This document shows, one piece after another, positions 1 through 64,000 of a DNA stretch of 64,000 nt (positions within the stretch are counted from its first letter, which is position 1; each line of letters opens with the position of its first letter). The position numbers and the translations under genes are program-made. A model generated the notes under the pieces. It made no database searches. It worked only from the letters and a program-made list of their open reading frames with translations, and was not told the DNA's origin. This stretch comes from Geitlerinema sp. PCC 7407 (GTDB taxonomy: Bacteria; Cyanobacteriota; Cyanobacteriia; PCC-7407): the NCBI RefSeq assembly GCF_000317045.1, contig NC_019703.1, positions 1,724,501 to 1,788,500 of the forward strand, written 5' to 3'.

Positions 1-1133
1 GTAAAGCGTCAATTTCAGACGGAAAAAAAATTAGACAGGCAATTTGTGCTTTTGCTAACGATTTACCAAATCACAAGAAGCCTGGAGTCCTTTTTGTGGG
101 AGTTAACGATGATGGGACCTGTGCTAACCTGCCTATTACAGACGAGCTTCTTCTAAGCCTCTCCAATATACGCTCTGAAGGAAAGATTCTGCCGTTCCCA
201 GTACTACAAGTTAATAAACGTACTTTAGGTAACTGTGAGTTAGCCGTTGTTATTGTAGAACCGTCAGATGCTCCTCCAGTTAGATTCGATGGACGGACAT
301 ATATTCGAGTTGGACCCCGACGCGCAACAGCAACACCTGAAGAAGAACGTCGCCTTAATGAAAAAAGACGCGCAAGAGACTTACCTTTTGATTTGCGCCC
401 TTTTATTTCCGCTTCTATTGATGATTTAAATCTGGATATTTTTCAACGCGAATATTTGACATCAGCATTAGCACCAGAAGTGCTAGCTGAAAATCAGCGG
501 TCTTTAACACAGAAGCTAATCTCATTACGATTTGCGACTCCAGAACCGGATTCGCGTCCAACTAGCTTGGGTATTTTAGTGGCTGGAAAAGAACCTAGGC
601 AGTTTATTCCAGGATTTTACATTCAATTTGTCCGCTTTGACGGAACTGACCTAACCGATCCTATTCGAGACCAAAAAGATATTAGTGGTTCTCTTACCGA
701 TTTACTACGTTATGTAGATGAAGTTCTACAAGCCAATATTTCGACAGCTTCTGATATCACAGCGCAACCTGTAGAAATAAAGCAGCCTGATTACCCTATC
801 GTCGCGTTACAGCAGCTTGTACGAAATGCTGTCATGCACCGTTCATATGAAGAAACCAATGCTCCGGTGCGGGTTTATTGGTTTAATGATCGAATTGAAA
901 TTCAAAGTCCAGGTGGATTGTTTGGACAAGTGAATCGTCAAAACTTTGGTCAAGGTGTTACCGATTATCGAAATCCTCATTTGGCGGAAGCAATGAAGAA
1001 CCTAGGATATGTTCAGCGCTTTGGTATAGGAATTCCAACTGCTCAAAAGGAATTGAAGAAAAATGGGAACCCCCCAGCAGAATTTGCTATTGAGGATTCA
1101 TATATGTCAGTTGTGATTAGGAGGCAACCATGA
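1..1133 (+). CDS. AlbA_2 (Schlafen-like) / HATPase protein, 5' truncated by window edge
   Basis: The frame is open to the left edge. Codons before the GTG at 96 continue the same domain (ISDGKKIRQAICAFAND, then GVLFVGVNDDGT), so that GTG is internal and the true start lies outside the window. The N-terminal part reads as an AlbA_2 (Schlafen-type) domain, ending near the GRTYIRVGP stretch. The C-terminal part has the RecG-like HATPase_c_4 signature: QLVRNAVMHRSY, then NDRIEIQSPGG and YVQRFGIGIP. Such proteins are often labelled ATP-dependent DNA helicase or transcriptional regulator, but their biochemistry is poorly defined. The stop overlaps the start of the ParA gene by 4 nt (ATGA), so the two are translationally coupled. 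Base composition is clearly AT-richer than genes after 2.9 kb and HIP1 is absent, which suggests transfer. A regulatory or defence role is possible but not shown. Confidence 0.85.
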   Translation, partial: KASISDGKKIRQAICAFANDLPNHKKPGVLFVGVNDDGTCANLPITDELLLSLSNIRSEGKILPFPVLQVNKRTLGNCELAVVIVEPSDAPPVRFDGRTYIRVGPRRATATPEEERRLNEKRRARDLPFDLRPFISASIDDLNLDIFQREYLTSALAPEVLAENQRSLTQKLISLRFATPEPDSRPTSLGILVAGKEPRQFIPGFYIQFVRFDGTDLTDPIRDQKDISGSLTDLLRYVDEVLQANISTASDITAQPVEIKQPDYPIVALQQLVRNAVMHRSYEETNAPVRVYWFNDRIEIQSPGGLFGQVNRQNFGQGVTDYRNPHLAEAMKNLGYVQRFGIGIPTAQKELKKNGNPPAEFAIEDSYMSVVIRRQP

Positions 1134-2164
1134 CCGCACCAATTATTGCCTTCTTCAATAATAAGGGAGGAGTTGGAAAAACATCCCTTGTCTATCATTT
1201 AGCTTGGATGTACTTTGATTTAGGGCTAAAAGTGATAGCAGCAGATTTAGATCCTCAAGCTAATTTAACAGCGGCTTTTCTGGATGAAGATCGATTGGAA
1301 GAGATTTGGGAAGGGAGCAATGCCGGTAGCTTTAATACCATCTTTCGATGCGTCAAACCCTTATTAAGTGGTATTGGTGATATTGCAACTCCGAATCTAG
1401 AAAAAATAGAAGATGGATTAAGCCTTTTGATTGGTGATTTACAGCTATCTGGATTTGAAGATGAATTGTCCTCCCAATGGTCTGATTGTCTTGATCGCAA
1501 AGAACGAGCATTCAGAGTTATCTCGGCTTTCTGGCGAATATTGAGTCAAGCAGCATCTATTAATAGTGCTGATATTGTTTTAGTTGATTTAGGACCCAAC
1601 TTAGGAGCAATTAACCGAGCAGCTCTTATTGCCTCAGACTACGTTGTAGTTCCTCTCTCACCAGATCTTTTCTCATTGCAGGGACTCAAGAACCTCGGTC
1701 CAACCGTAAGACGCTGGAGAGAAGAATGGAAGGAGCGTATCCCAAAAAACCCAGTCTCAGATCTAGCTTTACCAAAAGGGAAAATGCAACCTGTTGGCTA
1801 TGTTATTCTCCAGCATGGTGTTCGATTTGACCGTCCTGTAAAGGCGTTTCAAAGATGGATTGAACGAATTCCACACATTTATAGTGCTGAGGTTCTTCAA
1901 GAACCAAATGAAACCACTTCAACGCAATCAATCGATCCAAATCGTTTAGCATTACTTAAACACTATCAAAGCTTGATGCCAATGGCTCAAGAGTCTCATA
2001 AGCCCATTTTCCAGCTTAAACCAGCTGATGGAGCGATCGGTGCTCACATTGCTGCTGTAAAGCTAGTGTACTGGGATTTCAAGGATCTAGCTCAAAGGAT
2101 TGCTGATCGGACGGAACTATTTTTGCCCAACTCCCAACTCACTCTCGAACCAGAATTGAAGTAG
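1130..2164 (+). CDS. ParA/MinD-family ATPase
   Basis: A 344-residue deviant Walker A ATPase. NNKGGVGKTS (residues 10-19) has the signature lysine before the P-loop, DLDPQANLT near residue 40 is the A' motif, and VLVDLGPNLGAINRAAL is the switch II/Walker B region. ParA proteins dimerise on ATP, bind DNA or membrane non-specifically and position cargo such as plasmids or chromosome regions. No ParB or parS-like site is visible nearby. The partner is instead the AlbA_2/HATPase protein that overlaps its start by 4 nt. The C-terminal half (about residues 200-344) is longer than in minimal ParA proteins and I do not recognise it. Composition is AT-rich like its neighbour. It could serve a mobile element, a partition-like function or a defence module. 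Confidence 0.88.
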   Translation: MTAPIIAFFNNKGGVGKTSLVYHLAWMYFDLGLKVIAADLDPQANLTAAFLDEDRLEEIWEGSNAGSFNTIFRCVKPLLSGIGDIATPNLEKIEDGLSLLIGDLQLSGFEDELSSQWSDCLDRKERAFRVISAFWRILSQAASINSADIVLVDLGPNLGAINRAALIASDYVVVPLSPDLFSLQGLKNLGPTVRRWREEWKERIPKNPVSDLALPKGKMQPVGYVILQHGVRFDRPVKAFQRWIERIPHIYSAEVLQEPNETTSTQSIDPNRLALLKHYQSLMPMAQESHKPIFQLKPADGAIGAHIAAVKLVYWDFKDLAQRIADRTELFLPNSQLTLEPELK

Positions 2165-2195
2165 CTCAAATACATTGAGGGTTTGGGGTATCGGT

Positions 2196-2249
2196 CTAAC
2201 TATTAATAGACGGAATTTTTCCGCCTAAGATCCCAATAGCGATAGTTAG
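2196..2249. repeat. Nested inverted repeat downstream of parA
   Basis: The outer arms CTAACTAT (2196-2203) and ATAGTTAG (2242-2249) are perfect complements. An inner hairpin CGGAA-TTT-TTCCG sits at 2211-2223. It lies 31 nt after the parA stop, so a transcript terminator or RNA-stabilising structure is the simplest reading. Confidence 0.6.
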
Positions 2250-2359
2250 GCAGAATGATCCAGCCTATGTAAATTACTACTTATATAGAGTATTTCTGCA
2301 TAATACGTCGTTTGAGCTGATTAGCGAGAATCTTTCCGCATAAATTCAGATTCCTTACG

Positions 2360-2406
2360 GAGATGAGTAGATGTACTATTGAATACACAGTGCATCTACT
2401 CATCTC
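2360..2406. repeat. 14-bp perfect inverted repeat
   Basis: The arms GAGATGAGTAGATG (2360-2373) and CATCTACTCATCTC (2393-2406) are exact reverse complements. The stem can extend inward by three more pairs, one of them a G-U type. There is no T-tract on either side, so it is not a standard terminator. A protein-binding site, a recombination site or the remnant of a mobile element are alternatives. Confidence 0.65.
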
Positions 2407-2912
2407 TATGTAGCCACTTCCTAAAAAATTGCTGGATCCGGTGCAGGATGCAATTCGCCTAAAGCACTACGATTAGCGACCTGAACCATAGAAACCTGAA
2501 CCGCCCTTTTAGTGCAGGTTTTTATAACGATGATTCTCACTCAAAATCGCTTGAATCAAATTATGGCTTTATCTATCTTCTCGTCAGTTTTTAGAGAACC
2601 TAGCTCAGCAGTATTTTTAAACTAAAATTCAAACATCATCAGAAAATTTGCGTGTGCCCTCAGCACCAAGAAATAAAGCAACAAATAACCAAAGATAAAA
2701 GTAAATTTGCTTAGTAGCAACACAACCCAACAAAAGGGCTTGAAAGTGTAAATGGTGCGACTTAACTTCAAATAAAAGGGCTTTAATTCTAAGTTCTGTA
2801 ATGCGATCGCAGCTATCAGAGAATCACCGGTTAGATTAGTGGACATCTGCACAATCTGGTTTTGAACTAGCCGATTGATCTCAGTAGGTTTGAACCATCA
2901 GGAGATGTCCCT

Positions 2913-4058
2913 ATGGATGGTCAGTTGCTTCACGCGATGTTGCCGCAGCTAAACCATGATGAACTGGCGCGACAGCAGTTTGTCCACAGCCTCAAACAGT
3001 ATGTGGCAGCTCACGTTTCTCCAGGCAATCGCGCCATTTATGAGCAGCGCCTCAAGCCACAGTTTGAGCAGGAGCACCAGCGATCGCCCGAAACGCGCCA
3101 CGAAGTGCGACAGCTGATGGAGCAAGAGCCCTTTTACCGGATGTGGGGCGCTCTGCGGCGGACCACCCAGGAGATGATGTGGGAGTCCGTCAACCTCAGC
3201 GTCGAGCGGCAGCTGCCCGAACTCATGGCGCGATCGCAGCAGCTCCAGGCCCAGGCCGTCGGGTCTTTGCGGATTGACCCAGCCTTTCAGGTTCCGGCTT
3301 ATCACACGGCGGTGGATATCCATTGCATGCCGGGGGGCTACCACAGCGAAGACCGGGCAGACGACATCGCGGCGGGCGTCACCTACGATCGCGGCGTCTA
3401 TCTCTATGCCATGGGGCGTCTTGGCCCGCTCAACGACGGTATGGGACAAGCCGTGGTGCAAAACCATCTCAAGGTTCAGCATCCCGATCTGCAACCCGCC
3501 AAGATTCTTGACCTGGGCTGCTCTGTGGGCCATAGCACCCTGCCTTACGTGGACGCCTACCCCGAAGCTGAAGTGTACGCCATTGACGTGGGAGCGCCGG
3601 TGTTGCGCTATGCCCACGTGCGGGCCGAGGCCCTCGGGAAACGGGTGCATTTCTCCCAGCAAAACGCTGAGCACACCGACTTTGCGGACGAATCCTTTGA
3701 TTTAGTGGTCTCCCACATTTTGCTGCATGAGGCTCCGCCCAAGGCGATCGCCAACATCTTGCGAGAGTGCCACCGCCTGCTGAAGCCGGGGGGCTGGATG
3801 GTCCACGCAGAAGCGCCCCTCTACCAAGCCATGGATCCTTTCTCGGCCTTCATGTTTGACTGGGAGACCCGTCACAACAATGAGCCGTGGTGGAGTGCGA
3901 TGCGGCAACTGGATCTGGTGGCCCTGACGGTCGAGGCTGGATTTGCGGTGGAGCGAGTGGCCCAGACGGCTGCGCCGATGGCGGTCGATCCAGAGCAAGC
4001 TCAAAAAGGTGGCTTTGCCAGTCGAGGGAGTTGGTATCTGTTGGTCGCGCAAAAATAG
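2913..4058 (+). CDS. Class I SAM-dependent methyltransferase
   Basis: A 381-residue protein. The Rossmann-type methyltransferase domain occupies roughly residues 190-320. Motif I is ILDLGCSVG (198-206), the acidic residue ending strand 2 is in VYAIDVG, then SFDLVVSHILLHEAP and the post-motif LLKPGGW. The N-terminal 190 residues are not part of the catalytic fold and may bind the substrate or a partner. The substrate cannot be read from sequence. An AGGAG ribosome-binding site precedes the ATG. A small protein follows 13 bases after the stop, suggesting a two-gene operon. A second methyltransferase of similar architecture is at 13147. Confidence 0.85.
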   Translation: MDGQLLHAMLPQLNHDELARQQFVHSLKQYVAAHVSPGNRAIYEQRLKPQFEQEHQRSPETRHEVRQLMEQEPFYRMWGALRRTTQEMMWESVNLSVERQLPELMARSQQLQAQAVGSLRIDPAFQVPAYHTAVDIHCMPGGYHSEDRADDIAAGVTYDRGVYLYAMGRLGPLNDGMGQAVVQNHLKVQHPDLQPAKILDLGCSVGHSTLPYVDAYPEAEVYAIDVGAPVLRYAHVRAEALGKRVHFSQQNAEHTDFADESFDLVVSHILLHEAPPKAIANILRECHRLLKPGGWMVHAEAPLYQAMDPFSAFMFDWETRHNNEPWWSAMRQLDLVALTVEAGFAVERVAQTAAPMAVDPEQAQKGGFASRGSWYLLVAQK

Positions 4059-4071
4059 CTGAGGCGAATCT

Positions 4072-4362
4072 ATGACGAAAGTTGCGAAGGGCAAGCGCCC
4101 CATCTATTTCGAAAATTCAGAGACCGATAAGCTGCTGGCGATCGTGCTGGCTCTGGCGGAAGAGGTGTCTGTCCTGCGCGATCGCCTCGATGCAGTGGAG
4201 CGGCTGGCCGAGGCCAAGGGCCTGCTGTCCCAGTCCGAAATCTCCGCTTACCAGCCGGATGAGGCAGCAGCCAAGGAGCGCGCTCAGCAGCGATCGGCTT
4301 ACGTCGAGCGCATTTTGCGAGTTGTGGCGGCAGACCAGGAGGCGATCGCCCCCAAGTCCTAG
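4072..4362 (+). CDS. Small charged protein with predicted coiled coil
   Basis: A 96-residue soluble protein I do not recognise. The segment ETDKLLAIVLALAEEVSVLRDRLDAVERLAEAKG is written here only as its pattern: leucines and hydrophobics at heptad spacing across residues 17-50, predicting a coiled coil. The C-terminal half is also helical and charged. It starts 13 bases after the methyltransferase stop in the same direction and has clean high-GC codon use, so it is probably co-expressed. It could be a dimerising accessory of that enzyme; this is inference. Confidence 0.65.
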   Translation: MTKVAKGKRPIYFENSETDKLLAIVLALAEEVSVLRDRLDAVERLAEAKGLLSQSEISAYQPDEAAAKERAQQRSAYVERILRVVAADQEAIAPKS

Positions 4363-4383
4363 GCTGGGAGACTCACGGGACCG

Positions 4384-4995
4384 CTAGCGAACGCCCAAAA
4401 ACTTGTGGGTCTGGAGGCTAACGCGCCACTGGGGATGCTGGAGCACGTAGTCAAAAATGAGCTGCTGGCTTTCGGGGGTGCTCCACTCCGGCTGCAGCAG
4501 CCGCAGCGCGCTGGCGGGCACCTGAGCTGCCTGTTCTTCGGCCCAGGCAAAGTCTTGGGCCTGGGTAATGACCACTTTCAGTTCATTGACGTGGCAATAG
4601 ACGCTAGGATGCGGAGCCTTGAAGGGTTTGGGGGAAAGGGTAACCCAGTCTAGGTGACCGCTGAAGGGATGGGCACCCGAGGTTTCGAGCTGGACCCGCA
4701 GACCGCGCGATCGCAGGGCCTGGGTGAGGGGGCCGAGATCGTGGAGCAGCGGCTCGCCGCCCGTGATCACCGCGATCGCCGGTCGAGCCGCGATCGCCGC
4801 TGACGCAATTTCTTCCACGGAGTGCTGGGGGTGGCGCTTGGCGTTCCAGGACTCCTTGGTATCACAAAACCAGCAGCCCACATCGCATCCCGCCAGCCGC
4901 ACAAAGAATGCGCTGGTACCGGCCCAGTGGCCTTCTCCCTGCACCGAGTGGAACATCTCTACCACAGGGTAGGTGAGGACCTCGGTCTTAGTCAT
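4384..4995 (-). CDS. queE: 7-carboxy-7-deazaguanine synthase (radical SAM)
   Basis: A 203-residue radical SAM enzyme that converts 6-carboxytetrahydropterin to 7-carboxy-7-deazaguanine on the way to queuosine and other 7-deazapurines. FHSVQGEGHWAGTSAFF is the QueE N-terminal signature. C37, C41 and C44 (CDVGCWFC) form the CX3CX2C iron-sulfur motif, and ITGGEPLL is the radical SAM GGE motif. Its start overlaps the end of queD by 8 bases, so the pair is an operon. Length fits the family. The remaining pathway genes (folE-type, queC, queF, tgt) are not in the window. Confidence 0.95.
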   Translation of the reverse strand: MTKTEVLTYPVVEMFHSVQGEGHWAGTSAFFVRLAGCDVGCWFCDTKESWNAKRHPQHSVEEIASAAIAARPAIAVITGGEPLLHDLGPLTQALRSRGLRVQLETSGAHPFSGHLDWVTLSPKPFKAPHPSVYCHVNELKVVITQAQDFAWAEEQAAQVPASALRLLQPEWSTPESQQLIFDYVLQHPQWRVSLQTHKFLGVR

Positions 4996-5395
4996 CGTCT
5001 TCGTACTCAGCCCAGGTGTTGGGAGTTTCGGAGACTGCCACCTTCAGCTTGATGCCTTCGGGCAGATCTTTCTTGGTGCGATCGTAGATGTACTGGGCGA
5101 TCATCTCCGCCGTGGTTTCGTACTCTGGCGGCATCACCTCATTGAGCACGCCGTGGTCTAGGCCGCCCTTGGTCACGTCGCGCTTAGCCCAGCGCAGGGT
5201 CCGAAAGTCCGCCACCATCACCGGATGGGGGCAGTACTGGGAGGCGTGGAGCTGGTGCGAGGTGGCCTCGATGCGCACCCGATAGGTATGACCATGCAGA
5301 CGACCGCAGGGGCCGTCATAGTCACGGATCTGATGGGCACTGTCGAAGGTGAACTCGGTCACCAGCTTCCACTTGGGCATGTTGGCGGTACTCAA
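4988..5395 (-). CDS. queD: 6-carboxytetrahydropterin synthase
   Basis: A 135-residue QueD/PTPS-family enzyme that makes 6-carboxy-5,6,7,8-tetrahydropterin from dihydroneopterin triphosphate, the substrate of QueE. The zinc ligands are visible as H21 (DSAHQI), H34 and H36 (RLHGHTY), with the catalytic cysteine C30 (GPCGRLHGH). The glutamate of VSETPNTWAEY matches the pterin-anchoring end of the family. It is the upstream gene of a queD-queE pair, overlapping by 8 bases. The start at 5395 could be shortened to the internal methionine at residue 6. Confidence 0.95.
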   Translation of the reverse strand: MSTANMPKWKLVTEFTFDSAHQIRDYDGPCGRLHGHTYRVRIEATSHQLHASQYCPHPVMVADFRTLRWAKRDVTKGGLDHGVLNEVMPPEYETTAEMIAQYIYDRTKKDLPEGIKLKVAVSETPNTWAEYEDDD

Positions 5396-5439
5396 AGAAA
5401 CATTGAACGGCGGGCGATCGCCCCCAGGCGCTGCGCGAA

Positions 5440-6777
5440 CTACTCGCCCGTGATCGAGAGACCCTCAACCCACACGCGCGGGCTCACCCCATTGGGCGTG
5501 AGTTCGGCCTCTGGCTCCACAAAGAGAATGGATTGTAGCAGTTCCAGAAAATCTCCGGCAACTGTGGCCGACTCGATACTCACGCGATCGCCCTTGTTGA
5601 CCAGCCAGCCATCAAAGGGCAGCGAGAAGGACCCCTGAAGGGCATTGACCCCCGCGTGGAGGGCCGACACATCGTCGATCAGCACCACATTCTCGGCTTC
5701 ATCGAGGCTGTAGGTCGTCTCTGCCGGTGCCCCCACCACATGGTAAAAATGCGGACTCACGGTCACCTTAGCGCCGATGTTGGCGTGGCCGGTGGGCTGG
5801 GCCTGCATCCGCTTGGCGGTTCCGGCGCTGTGAATGAAGTTGGCTAGCACGCCGTTTTCGATCAGGGGGATCCGGCGGGTCGGCGTCCCCTCATCGTCAA
5901 AGGCTTCGCCGCCCACGTTGGCCGGGTGCAGCGCATCGTCATAGACCGACAGCAGGGGAGAGGCGATCGCCTTGCCCAGGGACTCCGGCGTCGAGAGGCT
6001 TTGCTTATCCAAAATGCTCTGGGCATTGAACAGATTCGAAAAAGCCCCCAGCAGGCTCAAGAAAGCCTCCGGCGAAAAGACCACGCGGTACTTGCCCGAG
6101 GGGATCTTGTCGTAGTTGAGGTGGCTGATGGTTTTTTCGGCGGCCTCCGTCAGGCAGCCTTCCACATCCAGCGCATTCAGGCCCCGGCTGATCCGAAAAG
6201 CGCCCGCGCTGCGGGGCTTTTTGCCCTCTTCCTCGGTCTTGCTGTAGAGATAGATGGACGCGTAGGACCCCACCTCGTGGCGCTTGGCTCCCTCACTGTT
6301 GAGATAGAAGCGCTCCACGTCCCGCTGGGACAGGCCATTGTAGGGAACCCCGGCGATCGCCGGGTGAGCTTCCGTCAGGCGCTTCTCGGCGTCGACCAGC
6401 TTCTCGATCAGCTGGTCGACCGGGGCGGGCGCGACCCGCTCGTGGGCTGGCACCTCGATCGCCACTGCCGCCTCCGGACTGAAGTCCGGCGCGTGCTCCC
6501 GAATGCCAAAAAAGCTCGCTTCCTGAGCGGTTTTCAGCGCCAGCTTGAGCCCTTCTGGATCCACATCGGTGGTGCTGGTCACCCCCACCTGATGCTCGTC
6601 ATTCCACACCCGCACGATCACGCCCGAGCGATTGGACGCTTTGACCTGTTTGGGCTCTCCCTGGTCGACCTGCACACTGGTCTCGTCCACCGAAGACCCA
6701 CACACATCGAACTTCTGGATGCCCAGCGCTTCTGCTGCGATCTGGGCCTGTTTGGACAACTCTTGAATATCTAACAC
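5440..6777 (-). CDS. pmbA: TldE/PmbA-family metallopeptidase subunit
   Basis: A 445-residue TldE-type protein. In E. coli, TldD and TldE form a heterodimeric zinc peptidase that trims unfolded peptides, matures microcin B17 and degrades the CcdA antitoxin; TldE lacks the metal site. Consistent with that, no HExxxH motif is visible here. The TldE-like core is seen in DEGTPTRRIPLIENGVLANF and in the C-terminal GVNALQGSFSLPFDGW segment. It lies 38 bases downstream of tldD on the same strand. No peptide-modification cluster is visible in the window, so the natural substrate is open. Confidence 0.92.
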   Translation of the reverse strand: MLDIQELSKQAQIAAEALGIQKFDVCGSSVDETSVQVDQGEPKQVKASNRSGVIVRVWNDEHQVGVTSTTDVDPEGLKLALKTAQEASFFGIREHAPDFSPEAAVAIEVPAHERVAPAPVDQLIEKLVDAEKRLTEAHPAIAGVPYNGLSQRDVERFYLNSEGAKRHEVGSYASIYLYSKTEEEGKKPRSAGAFRISRGLNALDVEGCLTEAAEKTISHLNYDKIPSGKYRVVFSPEAFLSLLGAFSNLFNAQSILDKQSLSTPESLGKAIASPLLSVYDDALHPANVGGEAFDDEGTPTRRIPLIENGVLANFIHSAGTAKRMQAQPTGHANIGAKVTVSPHFYHVVGAPAETTYSLDEAENVVLIDDVSALHAGVNALQGSFSLPFDGWLVNKGDRVSIESATVAGDFLELLQSILFVEPEAELTPNGVSPRVWVEGLSITGE

Positions 6778-6815
6778 TGCGCTCTTCCCTAGAATCTCTG
6801 CACAATTGCTTGCGT

Positions 6816-8285
6816 CTATCGACCGCCCACCGTGATGGAATCAACCTTGATATGGGGCTGACCCACGGTGACATAGATGCTGCCGCTGATGGAGCCGCAG
6901 AAGCCCGCCGCCAGACCCAGATCTTGCGAGCACATAGAAATTTTGTTCATGATTTCCTTGGCTTCGCCGATCAGGGTGGCGCCCTTGAGGGGCTTGGTGA
7001 TCTGGCCGTTTTCGATCAGGTAGGCCTCATCCACGCCGAAGTTGAACTGGCCCGTCGCGCCGACGCTGCCGCCGCCCATCTTCTTGCAGTAAATGCCTTT
7101 GTCGACGGAGGCAAAGAGGTCATCCAGGCTGTGGTCACCGGGCGCAATGTAGGTGTTGCGCATCCGGGACGCCGCCGCATAGGCGAAGCCCTGGCGACGA
7201 CCGCTGCCGGTCCGGGGATGGCCGGTGCGCCAGGAGCCAGCGCGGTCCGACAGGAAGTTCTTGAGAATGCCGTTTTCGATCAGCAGGGTGCGCTGGGCGG
7301 GCATGCCCTCATCGTCCATGTCGATGGTGCCAAAGGCATTGGGCGATCGCCCTTCATCCCAGGCGGTCAGGCTTTCGTGGGCGATTTTCTCCCCTTTCTT
7401 GTCAGCAAAGGGCGTGGTCTTGCGCTCAATTTGCGTCGTCTCCAGTAGGTGACCGCAGGCCTCATGAAAAATCACGCCGCCAAACTGATTGGCCATGATG
7501 ATCGGGTAGGTGCCGGATTCCACGTAGTCGGCGTAGAGCATTTTGCCCGCGGACTCGGCGACTTCCTCGGCGTTGGCGCCGTAGTTCCAGGTGCGTAGGA
7601 AGGCCGGATCATCAGTGCTGCCGTCGCGCTTGCTGATGGAGGAGCGGTGGGCACCGTCGGCGCACAGGAGGCTACAGCCGACGGACTGGGTCAGGCGGAT
7701 GTCGTGGGCGAAGGTGCCGTCACTGGCCGCGACGAGCACCTCTTGCCAATCCCGGAAGTAGGCGGTGCGGCGAGACTGGGCATGGGTCGCTTTCTGGCCC
7801 AGGCTGGCATTGGCCGCTAGGAGTACATCGCCCATCTCGCTGATGGGGCTGCACTCGGGCAGCCAGACGTCTTTGCTGCGCAGGACGGCGTAGTCTCGCA
7901 GCGGCTCAAGATTGATCTCGGGAATGTAGGCGTTGGGGCCGGGCAGGTGCAGGCCCAAGATCGAAAGGCCCTTCTCGAGGGCGGTTTTGAGGCCGTCGAA
8001 GGAGAGGTTGTTGGTGCTGACGTAGCAGTCGGCTTTGCCCCGGAAAATGCGGACTCCGGCCCCGGTGGACAGACGCGGCGAGATGCTGGTGATCAGCTCG
8101 TCTTCGGCCAGGGCGCTGATGTAGTTGACGCGCTCCAAGAAGAACTCCACGAAGTCTGCGCCTGCCGCGCGGCCCAGGCCGAGCAGGGTGGAGAGGGGAG
8201 CCTCCCAGCTGCTATCGAAGCGATTGGGGGTGGCGTCGTACTGGAGGGTAGGCAGTTCGCGAGAGAGCAGAAGAGTCGGCGGCAT
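6816..8285 (-). CDS. tldD: TldD zinc metallopeptidase subunit
   Basis: A 489-residue catalytic partner of the downstream TldE. HEACGH (residues 274-279) is the HExxxH zinc-binding motif of TldD. The following [20 protein letters not shown] region and the C-terminal [15 protein letters not shown] segment are also typical. The TldD/TldE dimer encloses a cavity where unfolded peptides are cleaved in the cytosol. It is transcribed first in a tldD-tldE pair and diverges from the ribbon-helix-helix gene at 8515. The start at 8285 is the longest option; a later start is possible because the first 20 residues are poorly characteristic. Confidence 0.94.
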
Positions 8286-8465
8286 GAATCGCGTCCTTTG
8301 CTAGCGCTAGGAAGACAGTCAAAGCAAAACCAAAGCAAAGGCGATCGCCTTCTGAAAACCCTTTCAAGGGGCGATCGCCTGCATTTCTCAGTCTAGCAAG
8401 GGTCTCGGAAGGCTGGGGGAGACGCTCTGAGCGGGGACATTGGACACTCCCAGGAACGGGTGTCA

Positions 8466-8481
8466 TACTACAGGTGTAGTA
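8466..8481. promoter_or_regulatory. Palindromic operator candidate upstream of RHH gene
   Basis: TACTACAGGTGTAGTA is a perfect inverted repeat (7-bp arms, GG spacer), overlapping a second small palindrome TGTAGTACA at 8475-8483. It ends 33 bases before the ATG of a ribbon-helix-helix protein. Proteins of that fold commonly autoregulate through such sites. Binding is inferred, not shown. Confidence 0.5.
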
Positions 8482-8514
8482 CATGCTGTCTAAATTTCCT
8501 AGGAGCGCTTAACA

Positions 8515-8850
8515 ATGCCCACCATGATGAGAACAAGCACCACCGACATGGAAGTCACTAGCATCCGCCTGGAGCGCGAGCTGAAGGACAAACTCAAGGA
8601 GCTAGCTGGCCACCAGGGCTATCAGGCCCTGATTCGCGACGTGCTGTGGAGCTACGTCCAGCAAAAGTCCGGTGACTATCGGCCTCAGTTTTCCCAAGAT
8701 GAAATTCGCGCCAGCTTGCCGGCCACTGCCCAGCGCGAGGAGCAGTGCGTGTTGACGGGCAAGCGCATTCGCCCCCAGGAGCAGATGTGGCTGGGGTTGA
8801 CGACGACGGGGGATCTGGTGCCCCTGAGTCTGGAAAGTTTGACCCGTTAA
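8515..8850 (+). CDS. Ribbon-helix-helix (CopG-like) small protein
   Basis: A 111-residue protein. Residues 13-50 (EVTSIRLERELKDKLKELA followed by a second helix ending in WSYVQQ) match a ribbon-helix-helix DNA-binding unit, in which the short strand EVTSIRLE inserts into the major groove. The C-terminal 55 residues contain CVLTGKRIRPQEQMW and look like a small extra domain absent from minimal CopG repressors. An AGGAG precedes the ATG at 8515. The palindrome at 8466-8481 is the obvious autoregulation candidate. The gene diverges from tldD and no toxin gene is adjacent, so an antitoxin role is unlikely. Confidence 0.75.
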   Translation: MPTMMRTSTTDMEVTSIRLERELKDKLKELAGHQGYQALIRDVLWSYVQQKSGDYRPQFSQDEIRASLPATAQREEQCVLTGKRIRPQEQMWLGLTTTGDLVPLSLESLTR

Positions 8851-8893
8851 CTCCTGCGCTTCGATCGGAGTTGGCCAGAGAATTGTTGCCTGT

Positions 8894-8924
8894 GTCAGAG
8901 GAGCGCAAGGGCTGCTCCTCTGAC
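8894..8924 (+). terminator. Hairpin after the RHH gene
   Basis: The arms GTCAGAGGAGC (8894-8904) and GCTCCTCTGAC (8914-8924) are perfect 11-bp complements around a 9-nt loop. No T-tract follows, so termination efficiency is uncertain. It lies 44 bases after the gene's stop. Confidence 0.55.
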
Positions 8925-9031
8925 TCTGCGTGACGAAGGTGAAACCGAGGGGGTGTTCGCCGGGTGACCGACAAAAGCGATCGCCCCCGAGGCACAATGG
9001 GGCTGTAGAAACCTTGCGGAATGTTACAGCC

Positions 9032-9733
9032 ATGGCGGCACTTCTTTTTGACCTGGACGGCACGCTGACCCATACCGATCCCGTGCACTTTCGGGCGTGG
9101 CAGGAGCTGCTGCGGGACCATGGCCTCGAGATCGACGAGCACTTCTACCAAACGCGGATCAGCGGCCGCCTCAATCCGGTGATCATGCAGGACCTGTTTC
9201 CCCACTACGATGAGGCGACCAGCACGGCCTTTGCCGATCGCAAGGAGGTCTATTTTCGGGAGCTGGTGGAGACGCTGCAGCCCATGGCGGGGCTGCACGA
9301 TGTGCTGGGCTGGCTGAGCGATCGCGCCCTGAAAACGGCGGTGGTCACCAATGCCCCGCGAGAAAACGCTGAATTTATGCTGCGGGGGCTGGGCCTCCAG
9401 GAAACCTTTGGGCTGGTGGTGCTGGCGGCGGAGATGCCCCAGGGCAAGCCCCACCCGGCCCCCTACCGCCACGCCCTGGCCCAGCTCGGGGAGGAGCCTG
9501 CGGGGGCGATCGCCTTTGAGGATTCGCCGTCGGGGATTCGCTCGGCGGTGGGCGCCGAGATCTTTACCGTGGGCATCGCCTCGACCCACGACCCCGATCA
9601 TCTCTACGAGGTGGGGGCGCATCTGGTGGTACAGGACTTCACCGATCCGCGCCTAGCCGAGGTGCTGGAGCGGCTCTATCAGGACAAAGCTTTGACGCTG
9701 CCTTCGAGGGAGACGGCGATCGCCCGCAGCTGA
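9032..9733 (+). CDS. HAD-superfamily hydrolase (beta-phosphoglucomutase-like)
   Basis: A 233-residue HAD subfamily IA phosphatase or phosphomutase. FDLDGTLT (residues 6-13) carries the catalytic aspartates D7 and D9, VVTNAPREN gives the motif II Thr region, the lysine in PQGKPHP is motif III, and FEDSPSGI is motif IV. A helical cap follows motif I. The open frame extends back to 8930, but that extension is low-complexity and contains a HIP1 site, while the ATG at 9032 places the DLDGT motif at the usual distance, so 9032 was chosen. The substrate is not determinable. Its last 55 bases overlap the convergent gene below. Confidence 0.9.
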   Translation: MAALLFDLDGTLTHTDPVHFRAWQELLRDHGLEIDEHFYQTRISGRLNPVIMQDLFPHYDEATSTAFADRKEVYFRELVETLQPMAGLHDVLGWLSDRALKTAVVTNAPRENAEFMLRGLGLQETFGLVVLAAEMPQGKPHPAPYRHALAQLGEEPAGAIAFEDSPSGIRSAVGAEIFTVGIASTHDPDHLYEVGAHLVVQDFTDPRLAEVLERLYQDKALTLPSRETAIARS

Positions 9734-10401
9734 TTGAGCTGTTCGCGCTTTTCTTCGGCCTGGAGGCGGCAGGTGCGCTTGCGCAGGAGAGCCGCCCGGG
9801 CCACCTCTTCCTTGCCCTGGCGCAGGGCGGTTTCGGCGACCTGCTGCCACTGGGCGGCCTCCCGCACGGCTGCCTGGTAGGCTGGCTCGATCTGCTGGTG
9901 GGTGGTGCGCAGCTGCTCTAGGGCCTCCTGGAGCAGGGCACGGCTGGCCTGCGGATCGCGGGTAGCGGCGGCGCGGCTGGTGAGCTGGTGGACGCCGTAG
10001 AGCCCGAGGGCGGCGATCGCCGGGGCCGCAAAGGCACCCCCCAGCAGCGTTCCTCCCAGCACGCCCCCCGCAAAGGACACCGACAGGGCACTGTTGATCT
10101 GGTCGCTGCTGCTCTGGCCCGTTTTGCACCAGGTCGCGAAGTGTTCGCAGTTATTGAAAATGACGCTGTAGTCTCGTTCGCCCAGGCGGCTAAAGGCCCG
10201 CTTGAGAACCACGTCGGGCGGGTCGCAGCGATCGTAGACCCGCACCAAAATCTCATCGCCCCGCGCAAAAAAATCTCGCGTGGTGCGAACGATGGATTCG
10301 CCCTCTTTGTAATGGATGACGGTGCCGTCCCCACAGTCGATGCCGTGGTGGGTGATGAAGCCGTAGTGGCGGTAAACGTAAAGGTGATCTGCGCGTGCCA
10401 T
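9679..10401 (-). CDS. LRAT-domain (NlpC/P60-superfamily) protein with C-terminal helical tail
   Basis: A 240-residue protein. The N-terminal 95 residues match the LRAT fold: RHYGFITHHGI (11-21) followed by GDGTVIHY holds the catalytic His region, and NNCEHFATWC (83-92) carries the nucleophilic Cys85. LRAT-like enzymes are permuted papain-fold thiol acyltransferases or hydrolases acting on lipids. Residues 104-137 are glycine-rich and hydrophobic, possibly a membrane hairpin, and residues 145-240 are a long charged helix or coiled coil. An upstream open frame to 10554 contains a HIP1 palindrome and lacks the fold, so the ATG at 10401 is preferred. Its 3' end overlaps the convergent HAD gene by 55 bases. 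The acyltransferase gene upstream on the same strand hints at a lipid role. Confidence 0.8.
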   Translation of the reverse strand: MARADHLYVYRHYGFITHHGIDCGDGTVIHYKEGESIVRTTRDFFARGDEILVRVYDRCDPPDVVLKRAFSRLGERDYSVIFNNCEHFATWCKTGQSSSDQINSALSVSFAGGVLGGTLLGGAFAAPAIAALGLYGVHQLTSRAAATRDPQASRALLQEALEQLRTTHQQIEPAYQAAVREAAQWQQVAETALRQGKEEVARAALLRKRTCRLQAEEKREQLNQLRAIAVSLEGSVKALS

Positions 10402-10516
10402 GGCCAGGAGAAACGTCACGAGCGAGAGGGGCGATCGCCCCTTTGCACCCCCGTTGTAGCACGCGGCGACCGGCAGCCACGGGACGGGAAACCCGAAGGG
10501 ACCGGTACGGCTGAAT

Positions 10517-11215
10517 CTATTCGCTATCGGGCTGGAGACTTTTCTCCGCGCCAATGTGGGTCAGGCCCTCTCGCAGCGATCGCTCCAGCGCCTCGGTGAA
10601 GCGATCGGCCCGATCGCGATCGCGCTCTCCCTCAAACTGGCGGCTGTAGAGGGGCGGCTGGATCTGGATATAGACCTTTGCCCGGAAAAAGGCCCCCGGC
10701 TCGTAGCGCAGCGCGATCGGCACCACCGGCACCGACTCCGAAAACTTGGCCAAAGACTCTGCTTGCAATACCAAGCGCGCGAGACCCGGCTTGAGCGATC
10801 GCAGCACCTGGCTGCGCACGATTCCCCCCTCTGGGAACAGCACCACCTTGCGCCCTTCCTTCAGCAGTTCGATGGTGCAGCGCAGGCTTGAGATGCCCGG
10901 CTTCGCCAAATCCACCGGGAACGCCCCCAGGCGCTCGATCATCCAGCCCTGCACCCCCTCAAACTGATTGGCATTGGCCATGAAGCGCAGCGGCTCCACG
11001 CTCAGCAGTCCCACGAGGAGCGGGTCCCAGCGGCTGAAGTGCTTCGGTGCCAAAATCAACGGGCCTTCTAGGGGCAGATGCTCGATCCCTTCGATCAAAA
11101 TAGCTCGGAAATAAAAGCCCAAAAAGAGCCGATGGATGGGAAAAATGACCCAATAAAACCAGGTTTTGACGTTTGTTTTGCTCAAGGGAGAGGTTCCTAT
11201 CGCGGGCAGGATCAA
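10517..11215 (-). CDS. PlsC-type 1-acylglycerol-3-phosphate acyltransferase
   Basis: A 232-residue membrane-associated acyltransferase. The catalytic HX4D motif is H59-F-S-R-W-D64, and FPEGG (about 136-140) is the glycerophosphate-binding motif. PVVPIALRY is the later conserved block. The hydrophobic N-terminus (WFYWVIFPIHRLFLGFYF) should anchor it to the membrane. PlsC transfers the second acyl chain to make phosphatidic acid. Cyanobacteria carry several paralogues, and which acyl position or donor this copy uses cannot be told. It is followed on the same strand by the LRAT-fold gene, 115 bases downstream. Confidence 0.88.
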   Translation of the reverse strand: MILPAIGTSPLSKTNVKTWFYWVIFPIHRLFLGFYFRAILIEGIEHLPLEGPLILAPKHFSRWDPLLVGLLSVEPLRFMANANQFEGVQGWMIERLGAFPVDLAKPGISSLRCTIELLKEGRKVVLFPEGGIVRSQVLRSLKPGLARLVLQAESLAKFSESVPVVPIALRYEPGAFFRAKVYIQIQPPLYSRQFEGERDRDRADRFTEALERSLREGLTHIGAEKSLQPDSE

Positions 11216-11474
11216 GGGAGCACTGGCGCTCCCTAGGGGCGACTTGGGCGAGGAACAGTCAACCTATCCCCAGCCAGCAGAGATCAGCAAAGCGCGGGAG
11301 AGAAGCTGGAGTTTTGGGGCTGACCACCCAGCGAAAATTTTGGCGTGAGGTCAAGAACCCGGTCGCCCCAGCCAGTCGCCAAACCGGTTTTGGATTGTAG
11401 CAAATCCTGGCAGACGGAAGCGCGGAAAATCCGTCTTGCAAAGAGCCAAAAAGCCTGCCCAAAGCGCTTTGGCC

Positions 11475-12296
11475 CTAGGCGCTTTGGCATTGGGGGCAAT
11501 AGTAGCAGCGTCGCCCGCCCGCGTCGATTTTCTCGATCGGTGTCTCGCAGACAAAGCAGGGCTGACCGTCGCGGCCAAAGACCCAGTGACGATAGAGTCG
11601 GCGGGGCTGGCCGGCTGCCTTGAGAGATTGTGCGAGGGTGAGGTCGTTGGTGATGCCGCCGGTTTCGTAGGACTGGCGCGGCAGGGCGATCGCCCCCTCG
11701 GCGAGGCGCGCCATCTGGTCCGGGGTGCAGTCGAGGGGCCGCCGCGCTGGATGGACCCGCGCCACAAACAGCACCTCGCTGCGCAGATAGTTGCCGAGGC
11801 CCGCCAAAAAATGCTGATCCAGCAGCAGGGTGGTCAGACGCCGCCGCCGAAACTCTGGAGCCAACAGGCGATCGCGCACCTGCTCGGGCGTGGTCTCAGG
11901 ATTCAGCACATCCGGCCCCACCCGCCCCCAAAACGAATGGGTCGCCAGCTCGGCGTCGGCCAGCACCTCGATGTCCGACGCGCTGTAGAGGAGGGCTGAC
12001 TTCTGGGCTGTGTGAATCGCGAGGCGAAGCTGCCGGTTGGTCGGGGGGTAGTCCTGGGCGCGCCGCACCATCCACTGACCGTAGAGCTGGTTGTGACTGT
12101 AAATATTCAGGCCCTGGGCGAAGCAGATCAGCATCCCTTTGCCCTTGGTCTCGACTCCGCGAATCTCTTGGGTGACGAGCTTGGTTTCGTAGGGCTTCAG
12201 GTGCTCGAAGGCGAAGAAAATCTCTGTCAGGGGCTGGCGGGCGATCGCTCGCTCGACTTGGTCTGCGGCGCGCCGAATTTCAGGACCTTCTGGCAT
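11475..12296 (-). CDS. nei: Endonuclease VIII (Fpg/Nei DNA glycosylase)
   Basis: A 273-residue base-excision repair enzyme that removes oxidised pyrimidines and cleaves at the abasic site. After Met removal the N-terminus is PEGPEIRRA, giving the catalytic Pro and Glu of Nei. The conserved lysine is in ETKGKGM, the H2TH region is LLDQHFLAGLGNYLRSEVLF, and the C-terminal zinc finger has CFVC and CYYCPQC pairs. The frame stays open upstream to 12521, but the PEGPEI start must be the true N-terminus for chemistry, so 12296 is firm. It diverges from the pentapeptide gene. Confidence 0.95.
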   Translation of the reverse strand: MPEGPEIRRAADQVERAIARQPLTEIFFAFEHLKPYETKLVTQEIRGVETKGKGMLICFAQGLNIYSHNQLYGQWMVRRAQDYPPTNRQLRLAIHTAQKSALLYSASDIEVLADAELATHSFWGRVGPDVLNPETTPEQVRDRLLAPEFRRRRLTTLLLDQHFLAGLGNYLRSEVLFVARVHPARRPLDCTPDQMARLAEGAIALPRQSYETGGITNDLTLAQSLKAAGQPRRLYRHWVFGRDGQPCFVCETPIEKIDAGGRRCYYCPQCQSA

Positions 12297-12411
12297 GGAT
12301 GCACGGTGGGTGGCAGCAACCCTAGCTTGCCAGGTGTCCCCGGCGGGAGCAAGGGACGGAAAAAAGGGGGTTCTGCGTTTGTGCAGAGCCTTAACGCAAA
12401 TTAATGTTGTT

Positions 12412-12433
12412 AATTCAGTAAATATACTGAATT
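12412..12433. promoter_or_regulatory. Inverted repeat in nei / pentapeptide divergent region
   Basis: AATTCAGTA (12412-12420) and TACTGAATT (12425-12433) are perfect 9-bp arms around AATA. It is AT-rich in an otherwise GC-rich region, 24 bases before the first possible start of the pentapeptide gene, and could be an operator shared by the two divergent genes. Confidence 0.45.
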
Positions 12434-12456
12434 TTGTCCGCCATGGATAAATAGAG

Positions 12457-12960
12457 ATGGTATTAAAAAGAACTACTAGTGTATCCGTGGCCCCACCAAT
12501 GAACACCCAACCTCGCTTCACTGCTCAAGCGGTACAGCAGCACTTGGCCCGCCTCGCCAGTGTCTTTCTCCAGCGCTACGCAGCGGGCGATCGCACCTTC
12601 AGCAAAGCCGTCTTTAACAACGGTCGACTACAGGTGGTTGCCCCCAACCTGAGCTACGTCAATTTCAGCCATCAGACCCTGTCGCGCATCTCTCTGGCGG
12701 GTGGCATCTTGGAGCACGCCTGTCTGCAAGCCTGCGACCTCAGCTACTCCGATCTGAGCAAAGTGAACCTGCGATCGGCCAATCTCCAGCAGGCCAACCT
12801 GAGCTATGTCAACCTCAGCGGGGCTGACCTGACCGGGGCCAATTTGGCGGGCGCTGATCTGGCAAACGCCAACCTCCAGGGAGCCAAGGTGTCCGTGGCG
12901 GCGCTCCAGAGCGCTGTGCTTTTTGAGACAGTGCTGCCGGATGGGCGGGTCTCGGGCTGA
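12457..12960 (+). CDS. Pentapeptide-repeat protein
   Basis: A 167-residue protein (153 if it starts at the ATG at 12499). From about residue 60 it has uninterrupted A(D/N)LXX-type pentapeptides, for example LRSANLQQANLSYVNLSGAD and DLTGANLAGADLANANL, which fold into a right-handed square beta-helix. The N-terminal 50 residues are non-repetitive. Cyanobacteria encode many such proteins; some mimic DNA or scaffold protein complexes, but most have no known role. There is no signal peptide or membrane segment. It is divergent from nei, and the inverted repeat at 12412-12433 lies just upstream. Confidence 0.85.
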   Translation: MVLKRTTSVSVAPPMNTQPRFTAQAVQQHLARLASVFLQRYAAGDRTFSKAVFNNGRLQVVAPNLSYVNFSHQTLSRISLAGGILEHACLQACDLSYSDLSKVNLRSANLQQANLSYVNLSGADLTGANLAGADLANANLQGAKVSVAALQSAVLFETVLPDGRVSG

Positions 12961-13146
12961 GGCAAGTTTAGGAGGCGCTCGAGGACGGTTGGCGGCCCGA
13001 TAGGGGCGATCGCCCGCTAGGAACTCCAAAGGCTCTGGGATAATAGGCCTGGGGAACCCAGTGAAGCCCTTGGCTCCCGCGGCTGGGGAGGCGCTTGGGA
13101 AAATTCCTGCTAAGCAATCAAAACCGTCGATAACGAGCGTGAATTC

Positions 13147-14091
13147 ATGACTGTGGGAACTGTGAAGCCGGGGCCTCGCCTCACCGATCGGCTCATTAAT
13201 GGCGTTTTGGGAATTCAGCCGCTGTTTAACCTGATGCGGCAGCGAGCGCGCACCATGATGATGCGGCGGGCGGAGTCCATGGGAATCCACTGGGAACAAG
13301 AAGTGCAGACGCTGCTGTCTCGGGGCGGCTCAGCGGCGATCGCCCCGGAATGGGAGCAGGAGCTGGCAGCGGTGACCAACCCCGCAGTCCGCTATCCCGA
13401 CTATTATCTCAAGAACTTTCACGCCTACGACGAGGGCAATCTGGGCTGGCTACCGGCGGCGGAGGAAGAGGTGGCGGCCTACGCGGTGCACTCGCGCCTG
13501 TGGCCCGACGCTGGAGTCGAGGGCGATGCGCGGATGCGCCGCAGCTACCATGAGGTGCTGCAAGCCCAGATCGCGGAGCCGCCCCGACGGATTTTGGACC
13601 TGGGGTGTGGGGTGGGCATGAATGCCTTTGCGCTGCAGCAGGTGTATCCCGAGGCTGAGATGACGGGGCTGGATTTGTCGCCCTACTTCTTGGCGATCGC
13701 CCGCTACCAGGCCCAGCGCCGCCAGCAGTCGGTCACCTGGGTCCACGCGCCCGCTGAGGCGACGGGACTGCCGGACCAGTCGTTTGATCTGGTATCCACC
13801 TGCTTGATGTTCCACGAGCTGCCCCAAGAGGTGTCGATCGCGATTTTCAAAGAAGCTCGGCGACTGCTCCGCCCAGGCGGCCACCTGGCCATCATGGATA
13901 TGAACCCCCAGTCTGAGGTGTACGCCAAGATGCCGCCCTTCATCTTGACCTTGCTCAAGAGCACGGAGCCCTATCTCGATTCCTATTTCGCCCTAGACAT
14001 GGAGCAGGCCATCGAAGCGGCGGGCTTCACACGGCCCACGCGCACCTTCAACACACCCCGCCACGTCACCCTGGTGGCCCAGGCGATCTAG
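13147..14091 (+). CDS. Class I SAM-dependent methyltransferase
   Basis: A 314-residue protein. Residues 145-260 form the methyltransferase core: motif I ILDLGCGVG (149-157), MTGLDLSPYF for strand 2, SFDLVSTCLMFHELP for motif II, and LLRPGGHLAIMDMNP. The N-terminal 140 residues contain KNFHAYDEGNLGW, a helical lid-like part. The layout resembles the methyltransferase at 2913, with a long N-terminal region and a similar HEAP/HELP segment, so the two may be distant paralogues. The substrate is unknown. The PrsW-like gene starts 6 bases after its stop, so the two are likely co-transcribed. Confidence 0.85.
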   Translation: MTVGTVKPGPRLTDRLINGVLGIQPLFNLMRQRARTMMMRRAESMGIHWEQEVQTLLSRGGSAAIAPEWEQELAAVTNPAVRYPDYYLKNFHAYDEGNLGWLPAAEEEVAAYAVHSRLWPDAGVEGDARMRRSYHEVLQAQIAEPPRRILDLGCGVGMNAFALQQVYPEAEMTGLDLSPYFLAIARYQAQRRQQSVTWVHAPAEATGLPDQSFDLVSTCLMFHELPQEVSIAIFKEARRLLRPGGHLAIMDMNPQSEVYAKMPPFILTLLKSTEPYLDSYFALDMEQAIEAAGFTRPTRTFNTPRHVTLVAQAI

Positions 14092-14097
14092 CGCCGG

Positions 14098-15030
14098 GTG
14101 GCAGTGCTGGGGCAGCTGGCCTGGGCCGTGATTCCGCCCGCGCTCTTTTGGCTGTACTGCGAGGGGCGCGGGCAATCGCCAACTTGGTGGCTTGGGGCGG
14201 CGGGCCTGGTGGCGGGCTGGCTCCTGGCGGGGGGCGCCTTGCTGGTCGGCCAGCGCTGGAATCTCGACTTTATGGCCTTGGCGAGGCGATCGCCCCTGGG
14301 ATTTCCGGGGGTGTTTTTGCTGGGGACGGCCCTGCGCCAGCTGCTGGCCGTGGGGCCTATCGAGGAGGGCGCGAAGTTTCTGGGGGCGCTGCTGGCCAGC
14401 GCGGCCCTCGCTCAGCTCCAGAGGCGATCGCCTGCGACGGTCTTTAGCGCTGCGACGGCGATCGCCTGCGGCTTCACGGCCCACGAAACCTGGCTCTACT
14501 TGGCCAGCGGTCAGGCCTCAGCCTTCGAGCGTCTCCTGGGGACGCCGGTGCACGCTCTGTTCGCAGCGCCCTACGGCTACGCCTTGGCCATGGGAGGGGG
14601 CGGGCCGCTCCTGGCGGGGCTACTGCAAGGGATTGGCTTTCACGCTCTGGTCAATTGGCTGTCGTCGACGGCTCGCTTTCCGGAGACGCGGTTTTTGAGC
14701 TACGGCTTTTTTCCGCTGCTGGTGTGGCTGTTTTGGCGCTTCGAGATGCTGCAACGGCGATCGCGGGACCGGGTGCCCTTGACCCTGATTTCGGGCCGGA
14801 CTCGGGCTGAGCGCTGGTGGCAGCGGGGCCTGGTGGCGTTCGCGCTGGCCCTGGGGGGAAACTCCCTGCTGGGGGTGCTGCTGCTGGGACGGGCGATCGC
14901 CTCGGCGGGCTGGGGTGTCTTGGAGGGGCGCTGGCTGCTGTTTCTCAGTCGGGACGTTGTTTCGGCGCTGCTGGCCTGGGGGATCTGGGTGTACCTGCGC
15001 CGCACCGCCCGCCGCCGCCACCTTCCCTAG
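14098..15030 (+). CDS. PrsW-like intramembrane protease
   Basis: A 310-residue polytopic membrane protein with about eight hydrophobic segments. VGPIEEGAKFLG holds E89, E90 and K93, the EExxK motif of PrsW. TAHETWLY and LGTPVHALFAAPYGYALA follow, then GIGFHALVNW; the histidines are the expected additional active-site residues. PrsW proteases are distant relatives of CPBP/CAAX proteases and perform site-1 cleavage of anti-sigma factors in Bacillus. No anti-sigma factor gene is adjacent. The GTG start at 14098 is 6 bases after the methyltransferase stop; a GTG two codons later is also possible. Confidence 0.8.
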   Translation: MAVLGQLAWAVIPPALFWLYCEGRGQSPTWWLGAAGLVAGWLLAGGALLVGQRWNLDFMALARRSPLGFPGVFLLGTALRQLLAVGPIEEGAKFLGALLASAALAQLQRRSPATVFSAATAIACGFTAHETWLYLASGQASAFERLLGTPVHALFAAPYGYALAMGGGGPLLAGLLQGIGFHALVNWLSSTARFPETRFLSYGFFPLLVWLFWRFEMLQRRSRDRVPLTLISGRTRAERWWQRGLVAFALALGGNSLLGVLLLGRAIASAGWGVLEGRWLLFLSRDVVSALLAWGIWVYLRRTARRRHLP

Positions 15031-15056
15031 GGGCGACTCTGGGGGTCGAATCTTGG

Positions 15057-16397
15057 CTACTGAATCTCGTCGCTGAGAATGTCCTGGAGTTTCTGGTCTT
15101 CCGGGAGCTCTAGGAAAACGCGATCGCCTTCGTCGAGGCCTTCGAGCACCTGGATTTGGTCGCCGATCGAGGGGCCGACGGTAACCGGCTTGAACACGGC
15201 CTGATTTTCGCTATCGGGGACCAGGACGCCGGTTTTGCCCTCTTTGGTGACGATGGCGACGGTGGGCACCACCAGAGCATTTTGGAGGCGATCGCCCAGG
15301 AAATTGAGGTCCACATTCATGCCCGAGAGCAGCTTGTCCTGGCCCTCATTGAGCTGGACCCGCACCTCAAAGGACGTCACGTCCCGCTCCCGCACCGCCG
15401 CCGGTGCCACCAGGCGCACCGTTCCCTGAAAAGCCTCGTCTGGATAAGCATCGGCGATCACTTCGACGGGCTGACCGGGGCGAATCTGGCTGATGTCCAC
15501 CTCGGGGACCCGGGCCAGCACCTCCAGGCCCTCTGCCAGGGCCACCACCGATGTGGAAGAGGCGGACTCGGTGGCAGACGCAGAGGTGGTCGGCGTCACA
15601 AAGGATCCCGGATCGGCGTAGCGCTGGGTGATCACGCCGCTAAAGGGGGCTCGAATCAGGGTGTCTTCTTGCTGCACCTCGACGGCTTGCAGCCGCCCCC
15701 GAGCTTCGGCGACCCGGGCTTCGGCTTCGGCGATCTCTTCGGGGCGGCTGCCGTTGCGCAGCTCTTGGAGGCGCCCTCGGGCTTCGGTGACGCGGGCTTC
15801 GGCCTGGGCGACGCCGGCCCGAGCGCTGCGGGCTTCATTGAGCACTTCATCGAGGCGATCGCTCGAAACGGCGCCCTCTTCTGCCAAATACTGATTGCGC
15901 TCAACCCGTTCATTGGCCAGGTTCAGGCGGCTCTGGGCTTCGGCGACTTGGGCCTGGGCCTGCCGCACGGCCGCCTCAGCCTGGGCGATCGCCTCGCTGC
16001 GGGTGCCGTTGCGCAGGCGCTCTAGATTCGCCTGGGCCTGAGCGACAGCCGCGCGCGCCTGCATCATCTGGGCTTCGATGTCGTCGCTTTCCATGCGGGC
16101 CACGATTTCCCCCGCAGAGACGGTGTCGCCCTGCTCCACAAAAAGCTCGGCGAGACGACCGGTGGTTTTGGGGCTGAGGTTGACGCTGCGCTTGGCGACC
16201 ACGGTGCCGCTTGCGCTGATGCGGACCGTCAAGTCCTCTTGGGTCACGGGGACCGTCAGGCTGGTGATGTCGGTGGCGTCCTTGGGACGTTGCAGCGCCA
16301 CGATCGTGACAGCGGTGCTCCCGACGATGCCCAGGGCGAGTAGACCCACCAGCCAGGGCATCGGGCGTTCGATTTTACCAATCAGAGGAAGCTGCAT
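15057..16397 (-). CDS. HlyD/MFP-family periplasmic adaptor (efflux)
   Basis: A 446-residue membrane fusion protein. One transmembrane helix lies near the N-terminus (WLVGLLALGIVGSTAVTIVAL). The split lipoyl domain begins at ISASGTVVAKRSVNLSPKTTGRL, a long alpha-hairpin coiled coil follows, then the returning lipoyl half (TLIRAPFSGVIT) and a beta-barrel. The hairpin carries an internal duplication: LERLRNGTRSEAIAQAEA and LQELRNGSRPEEIAEAEA. Such adaptors link an inner-membrane pump to an outer-membrane TolC-like channel. No pump gene is adjacent, so the partner is encoded elsewhere. The longest frame begins at a TTG (16418); the ATG at 16397 is preferred. Confidence 0.9.
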   Translation of the reverse strand: MQLPLIGKIERPMPWLVGLLALGIVGSTAVTIVALQRPKDATDITSLTVPVTQEDLTVRISASGTVVAKRSVNLSPKTTGRLAELFVEQGDTVSAGEIVARMESDDIEAQMMQARAAVAQAQANLERLRNGTRSEAIAQAEAAVRQAQAQVAEAQSRLNLANERVERNQYLAEEGAVSSDRLDEVLNEARSARAGVAQAEARVTEARGRLQELRNGSRPEEIAEAEARVAEARGRLQAVEVQQEDTLIRAPFSGVITQRYADPGSFVTPTTSASATESASSTSVVALAEGLEVLARVPEVDISQIRPGQPVEVIADAYPDEAFQGTVRLVAPAAVRERDVTSFEVRVQLNEGQDKLLSGMNVDLNFLGDRLQNALVVPTVAIVTKEGKTGVLVPDSENQAVFKPVTVGPSIGDQIQVLEGLDEGDRVFLELPEDQKLQDILSDEIQ

Positions 16398-16419
16398 GGG
16401 TGCCAATAGAAGGGCCAAA

Positions 16420-16506
16420 GTTGACCCTTTGTTCTAAGACTACGGTTGCGTTTTTGTCAATACCCTCCCCTGAATGGGTGATTCGAGCCGTGACACAAGG
16501 GTCAAC
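16420..16506. promoter_or_regulatory. Spaced inverted repeat upstream of the adaptor gene
   Basis: GTTGACCCTT (16420-16429) and AAGGGTCAAC (16497-16506) are perfect 10-bp complements 67 bases apart, just upstream of the HlyD-type gene. They could be two copies of an operator read in opposite orientation. Direct evidence of binding is lacking. Confidence 0.4.
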
Positions 16507-16567
16507 TCTCTTGAGGGGGATCACGCTAAGTCCATCCTAGCGAGGCTGGAGCGTGGCTTGGCGGTAA

Positions 16568-17347
16568 CTAGTAGCGGCGAAGCTGGTCGGCTTCGGTGAA
16601 AAGCTGACGGCAGAGGCCTGCTGTGACGATCGAGGTGGTGATGAGATCGGCGGCGGCCAGCATGAACATGATCAAGATTTGGTAGGAGGCGGCATCGAGG
16701 GGGTCAGCGCCGCTGAGGATTTGGCCGGTGATGATGCCGGGTAGCTTGACGATGCCCACGACCAGCATGGCGTTTAGGATCGGAATCAGTCCGGCCTTGA
16801 TGGCGTCGCGACGATAGGCGGCGACGGCTTGCTGGGGGGTGGCTCCCAGGCTCAGACGGGTTTCGATTTCGAGGTGGCTACTGTTGATGGTGGTGGTGAA
16901 GCGTTCTCCGGCGATCGCGGCGGCGTCCATGGCGTTCCCCAAGACGATGCCTGCTAGGGGAATCAGGTACTGGGGCTCGTACCAGCTTGCGGGCTGGAGA
17001 ATCAGCAAATTGGTGTACGCCAAGATAAAAACCGTGCTGACGGCCATGGACAAGCCCACCAGGGGCAGAACGCGAGGAATTTTTTTGCTGATCCGGTTGC
17101 GAGCGACGATGGTGGCGATCGCGCCCATCACCAGAACCACGGCCAGAATGGCGAAGGGGTTCTGCCACGCAAACACGATGGCCAGAAAGTAGCCCACCAC
17201 CAAAAGCTGCACCACTGTGCGCCCCGTGGCGATCGCCAGATTCACCTCCAGCCCCAGGCGCTGCCACGCCGACAGTCCCAGGGCGATCGCCATCAGTCCC
17301 AGAGCCCACACCAAATCGATCGGGCTCAGCCGAATCAGTTCTTCCAT
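16568..17347 (-). CDS. fetB: FetB/YbbM-type ABC permease (UPF0014)
   Basis: A 259-residue polytopic membrane protein of the UPF0014 family. LGATPQQAVAAYRRDAIKAGLIP is the cytoplasmic coupling-like block, and LPGIITGQILSGADPLDAASYQ is the strongest family signature. In E. coli FetA (ATPase) and FetB (permease) are linked to iron homeostasis and oxidative stress resistance. No FetA-like ATPase gene is adjacent here. The frame is open to 17767, but that extension is low-quality sequence and the ATG at 17347 (MEELIRLSPIDLVWAL) matches family length. Confidence 0.88.
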   Translation of the reverse strand: MEELIRLSPIDLVWALGLMAIALGLSAWQRLGLEVNLAIATGRTVVQLLVVGYFLAIVFAWQNPFAILAVVLVMGAIATIVARNRISKKIPRVLPLVGLSMAVSTVFILAYTNLLILQPASWYEPQYLIPLAGIVLGNAMDAAAIAGERFTTTINSSHLEIETRLSLGATPQQAVAAYRRDAIKAGLIPILNAMLVVGIVKLPGIITGQILSGADPLDAASYQILIMFMLAAADLITTSIVTAGLCRQLFTEADQLRRY

Positions 17348-17800
17348 AGATTGTTTTGCGCGGTCGTTTTGCGCTTCTGTCGTCAGAAAAGCCCGCGAAG
17401 GCCGAGAAATCGCGATCGGAGCGTTGATGTCAGCATAGCGCCTCAGCTTTTCGTGACAAATCTTTAGAATCGGGGACGCTTTCTCACAGCGCCCGATTTT
17501 GGCCAGATTGCCGCGGCTAGAGGGCCACAACAAGTCCCGAAATCCTGGCTTTTGCGGGCGATCGCCCGCGCCAAAGCCTGCGGGCTCAGGGGCGATCGCC
17601 CCCCAAAAAATTGGTATCAAGCAACACAATCGGCGCCCTAGCGTGGTCTTAATATCGCAGTCTTGGGGCTTGCACCGCCGTGTCACTGCCCGCAAAACGC
17701 ATAAGCAACGGGCTTTGCGCGGTACCAGGCGGAGCCTCGCATAGCTGAACGCGTGCAGCGATCGCATCTTGTGACATTTCGTGAGGAGAATAGCCGCGCT
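17348..17800. other. Divergent regulatory region fetB / urtA
   Basis: 453 bases without a gene. It holds several HIP1 sites (near 17412, 17560 and 17592) and the NtcA-type promoter described at 17614-17655. Short open frames here are shadows. Confidence 0.6.
17614..17655 (+). promoter_or_regulatory. NtcA-activated promoter candidate for urtABCDE
   Basis: GTA (17614-17616), 8 bases, CAC (17625-17627), then exactly 22 bases and TAATAT (17650-17655). NtcA-activated promoters use GTA-N8-TAC centred near -41.5 with a TAN3T box about 22 bases further on, so only one base of the binding site deviates. urt genes are known NtcA targets in Anabaena. The box ends 145 bases before the urtA ATG. Confidence 0.7.
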
Positions 17801-19120
17801 ATGGTACGGCGAATTGGTCGGCGCAAATTTCTGATCTACGGTTCTGCGGCCTTTGGCACCAGCTTCTTGCTCAAAGCTTGTAGCACCCCTTCAAACACTT
17901 CCCCCTCCGGCGCTAGCCCCACGGCCAGCCCCGCCAGCTCCCCCGCCGCCAGCAGTGGCAACACCATCAAAGTGGGCATCTTGCACTCCCTCAGTGGCAC
18001 CATGTCCATCAGCGAAAAGAGCGTGGTCGAAGCTGAACAGCTCGCCATCAAAGAAATTAATGCGGCTGGGGGCGTCCTCGGCAAGCAGATCGAAGCGATC
18101 GTCGAAGATGGCGCGTCGGACTGGCCCACCTTTGCCGAGAAAGCCCGCAAGCTGATCGACCAAGACCGAGTGGCCACCGTGTTTGGCTGCTGGACCTCGG
18201 CCAGCCGCAAAGCCGTCTTGCCCGTCTTCGAAGAGAAAAACCACATGCTGTGGTACCCCGTCCAGTACGAGGGTCAAGAGTGCTCGAAGAATATCTTCTA
18301 CACCGGCGCGGCTCCCAACCAGCAAATCGAGCCCTCGGTGCAGTGGCTCCTCGACAACAAGGGCAAAGACTTCTTCTTGGTCGGCTCTGACTACGTTTTT
18401 CCCCGCACCGCCAACAACATCATCAAGGCGCAGCTCGCCTCCCTCGGCGGCAACGTCGTCGGCGAAGACTATCTGCCCCTGGGCGGCGTCGAAGTCGCGC
18501 CCTTGGTGACCAAAATTCGCCAAGCCCTGCCCAACGGCGGCGTCATCTACAACACCCTCAACGGCGACAGCAACGTCGCTTTCTTTAAGCAGCTCCAGGG
18601 CGCCGGCCTGACCCCGGACAAGTACCCCACTATGTCGGTGAGCATCGCTGAAGAAGAGGTCAAGGCCATTGGCGTCGAGTACCTCAAGGGTCACTACGCA
18701 GCCTGGAACTACTTCCAGACAGTAGAGAGCCCCGCCAGCCAGAAGTTTGTGGAGGCCTTCAAGGGTGAGTACGGCAGCGATCGCGTGGTGAATGACCCCA
18801 TGGAGGCCGCCTACATCATGGTCTACCTCTGGAAGCAGGCGGTCGAAAAGGCAGGGACGGCAGACGATCTGGAGAGAGTGCGCGCGGCGGCCCTCGGCCA
18901 GACCTTCGATGCGCCCGAAGGCCCCGTAAAGCTCAACAACAACCATCACCTGTCCAAGACGGTGCGCATTGGCGAAGTGCGCGATGACGGCCTGTTTGAA
19001 ATCGTCTACGCCACCGATGCGCCGGTCGATCCGCTGCCCTGGAACCAGTTTGTCGCGGATACCAAGGGATTTGCCTGTGACTGGTCCGACCCGGCCAAGG
19101 GCGGCAAATACAAGGTTTAG
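17801..19120 (+). CDS. urtA: Urea ABC transporter substrate-binding protein
   Basis: A 439-residue periplasmic binding protein of the FmdD/UrtA type that captures urea and short amides. RRKFL (7-11) is a twin-arginine-like start, and LLKAC (23-27) is a lipobox, so the mature protein should be a lipoprotein starting at C27, followed by a Ser/Pro/Ala linker. [20 protein letters not shown] opens the binding domain. The frame is open to a GTG at 17753, but the ATG at 17801 gives a proper signal sequence. It is the first gene of urtABCDE, behind an NtcA-type promoter and followed by a terminator-like hairpin that would favour extra urtA mRNA. Confidence 0.95.
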
Positions 19121-19133
19121 GGCGATCGCCCCT

Positions 19134-19163
19134 GGGGTGGGAATCTCCCACCCCTCTGTTTTT
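19134..19163 (+). terminator. Attenuator-like hairpin between urtA and urtB
   Basis: GGGGTGGGA (19134-19142) and TCCCACCCC (19146-19154) form a perfect 9-bp stem with a 3-base loop, followed by TCTGTTTTT. This is the layout of an intrinsic terminator, but it sits inside the operon, 27 bases before the urtB start. Confidence 0.65.
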
Positions 19164-19189
19164 GTGTTGGCGAAGGTCGAGGAGGAAGT

Positions 19190-20350
19190 TTGCTATCTGC
19201 TTATTTGGAGGCTATTTTCAGCGGGGTCAGTATCGGGGCCGTCCTATTGATGGCGGCTCTGGGGCTGGCGATCGTGTTCGGCCTGATGGGCGTGATCAAT
19301 ATGGCCCACGGGGAGCTGATCATGCTGGGGGCCTACGTCACCTTCTTGGTCCAAAATGGCTGCAAGGCCCTGGGGGGTGTCTGGTTTGAGTTTTATATTG
19401 TCCCGGCCTTGATTTTGGCCTTTGGGGTGACGGCGATCGCCGGTCTGCTCCTGGAGCGCACTGTGATTCGGCACCTCTACGGCCGCCCCCTGGAGACGCT
19501 GCTGGCGACCTGGGGCGTGAGCCTGATTTTGCAGCAGTTTGTGCGCAGCGTGAACTGGCAGCTGGCCATCGGGCTGGCGCTGTTCAGCGGCCTATTTTGG
19601 GGCGGGTTGGCGGTGTTGGCCCGCCGTCCCAACTATGAACAGATTCGCCAGTGGGCGATCGCCCTCTTGCTGCCCCTGTCGGCGGGACTTGCTTGGGCCG
19701 TCGGCGCTTTTCTGGGTCAGGCCTACGCGCCTGCCATGGTGCGGCCCTGGTTCGGGGCCCAAAACGTGGCGGTGACGGCCCCGCCCTGGCTGCTCAGCGG
19801 CCTGCCGATCGCCGATTTTCGGCTGCCCTACTACCGCATTTTCATCATCGTCGTGACGGCGATCTGCGTTGCGGGCATCTACTGGTTCTTGCAGCGATCG
19901 CGCTGGGGCCTGCGGATTCGAGCCGTCATGCAAAACCGCAGCATGAGCGCCTGTCTGGGCATCCCCACCCAAACCGTCGACGCCTTGACCTTCTCCCTCG
20001 GCTCGGGCCTAGCGGGAATCGCGGGCTGCGCCCTGAGCCTGCTGGGACCGGTCGGCCCGAACACTGGCCAGAGCTACATCGTGGACACCTTCGTGGTGGT
20101 GGTGTTGGGGGGCGTCGGCAAGCTGATGGGGACCATCGTCGCGGCGATCGCCATCGGCATCGTCAATCAGCTCATCAGCGCCGGAACCTTGGTAGCTGCC
20201 TTCCAGCCCTTGGGCGCAGTGGCCGATTTCTTCGATGTGTTTGACTCGCCCAGCATGTCCAAGGTGCTGGTCTTCACCTTGATTGTGGTCTTTTTGCAGT
20301 TCCGACCGGCGGGCTTTTTCCCGCAAAAGGGACGGACCGTCGACGCCTAG
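19190..20350 (+). CDS. urtB: Urea ABC transporter permease
   Basis: A 386-residue inner-membrane permease of the LivH type. GLAIVFGLMGVINMAHGELIMLGAY is the family's N-terminal signature, and VVVVLGGVGKLMGTIVAA is the C-terminal one. A region between residues 125 and 190 (two extra hydrophobic stretches) makes it longer than LivH, as is usual for UrtB. The start is a TTG, supported by a strong GAGGAGGAA ribosome-binding site immediately upstream. It pairs with UrtC to form the translocation channel. The gap to urtC is 8 bases. Confidence 0.95.
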   Translation: MLSAYLEAIFSGVSIGAVLLMAALGLAIVFGLMGVINMAHGELIMLGAYVTFLVQNGCKALGGVWFEFYIVPALILAFGVTAIAGLLLERTVIRHLYGRPLETLLATWGVSLILQQFVRSVNWQLAIGLALFSGLFWGGLAVLARRPNYEQIRQWAIALLLPLSAGLAWAVGAFLGQAYAPAMVRPWFGAQNVAVTAPPWLLSGLPIADFRLPYYRIFIIVVTAICVAGIYWFLQRSRWGLRIRAVMQNRSMSACLGIPTQTVDALTFSLGSGLAGIAGCALSLLGPVGPNTGQSYIVDTFVVVVLGGVGKLMGTIVAAIAIGIVNQLISAGTLVAAFQPLGAVADFFDVFDSPSMSKVLVFTLIVVFLQFRPAGFFPQKGRTVDA

Positions 20351-20358
20351 GAGCCGCT

Positions 20359-21549
20359 ATGACCCAGACTGTTTACTCCAAACCCGAATTTTTGGGCATC
20401 AACTGGCGCAGTCAGCGGGGCCGCTGGCTGGAGGTGGGCATCGTGGGGGCGATCGCCCTCCTGCTCGTGGTCGTGATGCCCTTGGTGCTACCCGGTTTCC
20501 GCCTCAATCTTTTGGGCCGCTTCTTGGCCCTGGCGATCGCGGCTTTGGGCATTGACCTCATTTGGGGCTTCACGGGCCTGCTCAGCCTTGGCCACGGCGT
20601 CTTTTTTGCCCTGGGCGGCTACGCCTTCGCCATGTACCTCAAGCTCCAAAACCCCACGGGCTCGGGGCCGCAGATTCCCGACTTCATGTCCCTCTACGGC
20701 GGCGCCACCGAGCTTCCCTGGCTCTGGCAGCCCTTCCAGTCGTTGCCGCTGACTCTGCTGGCGATCGTGGTCTTGCCTGCGCTGGTAGCGGCGGCCCTGG
20801 GCTATTTCGTGTTTCGCAACCGGATCCGGGGCGTTTATTTCTCGATCTTGACCCAGGCTGTCACGATCATTTTTCTCAACTTGTTTAACGGCCAGCAGCA
20901 GCTGATCAATGGTGCTAACGGCCTCACAGACTTCAAAACGATTTTTGGGTTGCCGATCAGTGAACCCAGCACCCAGCGTGGATTTTATATCGTGACGGTG
21001 GTGACGCTGGCGGGGGCCTACGCTCTGTGCCGGTGGCTGACCAGCGGCCGCTTTGGCCGCTTGCTGGTGGCCATTCGCGACGATGAGAGCCGGGTCCGCT
21101 TCTCCGGCTACAACCCGACGGGGTTCAAGCTGCTGGTGTTTGCCGTTTCGGCAGCCCTCGCCGGGGTCAGCGGTGCCCTGTACACCCCCCAAACCGGCAT
21201 CGTGACTCCGGGGGCGCTGTCCATTGCTTTCTCGATCGAAATGGTGATCTGGGTGGCGGTGGGGGGACGGGCGACCCTGGTCGGCGCCATTCTGGGGGCG
21301 CTGCTCGTGAATTTTGCCAAAAGCCTGCTCAGCGAGCGCTTTGAGGAGGTGTGGCTGTTCTTCCAGGGGGGCCTGTTCTTGGTGGTGGTGATGGCGCTGC
21401 CCCAAGGCATCGTGGGCTGGCTGCGGACCGACGGTCTCCAGGGGCTTCAGGGACTCTTGGGCCTGAGGCCACGGGTCATGACCTATCCCAGCCTGGAAAC
21501 CGATCCGGAGGTAGAGCTTGAGCGCCAGCAGTTGGGCTCGGAGGACTGA
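20359..21549 (+). CDS. urtC: Urea ABC transporter permease
   Basis: A 396-residue LivM-type permease. IDLIWGFTGLLSLGHGVFFALGGYAFAMYL is the conserved N-terminal block (20 or fewer residues of it, GLLSLGHGVFFALGGY, are diagnostic), and GRLLVAIRDDESRVRFSGYN is the coupling-helix region. LYTPQTGIVTPGALSI and WVAVGGRATLVGAILGALL follow. About nine transmembrane segments. It sits between urtB (8 bases upstream) and urtD (11 bases downstream). Its C-terminal 45 residues (LGLRPRVMTYPS onward) are an acidic cytoplasmic tail. Confidence 0.95.
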   Translation: MTQTVYSKPEFLGINWRSQRGRWLEVGIVGAIALLLVVVMPLVLPGFRLNLLGRFLALAIAALGIDLIWGFTGLLSLGHGVFFALGGYAFAMYLKLQNPTGSGPQIPDFMSLYGGATELPWLWQPFQSLPLTLLAIVVLPALVAAALGYFVFRNRIRGVYFSILTQAVTIIFLNLFNGQQQLINGANGLTDFKTIFGLPISEPSTQRGFYIVTVVTLAGAYALCRWLTSGRFGRLLVAIRDDESRVRFSGYNPTGFKLLVFAVSAALAGVSGALYTPQTGIVTPGALSIAFSIEMVIWVAVGGRATLVGAILGALLVNFAKSLLSERFEEVWLFFQGGLFLVVVMALPQGIVGWLRTDGLQGLQGLLGLRPRVMTYPSLETDPEVELERQQLGSED

Positions 21550-21560
21550 GGAATACAGCG

Positions 21561-22322
21561 ATGGATGGCAAAATTCTTGAAATTGAAAATCTCAGCGTTG
21601 TTTTTGACGGGTTTCGAGCCCTCAATCACCTGAATTTCTCCATGGATGCCGGAGAATTGCGAGTGATCATTGGTCCCAATGGTGCCGGGAAAACGACGTT
21701 TCTGGACGTGATCACTGGCAAAGTCAAGCCCACAGAAGGGCGAGTGCTGTTTCAGGGGCGCAATCTGCGATCGCTCTCAGAGCACCGCATTGCGTGTCTG
21801 GGCATCGGCCGCAAGTTCCAGACGCCCCGGATTTACCTCAACCTCACCCCGCGCGAGAACCTCGATCTGTCCTGCAACCAGGACAAGGGCGTCTGGGGGA
21901 CTCTCTGGCGGCGATCGCCCCAGGCCGAGCGCCAGAGCGTGGCCGAGCTGCTGGAGATCATTGGTCTTTCTGCCAAGGCAAATCTGCCGGCGGGGCTGCT
22001 GTCCCACGGCGAAAAGCAGTGGCTCGAAATTGGCATGCTGCTGGCCCAGTCCCCGAAGCTGCTGCTGGTGGATGAGCCGGTGGCGGGCCTGACCGATGAA
22101 GAGACTGAGCTGACCGGCAGCCTGCTCATTTCCTTGGCAGAAAAACACTCCATCATCGTGATCGAGCACGACATGGAGTTTGTCCGCCAGATCGCCCGCA
22201 AGGTGACGGTGCTCCACGAGGGCAGCGTTCTGTGTGAGGGCAGCATTGACGAGGTGCAAAACGATCCCCAGGTGGTCGAGGTTTACCTGGGCAAAGCCGA
22301 AGCCCATCAGGAGGCCGCATGA
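21561..22322 (+). CDS. urtD: Urea ABC transporter ATP-binding protein
   Basis: A 253-residue LivG-type ATPase. Walker A is GPNGAGKTT (38-46), the signature motif is LSHGEKQWLEIG instead of the standard LSGGQ, Walker B is LLLVDEPVAGLT, and the switch histidine is in IVIEHDMEFV. The LSHGE variant is normal for this branch of branched-chain-type transporters. It works with UrtE on the cytoplasmic face of UrtBC. It ends in a 4-base overlap (ATGA) with urtE. Confidence 0.95.
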   Translation: MDGKILEIENLSVVFDGFRALNHLNFSMDAGELRVIIGPNGAGKTTFLDVITGKVKPTEGRVLFQGRNLRSLSEHRIACLGIGRKFQTPRIYLNLTPRENLDLSCNQDKGVWGTLWRRSPQAERQSVAELLEIIGLSAKANLPAGLLSHGEKQWLEIGMLLAQSPKLLLVDEPVAGLTDEETELTGSLLISLAEKHSIIVIEHDMEFVRQIARKVTVLHEGSVLCEGSIDEVQNDPQVVEVYLGKAEAHQEAA

Positions 22323-23089
22323 ATCCTTCAACCCCGTCCCAGTCCTTGCCCCAAGCTGCCGCCACCATCGCGACCGCGCCTTCGCAACCCATGCTGCAAG
22401 TTTCGGATCTCAATGTCTACTACGGCGAGAGCCACATCTTGCGCAATGTTGATCTGAGCGTGCTGCCGGGGCAAATGGTCTGCTTGATTGGCCGCAATGG
22501 GGTCGGCAAAACTACCCTGCTCAAAACGGTCATGGGCCTCCTGAGCCCCCGCAGCGGCAAGATTGTCCTGGATGGTCAGTCCATTGTGCGGCGATCGCCC
22601 GATCAGCGAGCGCGTTTGGGCATTGGCTACGTCCCCCAGGGCCGCGAAATCATTCCTCGCCTGACCGTGCTGGAGAATCTGCTGCTGGGCCTGGAGGCGC
22701 GCCCCCGAGGCCGCCAGCAAAACACCGTCCCTGAGGAAATTTTTGAGCTGTTCCCGGTGCTCAAGACGATGCTGGAGCGCATGGGCGGCGACTTGAGCGG
22801 GGGACAGCAGCAGCAGCTGGCGATCGCCCGAGCCATGATGGGGCGGCCTCGCCTGCTGGTGTTGGACGAGCCCACCGAAGGCATCCAGCCCTCGATTATC
22901 TTGGAGATCGAGGCGGCGGTACGGCGAATCATCCAGACCACAGGAATCTCGGTGTTGCTGGTGGAGCAGCATCTGCACTTCGTGCGCCAGGCTGACTGGT
23001 ACTACGCTATGCAAAAGGGCGGCATTGTCGCCGCAGGCCCGACAGGAGAACTGAGCTCTGAGGTCGTGCAGCGTTTCTTGGCCGTCTAG
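22319..23089 (+). CDS. urtE: Urea ABC transporter ATP-binding protein
   Basis: A 256-residue LivF-type ATPase. Walker A is GRNGVGKTT (58-66), the signature is LSGGQQQQLAIARAM, Walker B is LLVLDEPTEGIQ, and the switch histidine is in LLVEQHLHFV. The first 25 residues before MLQVSDLNVYYGE are longer than usual for LivF; the methionine at residue 25 is an alternative start, but the 4-base overlap with urtD supports 22319. It is the last gene of the operon. A HIP1-built hairpin at 23175-23214 follows. Confidence 0.95.
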   Translation: MNPSTPSQSLPQAAATIATAPSQPMLQVSDLNVYYGESHILRNVDLSVLPGQMVCLIGRNGVGKTTLLKTVMGLLSPRSGKIVLDGQSIVRRSPDQRARLGIGYVPQGREIIPRLTVLENLLLGLEARPRGRQQNTVPEEIFELFPVLKTMLERMGGDLSGGQQQQLAIARAMMGRPRLLVLDEPTEGIQPSIILEIEAAVRRIIQTTGISVLLVEQHLHFVRQADWYYAMQKGGIVAAGPTGELSSEVVQRFLAV

Positions 23090-23174
23090 TCTCAGCAGCC
23101 CCGCCTCGGCAGTCTGGGCGGTGACCGGGGACAACCGGTTCATTGGCCAAGTCTGCCCAGTGAGCGACAAAAAT

Positions 23175-23214
23175 GCGATCGCCCCTAGCCCACGATGGGT
23201 GATGGGGCGATCGC
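23175..23214. terminator. HIP1-armed bidirectional terminator after urtE
   Basis: The arms GCGATCGCCCC (23175-23185) and GGGGCGATCGC (23204-23214) are perfect complements, each containing one HIP1 octamer. Inside, CCCA and TGGG form a second short stem. AAAA precedes and TTT follows, so it can act on both convergent transcripts (urtE and the gene ending at 23218). Confidence 0.6.
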
Positions 23215-23217
23215 GCT

Positions 23218-23703
23218 TTAACCCTGGATTCGCAGCAGTTCTTGACGAATGCGATCGCGCAGCGCCGGATCTTCCCGCTGGCGGCGCGTCAAATCGTTAA
23301 ATTGCTCGTTGGTGAGACGATACTTCTCGTTGACGATGTCTGCTGAGTCTGCGTTGAACTTGTTGCAGATCTCCTGGACTTGTCCGGGCAGGCCGCGGCG
23401 GCTGCACACGTCATCGGGCACCGAGCCCCCCATCAGGGGCTTCACCATTTGATAGTAATAACTCCGCTTTTTCTCGACCTCCCACACCGCCCGAGCATAG
23501 CGGCTGATCAGCGAGCTGTCCTGGGCATAGGCTGCTGACTGGCCAATTTCTAGGCGCCCCAGATTGAGGGTCGGGCCGGCCGCCAAGCCAGCCCACAGGC
23601 CCATGGTCGAGAGGCTGCCAACTAGCAGGGACTGCGCCAGTCGGCGATAGAGAGAACGTTGAGAAGCACAGCGCGATAAAGTCATCATGGCGATGAGTGG
23701 CAA
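23218..23703 (-). CDS. Small exported protein, DUF4168-like
   Basis: A 161-residue protein. An N-terminal hydrophobic segment (SLLVGSLSTMGLWAGLAAG) leads to a probable cleavage near AYAQ. The mature part is helical: ISRYARAVWEVEKKRSYYYQ and YRLTNEQFNDLTRRQREDP followed by LRDRIRQELLRIQ. The last part, with the pattern in which a residue pair repeats every helix turn, resembles DUF4168, a small cyanobacterial and proteobacterial exported family without known activity. C99 and C112 could form a disulfide. Internal methionines at residues 6 and 7 are alternative starts. It is convergent with urtE. Confidence 0.65.
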   Translation of the reverse strand: MPLIAMMTLSRCASQRSLYRRLAQSLLVGSLSTMGLWAGLAAGPTLNLGRLEIGQSAAYAQDSSLISRYARAVWEVEKKRSYYYQMVKPLMGGSVPDDVCSRRGLPGQVQEICNKFNADSADIVNEKYRLTNEQFNDLTRRQREDPALRDRIRQELLRIQG

Positions 23704-24022
23704 AAGAAACAGAACTTGAGTAGCACTCTGTCAGAGGTAGATGGCAGGCACTTAGATGCTAGACAGACGGAGTTTCCGTCTTTCCACTCCCGCTAGGCGG
23801 GTGGATAGATCTAGGTAGTGTGAACTGTTTTGGTCGAAGGAAGTTCCGCAACGTTCCAGACAATCGCGATCGCAGCGATGGGCGGAGGGCAGACAGCAGT
23901 GCAAATAATCCTATCGTGTCCCCGGAAGACTTTTGGGTAGATGTGCCGGATTGGGGTTTCATCCCAAAAGACTGCTGCTGGTTGCTACGGTACGGAGCAA
24001 GTCAATTTAGTCTAGTATTCTT
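23704..24022. other. Intergenic region with two tandem hairpins
   Basis: 319 bases with no convincing gene. Two adjacent stem-loops sit at 23765-23802: AGACGGA-GTT-TCCGTCT, then CCAC(T)CCCGC-TAG-GCGGGTGG with a single bulge. On the minus strand they lie between the holA stop and the 23703 start, so they may end the holA transcript or belong to the leader of the exported protein. Confidence 0.5.
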
Positions 24023-25018
24023 TTATACCAAAGCTCCGGTTTTGTAGAGCTGGCACAGCTCAACGACCTTAGTTTGGAGCAGCGTGAGTTCTTCGGCACC
24101 CCGCTTGAGGTTGACTTCTAACTCCAGCAGGAGCGGCAAAGTTTGCTGGAGCTGGGTGAGAGAGAGCGATCGCACTTCTTGCTGGAGGAAGTAAATCCGC
24201 TTGGGGTTGGAGACTTCGGCGGCCTGGGCGATCGCCCGCTCGTCTCGCTCTCCCTCAGCCATCATCAGCTTGACCCACAGCCACGTCCGAAACTGTCCAA
24301 CCAGCGTCGCGACAATTCGGAGGGCGGGCTCGTTTTGACCCAAGAGATCGCTCACAAGCTCCAGCGCCCAGGGCGTATTGCCCTGACGAATGGCCGCAGC
24401 GAGCTGCAGGCTGTTTTGGGTACTGGTGGTGATCAGGGCGGCGACTGCGTCAACGTCGAGGGGGCGATCGCAGCTCTGGCTAAAGAGGCGCAGCTTCTCC
24501 AGCTCGTTGTAGAGCTGCCGGGTGTTGTTGCCGACGGCCTCCGCGATCAGGTCTTGGCTGGCCGGCGTGAGGGCTAGGCCCAGATCCTGGGCCGCTTGGC
24601 GGACCTGCTGCACCAGGCGATCGGTTTTCCAGGGCGGGATGGCGGCGTACTCCTGGATCTGGGCGTGCTGGGTGAGCAGCTTGGTGGATTTGAGGCGGCC
24701 GTTGGGCTTGGTGCGGCCAGTCAGTAGTAAGGTTGTTGTCTCGGGAATGGCGGACAGCGATCGCTCGAGCTCTGTGTACAGATCCTCCGAGCAGCTCTGG
24801 AACAGGGGCGTGTCCACCAGCCACACAAATCGGCCTCCGCTGCCGAAAGGAGGCGTAAGGGCTTGATTTAGGCCCTGAATAACGCTCTCTAGCTCGTCTG
24901 GCGGAATTTTGTCATAGTTAAAGCTAGCCCATTGGGGATCAAGGGTGCGATCGCGCAAAGCCTCTACAGCTCGGCCCAGCGCAAAATCATCTTCTCCCCA
25001 GTAAAGGTAAATCGGCAT
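24023..25018 (-). CDS. holA: DNA polymerase III delta subunit
   Basis: A 331-residue clamp-loader subunit that opens the beta sliding clamp. It begins MPIYLYWGEDDFAL, the HolA start, where a degenerate P-loop is normal. LPETTTLLLTG-like sequence (SAIPETTTLLLTGRTKPN) and AVGNNTRQLYNELEKLRLF are the family blocks. The domain III helical part covers residues 205-320. It diverges from the 2H phosphoesterase gene at 25045. Length matches the family (about 330 residues). Confidence 0.92.
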   Translation of the reverse strand: MPIYLYWGEDDFALGRAVEALRDRTLDPQWASFNYDKIPPDELESVIQGLNQALTPPFGSGGRFVWLVDTPLFQSCSEDLYTELERSLSAIPETTTLLLTGRTKPNGRLKSTKLLTQHAQIQEYAAIPPWKTDRLVQQVRQAAQDLGLALTPASQDLIAEAVGNNTRQLYNELEKLRLFSQSCDRPLDVDAVAALITTSTQNSLQLAAAIRQGNTPWALELVSDLLGQNEPALRIVATLVGQFRTWLWVKLMMAEGERDERAIAQAAEVSNPKRIYFLQQEVRSLSLTQLQQTLPLLLELEVNLKRGAEELTLLQTKVVELCQLYKTGALV

Positions 25019-25044
25019 GAAAAGTCGTTGGATTTTAAAGGCGG

Positions 25045-25866
25045 TTGAACTTGGACGATAACTATCAAACGTACGTAAACCGGGTGATTCGTTTAACCCT
25101 ACCCGAAACCTATCAATCTCAGCTCCAAAGCATTCAAACCTCTATTAAATTTAGGCCATCGGCTCCCGGCGAACCCAGGCTGCCTGCGGAGTTTCCAGGC
25201 TATACGATCGCGACGCCTCCCTACGGCGAGGATGGCGCATCGACGGATCTATACGAATCCCTAGTTCTGTGCCAAGAAACCCTGCTCAAGCAGCTGCCCG
25301 AGGGCTTGCTGACGCCGGTGCCGCCGAGTAGTTTGCACCTAACGCTGGCGGACCTGATCTGGGATGGAGACTATCGCAGCGCGATCGCAGATGATCCTGA
25401 CTTTGAGCGCAAGCTGCGCCAGTATGTGGCCCAGAGCTTCGAGCAGTATCGCCAGATGCAGCTGCGGGGCCAGGTGATTCGCTGGCAAGTGCTGGGCCTG
25501 CTGGTGATGCCGCGGGCGATCGCCGTCTGTCTGGCCCCCCGGGAAGAGACCTCCTACGAGTGGATCGTGCAGCTGCGGCGCCTGATCTACCAAAATCCCA
25601 GCCTGGTTGCCCTGGGCATCGAGCAGCAGTACCACTTCACCGGTCACATCACCCTGGGCTACTTTGGCGATGTGCCCTCTGCCCTAGAGCAAGGCTCACC
25701 GGAGGCAGCGGCCTTTGCCCATCCCCTGGCCGACGTCCTGACGCAGATCAATCAGCAGTGGCAGGAGCAGGCCAAGGAACTGCACATTCAGCGGGTGGAG
25801 CTGCGGAAGTTTGATGACATGACGCGCTACTATCGCGAACCCGATTGGCCGGTCCTGGAGTTTTGA
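25045..25866 (+). CDS. 2H-type phosphoesterase-like protein (DUF1868)
   Basis: A 273-residue protein with two HxTx motifs spaced as in 2H phosphoesterases: SSLHLTLADL (near residue 100) and TGHITLGYF (near residue 200). The family includes 2'-5' RNA ligases, cyclic phosphodiesterases and AKAP7-like proteins; DUF1868 members are unstudied. No ATG lies near the start; two TTG codons (25045 and 25051) are the candidates, and family N-termini (DDNYQTYVNRV) favour one of them. The cobH gene begins 1 base after the stop, so the three genes to 27732 are likely one transcript. A link to cobalamin synthesis is not evident. Confidence 0.8.
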   Translation: MNLDDNYQTYVNRVIRLTLPETYQSQLQSIQTSIKFRPSAPGEPRLPAEFPGYTIATPPYGEDGASTDLYESLVLCQETLLKQLPEGLLTPVPPSSLHLTLADLIWDGDYRSAIADDPDFERKLRQYVAQSFEQYRQMQLRGQVIRWQVLGLLVMPRAIAVCLAPREETSYEWIVQLRRLIYQNPSLVALGIEQQYHFTGHITLGYFGDVPSALEQGSPEAAAFAHPLADVLTQINQQWQEQAKELHIQRVELRKFDDMTRYYREPDWPVLEF

Positions 25867-25867
25867 C

Positions 25868-26485
25868 ATGGCCTGGGCGCCCCATCCGATTTTGTTAGAA
25901 AGCTTTGCGACGATCGATCGCGAAATTGGGGAGCACACGCTGTCCCCAGAGGAGTACGCGATCGCGCGTCGGGTGATTCACAGTACGGCGGATTTTGAGT
26001 TTAAAGATCTGCTGCGCTTTAGCCCCAGGGCGATCGCGATCGCCCTGGAGGCGCTGGCGGCTGGCACCCCGATCATTACAGACGTGACCATGGTGCGCCA
26101 AGGCATCGCCACCATGGTGGGGCAAACCTTCCAAAACCCCCTGATCTGCGCGGTGGAGGAAGCCACGGAGGCGCTGCCAGGCCGCACCCGCACAGAAACG
26201 GGCCTGCTGCGCTGTCTAGAGCGCTTTCCCCAAGGCATCTATGTGATCGGCAATGCGCCGACGGCCCTGCTGGCCCTCTGTGACTCTCTGCCGACGGCCC
26301 CCGTTGCCCCCGCCCTGGTGATTGGGGCGCCGGTTGGCTTTGTGGCGGTGGTGGAGTCCAAGGCGGCTTTGGCCCAGCAGGGGGTGCCGCAGATTCGGGT
26401 GGAGGGCCGCAAGGGAGGATCGCCAGCGGCAGCGGCCATCGTGAATGCGCTGCTGGTGCTGGCCTGGGAGCGGCGATCGCCATGA
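25868..26485 (+). CDS. cobH: Precorrin-8X methylmutase
   Basis: A 205-residue enzyme that moves the C-11 methyl group to C-12, converting precorrin-8X to hydrogenobyrinate in corrin-ring synthesis. RRVIHSTADFEF contains the catalytic His38. TPIITDVTMVRQGI, RTETGLLR and VIGAPVGFVAVVESK are family blocks. Its stop overlaps the cobL start by 4 bases (ATGA). Length is normal. Other cobalamin genes are not in the window. Confidence 0.95.
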   Translation: MAWAPHPILLESFATIDREIGEHTLSPEEYAIARRVIHSTADFEFKDLLRFSPRAIAIALEALAAGTPIITDVTMVRQGIATMVGQTFQNPLICAVEEATEALPGRTRTETGLLRCLERFPQGIYVIGNAPTALLALCDSLPTAPVAPALVIGAPVGFVAVVESKAALAQQGVPQIRVEGRKGGSPAAAAIVNALLVLAWERRSP

Positions 26486-27732
26486 TGCCGGTGCAGGTTG
26501 TGGGCCTCGGGCTAGACGGTGCCCAGGGGCTCTCTCCGGTGCTGCAAAGCCTGGTGGCGAGCGCCAAGCTGCTGGTGGGGAGCGATCGCCATCTGGCCTA
26601 CTTTCCCGATCATCCGGCTGAGCGCCTCAGTCTCAGCGACTTTCACAGCGCCCTGGCGGCCATTGTCCGGGCTGCCGAGGCCGGGGTGTCGCCGATTGTG
26701 GTGCTCACGTCGGGCGATCCGCTCTTTTTTGGCTTTGGCCGCGTCCTGCTGAGCCATCTGTCCCCTGAGCAGGTGGCGTTTCATCCCCAGGTCAGCTCCA
26801 TGCAGCTGGCCTTTAGCCGGATCAAGGTGCCCTGGCAGGATGCCCGCCTAGTCAGCGTCCACGGGCGATCGCTGGAGGCGCTGACCCAGGCCCTCCAGCA
26901 GGGAGCAGAGAAGCTGGCGGTTCTGACAGATCCGACGAATAGCCCAGGGGCGATCGCCCGTCTGCTCACCTCCTTGGATCTGCCCTGGCAATACGATCTG
27001 TGGGTGGCCGAGAGCCTCGGCGGCGAAGATGAACGAGTGCAGCAGTGGCCTTTGGCAGCGGCTCAGCAAACGACCTTTGCACCGCTGAATGTGGTGATCT
27101 TGCTGCGCCAGACCCAGGCCCCAGTTTTGCCGACGGCGCTGCCCCTGCTGGGAATCCCGGATGTCTATTTCGCCAGCTTTGCCGATCGCCCGGGCCTGAT
27201 GACCAAGCGAGAAGTGCGCGTCCTGGCCTTGGGAGAACTGGCGCTACCGGCGGACACGATCTGGGATGTCGGCGCGGGGACGGGCTCAGTGGCCATCGAA
27301 ATGGCGCGTTTGGGACCCGCCAGTCAGATCTACGCCATCGAAAAAACGGCGGCGGGCGTTGCGCTGATTGAGGACAATGCGCGCCGATTCGCGACGCCCC
27401 AAGTCCGGGCGATCGCGGGGCGCGCGCCCGAGGCCCTGGAGGGCTTGCCCGATCCGGACCGCGTGTTTATCGGCGGAAGCGGGGGGCAGCTCCAGCCCAT
27501 CCTGTCGGTCTGTCGCGATCGCCTGCGTCCCGGTGGGCGCGTGGTGCTGGCCCTGGCCACCCTCGAACATCTGGCTGAGGTCAGCGCCTGGAGCCGAGAG
27601 CAGGGCTGGCATCAGCGCTGTTTGCAGGTGCAGCTGGCTCGCTCCACGGCGATCGCCTCCCTGACGCGCTTCACCCCCCTCAACCCCATCACCCTGGTCA
27701 CCCTCACAAGGTCCGAGCCCTCTCCCCTCTGA
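26482..27732 (+). CDS. cobL: Precorrin-6Y C5,15-methyltransferase (decarboxylating), CbiE-CbiT fusion
   Basis: A 416-residue bifunctional enzyme. Residues 1-205 are the CbiE-type tetrapyrrole methylase (VQVVGLGLDGAQGL at the start, LTSGDPLFFGFG in the middle). Residues 220-410 are the CbiT-type methyltransferase, with IWDVGAGTGSVAIEMARLG as motif I. It methylates C5 and C15 and removes the acetate carboxyl at C12. The fusion is the standard arrangement in the CobL branch. Translation is coupled to cobH by overlap. Confidence 0.95.
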   Translation: MMPVQVVGLGLDGAQGLSPVLQSLVASAKLLVGSDRHLAYFPDHPAERLSLSDFHSALAAIVRAAEAGVSPIVVLTSGDPLFFGFGRVLLSHLSPEQVAFHPQVSSMQLAFSRIKVPWQDARLVSVHGRSLEALTQALQQGAEKLAVLTDPTNSPGAIARLLTSLDLPWQYDLWVAESLGGEDERVQQWPLAAAQQTTFAPLNVVILLRQTQAPVLPTALPLLGIPDVYFASFADRPGLMTKREVRVLALGELALPADTIWDVGAGTGSVAIEMARLGPASQIYAIEKTAAGVALIEDNARRFATPQVRAIAGRAPEALEGLPDPDRVFIGGSGGQLQPILSVCRDRLRPGGRVVLALATLEHLAEVSAWSREQGWHQRCLQVQLARSTAIASLTRFTPLNPITLVTLTRSEPSPL

Positions 27733-27762
27733 CCAACGCTTAGCAGGTTCCGGCCAAAACGC

Positions 27763-27794
27763 GATGGCCCGCCTCAACAACGAAGCGGGCCATC
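27763..27794. terminator. Bidirectional hairpin between cobL and CPBP gene
   Basis: GATGGCCCGC (27763-27772) and GCGGGCCATC (27785-27794) are perfect 10-bp complements around a 12-base loop, located between two convergent genes. No clear T-tract on either side. Confidence 0.55.
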
Positions 27795-27851
27795 TCAGCG
27801 CTAGATCTTGAAACTGTCATGGTCAGGGCTCTAGAGCATTCAACAGAGCTC

Positions 27852-28727
27852 TTAAAACAAAAAATCTGATAGACCAAGCCGCCAAATCACAGCGCCGGTC
27901 CCCGCCAAAAACAGCAGCCCGGTTGCCCCGGCCAAGGGCTTGTTGCCCAGGCCCGTCAGCCACGGAGAAACTCGGTCTGTGTAGTGGATGCACTGGAGCG
28001 TGTCCAGCGTGGCCATGGCCCAAATCCATCCTGCGTGCAGGCCGATCGCCAAGCCCAGATTGCCGCCGTTGGCCCAGCGCGCCACCACCAAAATCATGCC
28101 CATGAGCCACAGCCCGGGCACCTGCGGTCCGGTTTCGCGCCAGGGGTCCCACACCAGGTGGAGCACCGCAAAAATCAGACTGGCGATCGCCGCCGACAGC
28201 CAAAACCCATAGTCCGTCTGGAGCTGGTTTAGCAGAAAGCCCCGGAAGATGGCCTCTTCCGTCAAGCTGACCCAGCTTCCCAGCACCAGCGTCGGCAAAA
28301 CGACGCTCGCCAGCGCCCGCCCCAGGCTGGGTCCGTCTGGCTGCCACTGCCACCCGATCCAGCCCAGCGATCGCTGCACGCCAAATAAAACCCCAATGCC
28401 CAGCGCACCCAATCCCAAGCCAAGACCCGCTGACCCAAGGGTCTGGTAGTTCCAGAGAAGGCCCAGGTCAGCCCACGTGCTGCCCTCTACTTGCTGAGCG
28501 CCATAGAGCACGAGGGGAGCCAGGAGATACAGGGACGCAACCAGCGACAGCTTCTGGTGGGGTGCCAGGGGAGTACCCCATTGCCACTGCAAGCGCGCCG
28601 CCAGCGGAAATGCGATCGGGAGCCAGAGAGCAACCCAAGCAGCAAAAAAGAGGCTGATACGGGCGATCGCCGGAGCCGCCAAAAAAGACGTCTCTAAAAG
28701 CTCAAGCCATCGATCAAAACGAGCCAT
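27852..28727 (-). CDS. CPBP-family intramembrane metalloprotease
   Basis: A 291-residue polytopic membrane protein. TEEAIFRGFLL holds E157, E158 and R162 (the EExxxR motif), IFAVLHLVWDP gives the second motif's histidine, and IGLHAGWIWAM gives the third. This is the complete CPBP (CAAX protease and bacteriocin-processing) signature. Bacterial members have been tied to bacteriocin immunity and protein maturation, but most cyanobacterial copies are uncharacterised. The frame starts at 28742; the methionine at 28727 (MARFDRWLEL) is the more likely N-terminus. Seven or eight hydrophobic segments. Confidence 0.88.
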   Translation of the reverse strand: MARFDRWLELLETSFLAAPAIARISLFFAAWVALWLPIAFPLAARLQWQWGTPLAPHQKLSLVASLYLLAPLVLYGAQQVEGSTWADLGLLWNYQTLGSAGLGLGLGALGIGVLFGVQRSLGWIGWQWQPDGPSLGRALASVVLPTLVLGSWVSLTEEAIFRGFLLNQLQTDYGFWLSAAIASLIFAVLHLVWDPWRETGPQVPGLWLMGMILVVARWANGGNLGLAIGLHAGWIWAMATLDTLQCIHYTDRVSPWLTGLGNKPLAGATGLLFLAGTGAVIWRLGLSDFLF

Positions 28728-28898
28728 GAAGTGGAGGAGCAAACATCAACCCCGAAGTAGTGCTCTAAAGCACATTTCCTCAAGGTAACTACTGCCAAAC
28801 GAACGCCTTACCTATCAAGGAAAGAATACAAAACATCAGCAAAAATTAATTTGCTGTGTCTTGTAACCTGACTTCCAAAGCGAAACAATTGGCTAAGT

Positions 28899-29309
28899 TT
28901 ATTCGTCTTCAGAGTCGTCATAACCCCCGAAATCATCTTGGCTACTATCCACCTGCTTGAGGTGAATATGCTTGTAGCCCAGCTTGATTTCAAACTCATC
29001 CCCAGGCTTGAGACCCATGGCCTGAGTGTAGGTCGCACCGATGACAATCTGACCATTTTTGTGGACGCTGACTCGGTAGGTCGGTTCACGGCCCCGACCA
29101 TCCTTGGTGCCTTCTGGGCTCAGAGGAATGCCCCGAGCCGCCAGCAGAGCGTCATAAAAATCTGTCAGATTGACGCGAGTTTGGCTGTTCTTAGTAGTGG
29201 TGTAGTATCCACAGCGCTTAGCAGTTTCTCGACGCGGTAAGTGCGACAGTTCTTTTACTTTTTGAAGCAGCGCTTTACCCGTTAGCGGAGTTGTTGCGGT
29301 TTCTGTCAT
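28899..29309 (-). CDS. cyAbrB-type transcriptional regulator
   Basis: A 136-residue protein of the cyanobacterial AbrB-like family. LTGKALLQKVKELSHLPRRE and AKRCGYYT at the N-terminus, and QIVIGATYTQAMGLKPGDEF in the C-terminal swapped-hairpin AbrB domain (about residues 77-125), are near-diagnostic. In Synechocystis the two paralogues influence nitrogen uptake, carbon metabolism and hydrogenase genes; which of the two this represents is not decidable. The C-terminal tail is very acidic (DDFGGYDDSEDE). The upstream region is AT-rich and probably a strong promoter. A regulatory link to the urt genes 6 kb away is possible but unshown. Confidence 0.9.
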   Translation of the reverse strand: MTETATTPLTGKALLQKVKELSHLPRRETAKRCGYYTTTKNSQTRVNLTDFYDALLAARGIPLSPEGTKDGRGREPTYRVSVHKNGQIVIGATYTQAMGLKPGDEFEIKLGYKHIHLKQVDSSQDDFGGYDDSEDE

Positions 29310-30041
29310 CGTCTCTAGAGTTTCGTCAAGCTTTTCGAGCTTAGTATATGCCTAAACTTGAAGATCGGCTTTATAAAATATATCTCTAAAATTCTCTTTC
29401 GTGCCAATGTTTCTCGAAAAAGTTTTAGAGTTTGCCTAATTTTATCTATATAGAAAGTTTTATATTAGCTAAAGTCTTCCTCAACACGTCTCTTTATTAG
29501 CGCGATCAGCCTAATTTTTATCCGGGGGAATAGCCCGAATCAAGACGTGTAGCTCCGATACTTTACACTATTTCCTTGCTTTGTCAACCAAAATTTATGG
29601 CCTGATCTCAGGAAAGTCAAAAGAAGCGTACTGAGAAAGAACGGTAAAAACTTCAACAAAATTGAAGGGCGATCGCTGGCGGACATTCTGATTTAGTTCG
29701 CGTTCCTCTTGAGGAGAAATTGACAGATTTAGACCAAAGCCACCCTTGAATGCTCGGCGTTCCGAAGGTGCTAGAGCGGGAGATGCCACAGCTTAGGCGA
29801 TTCTCACAGCAGTTTACGCCCTAAGGGCGATCGCCGCTGAAACCCCTGTGGCAATGTCAGGAATCAACCAATTTTGGTCCATTCCTTATGAGAAAAAGCG
29901 GCGAATTCCTGACGACCTACCTGAAACAGTTCTGAAATTCTCTTGATCCCCAAAAGTCACCGACTACACTAGAGGCATTACCAACCAGACCGCAGAAATT
30001 TGTCTTCCCAACGGCTCGCTTCAAGGTAGTGGTTTCTTCCT
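29310..30041. other. AT-rich divergent region cyAbrB / sdhB
   Basis: 732 bases. The first 280 are strongly AT-rich (around TATATAGAAAGTTTTATATT, 29445-29465), consistent with the cyAbrB promoter and a long leader. A GTG-started 64-residue minus-strand frame (29595-29789) is possible but unsupported. The sdhB promoter candidate is at 29943-29970. Confidence 0.5.
29943..29970 (+). promoter_or_regulatory. Sigma-70 type promoter candidate for sdhB
   Basis: TTGATC (29943-29948), a 16-base spacer, and TACACT (29965-29970), giving a leader of about 65 bases before the sdhB ATG at 30042. Confidence 0.4.
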
Positions 30042-31049
30042 ATGGAAGTTCTCTTCAAGATCGTTCGCCAAAGCCAAAACTCCGCGCCTCAAATTCAGAC
30101 CTATTCCCTCGATGTCGATCCGGGCAACACAATTTTGGATTGCCTTAACCGGATCAAGTGGGAACTAGATGGTACTTTGGCCTTCCGCAAGAACTGCCGG
30201 AATACGATCTGCGGTAGCTGCGGCATGCGGATCAACGGTCGGTCGGCGCTGGCCTGCAAAGAAAGCGTGAGGAGCGAACTCGATCGCCTGTCCCACGGGG
30301 CTTCTGGGGCTGCGGCTCCGACTATCACGATCGCCCCCATGGGCAACGCCCCCGTGATCAAAGACTTGGTGGTGAATATGAGTGGTTTCTGGCAGGGCCT
30401 CCAGGCGATCGACCCCTATGTCAGTACCGAGGCGCGCCGGGTTCCGGAGCGCGAATTTTTGCAGACGCCCCAGGAGCGCGATCAGCTCAATCAAACGGGT
30501 AACTGTATTCTCTGCGGAATTTGTTATTCCGAGTGCAATGCGCGGGAAGTGAACCCGGAGTTTGTGGGGCCTCACGCGCTGGCGAAGGCTCACCGGATGG
30601 TGGCAGACTCTCGGGATGACCAGACCGAAGAGCGCCTGGAGCACTACAACCAGGGAACAGCGGGGGTTTGGGGCTGTACACGCTGCTACTACTGCAACAG
30701 CGTCTGTCCGATGGACGTGGCGCCGATGGAGCAAATCAGCAAGCTCAAGCAGGAAATTTTGGCGCGCAAGGATGATCAGGCGAGTCGCCCGGTCCGCCAC
30801 CGCAAGGTGCTGGTGTCGCTGGTGAAGGAGGGGGGCTGGATTGATGAGCGGCGCTTTGGGGTGCAGGTGGTGGGCAACTCGTTTCGGGATTTGCGGGGGC
30901 TGGCTAGCTTGGGGCCACTGGGCCTGAGGATGCTGGCCCATGGCAAGTTTCCGCTGAGCTTTGAGCCGTCCCAGGGGGTCAAAACGGTGCGATCGCTCAT
31001 TGAATCGGTTCAGGCCCAGCCGCTAAACTCAAAAGAGGGGCCGTCGTAG
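30042..31049 (+). CDS. sdhB: Succinate dehydrogenase/fumarate reductase iron-sulfur subunit
   Basis: A 335-residue SdhB. The [2Fe-2S] ligands are C52, C57, C60 and C72 (CRNTICGSC through ALAC). [11 protein letters not shown] and [13 protein letters not shown] supply the ligands of the [4Fe-4S] and [3Fe-4S] or second [4Fe-4S] centres. The C-terminal extension of about 90 residues beyond E. coli SdhB is usual for cyanobacteria. It carries electrons from the flavoprotein SdhA to plastoquinone in the thylakoid membrane. sdhA is not adjacent, as is common in cyanobacteria. The hlip gene follows 34 bases later. Confidence 0.95.
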
Positions 31050-31083
31050 ACGCCCCAATGGTTATTTTGGGAGTACTGAAGCG

Positions 31084-31269
31084 ATGTCCACTGCACCTGA
31101 GCAAGCGCCACAAACTGGAGAGACGCCACCGGCTCAAGAACCGGCGTTTGGGTGGACGCCCTACGCAGAAATTATCAATGGCCGCTTTGCCATGATTGGC
31201 TTTGTGCTGTTGCTGGTGCTCGAGTGGGTGACCCACCAGGATATTTTCACCTGGCTGGGTTTGCGCTGA
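31084..31269 (+). CDS. High-light-inducible (CAB/ELIP/HLIP) protein
   Basis: A 61-residue single-helix protein. [12 protein letters not shown] (29-40) is the chlorophyll-binding motif ExxNGRxAMxGF, followed by the rest of the transmembrane helix ([11 protein letters not shown]). Such proteins bind chlorophyll and carotenoid, and protect photosystem II assembly intermediates and chlorophyll synthesis under stress. The N-terminal 22 residues are Pro/Gln/Glu-rich and stromal. It follows sdhB on the same strand and is followed by a strong hairpin at 31326-31359. Confidence 0.93.
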
Positions 31270-31325
31270 ATTCGCTGCTCGCGATCTGAGGCTCTAGCTG
31301 ATCTAAAGATCCAGGCAAAATAGGC

Positions 31326-31359
31326 AAAAGGCTGACGTCTACTCTGACATCAGCCTTTT
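31326..31359. terminator. Hairpin between hlip and ycf66
   Basis: AAAAGGCTGA (31326-31335) and TCAGCCTTTT (31350-31359) form a perfect 10-bp stem around a 14-base loop. The A-start and T-end make it a plausible terminator for both convergent transcripts. Confidence 0.7.
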
Positions 31360-31390
31360 GTTGTGGGTTAGGGGCGATCGCCGCCTTTAC

Positions 31391-32173
31391 TTAGTATTCA
31401 AATTTATCGTTGGTGCCGTCGTCGTCTTCGCTGGCGCGGCTGACGGGCCGATAGTCCACATAGTCCGAGCCGCCTGAGTTCGTTTCGGGCGATCGCGGCT
31501 CGCCGTAGTCCTCAGAAGAGCGCGATCGACGCGGGGGCCGAGCAGGAGGAGAGTTGCGGCTGCTGGATCGGCTGGTCAGGCTGCGCTGACTGCGAGAGGG
31601 CCGAGGCTCATCATCCACCTCTTCGTCCCACTCTTCGGGAGCGGCCGGGCGCTCGTCTAGGCGAGGGCGGCGACGGCTCGTTGGGCGTGAGGCTGACCGA
31701 GAGGTCGCTGGACCCAGGCGATCGCTGGCAGGACGCCGACGAGGAGCTTCATCCTCATAGTCCTCATCCCACCCCCGAGATCCGCGGATGCGACGCGCAG
31801 GGGGCTGATCGTCCAACGGACTCAAGTCATTGTCCAGTTCTGCCCGGTATACCCGACTGACAGGTCGCTCGTCATCCACGATGGGTGTGTTGCGTTTCGC
31901 CTGCTCTGCGGTTACGCTCCGCAGGCGCACACTTTCAAAGGCAAAGAAAATTGCCGAACCCCCCAGCAGAATTTGGCCAAACTGCATGATGGGGTCAAAG
32001 CGCCAGCCTTGAAAGAAGAAGATTGCGCCGCTCAAAAGCGCAACGGCAGCAAAAAAAATGTCGTAGTCACGGGCGAGTTCAGGCCGCACGGTGCGAACGG
32101 CGTACAGGGCAGCGCCGCCGATCACCAGTGCAATACCGACAATACTCGCCAGATTGAGATTGAAGTTGACCAT
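31391..32173 (-). CDS. ycf66: Ycf66-family protein
   Basis: A 260-residue protein. Residues 1-85 match Ycf66: NLASIVGIALVIGGAALYAV, RPELARDYDIFFAAVALLSG, then FFQGWRFDPIMQFGQILLGG, with three hydrophobic segments. The rest is a long disordered tail rich in Arg, Ser, Asp and Pro, which varies in length between cyanobacteria. The family is shared with some plastids and its function is unknown. It ends 31 bases from the hairpin shared with hlip, and the psbX gene lies upstream on the same strand, separated by its own terminator. Confidence 0.9.
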   Translation of the reverse strand: MVNFNLNLASIVGIALVIGGAALYAVRTVRPELARDYDIFFAAVALLSGAIFFFQGWRFDPIMQFGQILLGGSAIFFAFESVRLRSVTAEQAKRNTPIVDDERPVSRVYRAELDNDLSPLDDQPPARRIRGSRGWDEDYEDEAPRRRPASDRLGPATSRSASRPTSRRRPRLDERPAAPEEWDEEVDDEPRPSRSQRSLTSRSSSRNSPPARPPRRSRSSEDYGEPRSPETNSGGSDYVDYRPVSRASEDDDGTNDKFEY

Positions 32174-32335
32174 CAGCCCTCTCCTTTGTCGGTTCTATCT
32201 TAGCGAGTTGGAGATGAAATCTCCACGCTTGCATGGTAGAGGTCTTGGGGTTGGGGACTCAAGCAAAGCGCGCAAAAATGAGTTTTGGATTCCCTTTTTT
32301 GCTGCGATCGGCCATGCTTGATCCCCAAAGATCAA

Positions 32336-32367
32336 AGCTCTGATGCTATGTACTCAGCACCAGAGCT
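32336..32367 (-). terminator. psbX terminator
   Basis: AGCTCTG (32336-32342) and CAGAGCT (32361-32367) are complementary, and TGCT/AGCA pair further inside. On the minus strand the stem is followed by TTTGATCTTTGG. It lies 86 bases after the psbX stop. Confidence 0.55.
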
Positions 32368-32453
32368 AGGCAATAGAAGCAGTCCTTACCAATCTTGATC
32401 TCAAAAGAAATTGTGCTGGCAGTTTTGCTTCCTGAATATAGTTCAAAAAAATC

Positions 32454-32573
32454 CTATGAACGCTGGATTTTATCTTTCTGGCTAATAAAGATCAGGCCAA
32501 CCGTGATGGGAACAACAACGATGACAAGGCCCAAAACTAGACTCCAGATAAAATTGGCCAGAGATGCGGTCAT
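32454..32573 (-). CDS. psbX: Photosystem II protein PsbX
   Basis: A 39-residue single-helix subunit of photosystem II. It begins [15 protein letters not shown], runs through a hydrophobic helix ([14 protein letters not shown]) and ends in SQKDKIQRS, which is the PsbX signature in both N-terminal SLANFxWSLVLG and C-terminal FISQKDKxxR parts. AAGGAA precedes the ATG at the right distance. PsbX lies at the periphery of PSII near cytochrome b559 and influences plastoquinone turnover. The gene is short enough to be missed by automatic callers. It ends with a stop at 32454-32456. Confidence 0.95.
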
Positions 32574-32758
32574 TTTCCTTAAATCCTCTCTTAACACAAC
32601 AGCTGGTTTTGCCTGCTTCTTATTTTAATATCACCCGCGCCCCTCTCCTGACCAGCTAGAGCCTTCTTTGGGAGGAGTCTCGCGAGGGGGCGATCGCCGG
32701 GCGCTAGAATCAGAAACAGTCCCTTAAAGCATTTTCAGCGTTTTCTAAGCGTAATTCT

Positions 32759-33052
32759 ATGAATGCCGCAGTTGTCTCGACCTGGATTCTAGGCCCGCTC
32801 TTGGGTTTGATGATTTTCCTGTCTATCTTTCGAATTGTGCTGACTTGGTATCCGCAGGTCGAGCTCAACCGCTTTCCGTTCAATGTGGTGGCGTGGCCGA
32901 CAGAGCCCTTTTTAGGGCCTCTGCGCAAGCTTATTCCGCCCTTGGGCGGCGTCGATATTGCGCCGATTCTGTGGGTCGGAATCTTGAGCCTGGTGCGCGA
33001 GATCCTGCTGGGTCAGCAGGGGTTGCTGACCATGATGGCGCGCGTGCAGTAG
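32759..33052 (+). CDS. YggT/Ycf19-family membrane protein
   Basis: A 97-residue membrane protein. ILSIFRIVLTWYPQVELN-like sequence (here FLSIFRIVLTWYPQV) and NVVAWPTEPFLGPLRKLIPPLGGVD are the Ycf19 core, with two hydrophobic segments on either side. The family is linked to thylakoid or nucleoid organisation and to osmotic stress in different organisms. It diverges from psbX and is convergent with accC, from which it is separated by an 11-bp hairpin. Confidence 0.92.
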   Translation: MNAAVVSTWILGPLLGLMIFLSIFRIVLTWYPQVELNRFPFNVVAWPTEPFLGPLRKLIPPLGGVDIAPILWVGILSLVREILLGQQGLLTMMARVQ

Positions 33053-33102
33053 GGGCCTCGCTGCTAGAACGTTGCTCGAGGTTCTGGGCTGCGCAGCAAC
33101 CA

Positions 33103-33131
33103 GGCACCCACGGCACAAGCCCGTGGGTGCC
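33103..33131. terminator. Bidirectional terminator yggT / accC
   Basis: GGCACCCACGG (33103-33113) and CCGTGGGTGCC (33121-33131) are perfect 11-bp complements around a 7-base loop, exactly between two convergent genes and 2 bases from the accC stop. Confidence 0.65.
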
Positions 33132-33133
33132 AA

Positions 33134-34486
33134 TCAGACTGAATCCTGCATCATTTGCAGAACGAAGTTGGTGTAGACCTCGCCCTTGATGAATTCTGGC
33201 CGCTCCAGAATGCGCTGGTGGAAATTTAGCGTGGTGGGCAGGCCGGTGATCGCACACTCTCGCAGGGCGCGACGCATCCGGGCGATCGCCTCCGTCCGAT
33301 TGGGACCCCACACGATCAGCTTGCCAATCAAAGAATCGTAATAGGGCGGAATTTCATAGTCCGTATAGACATGGGAGTCCATCCGTACTCCCGGCCCACC
33401 CGGCGGCAGATAGCCGCTGATGCGACCAGGATTCGGGCGGAAATTGTAATCTGGGTCCTCGGCATTGATCCGGCACTCGATGGCGTGGCCGTTGAGCTGG
33501 ACCTGCTCCTGGGTAAGAGAAAGGGGTTCTCCCTGGGCAATCCGGATCTGCTCGGCAATCAGGTCTAGCCCCGTGATCATCTCCGTGACGGGGTGCTCCA
33601 CCTGGATGCGGGTGTTCATCTCCATAAAGTAGAAGCTCCCCGACTGATCCAGCAGAAACTCAACCGTACCCGCCCCCACATAGTTAATTGCCTTGGCTAC
33701 GCGCACCGCTGCGTCGCCCATCTTGGTGCGTAGCTCAGGGGTGAGGACGGGGCTAGGAGCTTCTTCTAGGAGCTTTTGGTGACGGCGCTGGATCGAGCAG
33801 TCCCGCTCACCTAGGTGAATCACGTTGCCGTGGCTGTCGGCTAGAATCTGAAACTCGATGTGCCGGGGCCGCTCAATGAACTTCTCTAGATAGACCCCCG
33901 GGTTGCCGAAAGCTGCCTCGGCTTCTCCCTGAGCCGCCAAGAAAAGCTTGATCAGCTCGCTCTCTTCTGGCACGAGGCGCATCCCTCGACCGCCACCACC
34001 GGCGGTCGCCTTGATCATCAGGGGGTAGCCAATTTGACGCGCGATCTCGAGAGCCGCTTTTTCATCTTCGACGAGGCCATCGCTACCAGGGACCGTCGGC
34101 ACGCCAATGCGCAGCATGGTCTCGCGAGCTGTAGATTTGTCGCCCATGGCCCGGATATTGTCCGGAGAGGGGCCAATAAAGCTGATCTGGTGATCGGCGC
34201 AGATCTCGGCGAAGCGAGCGTTTTCGGCCAAAAATCCGTAGCCCGGGTGGATGGCCGTCGCGTTGCGCGTGAGGGCTGCGGCGATGATGTTGGGGATGTT
34301 GAGATAGCTTTTGCCGCTGGGCGGATCGCCGATGCAAACCGCTTCGTCAGCCAACTGGACATGCAGGGCATGGCGGTCAATCGTGGAGTGAACGGCCACC
34401 GTTGCGATCCCCATTTCCTCGCAGGTGCGGAGAATGCGCAGGGCAATTTCCCCCCGATTAGCAATCAAGATTTTTGAGAACCGCAT
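33134..34486 (-). CDS. accC: Acetyl-CoA carboxylase biotin carboxylase subunit
   Basis: A 450-residue biotin carboxylase, the ATP-dependent enzyme that carboxylates biotin on AccB in fatty acid synthesis. [22 protein letters not shown] starts the biotin carboxylase N-domain ([13 protein letters not shown] is diagnostic). [10 protein letters not shown] is the ATP-grasp glycine-rich loop, [16 protein letters not shown] carries the catalytic region, and RINAEDP follows. Length is standard. accB is not adjacent, as is usual in cyanobacteria. Confidence 0.96.
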
Positions 34487-34881
34487 TTTCCAGTCTTTTT
34501 AGATGTCGATGAAGGAATGGTTGGGTTGAGTGATCCCAGCAAGCTGTTGGATGGAGTGGGTTGGGGGCGATCGCGCCTGGTTTCCACGGGCTGCCTTCCA
34601 AAGACACTCTGGCCCTGGGAGCAAGACAGCCGAGGGAAGCGAAACTGCTCAGCCCTGGAGATTTGACAAGGCATCGGATCGCATTGCCTGTGGGAATTCA
34701 CGCTGGTTTGGCCCGGTAGCTCATCCTACCACGCAGTGGTCGGCAACTTGCGCTCCCGAAAACGAGGGTGGAGGCGATCGCCCGACTTTTTGGGTCGGGG
34801 GTATTGCATTCTTTGGATAATCGGCTATGCTTGTAAAGCGACACGATTCGCCGCTGGCGAAAATTTGTTGTGTCTCCCCAC
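34487..34881. other. Intergenic region accC / tRNA-Leu
   Basis: 395 bases with no gene. It holds the accC leader, two HIP1-like sites (near 34568 and 34773) and a candidate promoter for tRNA-Leu at 34804-34831. Confidence 0.5.
34804..34831 (+). promoter_or_regulatory. Promoter candidate for tRNA-Leu
   Basis: TTGCAT (34804-34809), a 16-base spacer, and TATGCT (34826-34831). Transcription would start about 45 bases before the tRNA. Confidence 0.4.
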
Positions 34882-34963
34882 GCGGATGTGGTGGAATTGG
34901 TAGACACGCACGCTTGAGGGGCGTGTGGCGTTAGCCTTGCGAGTTCGAGTCTCGCCATCCGCA
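34882..34963 (+). tRNA. tRNA-Leu (anticodon GAG)
   Basis: An 82-nt class II tRNA. The acceptor arms GCGGATG (34882-34888) and CATCCGC (34956-34962) pair fully, with A as discriminator. The anticodon stem CACGC/GCGTG encloses TTGAGGG, giving anticodon GAG (34916-34918). A short variable arm and the T-loop sequence GTTCGAGTC are present. The CCA end is not encoded. A terminator follows at 34982-35009. Confidence 0.95.
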
Positions 34964-35276
34964 TACTTCTGCAAATTGTCGAAAGCTCCTGGTTATTGCC
35001 GGGAGCTTTTGCGTTTGGAAGCGTTTTGGGTTTGCTGAAGTGCCAGAGCATCAGGTGCCTCTCAGCAGCGAACTGAAACTTGCAAGGGGGTTTTCCCGGA
35101 AGACCCTTTGCAACTAATTTGGGGCAGCTTGGGGTTTAACCTCTGTAATTTTGCTGAGAGAATTTGAGTTGCCTGGGAGGATTCCAGGTAAGGTATAGAT
35201 AGCCCGCTGCGCCCAGATCTGCTTGCGAGTTGTCCTGCCTTCGGTCATTGCTAGTCTCCGCTTGTTGCTCTGACCT
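34964..35276. other. Intergenic region tRNA-Leu / sensor kinase
   Basis: 313 bases. It holds the tRNA terminator and, near 35169-35199, a weak promoter candidate (TTGCCT, 19 bases, TATAGA) for the histidine kinase at 35277. Nothing else recognised. Confidence 0.45.
34982..35012 (+). terminator. Intrinsic terminator of tRNA-Leu
   Basis: AAAGCTCCTGG (34982-34992) pairs with CCGGGAGCTTT (34999-35009) around TTATTG, with one wobble pair. The stem ends in TTTT before GCGTTT. Confidence 0.75.
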
Positions 35277-38200
35277 ATGACCCCTGAAGTTCTTCAACAT
35301 CTCCTAGATGCGTGTCAGGACAGCGAATTTGTCGAGGCGCTGCTTCGCCTTTTGCGCGATGGCCAATCTGATGAGGGCTTGGGTGAAGTTTTTTTGACGC
35401 TGGGGCCGGTGGTGGAGCGATTGCGTCAGGCGATCGCCATTACCGATGCGCGCCGACACGTGGTGGCCTGGAATCGAGCAGCGGAGGAGTTGCTCCAGTG
35501 GCCCATGATGGAGGTGCTGGGGCGGCCTTTGGATCGATTTTTCCAGGCCTATGCTGCGCATCGGGATGGTGAGCGACTGCTGACGTGGTTGGCTAAGGGG
35601 ACGGGGTGGTGCCAAGGCTGGATCTTGAGGCGTCAAGACGGTACGCCGGTGCCGGTACAGATGATGCATTTGGGGTTTCATGATTTTGCGGGAGATCTGA
35701 CTGGCTTTTTAACCGTTTTGGTGCCGACGCAGGAGCTACCGGAGGCGTCGCATCTGGCGGCTGTACTGCACCGGCGAGAGGTGCCTACTCCGGCGGATGT
35801 GATGAGCTACCTCGATCGCCCGGCTGTGCATTTCAAAGATGCGTTTATGGCCTTGGATCAAGCGTTTCGCGTGCGCTTTGTCAGTGCTGGGGCGGAGCAG
35901 GTCTTGGGGCGATCGCGTTCGGATCTCCTGGACCAAAACCTGCGATCGGCTCTGGTAGGCCACTTGACTCCTGAAACCCTGGCGGCCTTGCAGCGGAGCA
36001 TGGTGGAGGAGGTGGCGATCGAAATCGAGGAGTTTTGTCGCCTGCGGCAGCGCTGGCTCTCTATCTATATGTATCCGGTGGCGGGGGGCCTAGAGCTGTA
36101 TCTCCACGACATTACGGAGCAGCGGCGGGTGCGCCACGCCCTGGAGGCGAGTGAATACCAGTTTTGGCGGCTCGTGGAGACGATGAATGAGGGCTTTGCG
36201 ATTTGCGATGCGACCAATCAGCTGCTCTATGAAAATGAAAAGCTGCGGGAGATGCTGGGGGGCGATCGCAGCTCGCTGATTGGGCGATCGCTGCGGGACT
36301 ACTTGGCCCCTGAGAGTCTTGCGGTCTTCGATGCGCATCTTGAGCAGGTGCGGCGCGGTGCTCGGAGCGCGGTGGAGCTTGCCTGGAGCAACGATAGTCT
36401 AGGCCAGGTCTACACCATCCTCTCGACGGTGCCAGCGGCGGATTTTGGCGAGAATCAGCGCCACAGCTTTCATATCCTGACGGATATCACCCAGCGCAAA
36501 CGGGCTGAGCAGGCCCTCCATCAACAGGTGGAGCGCGAAAAGCTGATGGGGGCTGTCATCCAGCGCATTCGGCGATCGCTCGATCTCAACACCATTTTGT
36601 CTACCACCGTCTCGGAAGTTCGGCAGCTCCTGGCCATGGACCGCGTGCTGATTTGCTGTCTGGAGGAGGACGGCAGCGGCAGTGTTCTGGTGGAATCGGT
36701 GGGGCCGGACTGGCGACCTATGCTGAATACGCAGCTGGCCCAGGGGTGGCTGCGTCCAGCCACCTGGAAAAGCTTTCAGCAGGGGAGCGTGCAGGCGATC
36801 GCCGATGCATCAGCGGTGGCGCTGAGCTGGGGGCAGAGCGCCGGTCAAGATGATTTTCAGATTCAGGCCAGCCTGACGGCGCCGATCTTGGTGGGCGATC
36901 GCCGGTTGTGGGGCCTGTTGATGACCCATCAGTGCAGCAGCACCCGTCAGTGGGACCCGCTCGAAATGGATCTGCTGCGGCACCTCGCCAGCCAAGTGGG
37001 CATCGCTATTCAACAGTCGATGTTTTATCAAGAGGTCCAAACCCTCAAAGCCGACCTAGAAGTCCAGGTTCAGCGACGAACCGCTCAGCTTCAGCAGTCC
37101 CTCGACCACGAAGCGACCCTCAAGCGCCTGACCGATCGCGTCCGCGACAGCCTCGACGAGCACCAGATTGTCCAGGTGGCTGTCCAGGAAGTGGCCCTCG
37201 TTCTCAAGGCCAACTGCTGCAACGCGGCCATGTACGACCTCGAGAAAGGCATTTCGACTATTTGCTATGAGTATGCGGCCTCCATTCCGGGGTCCCAGGG
37301 CCGGGTGACGCGCTTGGCCAACTTTCCCGAAATCTACGCCCAGCTTTGCGACGGTCTGTATTTTCAGTTTTGCTCGATTACGCCGAACCCGGTGCGGGGC
37401 CGAGTCGCGATGCTGGCTTGCCCCATGTTTGACGATCAGGGCGTGCTGGGGGACTTGTGGCTGGTCAACCACCAAGACTATATGTTTAGCGAACTGGAAA
37501 TTCGCTTCGTGCAGCAAATCGCGAACCAGTGCGCCATCGCGCTCCGCCAAGCGCGCCTGTATCAGGCCTCGCAGGCCCAGGTGCAGGAGCTCGAAAAGCT
37601 CAATCGCCTCAAGGATGATTTCCTAAGCACCGTCTCCCACGAGCTGCGCACTCCCATCTCGAATATGAAGATGGCGATCCACATGCTCAAGCTGGCGCCT
37701 AGCGAGGCTAAACGAGAACAGTACCTGGACATCCTCCAGGCTGAATGCCACCGCGAGTCGGACCTAATCAACGATCTGCTCGATCTCCAGCGCCTTGAGG
37801 CGGAGGTCTATCCGAGTACCTGTCAGTCGGTGGATTTGGAGACGTGGCTGCCGACGCTGGTACACCCCTTTGAGTCGCGGATTCATGGCCATCGGCAGCG
37901 GCTCAAGGTGGCGCTGACAAGGCCCCTGCCGGTGGTGACCTGCGATCGCAACAGTCTAGAGCGGGTGATCGCAGAACTGCTCAATAACGCTTGCAAGTAC
38001 ACGCCAGCGGGCGGCGAAATCCATTTTTGCGGGCGGCGATCGCGGCGAGCCAGTCCTCCAGGGACTGCCCTGCTCATTCTGTCGGTCAAAAACCAGGCTG
38101 AAATTCCCCCCGCAGACCTAAACCGGGTTTTCGAGAAGTTCTATCGCGTGCCGAACGGGGATCCCTGGAAGCAGGGTGGCACAGGATTGGGGCTTGCTCT

Positions 38201-38309
38201 GGTCAAGTGTTTGGTCAAGCAGCTCAATGGCACCATCCGCGCTAGCAGCGGCGGCGGCTGGACCACCTTCACGCTGCAACTGGTTTTGACCCTTTTCCCA
38301 GAATCTTGA
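35277..38309 (+). CDS. Multi-domain sensor histidine kinase (PAS-PAS-PAS-GAF-GAF-HisKA-HATPase)
   Basis: A 1010-residue soluble kinase without transmembrane segments. Approximate domains: PAS 50-165, PAS 175-285, PAS 290-410, GAF 425-590, coiled coil, GAF 620-770, HisKA with LSTVSHELRTP (phosphorylated His near 788), HATPase with ELLNNACKYTP (N box) and GTGLGLALVK (G2 box). The G1 box, normally DxGxG, reads VKNQAEIPPADL, a degenerate form seen in some cyanobacterial kinases, so ATP binding needs checking. No GAF cysteine in the usual bilin-attachment context is evident. No response regulator is adjacent. The gene is convergent with another kinase 23 bases away. Confidence 0.9.
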   Translation: MTPEVLQHLLDACQDSEFVEALLRLLRDGQSDEGLGEVFLTLGPVVERLRQAIAITDARRHVVAWNRAAEELLQWPMMEVLGRPLDRFFQAYAAHRDGERLLTWLAKGTGWCQGWILRRQDGTPVPVQMMHLGFHDFAGDLTGFLTVLVPTQELPEASHLAAVLHRREVPTPADVMSYLDRPAVHFKDAFMALDQAFRVRFVSAGAEQVLGRSRSDLLDQNLRSALVGHLTPETLAALQRSMVEEVAIEIEEFCRLRQRWLSIYMYPVAGGLELYLHDITEQRRVRHALEASEYQFWRLVETMNEGFAICDATNQLLYENEKLREMLGGDRSSLIGRSLRDYLAPESLAVFDAHLEQVRRGARSAVELAWSNDSLGQVYTILSTVPAADFGENQRHSFHILTDITQRKRAEQALHQQVEREKLMGAVIQRIRRSLDLNTILSTTVSEVRQLLAMDRVLICCLEEDGSGSVLVESVGPDWRPMLNTQLAQGWLRPATWKSFQQGSVQAIADASAVALSWGQSAGQDDFQIQASLTAPILVGDRRLWGLLMTHQCSSTRQWDPLEMDLLRHLASQVGIAIQQSMFYQEVQTLKADLEVQVQRRTAQLQQSLDHEATLKRLTDRVRDSLDEHQIVQVAVQEVALVLKANCCNAAMYDLEKGISTICYEYAASIPGSQGRVTRLANFPEIYAQLCDGLYFQFCSITPNPVRGRVAMLACPMFDDQGVLGDLWLVNHQDYMFSELEIRFVQQIANQCAIALRQARLYQASQAQVQELEKLNRLKDDFLSTVSHELRTPISNMKMAIHMLKLAPSEAKREQYLDILQAECHRESDLINDLLDLQRLEAEVYPSTCQSVDLETWLPTLVHPFESRIHGHRQRLKVALTRPLPVVTCDRNSLERVIAELLNNACKYTPAGGEIHFCGRRSRRASPPGTALLILSVKNQAEIPPADLNRVFEKFYRVPNGDPWKQGGTGLGLALVKCLVKQLNGTIRASSGGGWTTFTLQLVLTLFPES

Positions 38310-38331
38310 GCGGAGGCTGGGGGCGTAGGCG

Positions 38332-40194
38332 TTAAGCCACGGCTTCCGGTAGGCTCTTGCTCTGGCAAGCCGGGATCTCAATGATGAACTCCGTGCCCCG
38401 GCCAGCCTCCGAGAGGCACTCCATTCTGCCGCCGTGGCGATCGACCACGATCTGATAGCTGATCGAGAGACCGAGTCCGGTGCCCTTGCCCACGGGCTTG
38501 GTGGTAAAGAAGGGGCTGAAAATGTGCTCCTGGACGCTGGCGCTGATGCCGGGGCCGTTGTCGCGAATGTGAATGGCGATCGCAGACTCGCTGAGCGATC
38601 GCGTGGTGATCGTGATCTGGCTGGGCTCCTGGGCGATCGCCTCCACAGAGCGCTCACTATCTCGCTCCTCCAGCGCATCGATTGCATTGGACAGCAAATT
38701 CATAAAAACCTGATTGAGCTGTCCCGCATAGCATTCCACCTTGGGCAAATTGCCGTACTCTTTCACCAGCTGAATCGCTATCTGGCCCGCCTTTGCCTTC
38801 AGGCGATTTTGCAAAATCATCAGCGTGCTGTCGATGCCTTCATGGATATCCACCGCCTTGCACTCCGACTCGTCCACCCGCGAAAACGTGCGCAGAGACA
38901 GCACAATCTGCCGAATTCGGTCGGCCCCCACGCGCATTGACGCTACCAGCTTGGGCAGATCCTCCGTCACGAACTCCAGATCCATCTCCTCGATCTCTTC
39001 TTGGATCTCTGGCGGCGGCGTCGGATAGTGCTGCTGAAACTGCTCAATAAGATGGAGCAAGTCTTCTACGTACTGGCTGGCCGGGGCCAAATTGCCGTAG
39101 ATAAAGTTGATGGGATTGTTGATTTCGTGGGCGATCCCTGCAACCAGCTGTCCCAAGCTAGACATCTTTTCGCTCTGGACCAGATGCGTTTGGGTCCTTT
39201 GAAGATCGCGCAACGTCTCCTCAATGCGCTGGGCCTGCAATCGCAGCGCCTGCTCTGACTCGCGCAGCGCCATCTCCGCCGCCTTGCGCTGGGTAATGTC
39301 GTGCATCGCCACCACAGCCCCGAGGGGTTGCCCTGCCGAGTCGACGATTAGGCGGCCATTGGCCAGGAGCGTTCGTGGCGTCCCCTCACGCGGCGCGATC
39401 ACCATTTCGGCATTCTCGACGACTTCGCCCTTGAGAGCCCGAAACAGCGGAATGTCCTCCATGGTCATCGGGCGACCGTCAGGCCGGTAGAGATTGTAAT
39501 ATTGCGACCATTGATCGGGGGGCAGGGGCTCGGCGGGCAAGCCGTGAAACTCTCGAGTTGCCCGGTTGAACAGGTTCAGTGTGCCGTTGGCGTCGCAGGC
39601 GACGATGCCGGCCTCGACGCTTTCGAGCATCGCGCTGAGAAACTCGCGCTCTTTCCGCAAGTCGGCCTCGATGCGACGGCGATCGCCAATTTCGGTCCGC
39701 AGCTGCGACACGACCTTCGATAGCTGCGTTGTCTGTTCTTTTACCTTCTGCTTGAGGGTTTCGTTGGCTTGCTGGAGAGACACCTGGGCCTGCTTGCGCT
39801 CGGTGATATCCATCCAGACCCCCAGGGTGTAGATCTTTCCTTCACGCTCTACCCGATCGGCAGTCATTTGGGCTTGCCGAATATCCCCCGATCGACAATA
39901 GATAGACAGCTCTAAACACTGGGACGAACCCACCGGCGCTTGAGAGAGCCCCAGCAGCATTTCGGCCTCTCCCGCTGGCAGCACCAGCAGATCGTCGAGC
40001 AGTTGACCTACAAGATCGCTGCTGCTCCAGCCGTAGAGCGCCTCAAAGCCTGGATTGGTTTGCAGAATTCGTCTCTGGTTGTCCAAGATGCAGAGAGCAA
40101 TCTGAGCGCGATCGCACAGGGTCAGGATCGCATCGCCCAGCTTCAGGGTTTGCAGCGCTTGGGAAAAAGACGAAGGAAAAGAAACCTGCTTCAT
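38332..40194 (-). CDS. PAS-domain sensor histidine kinase
   Basis: A 620-residue soluble kinase. PAS domain near residues 20-135 (ending GVWMDITERK), coiled coil to about 180, second PAS about 185-310 (ending VAMHDITQRKAAE), then a coiled-coil linker, HisKA with LVAGIAHEINNPINF (phosphorylated His near 356), and HATPase with MNLLSNAIDAL (N box), IRDNGPGI (G1) and GKGTGLGLSIS (G2). All catalytic boxes are intact, in contrast to the convergent kinase. The AHEINNP type is common in cyanobacterial kinases that sense through PAS. It has no adjacent cognate regulator. Confidence 0.92.
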   Translation of the reverse strand: MKQVSFPSSFSQALQTLKLGDAILTLCDRAQIALCILDNQRRILQTNPGFEALYGWSSSDLVGQLLDDLLVLPAGEAEMLLGLSQAPVGSSQCLELSIYCRSGDIRQAQMTADRVEREGKIYTLGVWMDITERKQAQVSLQQANETLKQKVKEQTTQLSKVVSQLRTEIGDRRRIEADLRKEREFLSAMLESVEAGIVACDANGTLNLFNRATREFHGLPAEPLPPDQWSQYYNLYRPDGRPMTMEDIPLFRALKGEVVENAEMVIAPREGTPRTLLANGRLIVDSAGQPLGAVVAMHDITQRKAAEMALRESEQALRLQAQRIEETLRDLQRTQTHLVQSEKMSSLGQLVAGIAHEINNPINFIYGNLAPASQYVEDLLHLIEQFQQHYPTPPPEIQEEIEEMDLEFVTEDLPKLVASMRVGADRIRQIVLSLRTFSRVDESECKAVDIHEGIDSTLMILQNRLKAKAGQIAIQLVKEYGNLPKVECYAGQLNQVFMNLLSNAIDALEERDSERSVEAIAQEPSQITITTRSLSESAIAIHIRDNGPGISASVQEHIFSPFFTTKPVGKGTGLGLSISYQIVVDRHGGRMECLSEAGRGTEFIIEIPACQSKSLPEAVA

Positions 40195-40870
40195 TGTGCG
40201 AGAGGAGTTGGAAGAGCGTTGATCACCTCAGCTAGAGTTCGCCATCAACCGAAAACACACACACATAGTTCCCAACCACTGCGCCCGGACAACCCTCGTT
40301 TGAGTAGTTGAAGTTTCATCGAACCCCAAACTCCAGTTTTAAGCTGCTGTCAAAGCGTAGAAAGACGCTTGATTTTGTAGAGCCCCCGAGGACTTGGGGG
40401 GAAGCAGCACTGAGCGCTTGTGGGCTCGAACCGCGAGGAGTCAGGGCTGGATGCCTTTAGCAGAAGTTATAAAAAGTCTTGCGGCTCCATTCTCCTTTCC
40501 AAGGTACTGCATCCTTTTGGAGTCTGGAGAAAAAACTGCCCCTCCTTGGCCCTGATTTCAGTGCTCGAAGGATGGAGGGACGATAACATACTCCCCAAAA
40601 ACAAACTGCCCCACAGCTTGGAGGCTGCGGGGCACAGGGACAGTTAAACGCTACGTACATTCTGGTCTCAGGATCCTGGAGGAACGATCGCCCTTGTGCC
40701 GATTTTCACAGTGTCCACAGACTGTCCACTCCCGAGACACATCCCAAGGCGTATCAAAAACCGTAACTGACGCCACCTCCATCGACCCAGGCGATATCGT
40801 GAAAACTATAGAACCTCATGCATCTGAGCCAGCAGCCCTTCCCAGGCTGCTTTTTCGTTGGGAGCGCGTT
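40195..40870. other. 676-base region without a gene
   Basis: It contains a minus-strand terminator-like hairpin (40607-40634) and otherwise low-scoring short frames. The region has little HIP1 content compared with surrounding sequence. It might hold a small RNA, but I see no diagnostic feature. Confidence 0.45.
40607..40634 (-). terminator. Minus-strand intrinsic terminator
   Basis: TGCCCC and CAGC (40607-40617) pair with GCTG and GGGGCA (40624-40634), with one A/C mismatch, around a 6-base loop. Read on the minus strand the stem is followed by GTTTGTTTTTGG. It lies about 240 bases after the 40871 gene's stop and likely ends that transcript. Confidence 0.6.
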
Positions 40871-41338
40871 TCACAGAACGTGGGTCAGCACCCACTGAAT
40901 GTTGTAGGTGGCCCAGCCAGCCCCCAACCCCGCAAAAGCGATGACAATGAGCAGCCAAAAGGATTGGCGCTCGTTGAAGCCGCCGGTTTGGAGATCTAGG
41001 CGGACTAGCGCTTCGGAGGCCACCAGGACCAGCAGGTAGGCGAAGACGTGGATCCAGGTGAGCATGACCACCACCAAAAATGCCCCGCCCACGGCGGCGA
41101 CAAAGGAGGTCAAGTTGCTCTTGAACCACTGATTAATGATGCGCTCGAGGGTGCGCAGCGGGGAGGTGGTAATGAAAGCGAGCATGACCGCCAGTAGCTC
41201 GGCTGGCAGCCACAAAGCCCACCAGTGGTGGGCAATTTTGATTTCTGCGATCGACCAGCCGAAGGTGCCGTAGGCGATCAGCATTAGCAGGAGAGAAACC
41301 CAAGGCAGTCTTTGTAGAAACTGGAGTACAGCGGGCAT
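40871..41338 (-). CDS. Four-helix membrane protein of unknown function
   Basis: A 155-residue membrane protein I do not recognise. Four hydrophobic segments: about 13-30 (VSLLLMLIAYGTFGWSI), 40-58, 82-105 (FVAAVGGAFLVVVMLTWIHV) and 125-145 (FWLLIVIAFAGLGAGWATY). Between segments 2 and 3 is a conserved-looking amphipathic stretch (LRTLERIINQWFKSNLTS). It follows the ferredoxin gene by 29 bases on the same strand, so the two probably form an operon; electron delivery to a membrane site is one possible reading. Confidence 0.65.
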   Translation of the reverse strand: MPAVLQFLQRLPWVSLLLMLIAYGTFGWSIAEIKIAHHWWALWLPAELLAVMLAFITTSPLRTLERIINQWFKSNLTSFVAAVGGAFLVVVMLTWIHVFAYLLVLVASEALVRLDLQTGGFNERQSFWLLIVIAFAGLGAGWATYNIQWVLTHVL

Positions 41339-41367
41339 GATGGAACGAAAGCAAGAAGGACGCTAAG

Positions 41368-41772
41368 TCAAAGATCTGTGGCGATCGCCTGCACTGGGCA
41401 GGTGGGGACACACTGTTCACAGACGATGCAGCGCGATCGCGTGAAGGTCAGTCGGAAGGTCTTGGGATCGAGGGTGAGCGCCTCAGTGGGACAAACCCCC
41501 GTACACAGACCACAGTGTACACAAATTTCTTCGTCGATGAGAATTTCGCGGCTAGCGAGGGAAACCCCGATATCCTGCGATCGCAGCCAGTCAATGGCAG
41601 CATCGAGTTCATCAATATCCCCCGACAACTCCACCACCAGCTTACCGATTTGGTTGGGAGCGACCTGGGCCCGGATGATGTTTGCCGCAACGTTGAAATC
41701 TTTGGCCAGGCGGTAGGTTACGGGCATATGCACCGATCGCCGAGGAAACGTAAGCGTGACGCGTTTTTTCAC
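41368..41772 (-). CDS. NIL-domain 2x[4Fe-4S] ferredoxin
   Basis: A 134-residue protein. Residues 1-75 form a NIL domain (RRSVHMPVTYRLAKDFNV, then VVELSGDIDELDAAIDWL), the small regulatory-type domain also found next to methionine importers. Residues 80-130 are a bacterial ferredoxin with C84, C87, C90, C94 (CVHCGLCTGVCP) and C115, C118, C121, C125 (CIVCEQCVPTCP). Such NIL-ferredoxins are conserved in cyanobacteria and methanogens and have been associated with sulfur and homocysteine metabolism. It is upstream of a four-helix membrane protein on the same strand. Confidence 0.9.
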   Translation of the reverse strand: MKKRVTLTFPRRSVHMPVTYRLAKDFNVAANIIRAQVAPNQIGKLVVELSGDIDELDAAIDWLRSQDIGVSLASREILIDEEICVHCGLCTGVCPTEALTLDPKTFRLTFTRSRCIVCEQCVPTCPVQAIATDL

Positions 41773-41878
41773 AAGTTGGGCAGCGAAAACTGTAGCTAGC
41801 CCTAGCTTAGCACCGGGGTTCCTTCCCCTGGCCTAGCCCTTGGGAGAGAGCCGTGATTTCCAGCAGAAACTGCCTATA

Positions 41879-41911
41879 CCGAAAGAGATATTTATACCGG
41901 GTCACTTTCGG
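41879..41911. promoter_or_regulatory. Inverted repeat upstream of response regulator
   Basis: CCGAAAG (41879-41885) and CTTTCGG (41905-41911) flank 19 bases that include TTTATACC. It ends 64 bases before the response regulator ATG and could be an autoregulatory site. Confidence 0.4.
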
Positions 41912-41975
41912 AATCCCTGTAGACTGGTTTTCAAAGATTGCTCCTTAAAATCCCCAAAAATCCTTAGAAACGACG

Positions 41976-42692
41976 ATGAGTGACATCCGTGTTGTCTTGA
42001 TTGAAGACCATGACCTAACGCGCGTGGGCCTGCGTACAGCGCTCCAGCAGCGGGACGGCATTCAGGTGGTGGGAGAGGCGCCCAATGCGACGGAGGGGCT
42101 GCGAATTCTCAAATCCGCGCAGCCGGATGTGGCCGTGGTGGACATCGGCTTACCGGATATGGACGGTATCGAGCTGACTCGCCAGTTTCGCGAAGGGGCA
42201 GTCGAGGGCGATCCGGCCACGAAGATTTTGATTTTGACCATGCATGACAATGAGGATGCCGTGCTCTCTGCCTTTGCGGCGGGGGCCGACTCCTACTGCA
42301 TGAAGGATGTCAGCATTGACAAGCTGATCGAGGCGCTCCATGTGACCCACGAGGGCAACGCCTGGATCGACCCGGCGATCGCGCGCATCGTGCTGAGCCA
42401 GAGCCGCAAGGTGCCGGAGGTGACGGTGCCTGCCGAGACGAAAACCATCGCCGCCGATGCGGGCCAGCCAGAAGAGTACGAGCAGATCCTGGAGGCCTAC
42501 CCCCTGACGGAGCGAGAGCTAGAAGTGCTCGAGCTGATCGTGGCTGGATGCAGCAACGCGGCGATCGCCGAAAAGCTCTACATCACGGTGGGCACCGTCA
42601 AAACCCACGTCCGCAACATTCTCAACAAGCTCTGCGCTGATGACCGGACCCAGGCAGCGGTGCGCGCCCTGCGATCGGGCTTGGTGGAATAG
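41976..42692 (+). CDS. NarL/FixJ-type response regulator
   Basis: A 238-residue two-domain regulator. The receiver occupies residues 1-125: acidic pocket in IEDHD, phospho-acceptor D56 in VVDIGLP, T/S in ILTMHD, and K in CMKDVS. A linker of about 45 residues (140-175) is charged. The LuxR-type helix-turn-helix covers 175-235, with LTERELEVLELIVAGCSN and VGTVKTHVRNILNKL. It is an orphan here, since the nearest kinases are 1.8 kb and further away and face other directions, though they are plausible partners. The inverted repeat at 41879-41911 suggests autoregulation. Confidence 0.9.
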   Translation: MSDIRVVLIEDHDLTRVGLRTALQQRDGIQVVGEAPNATEGLRILKSAQPDVAVVDIGLPDMDGIELTRQFREGAVEGDPATKILILTMHDNEDAVLSAFAAGADSYCMKDVSIDKLIEALHVTHEGNAWIDPAIARIVLSQSRKVPEVTVPAETKTIAADAGQPEEYEQILEAYPLTERELEVLELIVAGCSNAAIAEKLYITVGTVKTHVRNILNKLCADDRTQAAVRALRSGLVE

Positions 42693-42696
42693 CGCT

Positions 42697-44223
42697 CTAG
42701 CCCTGAGTTTGCCAGGCTGCCAGGGCCGAAAACGTTGACTCTAGGCTGTGGTAGGCCGATTCGTACAGGCGAAACAGCTCCCGGTAGCGCTGAGTGCGAT
42801 CGGGGTCCGGCGAAAAGCGTTCGTAAATCGGGGTAAAGGACTGAACCGCCGATAAATCGGGCAGCCAGCCCACAGCGTGCAGGGCGAGCAGCGCTGCCCC
42901 CCAGCTGCTGGCGTCGTAGACGGCCGGGATCGCCACCTCAACCCCCAGCCCGTCGGCCAGCATCTGCTTCCAGAGGGGCGATCGCGCGAAGCCCCCAGCG
43001 GCCCGCACCTCCGAGACAGCGGTCGGCAGCGGCAGCGTCCGGTAAATGGCGGCCAGATTCAGCACGATGCCTTCGAGGACGGCCCGGGTCAGGTGCGATC
43101 GCCGGTGATGGGACGCCAAGCCGAGAAAAGCGCCCCGAGCCGCCGGATTCCAGTAGGGCGATCGCTCCCCGGTCAAAAAGGGCAAAAACAGCAGGCCCTC
43201 CGCCCCCGGCGCGATGGAGGCTGCTCCGGCAATCAGTGCCTCGTAGGCATCCTGACCCGCTTCGAGGGCCGCCATCACCTCCGGCTGAGCGAGCTGATCG
43301 CGAAACCACTCCAGCACGACCCCGCCGCTGTTGGAGGCGCCGCCGACCACCCAGCGATCGGCGGTCAGGGCGTAGCAAAAGGTGCGCTGGTGAGGGTCGG
43401 TCTGGGGCTGGGAAACCGTGGCCCGCACCGCCGCGCTGGTGCCGAGGGTGATGGCGACCTGGTCAGGGGCGATCGCGCCCACGCCGAGGTTTGCCAAGAC
43501 GCCGTCGCTGGCGCCCACTACCACTGGTAGATCGGCCCGCAAACCCAGCGTCTTGGCCCAGGCGGCCGTGAGGCCCCCAAGACAGTGGGTGGTCGGCACC
43601 AGTTCGCTCAGCTGGACTGGGGCAATCCCGGCGATCGCCAGCGCTTCGCGATCCCAGGCGTTTTGCCGCAGGTTAAACAGGCCAGTGGCCGAAGCGATCG
43701 ACGTGTCGATGACCGCTTCGCCGCAGAGCTGCTGCAACAAGTATTCTTTGATAGAAACAAATTTGTGCGATCGCCGGAAGATCGCCGGCTCAGCCTGCTG
43801 GAGCCACAGCAGTTTGGCCAGGGGCAGCATGGGATGGAGCGGCGTGCCGACTCGCTCGTAGAGGGCCTGGGCCTGGGGCAACTGGCGCAGGGCCGCTGCC
43901 TGGGGGGCGCTGCGGTTGTCGGACCACAGGATGCTGGGGGTGAGGGGGCGGCCCTGGCCGTCGAGGGCGATCAGGCTGTGCATGGCCGAGCTAAGGCCGA
44001 GGGCGATCGCCCCGGTCGGTGCCAAGTTTGCCTCCGCGATCAGGGCCTGGACGGCTCCTAGGGCTCTGGCGACAACGGTGTCAGGATTTTGCTCTGCCCA
44101 GCCCGGCTGGGGGACCCGTGTTTCATAAAAAGCGACTTGCCGACCCAGCAGCTCGCCGGTGGTCGAAACCGCGATCGCCTTGGTGCTGGTGGTGCCAATG
44201 TCGAGCCCAATGCAATAGTCCAT
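42697..44223 (-). CDS. FGGY-family carbohydrate kinase (gluconokinase-like)
   Basis: A 508-residue sugar kinase. CIGLDIGTTSTKAIAV is the N-terminal phosphate-binding motif, ILWSDNRS carries the catalytic Asp region, and ITLGTSAAVR and GASNSGGVVLEWFRDQ are the C-domain ATP motifs. GERSPYWNPAARG and the AHEWEQNP-like segment (GWAEQNPDTVV) fit the gluconate kinase branch more than glycerol or xylulose kinase, but the substrate is inferred. The frame extends back to 44406 without family similarity; the ATG at 44223 (MDYCIGLDIG) is the start. It ends 4 bases after the response regulator stop, tail to tail. Confidence 0.88.
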   Translation of the reverse strand: MDYCIGLDIGTTSTKAIAVSTTGELLGRQVAFYETRVPQPGWAEQNPDTVVARALGAVQALIAEANLAPTGAIALGLSSAMHSLIALDGQGRPLTPSILWSDNRSAPQAAALRQLPQAQALYERVGTPLHPMLPLAKLLWLQQAEPAIFRRSHKFVSIKEYLLQQLCGEAVIDTSIASATGLFNLRQNAWDREALAIAGIAPVQLSELVPTTHCLGGLTAAWAKTLGLRADLPVVVGASDGVLANLGVGAIAPDQVAITLGTSAAVRATVSQPQTDPHQRTFCYALTADRWVVGGASNSGGVVLEWFRDQLAQPEVMAALEAGQDAYEALIAGAASIAPGAEGLLFLPFLTGERSPYWNPAARGAFLGLASHHRRSHLTRAVLEGIVLNLAAIYRTLPLPTAVSEVRAAGGFARSPLWKQMLADGLGVEVAIPAVYDASSWGAALLALHAVGWLPDLSAVQSFTPIYERFSPDPDRTQRYRELFRLYESAYHSLESTFSALAAWQTQG

Positions 44224-44551
44224 ACCAAGCGTTCTAATTCGATCGTTTTCTCCCTGATCAGGGCGGACTTTCAGCGAATTCCTAGACGGCGAGCCTTCCA
44301 AGGGCGATCGCAGGACCCCACGGCACCCTGTAGAGTGGTAGGGGTTTGGCTGTGGTGCATCCCCAATTCCCGCGATCCTCTCGATCACCCTGATCAAGAC
44401 CATCAAGACAAATTAGCAATCAAAACAAACCGGTAGACCTGGGTCGGTAGTTTGGCCCAGAACCTGCTCCGATGTATTGACAACTACCGGTCTTGGCCCT
44501 TGAGATTCGCTAGATCTATACAGCGGCGCTCCCTTTGCCTCCTCAATCCCT
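44224..44551. other. Divergent intergenic region
   Basis: 328 bases. It contains the inverted repeat CGGTAGTT and AACTACCG (about 44445-44490) and a perfect TTGACA at 44477-44482 without a convincing -10 box at normal spacing. It must contain the start signals of both the kinase and the deacetylase fusion. Confidence 0.4.
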
Positions 44552-46345
44552 ATGTTGCCTTCTGCTTGGAGAAACGGCCTGAACCTCTTTTTGGCTCGAC
44601 AACAGTCCTCGATTTCTTTGCTCACGGCAGCTAGCCTGAGCTTGACGATTTTCCCGGGAAGCGCGATCGCCCAAGATCCAGCCACCGATGTCCCCCAGCC
44701 CCTGCCAGCCCGGAGCTGTGCGGCTCCAGCGGCGAAACCCCTGGCCGTCCAGCAGGCAGCCTCCCAGATCATGGAGGTCGCCACCTGGGTCAATACCCCC
44801 ATCAACACCGTCGAAGCGATCGTGCGCAACTGGGGGCCGCAAATCATGGCCCTCAGCACGCCGACGGCGTGGCCCCAGATCAGCGATCGCGCCCAAAAGG
44901 CCAAAGTCCCCATTCTCATGTATCACGACATCCTGCCCGAAAAGCAGGTTTTTTTTGACGTGACGCCCGAGGAATTTGAGGCCCATCTCCAGCTGATCCA
45001 GGCCAGCGGCGCGACGCCCATCAGCCTAGATCAGCTAGTCACCCACCTGCGCACCGGCATTCCCCTCCCCGAAAAGCCCGTCCTGCTGACCTTTGATGAC
45101 GGCTACAAGGGCCATTATCAGTACGTCTATCCCCTGCTGAAAAAATATGGCTATCCGGCGGTCTTCTCGATCTACACCGACAAGATCGACAAGCAGCTCG
45201 GGCGCTCCAGCATGACCTGGGACGAGGTGCAGGAGATGGCAGCCGATCCCCTGATTACCATTGCCTCCCACAGCGTTTCCCATCCCCGCGACCTCACGCA
45301 GCTGGAGACGGCGGACATGGAGCGCGAGGTGAAAGCGTCCAAAGAGGCCCTTGAGGCAAAGCTGGGACGCCCCATTCATTACTTCACCTACCCAGAGGGC
45401 CACTACAACGAGGCGGTGGCTGATGCCGTGGAGGCGGCGGGCTACCGGGCGGCCCTCACGATGGACGACTGGGATGAGCGCTTTGCGGGAGAGTCCGAGA
45501 GCCTGCTGGCGATCGCCCGGTTCGGACAGTCGCGCATCCAAGAGGTCGTGGCAGAGGCCTGGGGCGGTCCGTCGCTCCCCCGCTGGACCACGGGCTTCAA
45601 CTTTGGGGCGCCGGTGGAGCTCACCCAGGCTATCTACGACGACGTGCCGCTGACGCTGATTGCGGGGGGACGACCGATCACGATTCACGCCGACAGCCGC
45701 TACCAAGTGCCCGAAATCCTGGCGGGAACTGAGGCGATCGCCGGTGTGGACGGCGGATTTTTCTCCCTGGAGTTTCTGGACTCCAACGTCATGATCGGCC
45801 CGGTCTACAGCCAGAGCACCGGCAAATTTGTCCCCGGCAACCGGGGCGAAAACCCGAAACTGCGCAACCGCCCCCTGGTGCTCATTGGCCCGACCGCCGC
45901 GCAGTTTTTGCCCTTTGATCCTGATCGGCACAACACCTTAGAAGGCCTCCAGGCTGAGATGCCCAATGTCACCGACGCCTTTGTTGGGGCGGCGTGGCTG
46001 GTCAAGCAGGGCGTCCCCCAGCCCCCAGAAAGTTTCGGCAGCCTGTTTGACTTTGATGCTGAGCGGCACCGGGCTTTTTGGGGGATCAATCAGGCGGGCC
46101 AGCCGGTGATCGGCGTGTCCCATGAGCCAGTGGACTCGGTGTCCCTCGGTGAAATGCTGGCCGAAGCGGGCCTGCGCGACGCCATCATGCTGGACTCAGG
46201 GGCCAGCACCTCCCTGGCCTATCAGGGTGAGTCCCTGGTCGGCTACGAGCCGCGACCGGTGCCCCACGTGGTGGCCTTGGTGCCGCCCGCGGGTATGGCG
46301 GCCGCGCCCCAGAGCTCCGAGGACTGCGTCATGGCCGCTCGCTAG
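44552..46345 (+). CDS. Exported polysaccharide deacetylase / phosphodiester glycosidase fusion
   Basis: A 597-residue secreted protein. Signal peptide about 1-40 (ISLLTAASLSLTIFPGSAIA), a linker, then a NodB-type carbohydrate esterase domain about 117-300: MYHDI, TFDDGY (180-185, catalytic and metal Asp), SHSVSHP (239-245, metal His). From about 370 to 580 is a phosphodiester glycosidase (NAGPA/DUF2233) domain: AGVDGGFFSLE (397-407), NRPLVLIG, WGINQAGQPVIGV, IMLDSGASTSLAY. It could remove acetyl groups and cleave sugar-1-phosphodiesters of an envelope or extracellular polymer. Both active sites look intact. The combination is unusual enough to check, and it is the only enzyme of its kind in this region. 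Confidence 0.87.
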   Translation: MLPSAWRNGLNLFLARQQSSISLLTAASLSLTIFPGSAIAQDPATDVPQPLPARSCAAPAAKPLAVQQAASQIMEVATWVNTPINTVEAIVRNWGPQIMALSTPTAWPQISDRAQKAKVPILMYHDILPEKQVFFDVTPEEFEAHLQLIQASGATPISLDQLVTHLRTGIPLPEKPVLLTFDDGYKGHYQYVYPLLKKYGYPAVFSIYTDKIDKQLGRSSMTWDEVQEMAADPLITIASHSVSHPRDLTQLETADMEREVKASKEALEAKLGRPIHYFTYPEGHYNEAVADAVEAAGYRAALTMDDWDERFAGESESLLAIARFGQSRIQEVVAEAWGGPSLPRWTTGFNFGAPVELTQAIYDDVPLTLIAGGRPITIHADSRYQVPEILAGTEAIAGVDGGFFSLEFLDSNVMIGPVYSQSTGKFVPGNRGENPKLRNRPLVLIGPTAAQFLPFDPDRHNTLEGLQAEMPNVTDAFVGAAWLVKQGVPQPPESFGSLFDFDAERHRAFWGINQAGQPVIGVSHEPVDSVSLGEMLAEAGLRDAIMLDSGASTSLAYQGESLVGYEPRPVPHVVALVPPAGMAAAPQSSEDCVMAAR

Positions 46346-46500
46346 AGCAACCTTTCCCCGAACGTTTCTTGCGATTTGTTTTGCCCCTTGGGCCTTGAGT
46401 GCCGGAGGGGCTTTTGGTTGGCGAGACTGCGGTCTTGCTGTCTGGGGCGATCGCAGGGATGATGCGAAAAAAGTTGCAAGCAGCAAAAAAGGAAGGTTCT

Positions 46501-47364
46501 GTGACAGCACGCGCAACCTACGAAGCGGAGGGCGATCGCCATCAGCTAACCCTGTCCAGCGGGATCAGTCTGGCCTATCGGGAATGGTCGCCGGGAAAAA
46601 CGCCGGTTCTGCTGCTCCATGGCCTCGGGGATCATGGGCTGGTGTGGGCCGAGGTGGCCTCGGCCTGGGGCGATCGCTATCACTGCGTGGCGCCGGATCT
46701 GCGGGGCCACGGCGAAAGCAGCAAGCCCCCCACCGGCTACCGCTGCGAGGACATCATTGCCGACCTCGAAGGACTAATGGATCATCTGGGCTGGTCCAGC
46801 GCCCATGTCGTGGCCCACTCCTGGGCGGCCAAGGTGGCGGCAATCTGGGCTCGCCAGCGATCGCCCCGTTTCCAGAGTCTGGTGCTGGTGGACCCCTTCT
46901 TTATCGGGGCGCTGCCGGGCTGGCTGAAGGTCACCTTTCCCCTGCTGTACCGAGTGCTGCCTTTTTTGCAAACCATGGGGCCTTTTCCCAGCTACGAAGC
47001 CGCCGAAGCCAAGATTCGGCAGCTCAAGCAGTATCAGGGCTGGAGCCCCTTACAGCAGGCGGTCTTTGCCCAGGCCATGACCCAAAAAGAGGACGGCACC
47101 TGGGGCAGCAAGTTTGTTGTCCAGGCGCGGGATGAAGTCTTTGAGGACGTGATGCAGGTGGCGGGCCTGACGGAGCCCCTGGCGGTGCCGACCCTGTTTG
47201 TGCAGCCCGAGCAGGGCCTCAATCGCCGCGACTGGCAATTCAAGCCCTACCGCACCTACTTGAGCGATCTCACCTGGGCGGTGGTGCCGGGAAATCACTG
47301 GGCGTTTTTGGTGGAGCCGGAGCCGTTTGCGGAGGCTGTGGGCGGGTTTTTGGCCGCGCACTAG
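46501..47364 (+). CDS. Alpha/beta-fold hydrolase
   Basis: A 287-residue hydrolase. LLLHGLGDHGLVW gives the oxyanion loop, AHSWAAK places the nucleophile Ser107 in an AxSxA variant of GxSxG, and VPGNHWAF near the C-terminus provides the catalytic His. The cap region (about 120-200) is helical. The longest frame starts at a GTG (46399) and an ATG lies at 46459, but AAGGAAGG sits 5 bases before the GTG at 46501, so that start is preferred. The substrate is unknown. Its stop overlaps the stop of the convergent TPR gene within the tetramer CTAG. Confidence 0.82.
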   Translation: MTARATYEAEGDRHQLTLSSGISLAYREWSPGKTPVLLLHGLGDHGLVWAEVASAWGDRYHCVAPDLRGHGESSKPPTGYRCEDIIADLEGLMDHLGWSSAHVVAHSWAAKVAAIWARQRSPRFQSLVLVDPFFIGALPGWLKVTFPLLYRVLPFLQTMGPFPSYEAAEAKIRQLKQYQGWSPLQQAVFAQAMTQKEDGTWGSKFVVQARDEVFEDVMQVAGLTEPLAVPTLFVQPEQGLNRRDWQFKPYRTYLSDLTWAVVPGNHWAFLVEPEPFAEAVGGFLAAH

Positions 47365-49574
47365 GGATTGAGGCAGTCCAGCTTGCGCTGAATCTGCTGC
47401 CGCAGAGCCGAGTCCTCGATGCGCTGGAGGGTTTGGCTGGCGCTGCTGCGATCGCCCAGATCGCGGTAGAGGAGGGCGATCGCCTCATACAGACTGGCGC
47501 GATCGCTGGGATTTTCGACCTCCAGCTTGCTGATCACGTTGCCCTCGCTGTCGGTGTCGACCCGAACAACCATCATCTCTGATTCAGAACCGGGGATCTG
47601 GGCCGTGGTGGCGAGGGCGTCGGTCAGGGTTTGGCGGGCGGCCTCGCTTTGGTTCCCCTCTCCGTAGCCGCGCGCGATGCGCACCTGAAGACTGGCGCGG
47701 TCCGATGGCCGCTCGATCTGGGTGGCGGCCTGACGGGCGAGGTCATAGCGGGCTGTTGTGGCCAGCTGATTGCTCACTTCCCAGAGCTTCCGCTCGTCCT
47801 GGTGTTCCTTGAACAGTCGAACTACCAGGGGGAGCGCTAGGTCGTATTGCTGGGCGTCCATCAGGACGTCGCTGACGGTGGTCAGCCCGTTGGCCTGGGC
47901 GCTGGGGTCGGGATTGCCAGTTTGGAAGGCGGCGACGGCTAGGTCCAAGGCCTGCTCAGCTCGCTCGGTATTCTGGGCTCGGCGGGCCTCCACCGCAATC
48001 AGGGCCAGGGCGCGGGCGCGCGGCAGGGCCTCCGGGAGGGCCTGGGCGGTCTGGATGACGTAGTCGTAGCGCTGGGGATCGGGGTTGCCGCGCAGCTCTA
48101 GACCGGCGGCGATCGCCCCGCTGACCATGAGTTTTTCCCAGGATTCGAGGGAGGGGAGCTGGAGGCTATCGGGGGCTTTGCCCGCGGCGATCGCGCCCCG
48201 CACCGCTCCCAGGAGCGCTTTTTCGCGCAGGAAGGGCCGCTGAATCAGCACCGCTAGCTGGGCTGCTAGCTCGTAGTCTCCCGCCTGGATCAGGCGATCG
48301 CTCTCGGCGGCCAGCCCGAACTCCACGAAGTCATCAAAGTTGGCGATGGCCGCTTGGGCGGTGGCCCGCAAATCCGCCAGGGCCTGGTTTTGGTCAGCGG
48401 TTTGGCCAGTGCGGCTATAGGCCTGGGCCAGGGCAATTTGGACGACTAGGCGGCGATTGGGGTCGCCAATGCGGGGCAGGGTGGGGGCGGCCAGCTCCGG
48501 CAAGCCAGCGGCGGCGGCCTGCTGAGCAACCACGGAGAGGGTGTATCCCTGGTCCTCGGCCTGACCGGCGATCGCCAGGGCCTGCTCAAACAGCGATCGC
48601 GCTTTGGCCGGCGATTGCTGGGCCTGGTTCGTACCCAGGGCGGCCCAGGTGGTGGCTTCGATATCCCGCTGGGCTGGCTCGACGGAGCGAATGCGCTCGG
48701 CGATCGCCTGGGCGGCGTCTAGCTGACCGCGATCGCTGTAGCTCTGGGCCACCCCGCGCAGGATGCTGGCGCGGTAGTAGGGCACCAGCTCGGGCTGCTG
48801 GGCGATTGCCAGGGCGGCTTCATCGCGCTGGAGCTGAGCGAGGCCCAAGGCGATGGGCTCTAGGGCTTGGCTCTGCTGGGCCGGATTGGGCTGCTCGAAC
48901 TGCTGGACCCACTGCTGGGCCGCTTCAAACAGGGCGATCGCCTCGGCCGTCTCCCCGAGGGCCTGGTATTCCCGGGCGATGGGCGTGAGGACCTGAGCTT
49001 TGAAAGCGGCTCCCTGAACTGCGTTTGTGATTTGGCGAGCTTGGCTGAGGGTGGCGATCGCCGCCTCTCGCTGATCCAGTTTTCGGTAATAAGTGGCAAC
49101 CTGGGTCAGGGTTTGGGCCTTGACGCGGCTATGGCCCGAGTCCAGAGACAGAATGGTTTGGCGGACCTGCTCGAGGGTCTCTAGGGCGGCCTGGCGCTCC
49201 TCAGGGGTCTTGGCCTGCTCGACCAAGCGCCCCAGCGCCGAGGGCTCACTTCCCTCGCTAACCAGCACCGAGTTTTCGATAAAGGCCGCCCGGGTAGCGC
49301 GATCGCCCATCTGGCCGAGGTCTCCAAACCCTTTGCGCACTAGGGGAGCTGCGGCGAGCAGCGCCGGGGGATCCTGCTTCAGGAAGGCGATCGCTCGCTC
49401 AAAGCGATCGCGCAGGCGCTCCTCAGTTTGCTGCTGGCTTTCGGCTGCGCAGCTCTGGGGGGCAGGCTCAAGGGATTGGGCATGGCTGGGCAGGCTGGGC
49501 CACCAGAGGGCGATCGCCATTAGGCTTGTGAGCAAAGTGCGCGATCGCCAGCGCCCGAGAGAAGCGTGTTTCAT
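47361..49574 (-). CDS. Exported TPR-like helical repeat protein
   Basis: A 737-residue protein. Signal peptide about 1-33 (LLTSLMAIALWWPSLPSHAQ). The rest is continuous alpha-helical repeats of TPR type, such as YYRKLDQREAAIATLSQARQ, REYQALGETAEAIALFEAAQ and YSDRGQLDAAQAIAERI. The pattern holds to the C-terminus, which ends IALLYRDLGDRSSASQTLQRI. No catalytic domain. Such proteins scaffold periplasmic or outer membrane complexes. Ala and Gln are heavily used. It is convergent with the hydrolase. No partner is indicated by neighbours. Confidence 0.75.
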   Translation of the reverse strand: MKHASLGRWRSRTLLTSLMAIALWWPSLPSHAQSLEPAPQSCAAESQQQTEERLRDRFERAIAFLKQDPPALLAAAPLVRKGFGDLGQMGDRATRAAFIENSVLVSEGSEPSALGRLVEQAKTPEERQAALETLEQVRQTILSLDSGHSRVKAQTLTQVATYYRKLDQREAAIATLSQARQITNAVQGAAFKAQVLTPIAREYQALGETAEAIALFEAAQQWVQQFEQPNPAQQSQALEPIALGLAQLQRDEAALAIAQQPELVPYYRASILRGVAQSYSDRGQLDAAQAIAERIRSVEPAQRDIEATTWAALGTNQAQQSPAKARSLFEQALAIAGQAEDQGYTLSVVAQQAAAAGLPELAAPTLPRIGDPNRRLVVQIALAQAYSRTGQTADQNQALADLRATAQAAIANFDDFVEFGLAAESDRLIQAGDYELAAQLAVLIQRPFLREKALLGAVRGAIAAGKAPDSLQLPSLESWEKLMVSGAIAAGLELRGNPDPQRYDYVIQTAQALPEALPRARALALIAVEARRAQNTERAEQALDLAVAAFQTGNPDPSAQANGLTTVSDVLMDAQQYDLALPLVVRLFKEHQDERKLWEVSNQLATTARYDLARQAATQIERPSDRASLQVRIARGYGEGNQSEAARQTLTDALATTAQIPGSESEMMVVRVDTDSEGNVISKLEVENPSDRASLYEAIALLYRDLGDRSSASQTLQRIEDSALRQQIQRKLDCLNP

Positions 49575-49666
49575 CGAAAATTCCTTGCAGGGGGAGGCAG
49601 CGGTCAGGATGCAGCAAACTTCAGTCGTGAGGCTTGGGAATCACCGAGATAGACCCGGTGGGGATG

Positions 49667-50323
49667 TTAACGGGGACTCACTTGCAGATTCTCAAGGATT
49701 TGGCCAGCCTGGGGCGCGAAACCGTCGCCAGCATCGGCGGGATAGTGCACCGTTGCCGTGAAGGCCTGACCATTCATTTCCCCGACGTAGACAGTGCCCA
49801 TAAAGTTTTGCTGGTCGTTGTAGTCTGCCTCAAAGTCCACGCGCTGCTGAACCCAGGGATAGGCGCGCGGCCCATTGGTGCTTGTCACATTCCAGCCGTT
49901 GGTCTCTACTAGTCCATTGGCCCCAGAGACGCGCTCCTCCATCTCGGCGACGCTGCTGTTTTCGCGCGGCACATAGATCTGGACGTAGGCGTTTTCTGGA
50001 CCTTGGCCCGAAAACTGAATGCTGGTGCCTTCCCCGGCGCTGGTGGCCCGCACCTCAAAGGTTTCCTCAGCGTAGTAGGTCGTCATGGGCACGCCCGGCT
50101 GCTCAAACAGCTTCAGCGTCACGTCCTGCTGGGTCCAGGGATCTTTGACCGTCTGGGTGCTGGGGCGATCGCCCGCCGTCGTGGCCACGGGGCTAGGGCT
50201 AGAAGCGCCCGGCGGAGAGTCGATCGGTTCTGGGCCAGCGGGCGCGGTGGGGGCACAGGCGATCGCGCCCAGTCCCAGGGCGATCGCAGTGCCAAATCCA
50301 AGCAAAAACTTCGAGGTGACCAT
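49667..50323 (-). CDS. Putative lipoprotein, unknown function
   Basis: A 218-residue protein. LGAIAC (18-23) is a lipobox, preceded by a hydrophobic segment, so it is likely an envelope lipoprotein anchored at C23. Pro/Ser-rich linker to about residue 55, then a beta-rich domain with WTQQDVTLKLFEQPGVPMTTY and NAYVQIYVPREN, ending in ILENLQVSPR. I do not recognise the domain. The frame begins at 50380, but the ATG at 50323 gives a proper signal. The gene lies between two other exported proteins on the same strand, with gaps of about 90 and 120 bases. Confidence 0.7.
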   Translation of the reverse strand: MVTSKFLLGFGTAIALGLGAIACAPTAPAGPEPIDSPPGASSPSPVATTAGDRPSTQTVKDPWTQQDVTLKLFEQPGVPMTTYYAEETFEVRATSAGEGTSIQFSGQGPENAYVQIYVPRENSSVAEMEERVSGANGLVETNGWNVTSTNGPRAYPWVQQRVDFEADYNDQQNFMGTVYVGEMNGQAFTATVHYPADAGDGFAPQAGQILENLQVSPR

Positions 50324-50444
50324 GGGATGGGAGATTCGGTGAGTGGGAAGTGAGTGGGCAAGCGAGATGTAGCGGGCCATCTCCTGGGCTGTTTTCCAGC
50401 CATCAACTAGAGAAGGCCCCAGATGCTAGCGGCCAAAGCCAGAA

Positions 50445-51563
50445 CTAGCGGCTAATGCGGCTCCAGGTTGCGATGATGTCCCGGAGGTTGGTCGGTAGCT
50501 GATCCGCGTTGATGTCGGTGTAGCGCAGCGTGCCCGACATGGTGCTCAGAGACACGCTGAAGTAGTCCGCTGCGCCCGCCGGAGCCGGGTAGTCCAGCCC
50601 CACGAAGTTGCTGTAGCCCAGCTCTTGGATCTGGCGAACGAAGCGCTCGACCTCCTGAGGCGAGAGCTGGCGAATCGTCTGGGGCGCAGAGCGAATGGTT
50701 TCACCCACCAAGAGGCTCACTACGCGACCATCATTCATCAGCATGATCTGCCGCGTTTGCCCCGCGAAGCCGCCGCTCGAGATGGACTGAAACACCACTT
50801 CATCGCCCGGATTGGCGGTCCGCTCCGCCTCTGGCAGCAGACCCGGCACGACGCCCTGCCCCTGAAGCTGGCTGGCCATCTCGTTGAGGCGAATCTCGGT
50901 CGCGTCCTGGTTCGTGTGATAGATCAGCACTTTTTGGCCATCGGTGACCACGGCCCGCCAGCCAAAAATCGCGATCTTGGTGCAGGCGGTTTCTGGTCCG
51001 GTGCTGATGCCGTAGCAGCCGTCCCAGACGCGGGACTCCACGGCGCTGATGCCCAGGCGATCGACGGAGACCCCGGCATCCCGAGCCGCCTGCTCTAGAA
51101 TCCGCTGAGCTGCTTCTTCGGAGAGGCGATCGGACGGGCCGGGCTCCGTCGGCAGCGGGGGCTCTTGGCGAATGGAGCCCCCGCCGGCGTGAATCCGGTA
51201 AAACCAGGTTTGGCTGCCGTTGGTGATCTCAACGCGCCACCCCGGCGTCATGGCCGCTAGGCAGAGCTCGACCGGGCTAGGGATGCCCAGACAGCTATCG
51301 GACCAGATTTCGGCGGTGGCGCTGACGATGCTCAGGTTGCGGCGGGCAATCCCCAGATCACTGGCGGCCTGCCGGATCACGCGGCGACTGAGCCGGGAGG
51401 GCAGGCGATCGCCCTTGGGCTTTTGGCTGATGACGGTTTGGCCGGGCTGGGGCTGCATCAGGGGGACAGCAGCGCTCGGCAGACCCGAGGTGATCAGCAT
51501 GCCGCCCGCGAGGAGAAATGCGGACATCATGCGGGAAGCAGAGAGTTTCGTTGAGTTTCGCAT
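50445..51563 (-). CDS. Exported protein with duplicated Cys-pair module
   Basis: A 372-residue secreted protein, signal peptide about 1-32. It holds two copies of one module: residues 55-128 (LSRRVIRQAASDLGI, then C91 and C101, then GWRVEITNGSQTWFYRI) and 147-222 (LSEEAAQRILEQAARDAGV, then C183 and C194, then GWRAVVTDGQKVLIYHT). Each probably forms a disulfide. A third, different part covers 240-372 (FQSISSGGFAGQTRQIML onward). Families with the shape helix, C-C, G-W-R are known as putative exported proteins in cyanobacteria, but I do not recognise a named one. Role unknown. Confidence 0.72.
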   Translation of the reverse strand: MRNSTKLSASRMMSAFLLAGGMLITSGLPSAAVPLMQPQPGQTVISQKPKGDRLPSRLSRRVIRQAASDLGIARRNLSIVSATAEIWSDSCLGIPSPVELCLAAMTPGWRVEITNGSQTWFYRIHAGGGSIRQEPPLPTEPGPSDRLSEEAAQRILEQAARDAGVSVDRLGISAVESRVWDGCYGISTGPETACTKIAIFGWRAVVTDGQKVLIYHTNQDATEIRLNEMASQLQGQGVVPGLLPEAERTANPGDEVVFQSISSGGFAGQTRQIMLMNDGRVVSLLVGETIRSAPQTIRQLSPQEVERFVRQIQELGYSNFVGLDYPAPAGAADYFSVSLSTMSGTLRYTDINADQLPTNLRDIIATWSRISR

Positions 51564-51912
51564 GGGAGTTTAGATGCCTTCTAGTCAGATGGGACAGGCC
51601 AAAGGGGTGTTGGACCTTGCACTACCGTAGCCAGGCTGATCAGAAAATCTGGGAGCCGTTACAAATTCGGAGACAAAAAAGGGCGATCGCCCCCAGCCAT
51701 GGTGCGAGTGAATCCCTCACAGCGAGCGCCTTAAAGATCTATTTCTAACGGATGATCTTCTTGAAAACCTGGCCAAATTGCCTAAAAGCCGGTGGTTTCT
51801 CGACCGATTTCTATCCGATCGCCTCATCCTTTGATAGATGCCAAGAGGGGTGAATGATCAGATGCTGTAAACATCAAAAGAAAACGATTAATTTGCTCAG
51901 GAGAGTTCATAA
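51564..51912. other. Intergenic region with AT-rich 3' part
   Basis: 349 bases, no gene. The last 150 bases are AT-richer and lead into an excellent ribosome-binding site (AGGAGAG) before 51913. No promoter elements are convincing. Confidence 0.45.
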
Positions 51913-52278
51913 ATGACGGATCAGCAAAAGAAAACTTCTCACGAAAACAACGTTTCTAACGAAACTTACGATCCTCATATCGTGCCTGCCGAAACGGCTG
52001 CTCGCATCGAGCGAGAAGGTCAAAACTTCAAGCAAAAACCCGACCATGAAGACAGCATTGATACTGCGGGTGGCTACACCATGGACCGTGAAGGTCTGAT
52101 GAATAACTACGCCATCGAGCCGGAAATGTATGTAGAGACGCCGGGCGATCTGCGCGCAGAAGAAGACGCTGAAAAAGCTGAGCGAGAAGAAGAATTAGCA
52201 GAAATTCAGGAAACCGACGAAGACGGTAAGCTGACCATGAAGGGAGACCGGCGCGGCAAGGGGCCAGGCGTCATCTAG
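51913..52278 (+). CDS. Small acidic hydrophilic protein, unknown
   Basis: A 121-residue, strongly charged soluble protein, with no hydrophobic segment or Cys. It begins MTDQQKKTSHENNVSNETYD, contains AAARIEREGQNF-like sequence and ends in EEELAEIQETDEDGKLTMKGDRRGKGPG. Composition and predicted disorder resemble stress or desiccation-related hydrophilic proteins, but that is a guess. Its codon use is AT-richer than its neighbours. It has a strong ribosome-binding site and two hairpins downstream, so it looks highly expressed and monocistronic. Confidence 0.7.
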   Translation: MTDQQKKTSHENNVSNETYDPHIVPAETAARIEREGQNFKQKPDHEDSIDTAGGYTMDREGLMNNYAIEPEMYVETPGDLRAEEDAEKAEREEELAEIQETDEDGKLTMKGDRRGKGPGVI

Positions 52279-52292
52279 AGCGGCTAAACCCC

Positions 52293-52316
52293 CGTGAAGG
52301 GCGATCGCCCTTCACG
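52293..52316. terminator. 24-bp perfect HIP1-centred palindrome
   Basis: The half-arm CGTGAAGGGCGA is followed immediately by its reverse complement, with GCGATCGC at the centre. It starts 15 bases after the stop of the 51913 gene. Without a loop it may act as a cruciform or partly as a terminator; a longer hairpin follows at 52356. Confidence 0.5.
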
Positions 52317-52355
52317 AAACCCTTCACCGATCCAGGCATTGTCAGCCGAAACTCG

Positions 52356-52424
52356 ATAGCCCTCATTTCTGAGTGTTGATCTCTCCTTTGTCAGAAGAGA
52401 AAAGCCAGAGATGAGGGCTATTTT
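52356..52424 (+). terminator. Long hairpin with T-tail
   Basis: ATAGCCCTCAT (52356-52366) pairs with ATGAGGGCTAT (52411-52421), followed by TTT. Inside, TTCTGA (52367-52372) can pair with TCAGAA (52391-52396). It ends the 51913 transcript, and could serve the convergent gene less well. Confidence 0.6.
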
Positions 52425-52494
52425 GGGGATTTTGAAGTGTCGATGAATAGATCAAAAATCAAGGATGGCGATCGCCCTCTTAGAGCGAAAAAAA

Positions 52495-52908
52495 TTAGCC
52501 CTGGGTCTGGCCTGAGTCAGGGCGATAGGCCAGACTAAAATACTCTCGGTAAGCACACACGCGATCGCCCTGCAAATCAAAGGAAACTGCAACTTGATTG
52601 TTGTAAGCTTGGCCCTTTAAATTTCCTTGGGACGCGAGCTCAAAAACTACCGTTGAACCGCTGTAGGTAATGCGCTGTATTTCTGTTTCTAGACCCCCTT
52701 CAAACAGGTCCGAAACGTATTGAAAAAACTCGCGAGCGCGATCTTTGCCCACATTCACGCCCTGAAAGGCTCCGGCAGGAAAAGTGAAGGTGAAGTCGTC
52801 CGTCAGAATTTCGAGGAAAGGCTCCCAATCGCCGGTGCGCAGTCCCTTTGCAAACCGCTCGAAGGCTCGCTTTCCATCTTCTAATACGACCTCCGGGATT
52901 ACCGTCAT
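52495..52908 (-). CDS. SnoaL/NTF2-like domain protein
   Basis: A 137-residue protein of the NTF2-like fold. FERFAKGLRTGDWEPFLEILTDDFTFTFPAGAFQG is represented by the pattern of the family: helix, then W-x-x-F-L-x-x-L-x-D-D-F. FFQYVSDLF, VVFELASQGNLKG and DRVCAYREYFSL are the following blocks. Such small domains act as ketosteroid-isomerase-like enzymes or ligand-binding units. The frame extends to 52938; the methionine at 52908 (MTVIPEVVLEDGK) is preferred. It lies upstream of no partner. Confidence 0.8.
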   Translation of the reverse strand: MTVIPEVVLEDGKRAFERFAKGLRTGDWEPFLEILTDDFTFTFPAGAFQGVNVGKDRAREFFQYVSDLFEGGLETEIQRITYSGSTVVFELASQGNLKGQAYNNQVAVSFDLQGDRVCAYREYFSLAYRPDSGQTQG

Positions 52909-53025
52909 TCGTTTGGCCTCGGTGCAGCTTCGTGACAAGACTCTAGGGTACTGTATGCCATCTGCAAAAATTTCGCCTCCCGGCTAAATTATTTTGCGCC
53001 TCCATCGGGTGAGCGGAAGCGGAAA

Positions 53026-54222
53026 TCAGTCCTTGGCGCGGCTGGTGACGATACTTTGCTTGGCGGCCCACTGGCCGATGTCCTGGCGACTAAGGGCAGC
53101 GGCCATGAGGTCGGGGAACTGGTCCGGCGTGCAGGCAAAGGAAGGGACGCCGAGGGCGGCGAATTTGGCGGCGTGGTTGTGGTCAAAGTAGGGCGCGCCG
53201 TCGTCATTGAGGGCGAGGAGGGTGATGAACTGGACCCCCGAAGCGGCGATCGCCCCCACGCGCTTGAGCATTTCCTGGGGGTTGCCGCCTTCGTAGAGGT
53301 CGCTGATCAGCACCAGCACCGTTTCCTGGGGCTTGCGAATTAGGCCCTGGCAGTACCCCAGCGCCCGGTTGATGTCGGTGCCGCCGCCCAGCTGCGTCCC
53401 AAAGAGGACCTCGATGGGGTCTTGGAGCATCTCGGTGAGATCCACGATGGAGGTGTCAAAGACAACTAGCTGGGTTTTGACGGCGGGCAGGGACGCCAGG
53501 ACGGCGGCGAAAATGCTGGCGTAGACAACGGAGGTGGCCATGGAGCCGCTTTGGTCCACGCACAAAATAATGTCTCGCAGGGCCGATCGCTTGCGGCCAA
53601 AGCCGATGCGGGTTTCTGGAATGATGGTGCGGTACTCGGGCTGGTAGTGTCGCAGGTTGGCCCGGATGGTGCGCTGCCAGTCGATTTCGTTGTGGCGGGG
53701 GCGGCGGTTGCGCAGGGCTCGGTTGAGGCTGCCCTTGACGGCCTGCTCCATGGGACTGGAGAGCTTGCGCAGGAGCTCATCGACCACCTGCTGTACCACG
53801 GCCCGAGCGGTTTCTTTGGTTTCGGTGGGCATGATGCTGCCCAGGGCGATCAGGTTGGCCACCAGATGGACGTCGGGCTGGACGGCCTGGAGCATTTCTG
53901 GCTCTAGGAGCATCTGCTGGAGGTTGAGCCGCTCGAGGGCGTCCTGCTGCATGACCCGGACGACGGAGGTGGGGAAGTAGGTGCGGATGTCGCCGAGCCA
54001 GCGGGCAACATTGGGAGCGGAGCCGCCGAGGCCGCCCTGGCGATCGCTCCCCAGGCTGCGGCGATCGTAGAGGGCCTCCAGGGCCAGATCCATGGCGCGA
54101 TCGCCCTCACTGAGGCGATCGCCTGAGCCCTCGCCCTCGCCGGGACCGCCGCTGCACAGACTGCCTGCGGCATCGCCGCCCAGGATCAAGCGCCAGCGCC
54201 GGAGTCGTTCGTTTTCGTCCAT
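53026..54222 (-). CDS. VWA-domain (CoxE-like) protein
   Basis: A 398-residue protein, last gene of a five-gene block. The N-terminus has a Gly/Ser-rich stretch (about 15-36). Residues 95-205 are helical. The VWA domain starts near 215 with ILCVDQSGSMATS, giving the MIDAS motif DQSGS (223-227), then GGGTDINRAL with the MIDAS Thr, then LVLISDLYEGG with the last Asp. VWA proteins partner MoxR ATPases in CbbQ-CbbO, NorQ-NorD and RavA-ViaA, where they recruit the ATPase to a client. The upstream MoxR gene lies two genes before it, which supports that reading. Confidence 0.88.
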   Translation of the reverse strand: MDENERLRRWRLILGGDAAGSLCSGGPGEGEGSGDRLSEGDRAMDLALEALYDRRSLGSDRQGGLGGSAPNVARWLGDIRTYFPTSVVRVMQQDALERLNLQQMLLEPEMLQAVQPDVHLVANLIALGSIMPTETKETARAVVQQVVDELLRKLSSPMEQAVKGSLNRALRNRRPRHNEIDWQRTIRANLRHYQPEYRTIIPETRIGFGRKRSALRDIILCVDQSGSMATSVVYASIFAAVLASLPAVKTQLVVFDTSIVDLTEMLQDPIEVLFGTQLGGGTDINRALGYCQGLIRKPQETVLVLISDLYEGGNPQEMLKRVGAIAASGVQFITLLALNDDGAPYFDHNHAAKFAALGVPSFACTPDQFPDLMAAALSRQDIGQWAAKQSIVTSRAKD

Positions 54223-54259
54223 GAAATCTTTCCAAAAGAGGGCAGGTCGTCAACCAAAG

Positions 54260-56614
54260 CTAGGGAAACCGGAGGCCGAGAAGCTGGGCCACCAGGGGCA
54301 GCACCGCATCGGCGCGATCGCGATCGAAGGTCGCCTCGTCAAAGCGGGCCGTGGTCTGGGGGCCGCGGGCCAAACCGCCCTGCTGGATGCGATCGGCCAT
54401 TTGGCGGCGCTCGCCGATGGGGAAGGTCGTAAAGGTGCGGCGCAGCAGGGGCAGCAAGGTCACAAAGGTCTCAGCGCCCAGGGAGATCACCCAGCGATCG
54501 AGCACCTGCCAGATCGCCTCGTCGTGGAGCAGCATTAGGCCGCTCCCCTGCAAGAATCCCTCCACCCAGGCCGCTGCGTGGACCGGCTCGACGGCCACCG
54601 ACAGCGCCAGCCCCATGCGGCGGGCGGTGTCCTCGGGCGAGAGCAGGCCATCGTCGAGGAGCAGGCGACAGCAGCGGCCCGCCAGCAGCCCATGAAGGGT
54701 TTCCTGGTCCGCCATCTGCTGGAGGAGCGATCGCCACGTGCTGAGGTGCTCTTCGTTTTGCAGCAGCTTGAGGGTGCTGTGGGTGGTGATCAGATGCTTG
54801 AACATCTCCAGGGCCGCCGCGTCGTTGAGGGAGGCGCAGGCCAGGGGCAAGCCGATGCAAATCCGCACCACCAGCCCATCGACGACGTGGGACACGATGC
54901 GGGTGTCGGTTTGGCGCACATCGCTGTAGCGCAGCAGATTGGCCAGGGGCGGCAGTGCCCCCATCAGGTGGACCACGTCGCTGGCGACGGCGGCCTCCTC
55001 CTGGAGGCGCTCCATCAGGTGGGTGGTGGCCTCGGGCAGGGCCGCCAGCAGGACCTGGTCGAGGAGCTCAGTCAGGCTGGGCAGGTTCGGCGCGGTGTCG
55101 GCGCAGTGGGACGCGTACTGGCTGGCCGCTTCGTAGAGGTTGGTGCCCCACTGACTGGCCTCGATGAAGGCGATCGCCAACTCCGGTTTCCAGTCCAGCC
55201 GCCAGGCTTCCTTGAAGGTGCCTTTGCTGCTGGTGCGCTGGCGATCGCCCCAGGGAATATTCAGCAGCCGCAGCCGGTGGAGCAAATAGGACCGCTCAAG
55301 GCCCGTGGGCTGGCGCAAATCCAGCTCTAGGGGCTTCTTGGGTTCGGTGCGATCGGGCAGCTTCAGGCGGCGCTGGAGTCGCCGAAAGTCTTGCAAAATC
55401 GGCACCATCGGGGTTTCCGGCGGCACGTGCCCCAGGCGATCGCTGATGATCAGGCCCTCGTGGATCAGGCGCATCGGCATGGCATCGCCAAAGCACAGCA
55501 CCGTCTGGGCCGCTTCGTTGAGCTCGTCGAGGCTGGGCAGCGGGCGATCGCGCAGGGCCGCCAGGGCTTCGGCGAGGCGCACCGCCTCGATCACGCTGGC
55601 CGACGAAGCATCCAGATCTTCGCGTCGCAGTCGCCGCGCCACCTGGGTCAGCCAGCGCGTGGTGATCTGGTCGCGGGCCGTCCACAGGTGGTGGTACCAG
55701 CCGGGGGCGTGAATGCCGGCGCCGTAGCCGCTGCCCAGGGCCAGCCGGCCATAGGTCCAGGGCACCCAGGTCGCCTCGACCTTGATTTTGGGCAGGCCCT
55801 TGAGCAGGGCGCTGTCCTGTTTGGCGGGGGGCAGGGGGCTGGCCAGGGCGGGCACGTGCCACGCCCCGCAAACGATGGCGATCCGCTGGAAGCCCTCTTT
55901 TTGGGCCTGACGCAGGCTCTGGCGCATAAACGCTTCCCGCTGGGCTTCTCGCAGCTCCTGGGGATCTGCCGTGGTGGCCGTATCCACCGTGGGCAAAGGG
56001 TGATCGCGCTCTAGGGTTTGGCGCAGCTCGGTAATGGCTTCCTGAATTGCCAGAAAAACATCGGTGCTGTCCTGGCGCTGCTCCACCAGCGCTTCCCACC
56101 ACTGCTCGCTGTCGGTGTAGCCCGCCGCTTGGGCCAGCCAAAAGAGCGGATCTTGGTGCAGGGCAGGGGATTCCTCACCGGTTTCGGCGGCGGTAGCCTT
56201 TGGGTCATCGGGCGTGTCTGGCGATGGCTCGCTGGCCTCGGCGGCGGGCTCGGTCGGGGGCTCGCCCTCGGGGGGCGCTTTGGCGGCCCGCAGGGCGAGC
56301 TGGTGGGTTTGGGGCAAGTCGATCATCCGCACGGGAATCTGGTGCTTCAGGCCGTACTGGATCGCCTGCCACTCCGGCGAAAAGACCGCAAAAGGATAGT
56401 AGGCCGCTGCTTGGGGAGACTCCGGCGCGTAGACCAGCAGCGCCACCGGGGGACGCATACCGGCGATCGCTGCCAGCGGCAAGACCTCATTGGCTTCTGG
56501 GGGGCCTTCGATGAGGATCACGTCCGGCGCCATCGCCGTGAGCGATCGCACCAAGCTGCGGGCCGACCCGGGGCCGTGGTGCCGAATGCCAAAAATCTGT
56601 ACAGACTCAGCCAT
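54260..56614 (-). CDS. DUF5682 protein with TraB/ChaN-like motifs
   Basis: A 784-residue protein, second last gene of the five-gene block. The N-terminal domain has IFGIRHHGPGSARS (7-20), VILIEGPPEANE (32-43) and IAIVCGAWHVPAL (245-257). Paired HH, EGPP and GAWH motifs recall the TraB/ChaN/EreA group, some of whose members are metal-dependent esterases or proteases. A low-complexity Pro/Glu/Ala insertion lies at about 113-150. The C-terminal two thirds are helical and unknown to me. DUF5682 has no described activity that I am aware of. It starts 32 bases after the MoxR stop on the same strand. Confidence 0.85.
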   Translation of the reverse strand: MAESVQIFGIRHHGPGSARSLVRSLTAMAPDVILIEGPPEANEVLPLAAIAGMRPPVALLVYAPESPQAAAYYPFAVFSPEWQAIQYGLKHQIPVRMIDLPQTHQLALRAAKAPPEGEPPTEPAAEASEPSPDTPDDPKATAAETGEESPALHQDPLFWLAQAAGYTDSEQWWEALVEQRQDSTDVFLAIQEAITELRQTLERDHPLPTVDTATTADPQELREAQREAFMRQSLRQAQKEGFQRIAIVCGAWHVPALASPLPPAKQDSALLKGLPKIKVEATWVPWTYGRLALGSGYGAGIHAPGWYHHLWTARDQITTRWLTQVARRLRREDLDASSASVIEAVRLAEALAALRDRPLPSLDELNEAAQTVLCFGDAMPMRLIHEGLIISDRLGHVPPETPMVPILQDFRRLQRRLKLPDRTEPKKPLELDLRQPTGLERSYLLHRLRLLNIPWGDRQRTSSKGTFKEAWRLDWKPELAIAFIEASQWGTNLYEAASQYASHCADTAPNLPSLTELLDQVLLAALPEATTHLMERLQEEAAVASDVVHLMGALPPLANLLRYSDVRQTDTRIVSHVVDGLVVRICIGLPLACASLNDAAALEMFKHLITTHSTLKLLQNEEHLSTWRSLLQQMADQETLHGLLAGRCCRLLLDDGLLSPEDTARRMGLALSVAVEPVHAAAWVEGFLQGSGLMLLHDEAIWQVLDRWVISLGAETFVTLLPLLRRTFTTFPIGERRQMADRIQQGGLARGPQTTARFDEATFDRDRADAVLPLVAQLLGLRFP

Positions 56615-56646
56615 GGGCGTGGGCTCCTTGGGGCAGGGAAAGGGCG

Positions 56647-57768
56647 CTAGGACAACTCACGGCAGGCCCGATAAATGTCTTTCCAGCCGTCGCGCTCCTT
56701 CACTACGGCCTCCAGGTACTCCTTCCAGACCACCGTATCCTGGACGGGGTCTTTCACCACGGCACCCAGGATGCCAGCGGCCAAGTCCTCTGCTCCCAGT
56801 CGGCCATCCCCGAAGTGCGCCGCCAGCGCCAGACCGCTGCTGACCACCGAAATCGCTTCGGCGGTGCTCAGGGTTCCCGAGGGCGACTTCAGCTTGGTTT
56901 TGCCGTCTTCGGAGACGCCGTTGCGCAGCTCCCGAAAGATCGTCACCACCCGCCGAATTTCCTCCAGGGCCGGGGCCTCGGCGGGCAGCTCTAGGGCTCG
57001 GCCCAGGCTTTCGACCCGCCGCTGCACGATGTCTACCTCTTCGTCGCTGGTGCTTGGGACCGGCAAGATCACGGTGTTGAAGCGCCGCTTGAGGGCGCTG
57101 GAGAGCTCGTTGACCCCCTTGTCTCGGTTGTTGGCGGTGGCGATCAGGTTAAAGCCTTTGCGGGCCTGCACTTCTTGGCCCAGCTCGGCGATCGGCAGGG
57201 TTTTCTCGGAGAGCACGGTGATCAGCGTGTCCTGGACGTCCGCTGGAATTCGGGTCAGCTCCTCCACGCGGGCGATCTTGCCTGCCTCCATGGCGTTCAT
57301 CAGGGGGCTGGGCACCAGGGCGGCCATGGAGGGGCCTTCGGCCAGCAGTCGGGCGTAGTTCCAGCCGTAGCGGATGGCCTCTTCGCTGGTGCCTGCGGTG
57401 CCCTGGATCAGCAGGGTGGAGTCGCCGGTGATGGCGGCGGCTAGGTGCTCGGAGACCCAGGACTTGGCGGTGCCGGGGACGCCGTAGAGCAGCAGGGCGC
57501 GATCGGTGGTGAGGGTGGCGATCGCCACTTCGATGATTCGGGTGCTGCCGATGTACTTGGGCGAGACCACGAAGCCGTTGTCCAGGGTGCCGCCCAGCAA
57601 ATAGGTGGACACGGCCCAGGGGGAGAGCTTCCAGTTGGGCGGGCGGTGGCGGGTATCCACGGCGGCGATCGCCTCCAGCTCCTCAGCAAACTGGGTCTCG
57701 GCGTGCTGGCGCAAAACAGCGGTGGCGGGCTCAGGGGCGGGTTTGGCTTTGGCTTTCGAGGTTGGCAT
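56647..57768 (-). CDS. MoxR-family AAA+ ATPase
   Basis: A 373-residue AAA+ protein of the MoxR branch. Walker A is GVPGTAKS (96-103). Walker B reads RVEELTRIP (167-175), with E169-E170 where most MoxR proteins have Asp-Glu. Sensor 1 Asn is in LIATANNRD (208-216). ALKRRFNTVILP is the arginine-finger and C-terminal strand. The frame is open to 57873 into the DUF5691 gene; the ATG at 57768 is chosen, so the two genes no longer overlap by more than 46 bases on paper. MoxR ATPases act as chaperones or metal inserters with VWA proteins, and one lies downstream. Confidence 0.9.
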   Translation of the reverse strand: MPTSKAKAKPAPEPATAVLRQHAETQFAEELEAIAAVDTRHRPPNWKLSPWAVSTYLLGGTLDNGFVVSPKYIGSTRIIEVAIATLTTDRALLLYGVPGTAKSWVSEHLAAAITGDSTLLIQGTAGTSEEAIRYGWNYARLLAEGPSMAALVPSPLMNAMEAGKIARVEELTRIPADVQDTLITVLSEKTLPIAELGQEVQARKGFNLIATANNRDKGVNELSSALKRRFNTVILPVPSTSDEEVDIVQRRVESLGRALELPAEAPALEEIRRVVTIFRELRNGVSEDGKTKLKSPSGTLSTAEAISVVSSGLALAAHFGDGRLGAEDLAAGILGAVVKDPVQDTVVWKEYLEAVVKERDGWKDIYRACRELS

Positions 57769-57814
57769 GGTGTTTAGAGGGTAAGTGGAGGCAAGGGAGC
57801 AGGCAGCGGGGTCT

Positions 57815-59368
57815 CTAGGGGCGATCGCCAAAGGCGTGGTGCATCTCTTGGCGAAACTGGAGCATGGCCACAAAGTTTTGCATTGGCTCGATCCAGTAAC
57901 CGTCAGAGCGCCCCTCCGCCGCTGTCACCAAGGTCAGGGCATCGGCGATCACCTCAGCGTCGGGCGCCATGAAGCGGGCGAATTTTGGCAGGGTCATCCG
58001 CATTTCCCAGTGAGTGTGCTCGACGTGCTGGATGTAGTGGGCCATGCGGGCGATGATTTGGCGGCTAAAGCCAGCACTCCAGTCGCGGCGGTACTGGGCC
58101 GCCCACAGGAAGTGGGCGTTGTCGGCGTCGGGACTGGCCGGGGTGCTCTCAAACCGCTGCATTAGCCAAGCTTCTCGGCGATCGCTCGGCAGCACTTCGG
58201 CCAGTCCGGCGGTTTGGGTGGCATCGAGGCGATCGCCTGCCCCCGTGAGCAGGGCTTCGGCCCAGGCGGCGCTGCCCTGGCGCTCCGCCGCCAAGGCTAA
58301 CCCCGTCAAAAGCGGGCCTTGCCAGTCGTGGTCGAGCAGGGCGCTGACGATGGCCACCGGCGGCGCGCTCTGGCTCCAGAAGGTCAGGGGAAGGCTGCCC
58401 ACCAGCTGCTGGAGCCACCAGGCCTTCTCGCCCTTGCCGCTGGGGGGCTTGGGGTCGAGGCCCTCGCGCTGGAGGTCGGGGCCGCAGGCGGTGGGCGGAG
58501 TGACCGCGATCTGGGGGCGATCGCCCCCGAGCGTCAGGCGGAGGTGCGATCGCCCCCGCTCCACCATGCGGTGACAGAAGGCCGACCCCGGCAGCCGCAC
58601 CAGCAGGTCTGCCGCGACCCGTCGCACGTCTTTGCTGCGATCGTCTAGGGCTGCTTCCAGGAAGCCCTCATCCTCGGGAGACAGGCCCACCTGGAGGGTT
58701 TCGAGCAGCTTGGCGCGATCGCGAGCCATTTCAGCGCCCCAGTGAGCGGCCAGGTGCTCGCGCGCCAGATTGGGAGCCTGGGACCGCCAGAGCCGCAGCA
58801 GCATCTGCCGGGTGGTGCGATTGCTCGCGGCCCAGACCTGAACTAGATCTGGCGGCAATGTGTTCGCCTCCAGGCCGCTCCAGTCTGCGGCTGCGTACTC
58901 CCACTGGGGATTTTGGGCGGCTAGCCATCGCCCCCGCTTGCCAACCACGTGCAGCAGCTCCTCTCGCAGCGGGCTGTTGTTGCGGCCCTGCTCCAGCAGG
59001 TCTGGCAGCGTGTTCTCGGGAGCGCGCCAGCCGTGCTGGACCATGAGCTGCACCATTTCCGGCAGCAGATCGCTGTACGCGCCGCTGAGCACCAGCTCCA
59101 GGTGACGCACCGTAGGGCCTTGGCAGGGCGGCCACACTTCGGGCTCACTGGGGATCGGCAGGGCGGCTTGGGGGTTGAGGGAGGGGCGCTGACCGGCCTG
59201 GCGATGCAGGGCGATCGCCCCGGCTGCGCTCAGCACGGTGTGCTCGGGCTGGACCGGATCGAGCTGGGCGATCAGACCCAGCAGGGGGTCCTCCGAGGTG
59301 GGTCGCTCGACGCCCTGGCGCTCTGTGCCCAACAGAGCAATGCCCACGAGGGTTTCCCAAAATTTCAC
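57815..59368 (-). CDS. DUF5691 HEAT-like protein
   Basis: A 517-residue helical protein, second gene of the five-gene block. LEAALDDRSKDVRRVAADLL (about 232-251) is a clear HEAT-like repeat and QLMVQHGWRAPENTLPDLLEQ and LLLRLWRSQAPNLAREH suggest further repeats. KFWETLVGIALLGTERQ is the conserved N-terminus of the family. HEAT solenoids bind proteins, so it may be the scaffold of the complex. No catalytic motif is visible. It begins 40 bases after the SWIM gene's stop and ends 46 bases before the MoxR start, all on the minus strand. Confidence 0.8.
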   Translation of the reverse strand: MKFWETLVGIALLGTERQGVERPTSEDPLLGLIAQLDPVQPEHTVLSAAGAIALHRQAGQRPSLNPQAALPIPSEPEVWPPCQGPTVRHLELVLSGAYSDLLPEMVQLMVQHGWRAPENTLPDLLEQGRNNSPLREELLHVVGKRGRWLAAQNPQWEYAAADWSGLEANTLPPDLVQVWAASNRTTRQMLLRLWRSQAPNLAREHLAAHWGAEMARDRAKLLETLQVGLSPEDEGFLEAALDDRSKDVRRVAADLLVRLPGSAFCHRMVERGRSHLRLTLGGDRPQIAVTPPTACGPDLQREGLDPKPPSGKGEKAWWLQQLVGSLPLTFWSQSAPPVAIVSALLDHDWQGPLLTGLALAAERQGSAAWAEALLTGAGDRLDATQTAGLAEVLPSDRREAWLMQRFESTPASPDADNAHFLWAAQYRRDWSAGFSRQIIARMAHYIQHVEHTHWEMRMTLPKFARFMAPDAEVIADALTLVTAAEGRSDGYWIEPMQNFVAMLQFRQEMHHAFGDRP

Positions 59369-59408
59369 CGAGTGCTCCTTCTGCGGAAGTGCTGCATGGG
59401 TTTGTGCC

Positions 59409-60749
59409 CTAACATTGCCAAAACTGTCCGTGGGCCCAGGTGCTCAGGGGCATCAAGACCGACCCGTTCCACTCGCCAAAAACGGCGACGGGATGGCCGC
59501 CGCTAAAGGCCAACAGGTGCCACGGACGGATGAAGCGGGGGCTGAGCTGCGCCACGGTGCCTCCGGCATCCCGCAGCCACCAGGTGCCGTCGTCCTGGAA
59601 GGGAATCACCTGCTCCAGGCGGAGGGGAAACTGCTCAAGCCAGGGGTTGCGGGCGATCGCCTGACCGTAGTGGGCGATCGCATCGGCAATGGACGTGTGG
59701 CCCGCCATGGCCGTCAGGGCTTGCAATTCGCCCTGGCGGGCCTTGATCACGCCGCGCAGGGGGTAGTTGCTGGGATAAAACACCACCTCCGCCTCGATCT
59801 GAGAACCCGGCACCAGACTGGTGTCCAGGGGAGAGTTGCCGTGGGCAAAGCTCAAAACTAGCACCGGGCGATCGCTGGTTTGGCCCCAGAGCCACACCCG
59901 CTGCACCTTCATTTGCCGCTCCTCTTCCTCAACCTGCTTGCCCAGCACCTGCCATACGTCCTGACAGCTCTCGGCTCCCGAGTCTGGCTCAGCGGCGATC
60001 GCCAGCAGCTCCTCCTGGTTCTGGGTCCAGCCCACCAGCGTCCGCAGGTCGGCCTGCAGCGGCGCTGGGTGCGCCTCAAGGCGCTGATACCCCACCACCA
60101 GCAAATACAGCTGGCCCAGCTCTGCCAGCAGCCGCTCGGTCCAGCCCGTCCCCGAGTGGGCGATTCCGGCCAGTTCTTTGAGCCGCCGCGCCAGGCCCGG
60201 GGCCTGGGCATCCACCAGCCGCGCCGCTGGCCCGTCCCAAAAGGCGTAGGGCTGGCTCTGGACGCTGCCCAGGCCCTGACGAATCAGGTCATGCATCCAC
60301 AGCGTCAGGTCCTCGAGGCCAGCCCGAATCTTGGCTTCCCGCTTTTCAACCCGTTTCGCCTGGGCAGCAGGGTCGACGGTGGCGGCTTTCTGCTGCTTTT
60401 CGGCTTTTTTGACCGCTTGCTGCGATCGCGCCTGGATCCACTCCGCCACCCAGGGCGGCGGGTCGGTCTCCGCAAAGGCAGAGGCCTGACTGGCTAACAA
60501 TAAAAACAGCCCAAGTGCGTGTTTACACGGAAACTTGCGGCTGGGGCAGCTACAGCGGAAGGCTGGCTCTTGACAGTCGATCTGGGTGCGGTAGGGGTCT
60601 TTGCCGCTGCCCTTGCACTCGCCCCAGATGATATCCTCCGCCCTGCCCAAGCCGCTCCACTTCTGCAAACTGGCAAGTCCCTTGCCGTTTTTGGTCGAGC
60701 TTGCGTCGGGCGAAAGGGCCAAAATCTGTTCTGCGGTCCAGCTCACCAT
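59409..60749 (-). CDS. SWIM zinc-finger protein
   Basis: A 446-residue protein, first gene of the five-gene block. C66, C68, C75 and H77 (RCSCPSRKFPCKHALGL) form the CxCxnCxH SWIM motif, which binds zinc and mediates DNA or protein contact. A charged coiled-coil stretch follows (about 105-140), then helical sequence. The C-terminal 150 residues (RVWLWGQTSDRPVLVLSF onward) are beta-rich and unrecognised. SWIM proteins include transposases, helicases and Rad51 partners, but none of those catalytic domains is present. It is 40 bases upstream of DUF5691 and diverges from the LCP gene. Confidence 0.9.
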   Translation of the reverse strand: MVSWTAEQILALSPDASSTKNGKGLASLQKWSGLGRAEDIIWGECKGSGKDPYRTQIDCQEPAFRCSCPSRKFPCKHALGLFLLLASQASAFAETDPPPWVAEWIQARSQQAVKKAEKQQKAATVDPAAQAKRVEKREAKIRAGLEDLTLWMHDLIRQGLGSVQSQPYAFWDGPAARLVDAQAPGLARRLKELAGIAHSGTGWTERLLAELGQLYLLVVGYQRLEAHPAPLQADLRTLVGWTQNQEELLAIAAEPDSGAESCQDVWQVLGKQVEEEERQMKVQRVWLWGQTSDRPVLVLSFAHGNSPLDTSLVPGSQIEAEVVFYPSNYPLRGVIKARQGELQALTAMAGHTSIADAIAHYGQAIARNPWLEQFPLRLEQVIPFQDDGTWWLRDAGGTVAQLSPRFIRPWHLLAFSGGHPVAVFGEWNGSVLMPLSTWAHGQFWQC

Positions 60750-60976
60750 AGATGTCCTGCATCGAACAGCGATCGCGTTTGTTCTAGCAATCCCTGATCG
60801 CCTTGTGCTCTAACGAGCAAACAATCTTGATATCTTGCGGAATGCTGGAATCTAGCTGATTTTCTAAAGCCCAATTTCTCCGGACTCCCAGGAGCTAGCG
60901 GTGTAAAAATCAGCCAAACCGCTGACAATTCGTCTAACGTGGGATCATCCTCAATGTCCTGCTAGGCGACTGGGCC

Positions 60977-60982
60977 TATAAT
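60977..60982 (+). promoter_or_regulatory. -10 box candidate for LCP gene
   Basis: TATAAT exactly matches the sigma-70 -10 consensus. No TTGACA-like -35 lies at normal spacing. The operator-like GTATAC repeat starts 16 bases downstream, near the expected start of transcription. Confidence 0.5.
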
Positions 60983-60997
60983 TGCCTAGGCTAAGGA

Positions 60998-61013
60998 GTA
61001 TACGAAAGTATAC
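60998..61013. promoter_or_regulatory. GTATAC-GAAA-GTATAC operator candidate
   Basis: Two copies of the self-complementary hexamer GTATAC separated by GAAA. Placed just after a perfect TATAAT box, it is well suited to bind a repressor. No regulator gene is adjacent. Confidence 0.45.
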
Positions 61014-61168
61014 ATATGCTGTCGGTGATGCAAACCCTCTAAGGTGTGGTGGCAGGAGTGAGGCAGGTTAATCACGTTCCGAATTCTGATCCCGACTCGA
61101 CTCAGCGACGCAGGGATACCGACGCGACTTCATCGAATGCCCGCTGTGCGCCTGAGTCCTCATCTTCC

Positions 61169-62521
61169 ATGAGCAATCCTTCCCGTCCCTCCCCCAAGCC
61201 CAAACCCGCACGCCGCTGGCTGCTGTGGAGCTGTTTATTTTTGATCACGGCTTCGGCCTCGGCAACGGTAGGGGCGATCGCCGCTCTGTTGGTGCCCCAC
61301 CCGGGGGTTGGCCCGACCGAAAACTCGACGGCGGTCGCTGAGCGCGATGGCACGCAGTTTGGCTTGCAGTACCGCATCACGCGCCCCGTCAATCTTCTGA
61401 TCATGGGAATCGACCGCGTGCCAGAGGCTCAGCCCGGCACTCCTGAGATGCTCGCTGGCCGCAGCGACACGATGCTGCTGGTCCGCGTAGAGCCCCGCAA
61501 GAAGAACTTGAGCATTTTGTCGATTCCTCGTGACACCCAGGTCAATATCCCAGATGTGGGCATTGCCAAGATCAACTATGCCAATGAGGTTGGCGGCCCG
61601 GAGCTGGCGGCTCGGGTCGTGAGCCGCACTCTGCATGAGGTGTCCGTCGATCGCTATCTGCGCTTCAACACCAATGCCCTGCGCGAGCTGGTGGACCTGC
61701 TGGGCGGCGTCGAGGTGTTTGTGCCGGAGCGCATGGAGTATGTCGATCAGACCCAAAAACTGACCATCGACTTGGAAGAGGGCTGGCAGACCCTCAACGG
61801 CGACCAGGCGGAGCAGTTTGCCCGCTTTCGTCATGACGGCAATGGCGATATTGGCCGAGTGCAGCGCCAGCAGGCTTTGGTGAAGGCGATCCAGCAGCGG
61901 ATGACGAGCCCCAGCGTGCTGCCCCGCCTGCCCAAGATTATTCAGGTGATGCAGCAGTACATCGACACCAATCTCTCGCTGGAAGAAATCTTGGCCTTGG
62001 CCAATTTTGGTCTCAAGATCGAGAATCAAAGCGATATTCGCATGGTGATGCTGCCGGGGCGTTTCAGCGGTCCCAACGAGTTTGTGGCGAGCTACTGGCT
62101 GATGGATCCGGAGGGCCGCGATCGCGTGATGTCCCAGTACTTTGGCCAGAGCGCGATCGCCCGCGATGACTTCCTCGGCCAAGAGGGCGATCGCGACTTC
62201 GACACCCTGCGCATCGCCGTCCAGAACGCGACGGGACGACCAGAAGTGGCTGAAAAGGTAGCAGATTACCTCTGGGATCAAGGCATTCGCAACGTCTACA
62301 TCATCCAGGACTGGCCCGACGATCTGCGCCAGACGCAGATCATCGTGCAGCAGGGAGACCTCGACGGCGCGAAGGCCCTCAAGCGAATGCTGGGCTTTGG
62401 CGCCGTTGAAGCGGCGTCTGTTGGCGACATCAACTCTGACCTGACGATCCGGGTGGGAGACGACTGGCTCGAAAGCCCCTCTGCGGACCTCCCGAGCGCC
62501 ACGAAAGCCTCAGCAAACTAG
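61169..62521 (+). CDS. LytR-CpsA-Psr (LCP) family protein
   Basis: A 450-residue membrane-anchored protein. A single transmembrane helix near the start (WLLWSCLFLITASASATVGAIA) is followed by the LCP domain: LLIMGIDRVPE, GRSDTMLLVRV, SIPRDTQVNIP, NYANEVGG, LVDLLGGVEVFVPERM and RFRHDGNGDIGRVQRQQ. The C-terminal 100 residues (LRIAVQNATGRPEVAEKV onward) match the LytR_C domain. LCP enzymes transfer polymers from undecaprenyl carriers to the cell wall. Starts at 61046 and 61169 are possible; 61169 removes a low-complexity stretch. Confidence 0.9.
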   Translation: MSNPSRPSPKPKPARRWLLWSCLFLITASASATVGAIAALLVPHPGVGPTENSTAVAERDGTQFGLQYRITRPVNLLIMGIDRVPEAQPGTPEMLAGRSDTMLLVRVEPRKKNLSILSIPRDTQVNIPDVGIAKINYANEVGGPELAARVVSRTLHEVSVDRYLRFNTNALRELVDLLGGVEVFVPERMEYVDQTQKLTIDLEEGWQTLNGDQAEQFARFRHDGNGDIGRVQRQQALVKAIQQRMTSPSVLPRLPKIIQVMQQYIDTNLSLEEILALANFGLKIENQSDIRMVMLPGRFSGPNEFVASYWLMDPEGRDRVMSQYFGQSAIARDDFLGQEGDRDFDTLRIAVQNATGRPEVAEKVADYLWDQGIRNVYIIQDWPDDLRQTQIIVQQGDLDGAKALKRMLGFGAVEAASVGDINSDLTIRVGDDWLESPSADLPSATKASAN

Positions 62522-62548
62522 ATCCAATTAATCCAATTAATCCAATCA
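62522..62548. repeat. Three tandem 9-bp repeats
   Basis: ATCCAATTA occurs twice and then as ATCCAATCA, immediately after the LCP stop and touching the palindrome that follows. Confidence 0.8.
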
Positions 62549-62589
62549 AACCGAAGAGAGGAGGGCGATCGCCCTCCTCTCTTCGGTTT
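62548..62589. terminator. 42-bp perfect HIP1-centred palindrome
   Basis: The left half runs AAACCGAAGAGAGGAG then GGCGA, and the right half is its exact reverse complement, centred on GCGATCGC. It lies between the convergent LCP and acnB genes, where a bidirectional terminator is expected. The transcript could fold into a stem of up to 19 pairs. Confidence 0.75.
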
Positions 62590-62618
62590 AGTTAACAGGG
62601 GTGTTTTGGCGGGCTAAG

Positions 62619-64000
62619 TTAGCGACCGGCGTTTGCGATCGCCTCGATCTTCGCCTCCATTTCCTTCGGAATCACCCGACCCTCATCCTCAAATCCCACA
62701 ATCTGGTCGAAGTTGAGGTAGCGGTACAGGTCAGCCTCCAGGGGCTCGATCTTCTTCGTCACGATCTCCAGGTACTCTTCCTGGGTCGGAATTCGGCCCA
62801 GCAGCGCACACACTGCCGCCAGCTCCGCCGAGCCCAGATAGACCTGCGCTCCCTTGCCCATCCGGTTGTTGAAGTTGCGGGTCGAAGTGGAGAACACCGT
62901 CGCGTTGTCCGCCACCCGGGCCTGGTTGCCCATGCACAGCGAGCAGCCCGGCATCTCTAGGCGCGCTCCCGACGCCGCGAAGATGCTGTAGTAGCCCTCT
63001 TGGCGCAGGATTTGCTCATCCATGCGGGTCGGCGGGCAGATCCACAGCCGCGCCTTAGCCGGCCCTGCTCCCTCCAGCACCTTCGCCGCAGCCCGATAGT
63101 GGCCAATATTGGTCATGCAAGAGCCAATGAAGACCTCGTGAACCGGGTCGCCAGCGCACTCCGACATCGTCTTGATGTTGTCGGGATCGTTGGGAGCGGC
63201 CACCAGCGGTTCGCGAATCTCATCCAGATTCACCTCCAGGACGTGGGCGTACTCAGCGTCTGCATCGGCCGACAGCAGGCTGGGATTGGCCAGCCACGCC
63301 TCCATCTTGGCGATGCGTCGCGCCAGCGTCCGAGCGTCCTGATAGCCCCGGGCGATCATGTTCTTCATCAGGGCGATATTGGAGCGCAGGTACTCCGCCA
63401 CCGTCTCCTCGCTCAGCTTGATCGTGCAGCCTGCGCAGGAGCGCTCTGCCGTTGCGTCCGTCAGCTCAAAGGCTTGCTCCACCTTGAGATCCGGCAGGCC
63501 TTCCATCTCCATGATCCGGCCTGAGAAGATGTTCTGCTTGTTTTGCTTCTCGACGGTCAGCAGCCCCTGCTGGATCGCCACATGGGGAATGGCGTTTACC
63601 ACGTCGCGCAGGGTGACGCCGGGCTGGAGCTTGCCGCTAAAGCGCACTAAGACAGACTCGGGCATGTCCAGGGGCATGGCGCCGATCGCCGCCGCAAAAG
63701 CCACCAGACCCGACCCAGCCGGGAAAGAAATCCCCAGGGGGAAGCGGGTGTGGGAGTCGCCGCCCGTGCCCACGGTGTCCGGCAGCAGCATCCGGTTCAG
63801 CCAGGAGTGGATGATGCCGTCGCCAGGCCGCAGCGCGACGCCGCCCCGCTGGGCAAAGAAGTCGGGCAGATCCTGGTGGGTCTTGATGTCCACCGGCTTG
63901 GGATAGGCGGCGGTGTGGCAGAAGCTCTGCATGACCAGGTCAGCGCTGAAGCCCAGGCAGGCCAGCTCTTTCATTTCGTCGCGGGTCATGGGACCGGTGG
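62619..64000 (-). CDS. acnB: Aconitate hydratase B, 5' part outside window
   Basis: At least 460 C-terminal residues of AcnB; the frame is open to the right edge, and codons before the ATG at 63989 (reading GPMTRDE) still belong to the protein. It isomerises citrate to isocitrate in the TCA cycle and can act on 2-methylisocitrate. Cluster ligands are visible in [10 protein letters not shown] and in the CSLCMGNQ pair. [29 protein letters not shown] and [19 protein letters not shown] are other conserved blocks. AcnB has an N-terminal HEAT-like domain not seen here. Confidence 0.96.

Follow-up and report, generated by a model that had tools for sequence, protein, structure and literature searches.

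The five-gene block

From our analysis of a 64,000-nucleotide stretch of Geitlerinema sp. PCC 7407 DNA (hereafter the window), five genes standing in one row on the minus strand at positions 53026-60749, which encode SWIM, DUF5691, MoxR, DUF5682 and VWA proteins, belong to one linked and widely conserved system related to yehLMPQ of E. coli. We rate it about an even chance that the block encodes a single YehL-type ATP-driven remodelling machine with a role in chromosomal housekeeping or stress maintenance and not in phage defence. The genes, in the order of transcription, are as follows.

59409-60749, minus strand: SWIM-OB protein of 446 aa, with a SWIM domain (1-116), a helical middle and predicted tandem OB-like folds (247-442)
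57815-59368, minus strand: DUF5691 protein of 517 aa, with HEAT repeats around 180-270
56647-57768, minus strand: MoxR AAA+ ATPase, by its sequence of the YehL subfamily, 373 aa from the ATG at 57768
54260-56614, minus strand: DUF5682 protein of 784 aa, with a likely TIKI/TraB/PrgY-like N-terminal domain (about 1-335) and a HEAT-like solenoid (about 490-750)
53026-54222, minus strand: CoxE-type VWA protein of 398 aa, a relative of YehP, with an intact MIDAS

In Pfam, the SWIM protein matched PF04434 (24.8 bits against a cut-off of 19.6), the DUF5691 protein PF18944 (E 3e-141), the MoxR protein AAA_5 (E 4e-37), the DUF5682 protein PF18934 (E 1e-276) and the VWA protein VWA_CoxE PF05762 (E 2e-50). 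The intergenic gaps are 40 bases (SWIM-DUF5691), 46 (DUF5691-MoxR), 32 (MoxR-DUF5682) and 37 (DUF5682-VWA), which agrees with the original prediction of five minus-strand genes separated by about 30-50 bases; the 46-base gap assumes that MoxR starts at ATG 57768, as the longest ORF (from TTG 57873) would overlap DUF5691. Promoter and terminator scans of the block yielded no more than shuffled sequence did, and the operon status is therefore inferred from the gaps and from conservation. A GTATAC-GAAA-GTATAC repeat (window 60998-61013), spotted by eye, lies between the divergent SWIM and LytR-CpsA-Psr genes and could be an operator. At the other end, a SnoaL-like gene (PF12680; window 52495-52938) lies on the same strand 87 bases past the VWA gene, and it is not among the recurrent neighbours elsewhere. 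The first part of the window (1-2164) has a G+C content of about 0.42 against 0.60 and may be acquired DNA; by eye, it appears to encode a fragment of an AlbA/helicase-like protein and an ATPase of ParA/Soj type.

Gene order and co-occurrence across bacteria

We scanned 84,980 species genomes with the DUF5682 alignment and obtained at least 588 confirmed relatives, of which the best 80, with up to 10 kb of flank on each side, formed the locus sample; being nearest to the cyanobacterial query, these loci lean towards the SWIM-DUF5691-MoxR-DUF5682-VWA layout. This order, on one strand, was found in 59 of the 66 loci with complete flanks among these best 80 of at least 588 relatives, and the median gaps in the loci that keep it are 5-24 bases. 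The order extends over about ten phyla, including Cyanobacteria, Chloroflexi, Planctomycetes, Bacteroidetes, Proteobacteria, Actinobacteria, Verrucomicrobia and Acidobacteria, and SWIM and DUF5691 are fused into a single protein in two Planctomycetes (L029 and L046). With the exception of DUF4132, none of the flanking genes keeps a constant position next to the block across the best 80 of the at least 588 relatives.

DUF5682 and DUF5691 exceeded the cut-off in the identical 7 of 146 cyanobacterial genomes (hypergeometric p 4e-12, with phylogeny ignored). In a second sample of 59 relatives, DUF5682 was present in 11 and DUF5691 in nine, all of them inside the 11; DUF5682 occurs without DUF5691 in G169, where its match lies 382 bases from a contig end, and in G190, which carries the E. 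coli layout. The block is patchy in cyanobacteria (5-19% of genomes) and can be dispersed without loss of its members. All five genes are kept in genome G002 at 0.39, 0.46, 1.64, 2.57 and 4.30 Mb, and they are likewise all present, though scattered or on separate contigs, in family f2 (G002, G116 and G064), of whose 11 high-quality genomes 10 contain DUF5682. In G193, MoxR-DUF5682-VWA stands as one module and SWIM-DUF5691 as another, with about 0.3 Mb between them. The retention of all five genes after dispersal shows a functional linkage that does not need an operon, and, taken together with gene order and co-occurrence, it rules out that the genes are chance neighbours. The original prediction of one linked set with a MoxR ATPase and a VWA partner is thus borne out, and the rare co-occurrence that it had named as counter-evidence is not what the genomes display.

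A few loci carry additional genes. In Allochromatium warmingii (L062:7829-9843), MoxR and DUF5682 are separated by a cytosine-5 DNA methylase and a protein with no assigned family, a GmrSD-type restriction protein follows immediately past VWA in an Agitococcus MAG (L067:13630-15531), and an SMI1/KNR4 (SUKH) protein lies between DUF5682 and VWA in cyanobacterium G058 (L011:10878-11480).

E. coli yehLMPQ and the DUF4132 layout

In E. coli K-12, yehL, yehM, yehP and yehQ stand in a row and correspond to MoxR, DUF5682, VWA and SWIM, a kinship which the original prediction missed. The window proteins match YehL with 41% identity over 355 aa (E 2e-73), YehM with 29% (E 1e-40) and YehP with 36% (E 3e-77); YehQ shares the SWIM finger with the window protein, with no significant BLAST match between the two. 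The MoxR-DUF5682-VWA order is the same in both, and each has a SWIM gene in addition, which follows VWA in E. coli whereas it heads the block in the window; ahead of MoxR, E. coli has DUF4132 (yehI) where the window block has DUF5691. In existing classifications of MoxR ATPases, which distinguish seven and later nine subfamilies (PMC3893208, PMC11432383), YehL already serves as the type member of one; that subfamily is uncharacterised, and the present block extends it. In the literature on yehLMPQ, we found gene lists and passing mentions only, and DUF5682 and DUF5691 are named in no paper of the literature searched. Because most of its genes are labelled as domains of unknown function, a complete machine with a definite set of parts has been overlooked.

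The E. coli layout runs yehI-yehK-yehL-M-P-Q, and DUF4132-MoxR-DUF5682-VWA-SWIM is also the layout in Iodobacter and Nonomuraea. Agrobacterium vitis has the order MoxR-DUF5682-DUF4132-VWA-SWIM, and cyanobacterium G190 has the E. coli-type layout in two pieces, DUF4132-MoxR and DUF5682-VWA-SWIM. Five Bacteroidetes loci of the DUF5691 layout carry a DUF4132-family protein after VWA, and HEAT repeats were detected in both of the two that were scanned. From this neighbourhood, DUF4132 looks like an alternative HEAT partner to DUF5691. As a phylogenetic partner within cyanobacteria it was rejected, being present in five of 59 genomes, only two of which have DUF5682; because of this poor co-occurrence, the link rests on adjacency elsewhere and on the DUF4132-MoxR pair of G190.

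Across six sequences, dN/dS was 0.035 for yehL, 0.11 for yehM and 0.07 for yehP (yehQ was left out because of indels), so these three genes are under strong purifying selection. With a relative in 95% of complete E. coli genomes, the function of the block is testable in K-12 by simple knock-outs.

Distribution: maintenance versus defence

MoxR-VWA cores are known from proposed ternary conflict systems (with VMAP, iSTAND, FtsH and beta-propeller components; PMC7159879), and the original prediction had drawn a link to them. In line with such a reading, in which the block would serve phage defence or another biological conflict, restriction-type genes lie within or next to the block at L062 and L067 and neighbour it on an Iodobacter plasmid, and its presence in cyanobacteria is patchy. 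The wider distribution is of another kind. At 80% coverage or more, yehLMPQ was found in 5162 of 5426 complete E. coli genomes, in one place per genome and almost always on the chromosome. Among 72,556 plasmid records, DUF5682 turned up in 31, several of which are as large as chromosomes, and among 50,697 phage records in one, an unverified contig. Phage defence or conflict is disfavoured by this near-core presence in a unicellular species, together with the scarcity on plasmids and the near-absence from phages, and by the retention of the scattered genes in family f2. PADLOC gave no convincing match to the block (the best, at E 0.0026, was local and covered 29 residues), the bpMoxR model scored 23.3 bits on the window MoxR against a cut-off of 27, and SWIM and DUF5682 are not mentioned in PMC7159879. 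The distribution suggests a maintenance function more than defence; we consider a defence role very unlikely, and the link to conflict systems is not supported.

A proposed remodelling machine and its MoxR-VWA core

By its sequence, the window MoxR is a YehL-subfamily AAA+ ATPase whose nucleotide-binding motifs are intact. Walker A, Sensor-1 N213 and the paired arginines R228/R229 of the arginine finger are invariant or nearly so across the 40 aligned sequences, and in all 40, E. coli YehL included, the acid pair of Walker B is E169-E170 and not D-E. The GvpN, MadB and bpMoxR models all remained below their cut-offs on this protein (the NCBIfam GvpN model reached 22.8 against 266.8). In the VWA protein, the MIDAS had been predicted to be intact, and indeed all 49 relatives have D223xS225xS227 and D308, and 48 of them keep T282; the ViaA equivalog model scored 13.3 bits on it against a cut-off of 500.

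In NorQ-NorD, RavA-ViaA and CbbQ-CbbO alike, a MoxR AAA+ ATPase works together with a VWA partner that bears a MIDAS. The VWA protein of NorQ-NorD sits as a plug in the MoxR ring and contacts the client through its MIDAS (PMC9976466), and from this analogy we derive the plug and the MIDAS-client contact of the proposed machine. A MoxR hexamer would be plugged by the VWA protein, whose MIDAS would bind an acidic site on the target. The SWIM-OB and HEAT proteins would recruit and orient this target, which would probably be nucleic-acid-bound; MoxR would remodel it at the expense of ATP, and the N-terminal domain of DUF5682, a putative hydrolase, would then cleave or modify it.

Conceivably, the block could instead be a maturation chaperone in which MoxR and VWA remodel a complex or load it with a cofactor and the other three proteins are client or carriers. 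The characterised MoxR-VWA pairs work in this way (PMC3893208, PMC9976466), and DUF5682, which nearly always adjoins MoxR and VWA, could be the client. Nevertheless, the window block is not a member of these systems (the NCBIfam models are far below cut-off); it has three extra conserved subunits and no client enzyme beside it. Unlike in nor and cbb operons, no metabolic enzyme recurs at the best 80 loci of at least 588, and DUF5682 has an invariant polar cluster in a hydrolase-like motif; both count against this reading. This reading is one that we regard as unlikely, though it deserves somewhat more weight than any other alternative to the proposed machine.

The SWIM-OB and DUF5691 proteins

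The ligands of the SWIM finger (C66xC68...C75xH77) are invariant in 48 of 48 relatives. In the structure model of the protein (pLDDT 95.4), residues 1-116 resemble ZSWIM8 with a Z of 9.9 over 109 residues, the next match being at 6.3, and residues 247-442 resemble RPA70, HIN-200, PriB, SSB and RecO with Z of 5-6. Although such values can reflect common arrangements, these singly weak matches agree in kind, and the C-terminal part is predicted to consist of tandem OB-like folds. The fold of the SWIM domain is thus common to ZSWIM8 and the window protein, which differs in that OB-like folds take the place of the remainder of ZSWIM8 and in that no cullin or Argonaute partner is in view. In two cyanobacterial genera (G002 and G116), whose five genes are scattered, the finger is gone and the OB-like part is kept, leaving proteins of about 320 aa (L130:8248-9204 and L131:8008-8961), so the finger is not essential there.

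For DUF5691, a HEAT-like fold had been predicted, and HEAT repeats are supported by sequence for part of the protein: HEAT_2 matched 18 of the 49 relatives, and an alphaRep chain, which is a designed protein of HEAT type, gave a match at E 2e-4.

The SWIM finger and the tandem OB-like folds make the predicted role of a nucleic-acid or protein sensor plausible. In a further alternative to the proposed machine, the SWIM-OB and HEAT proteins would bind damaged or single-stranded nucleic acid, or the protein coat on it, and MoxR and VWA would strip or remodel what is bound. The likeness of the tandem OB-like folds to RPA70, PriB, SSB and HIN domains points this way, as does the closeness of the SWIM domain to ZSWIM8, which was solved in complex with AGO2 and a microRNA. 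The WGR protein yehF (PF05406) lies near yehLMPQ. DUF4132 proteins take the place of DUF5691 in the E. coli layout, and one such protein, DRA0166 of D. radiodurans, is part of the DdrO DNA-damage regulon, under DdrO/IrrE control, and increases on treatment with mitomycin C (PMC8533742). This regulation, in another species and in a protein that may or may not belong to such a set, joins the OB-like folds as a hint at nucleic acid or DNA damage. OB folds, however, bind proteins too, the finger can be lost, and in the best 80 of at least 588 relatives the block has no nuclease, helicase or polymerase as a regular companion. We hold this alternative to be rather improbable.

The DUF5682 protein as a candidate hydrolase

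The DUF5682 model (pLDDT 89.7) has an alpha/beta N-terminal domain up to about residue 335 and a helical solenoid from about 490, for which the structure matches (Z 7-9.7) are only of a common kind. Invariant or nearly invariant in the N-terminal domain are R11 H12 H13 G14, E36-G-P, S79-P-E81 and D99, and also E178, R226-E227 and C249-G-A-W-H253. Residues 9-37 form a gapless 29-residue block with PrgY-type TraB proteins, in which G, H, SA, PD and E are in register, and both families have R-x-x-x-M...VV-(C)-G-A-x-H-x-P later in the chain. In a position-weight motif test, five PrgY-type proteins scored 12.6-17.8, above all of the approximately 2070 unrelated ORFs, and the sole ORFs above them were two DUF5682-like ones; the five proteins are closely related and the block was picked after the likeness had been noticed. 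GumN-type TraB proteins do not score in this test. In other searches, the hhalign comparison with TraB was weak (probability of about 20% or less on the motif; E about 1e-3 for a single comparison), there was no Pfam TraB match on the protein and no significant match to PDB sequences, and the whole-model fold search, whose list was filled by the solenoid, returned helical repeats only and no TraB-type row, a result that speaks neither for nor against the kinship. We consider it likely, on these motifs, that the N-terminal domain is akin to TIKI/TraB/PrgY, in keeping with the candidate hydrolase of the original prediction. TIKI proteins belong to the metalloproteases, and the family has been proposed to share one protease fold (Bazan 2013, as cited in PMC12329661). 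DUF5682 differs from TIKI/TraB/PrgY proteins in its fused HEAT-like solenoid and its tie to MoxR and VWA.

The TIKI/TraB/PrgY-like motif of DUF5682, the ZSWIM8-like finger with its predicted tandem OB-like folds and the HEAT repeats of DUF5691 are new. Within the proposed remodelling machine, the MoxR/VWA motor may feed nucleic-acid-bound targets, recognised by the SWIM-OB and HEAT proteins, to a TIKI/TraB-type DUF5682, which would make the block a bacterial analogue of machinery for regulated protein destruction; this extension is speculative, and we would sooner doubt it than expect it. Should DUF5682 prove to be a hydrolase of TIKI/TraB type with an AAA+ motor behind it, MoxR machines would gain an effector of a new kind, to our knowledge the first AAA+-driven hydrolase of TIKI type and one that is near-core in E. 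coli. A 612-aa protein (L010:1057-2892) carries the DUF5682 motifs PD...E and RREAHM...VCGMTHW with a different C-terminal part, and may be a distant relative that bridges the DUF5682 and TraB proteins.
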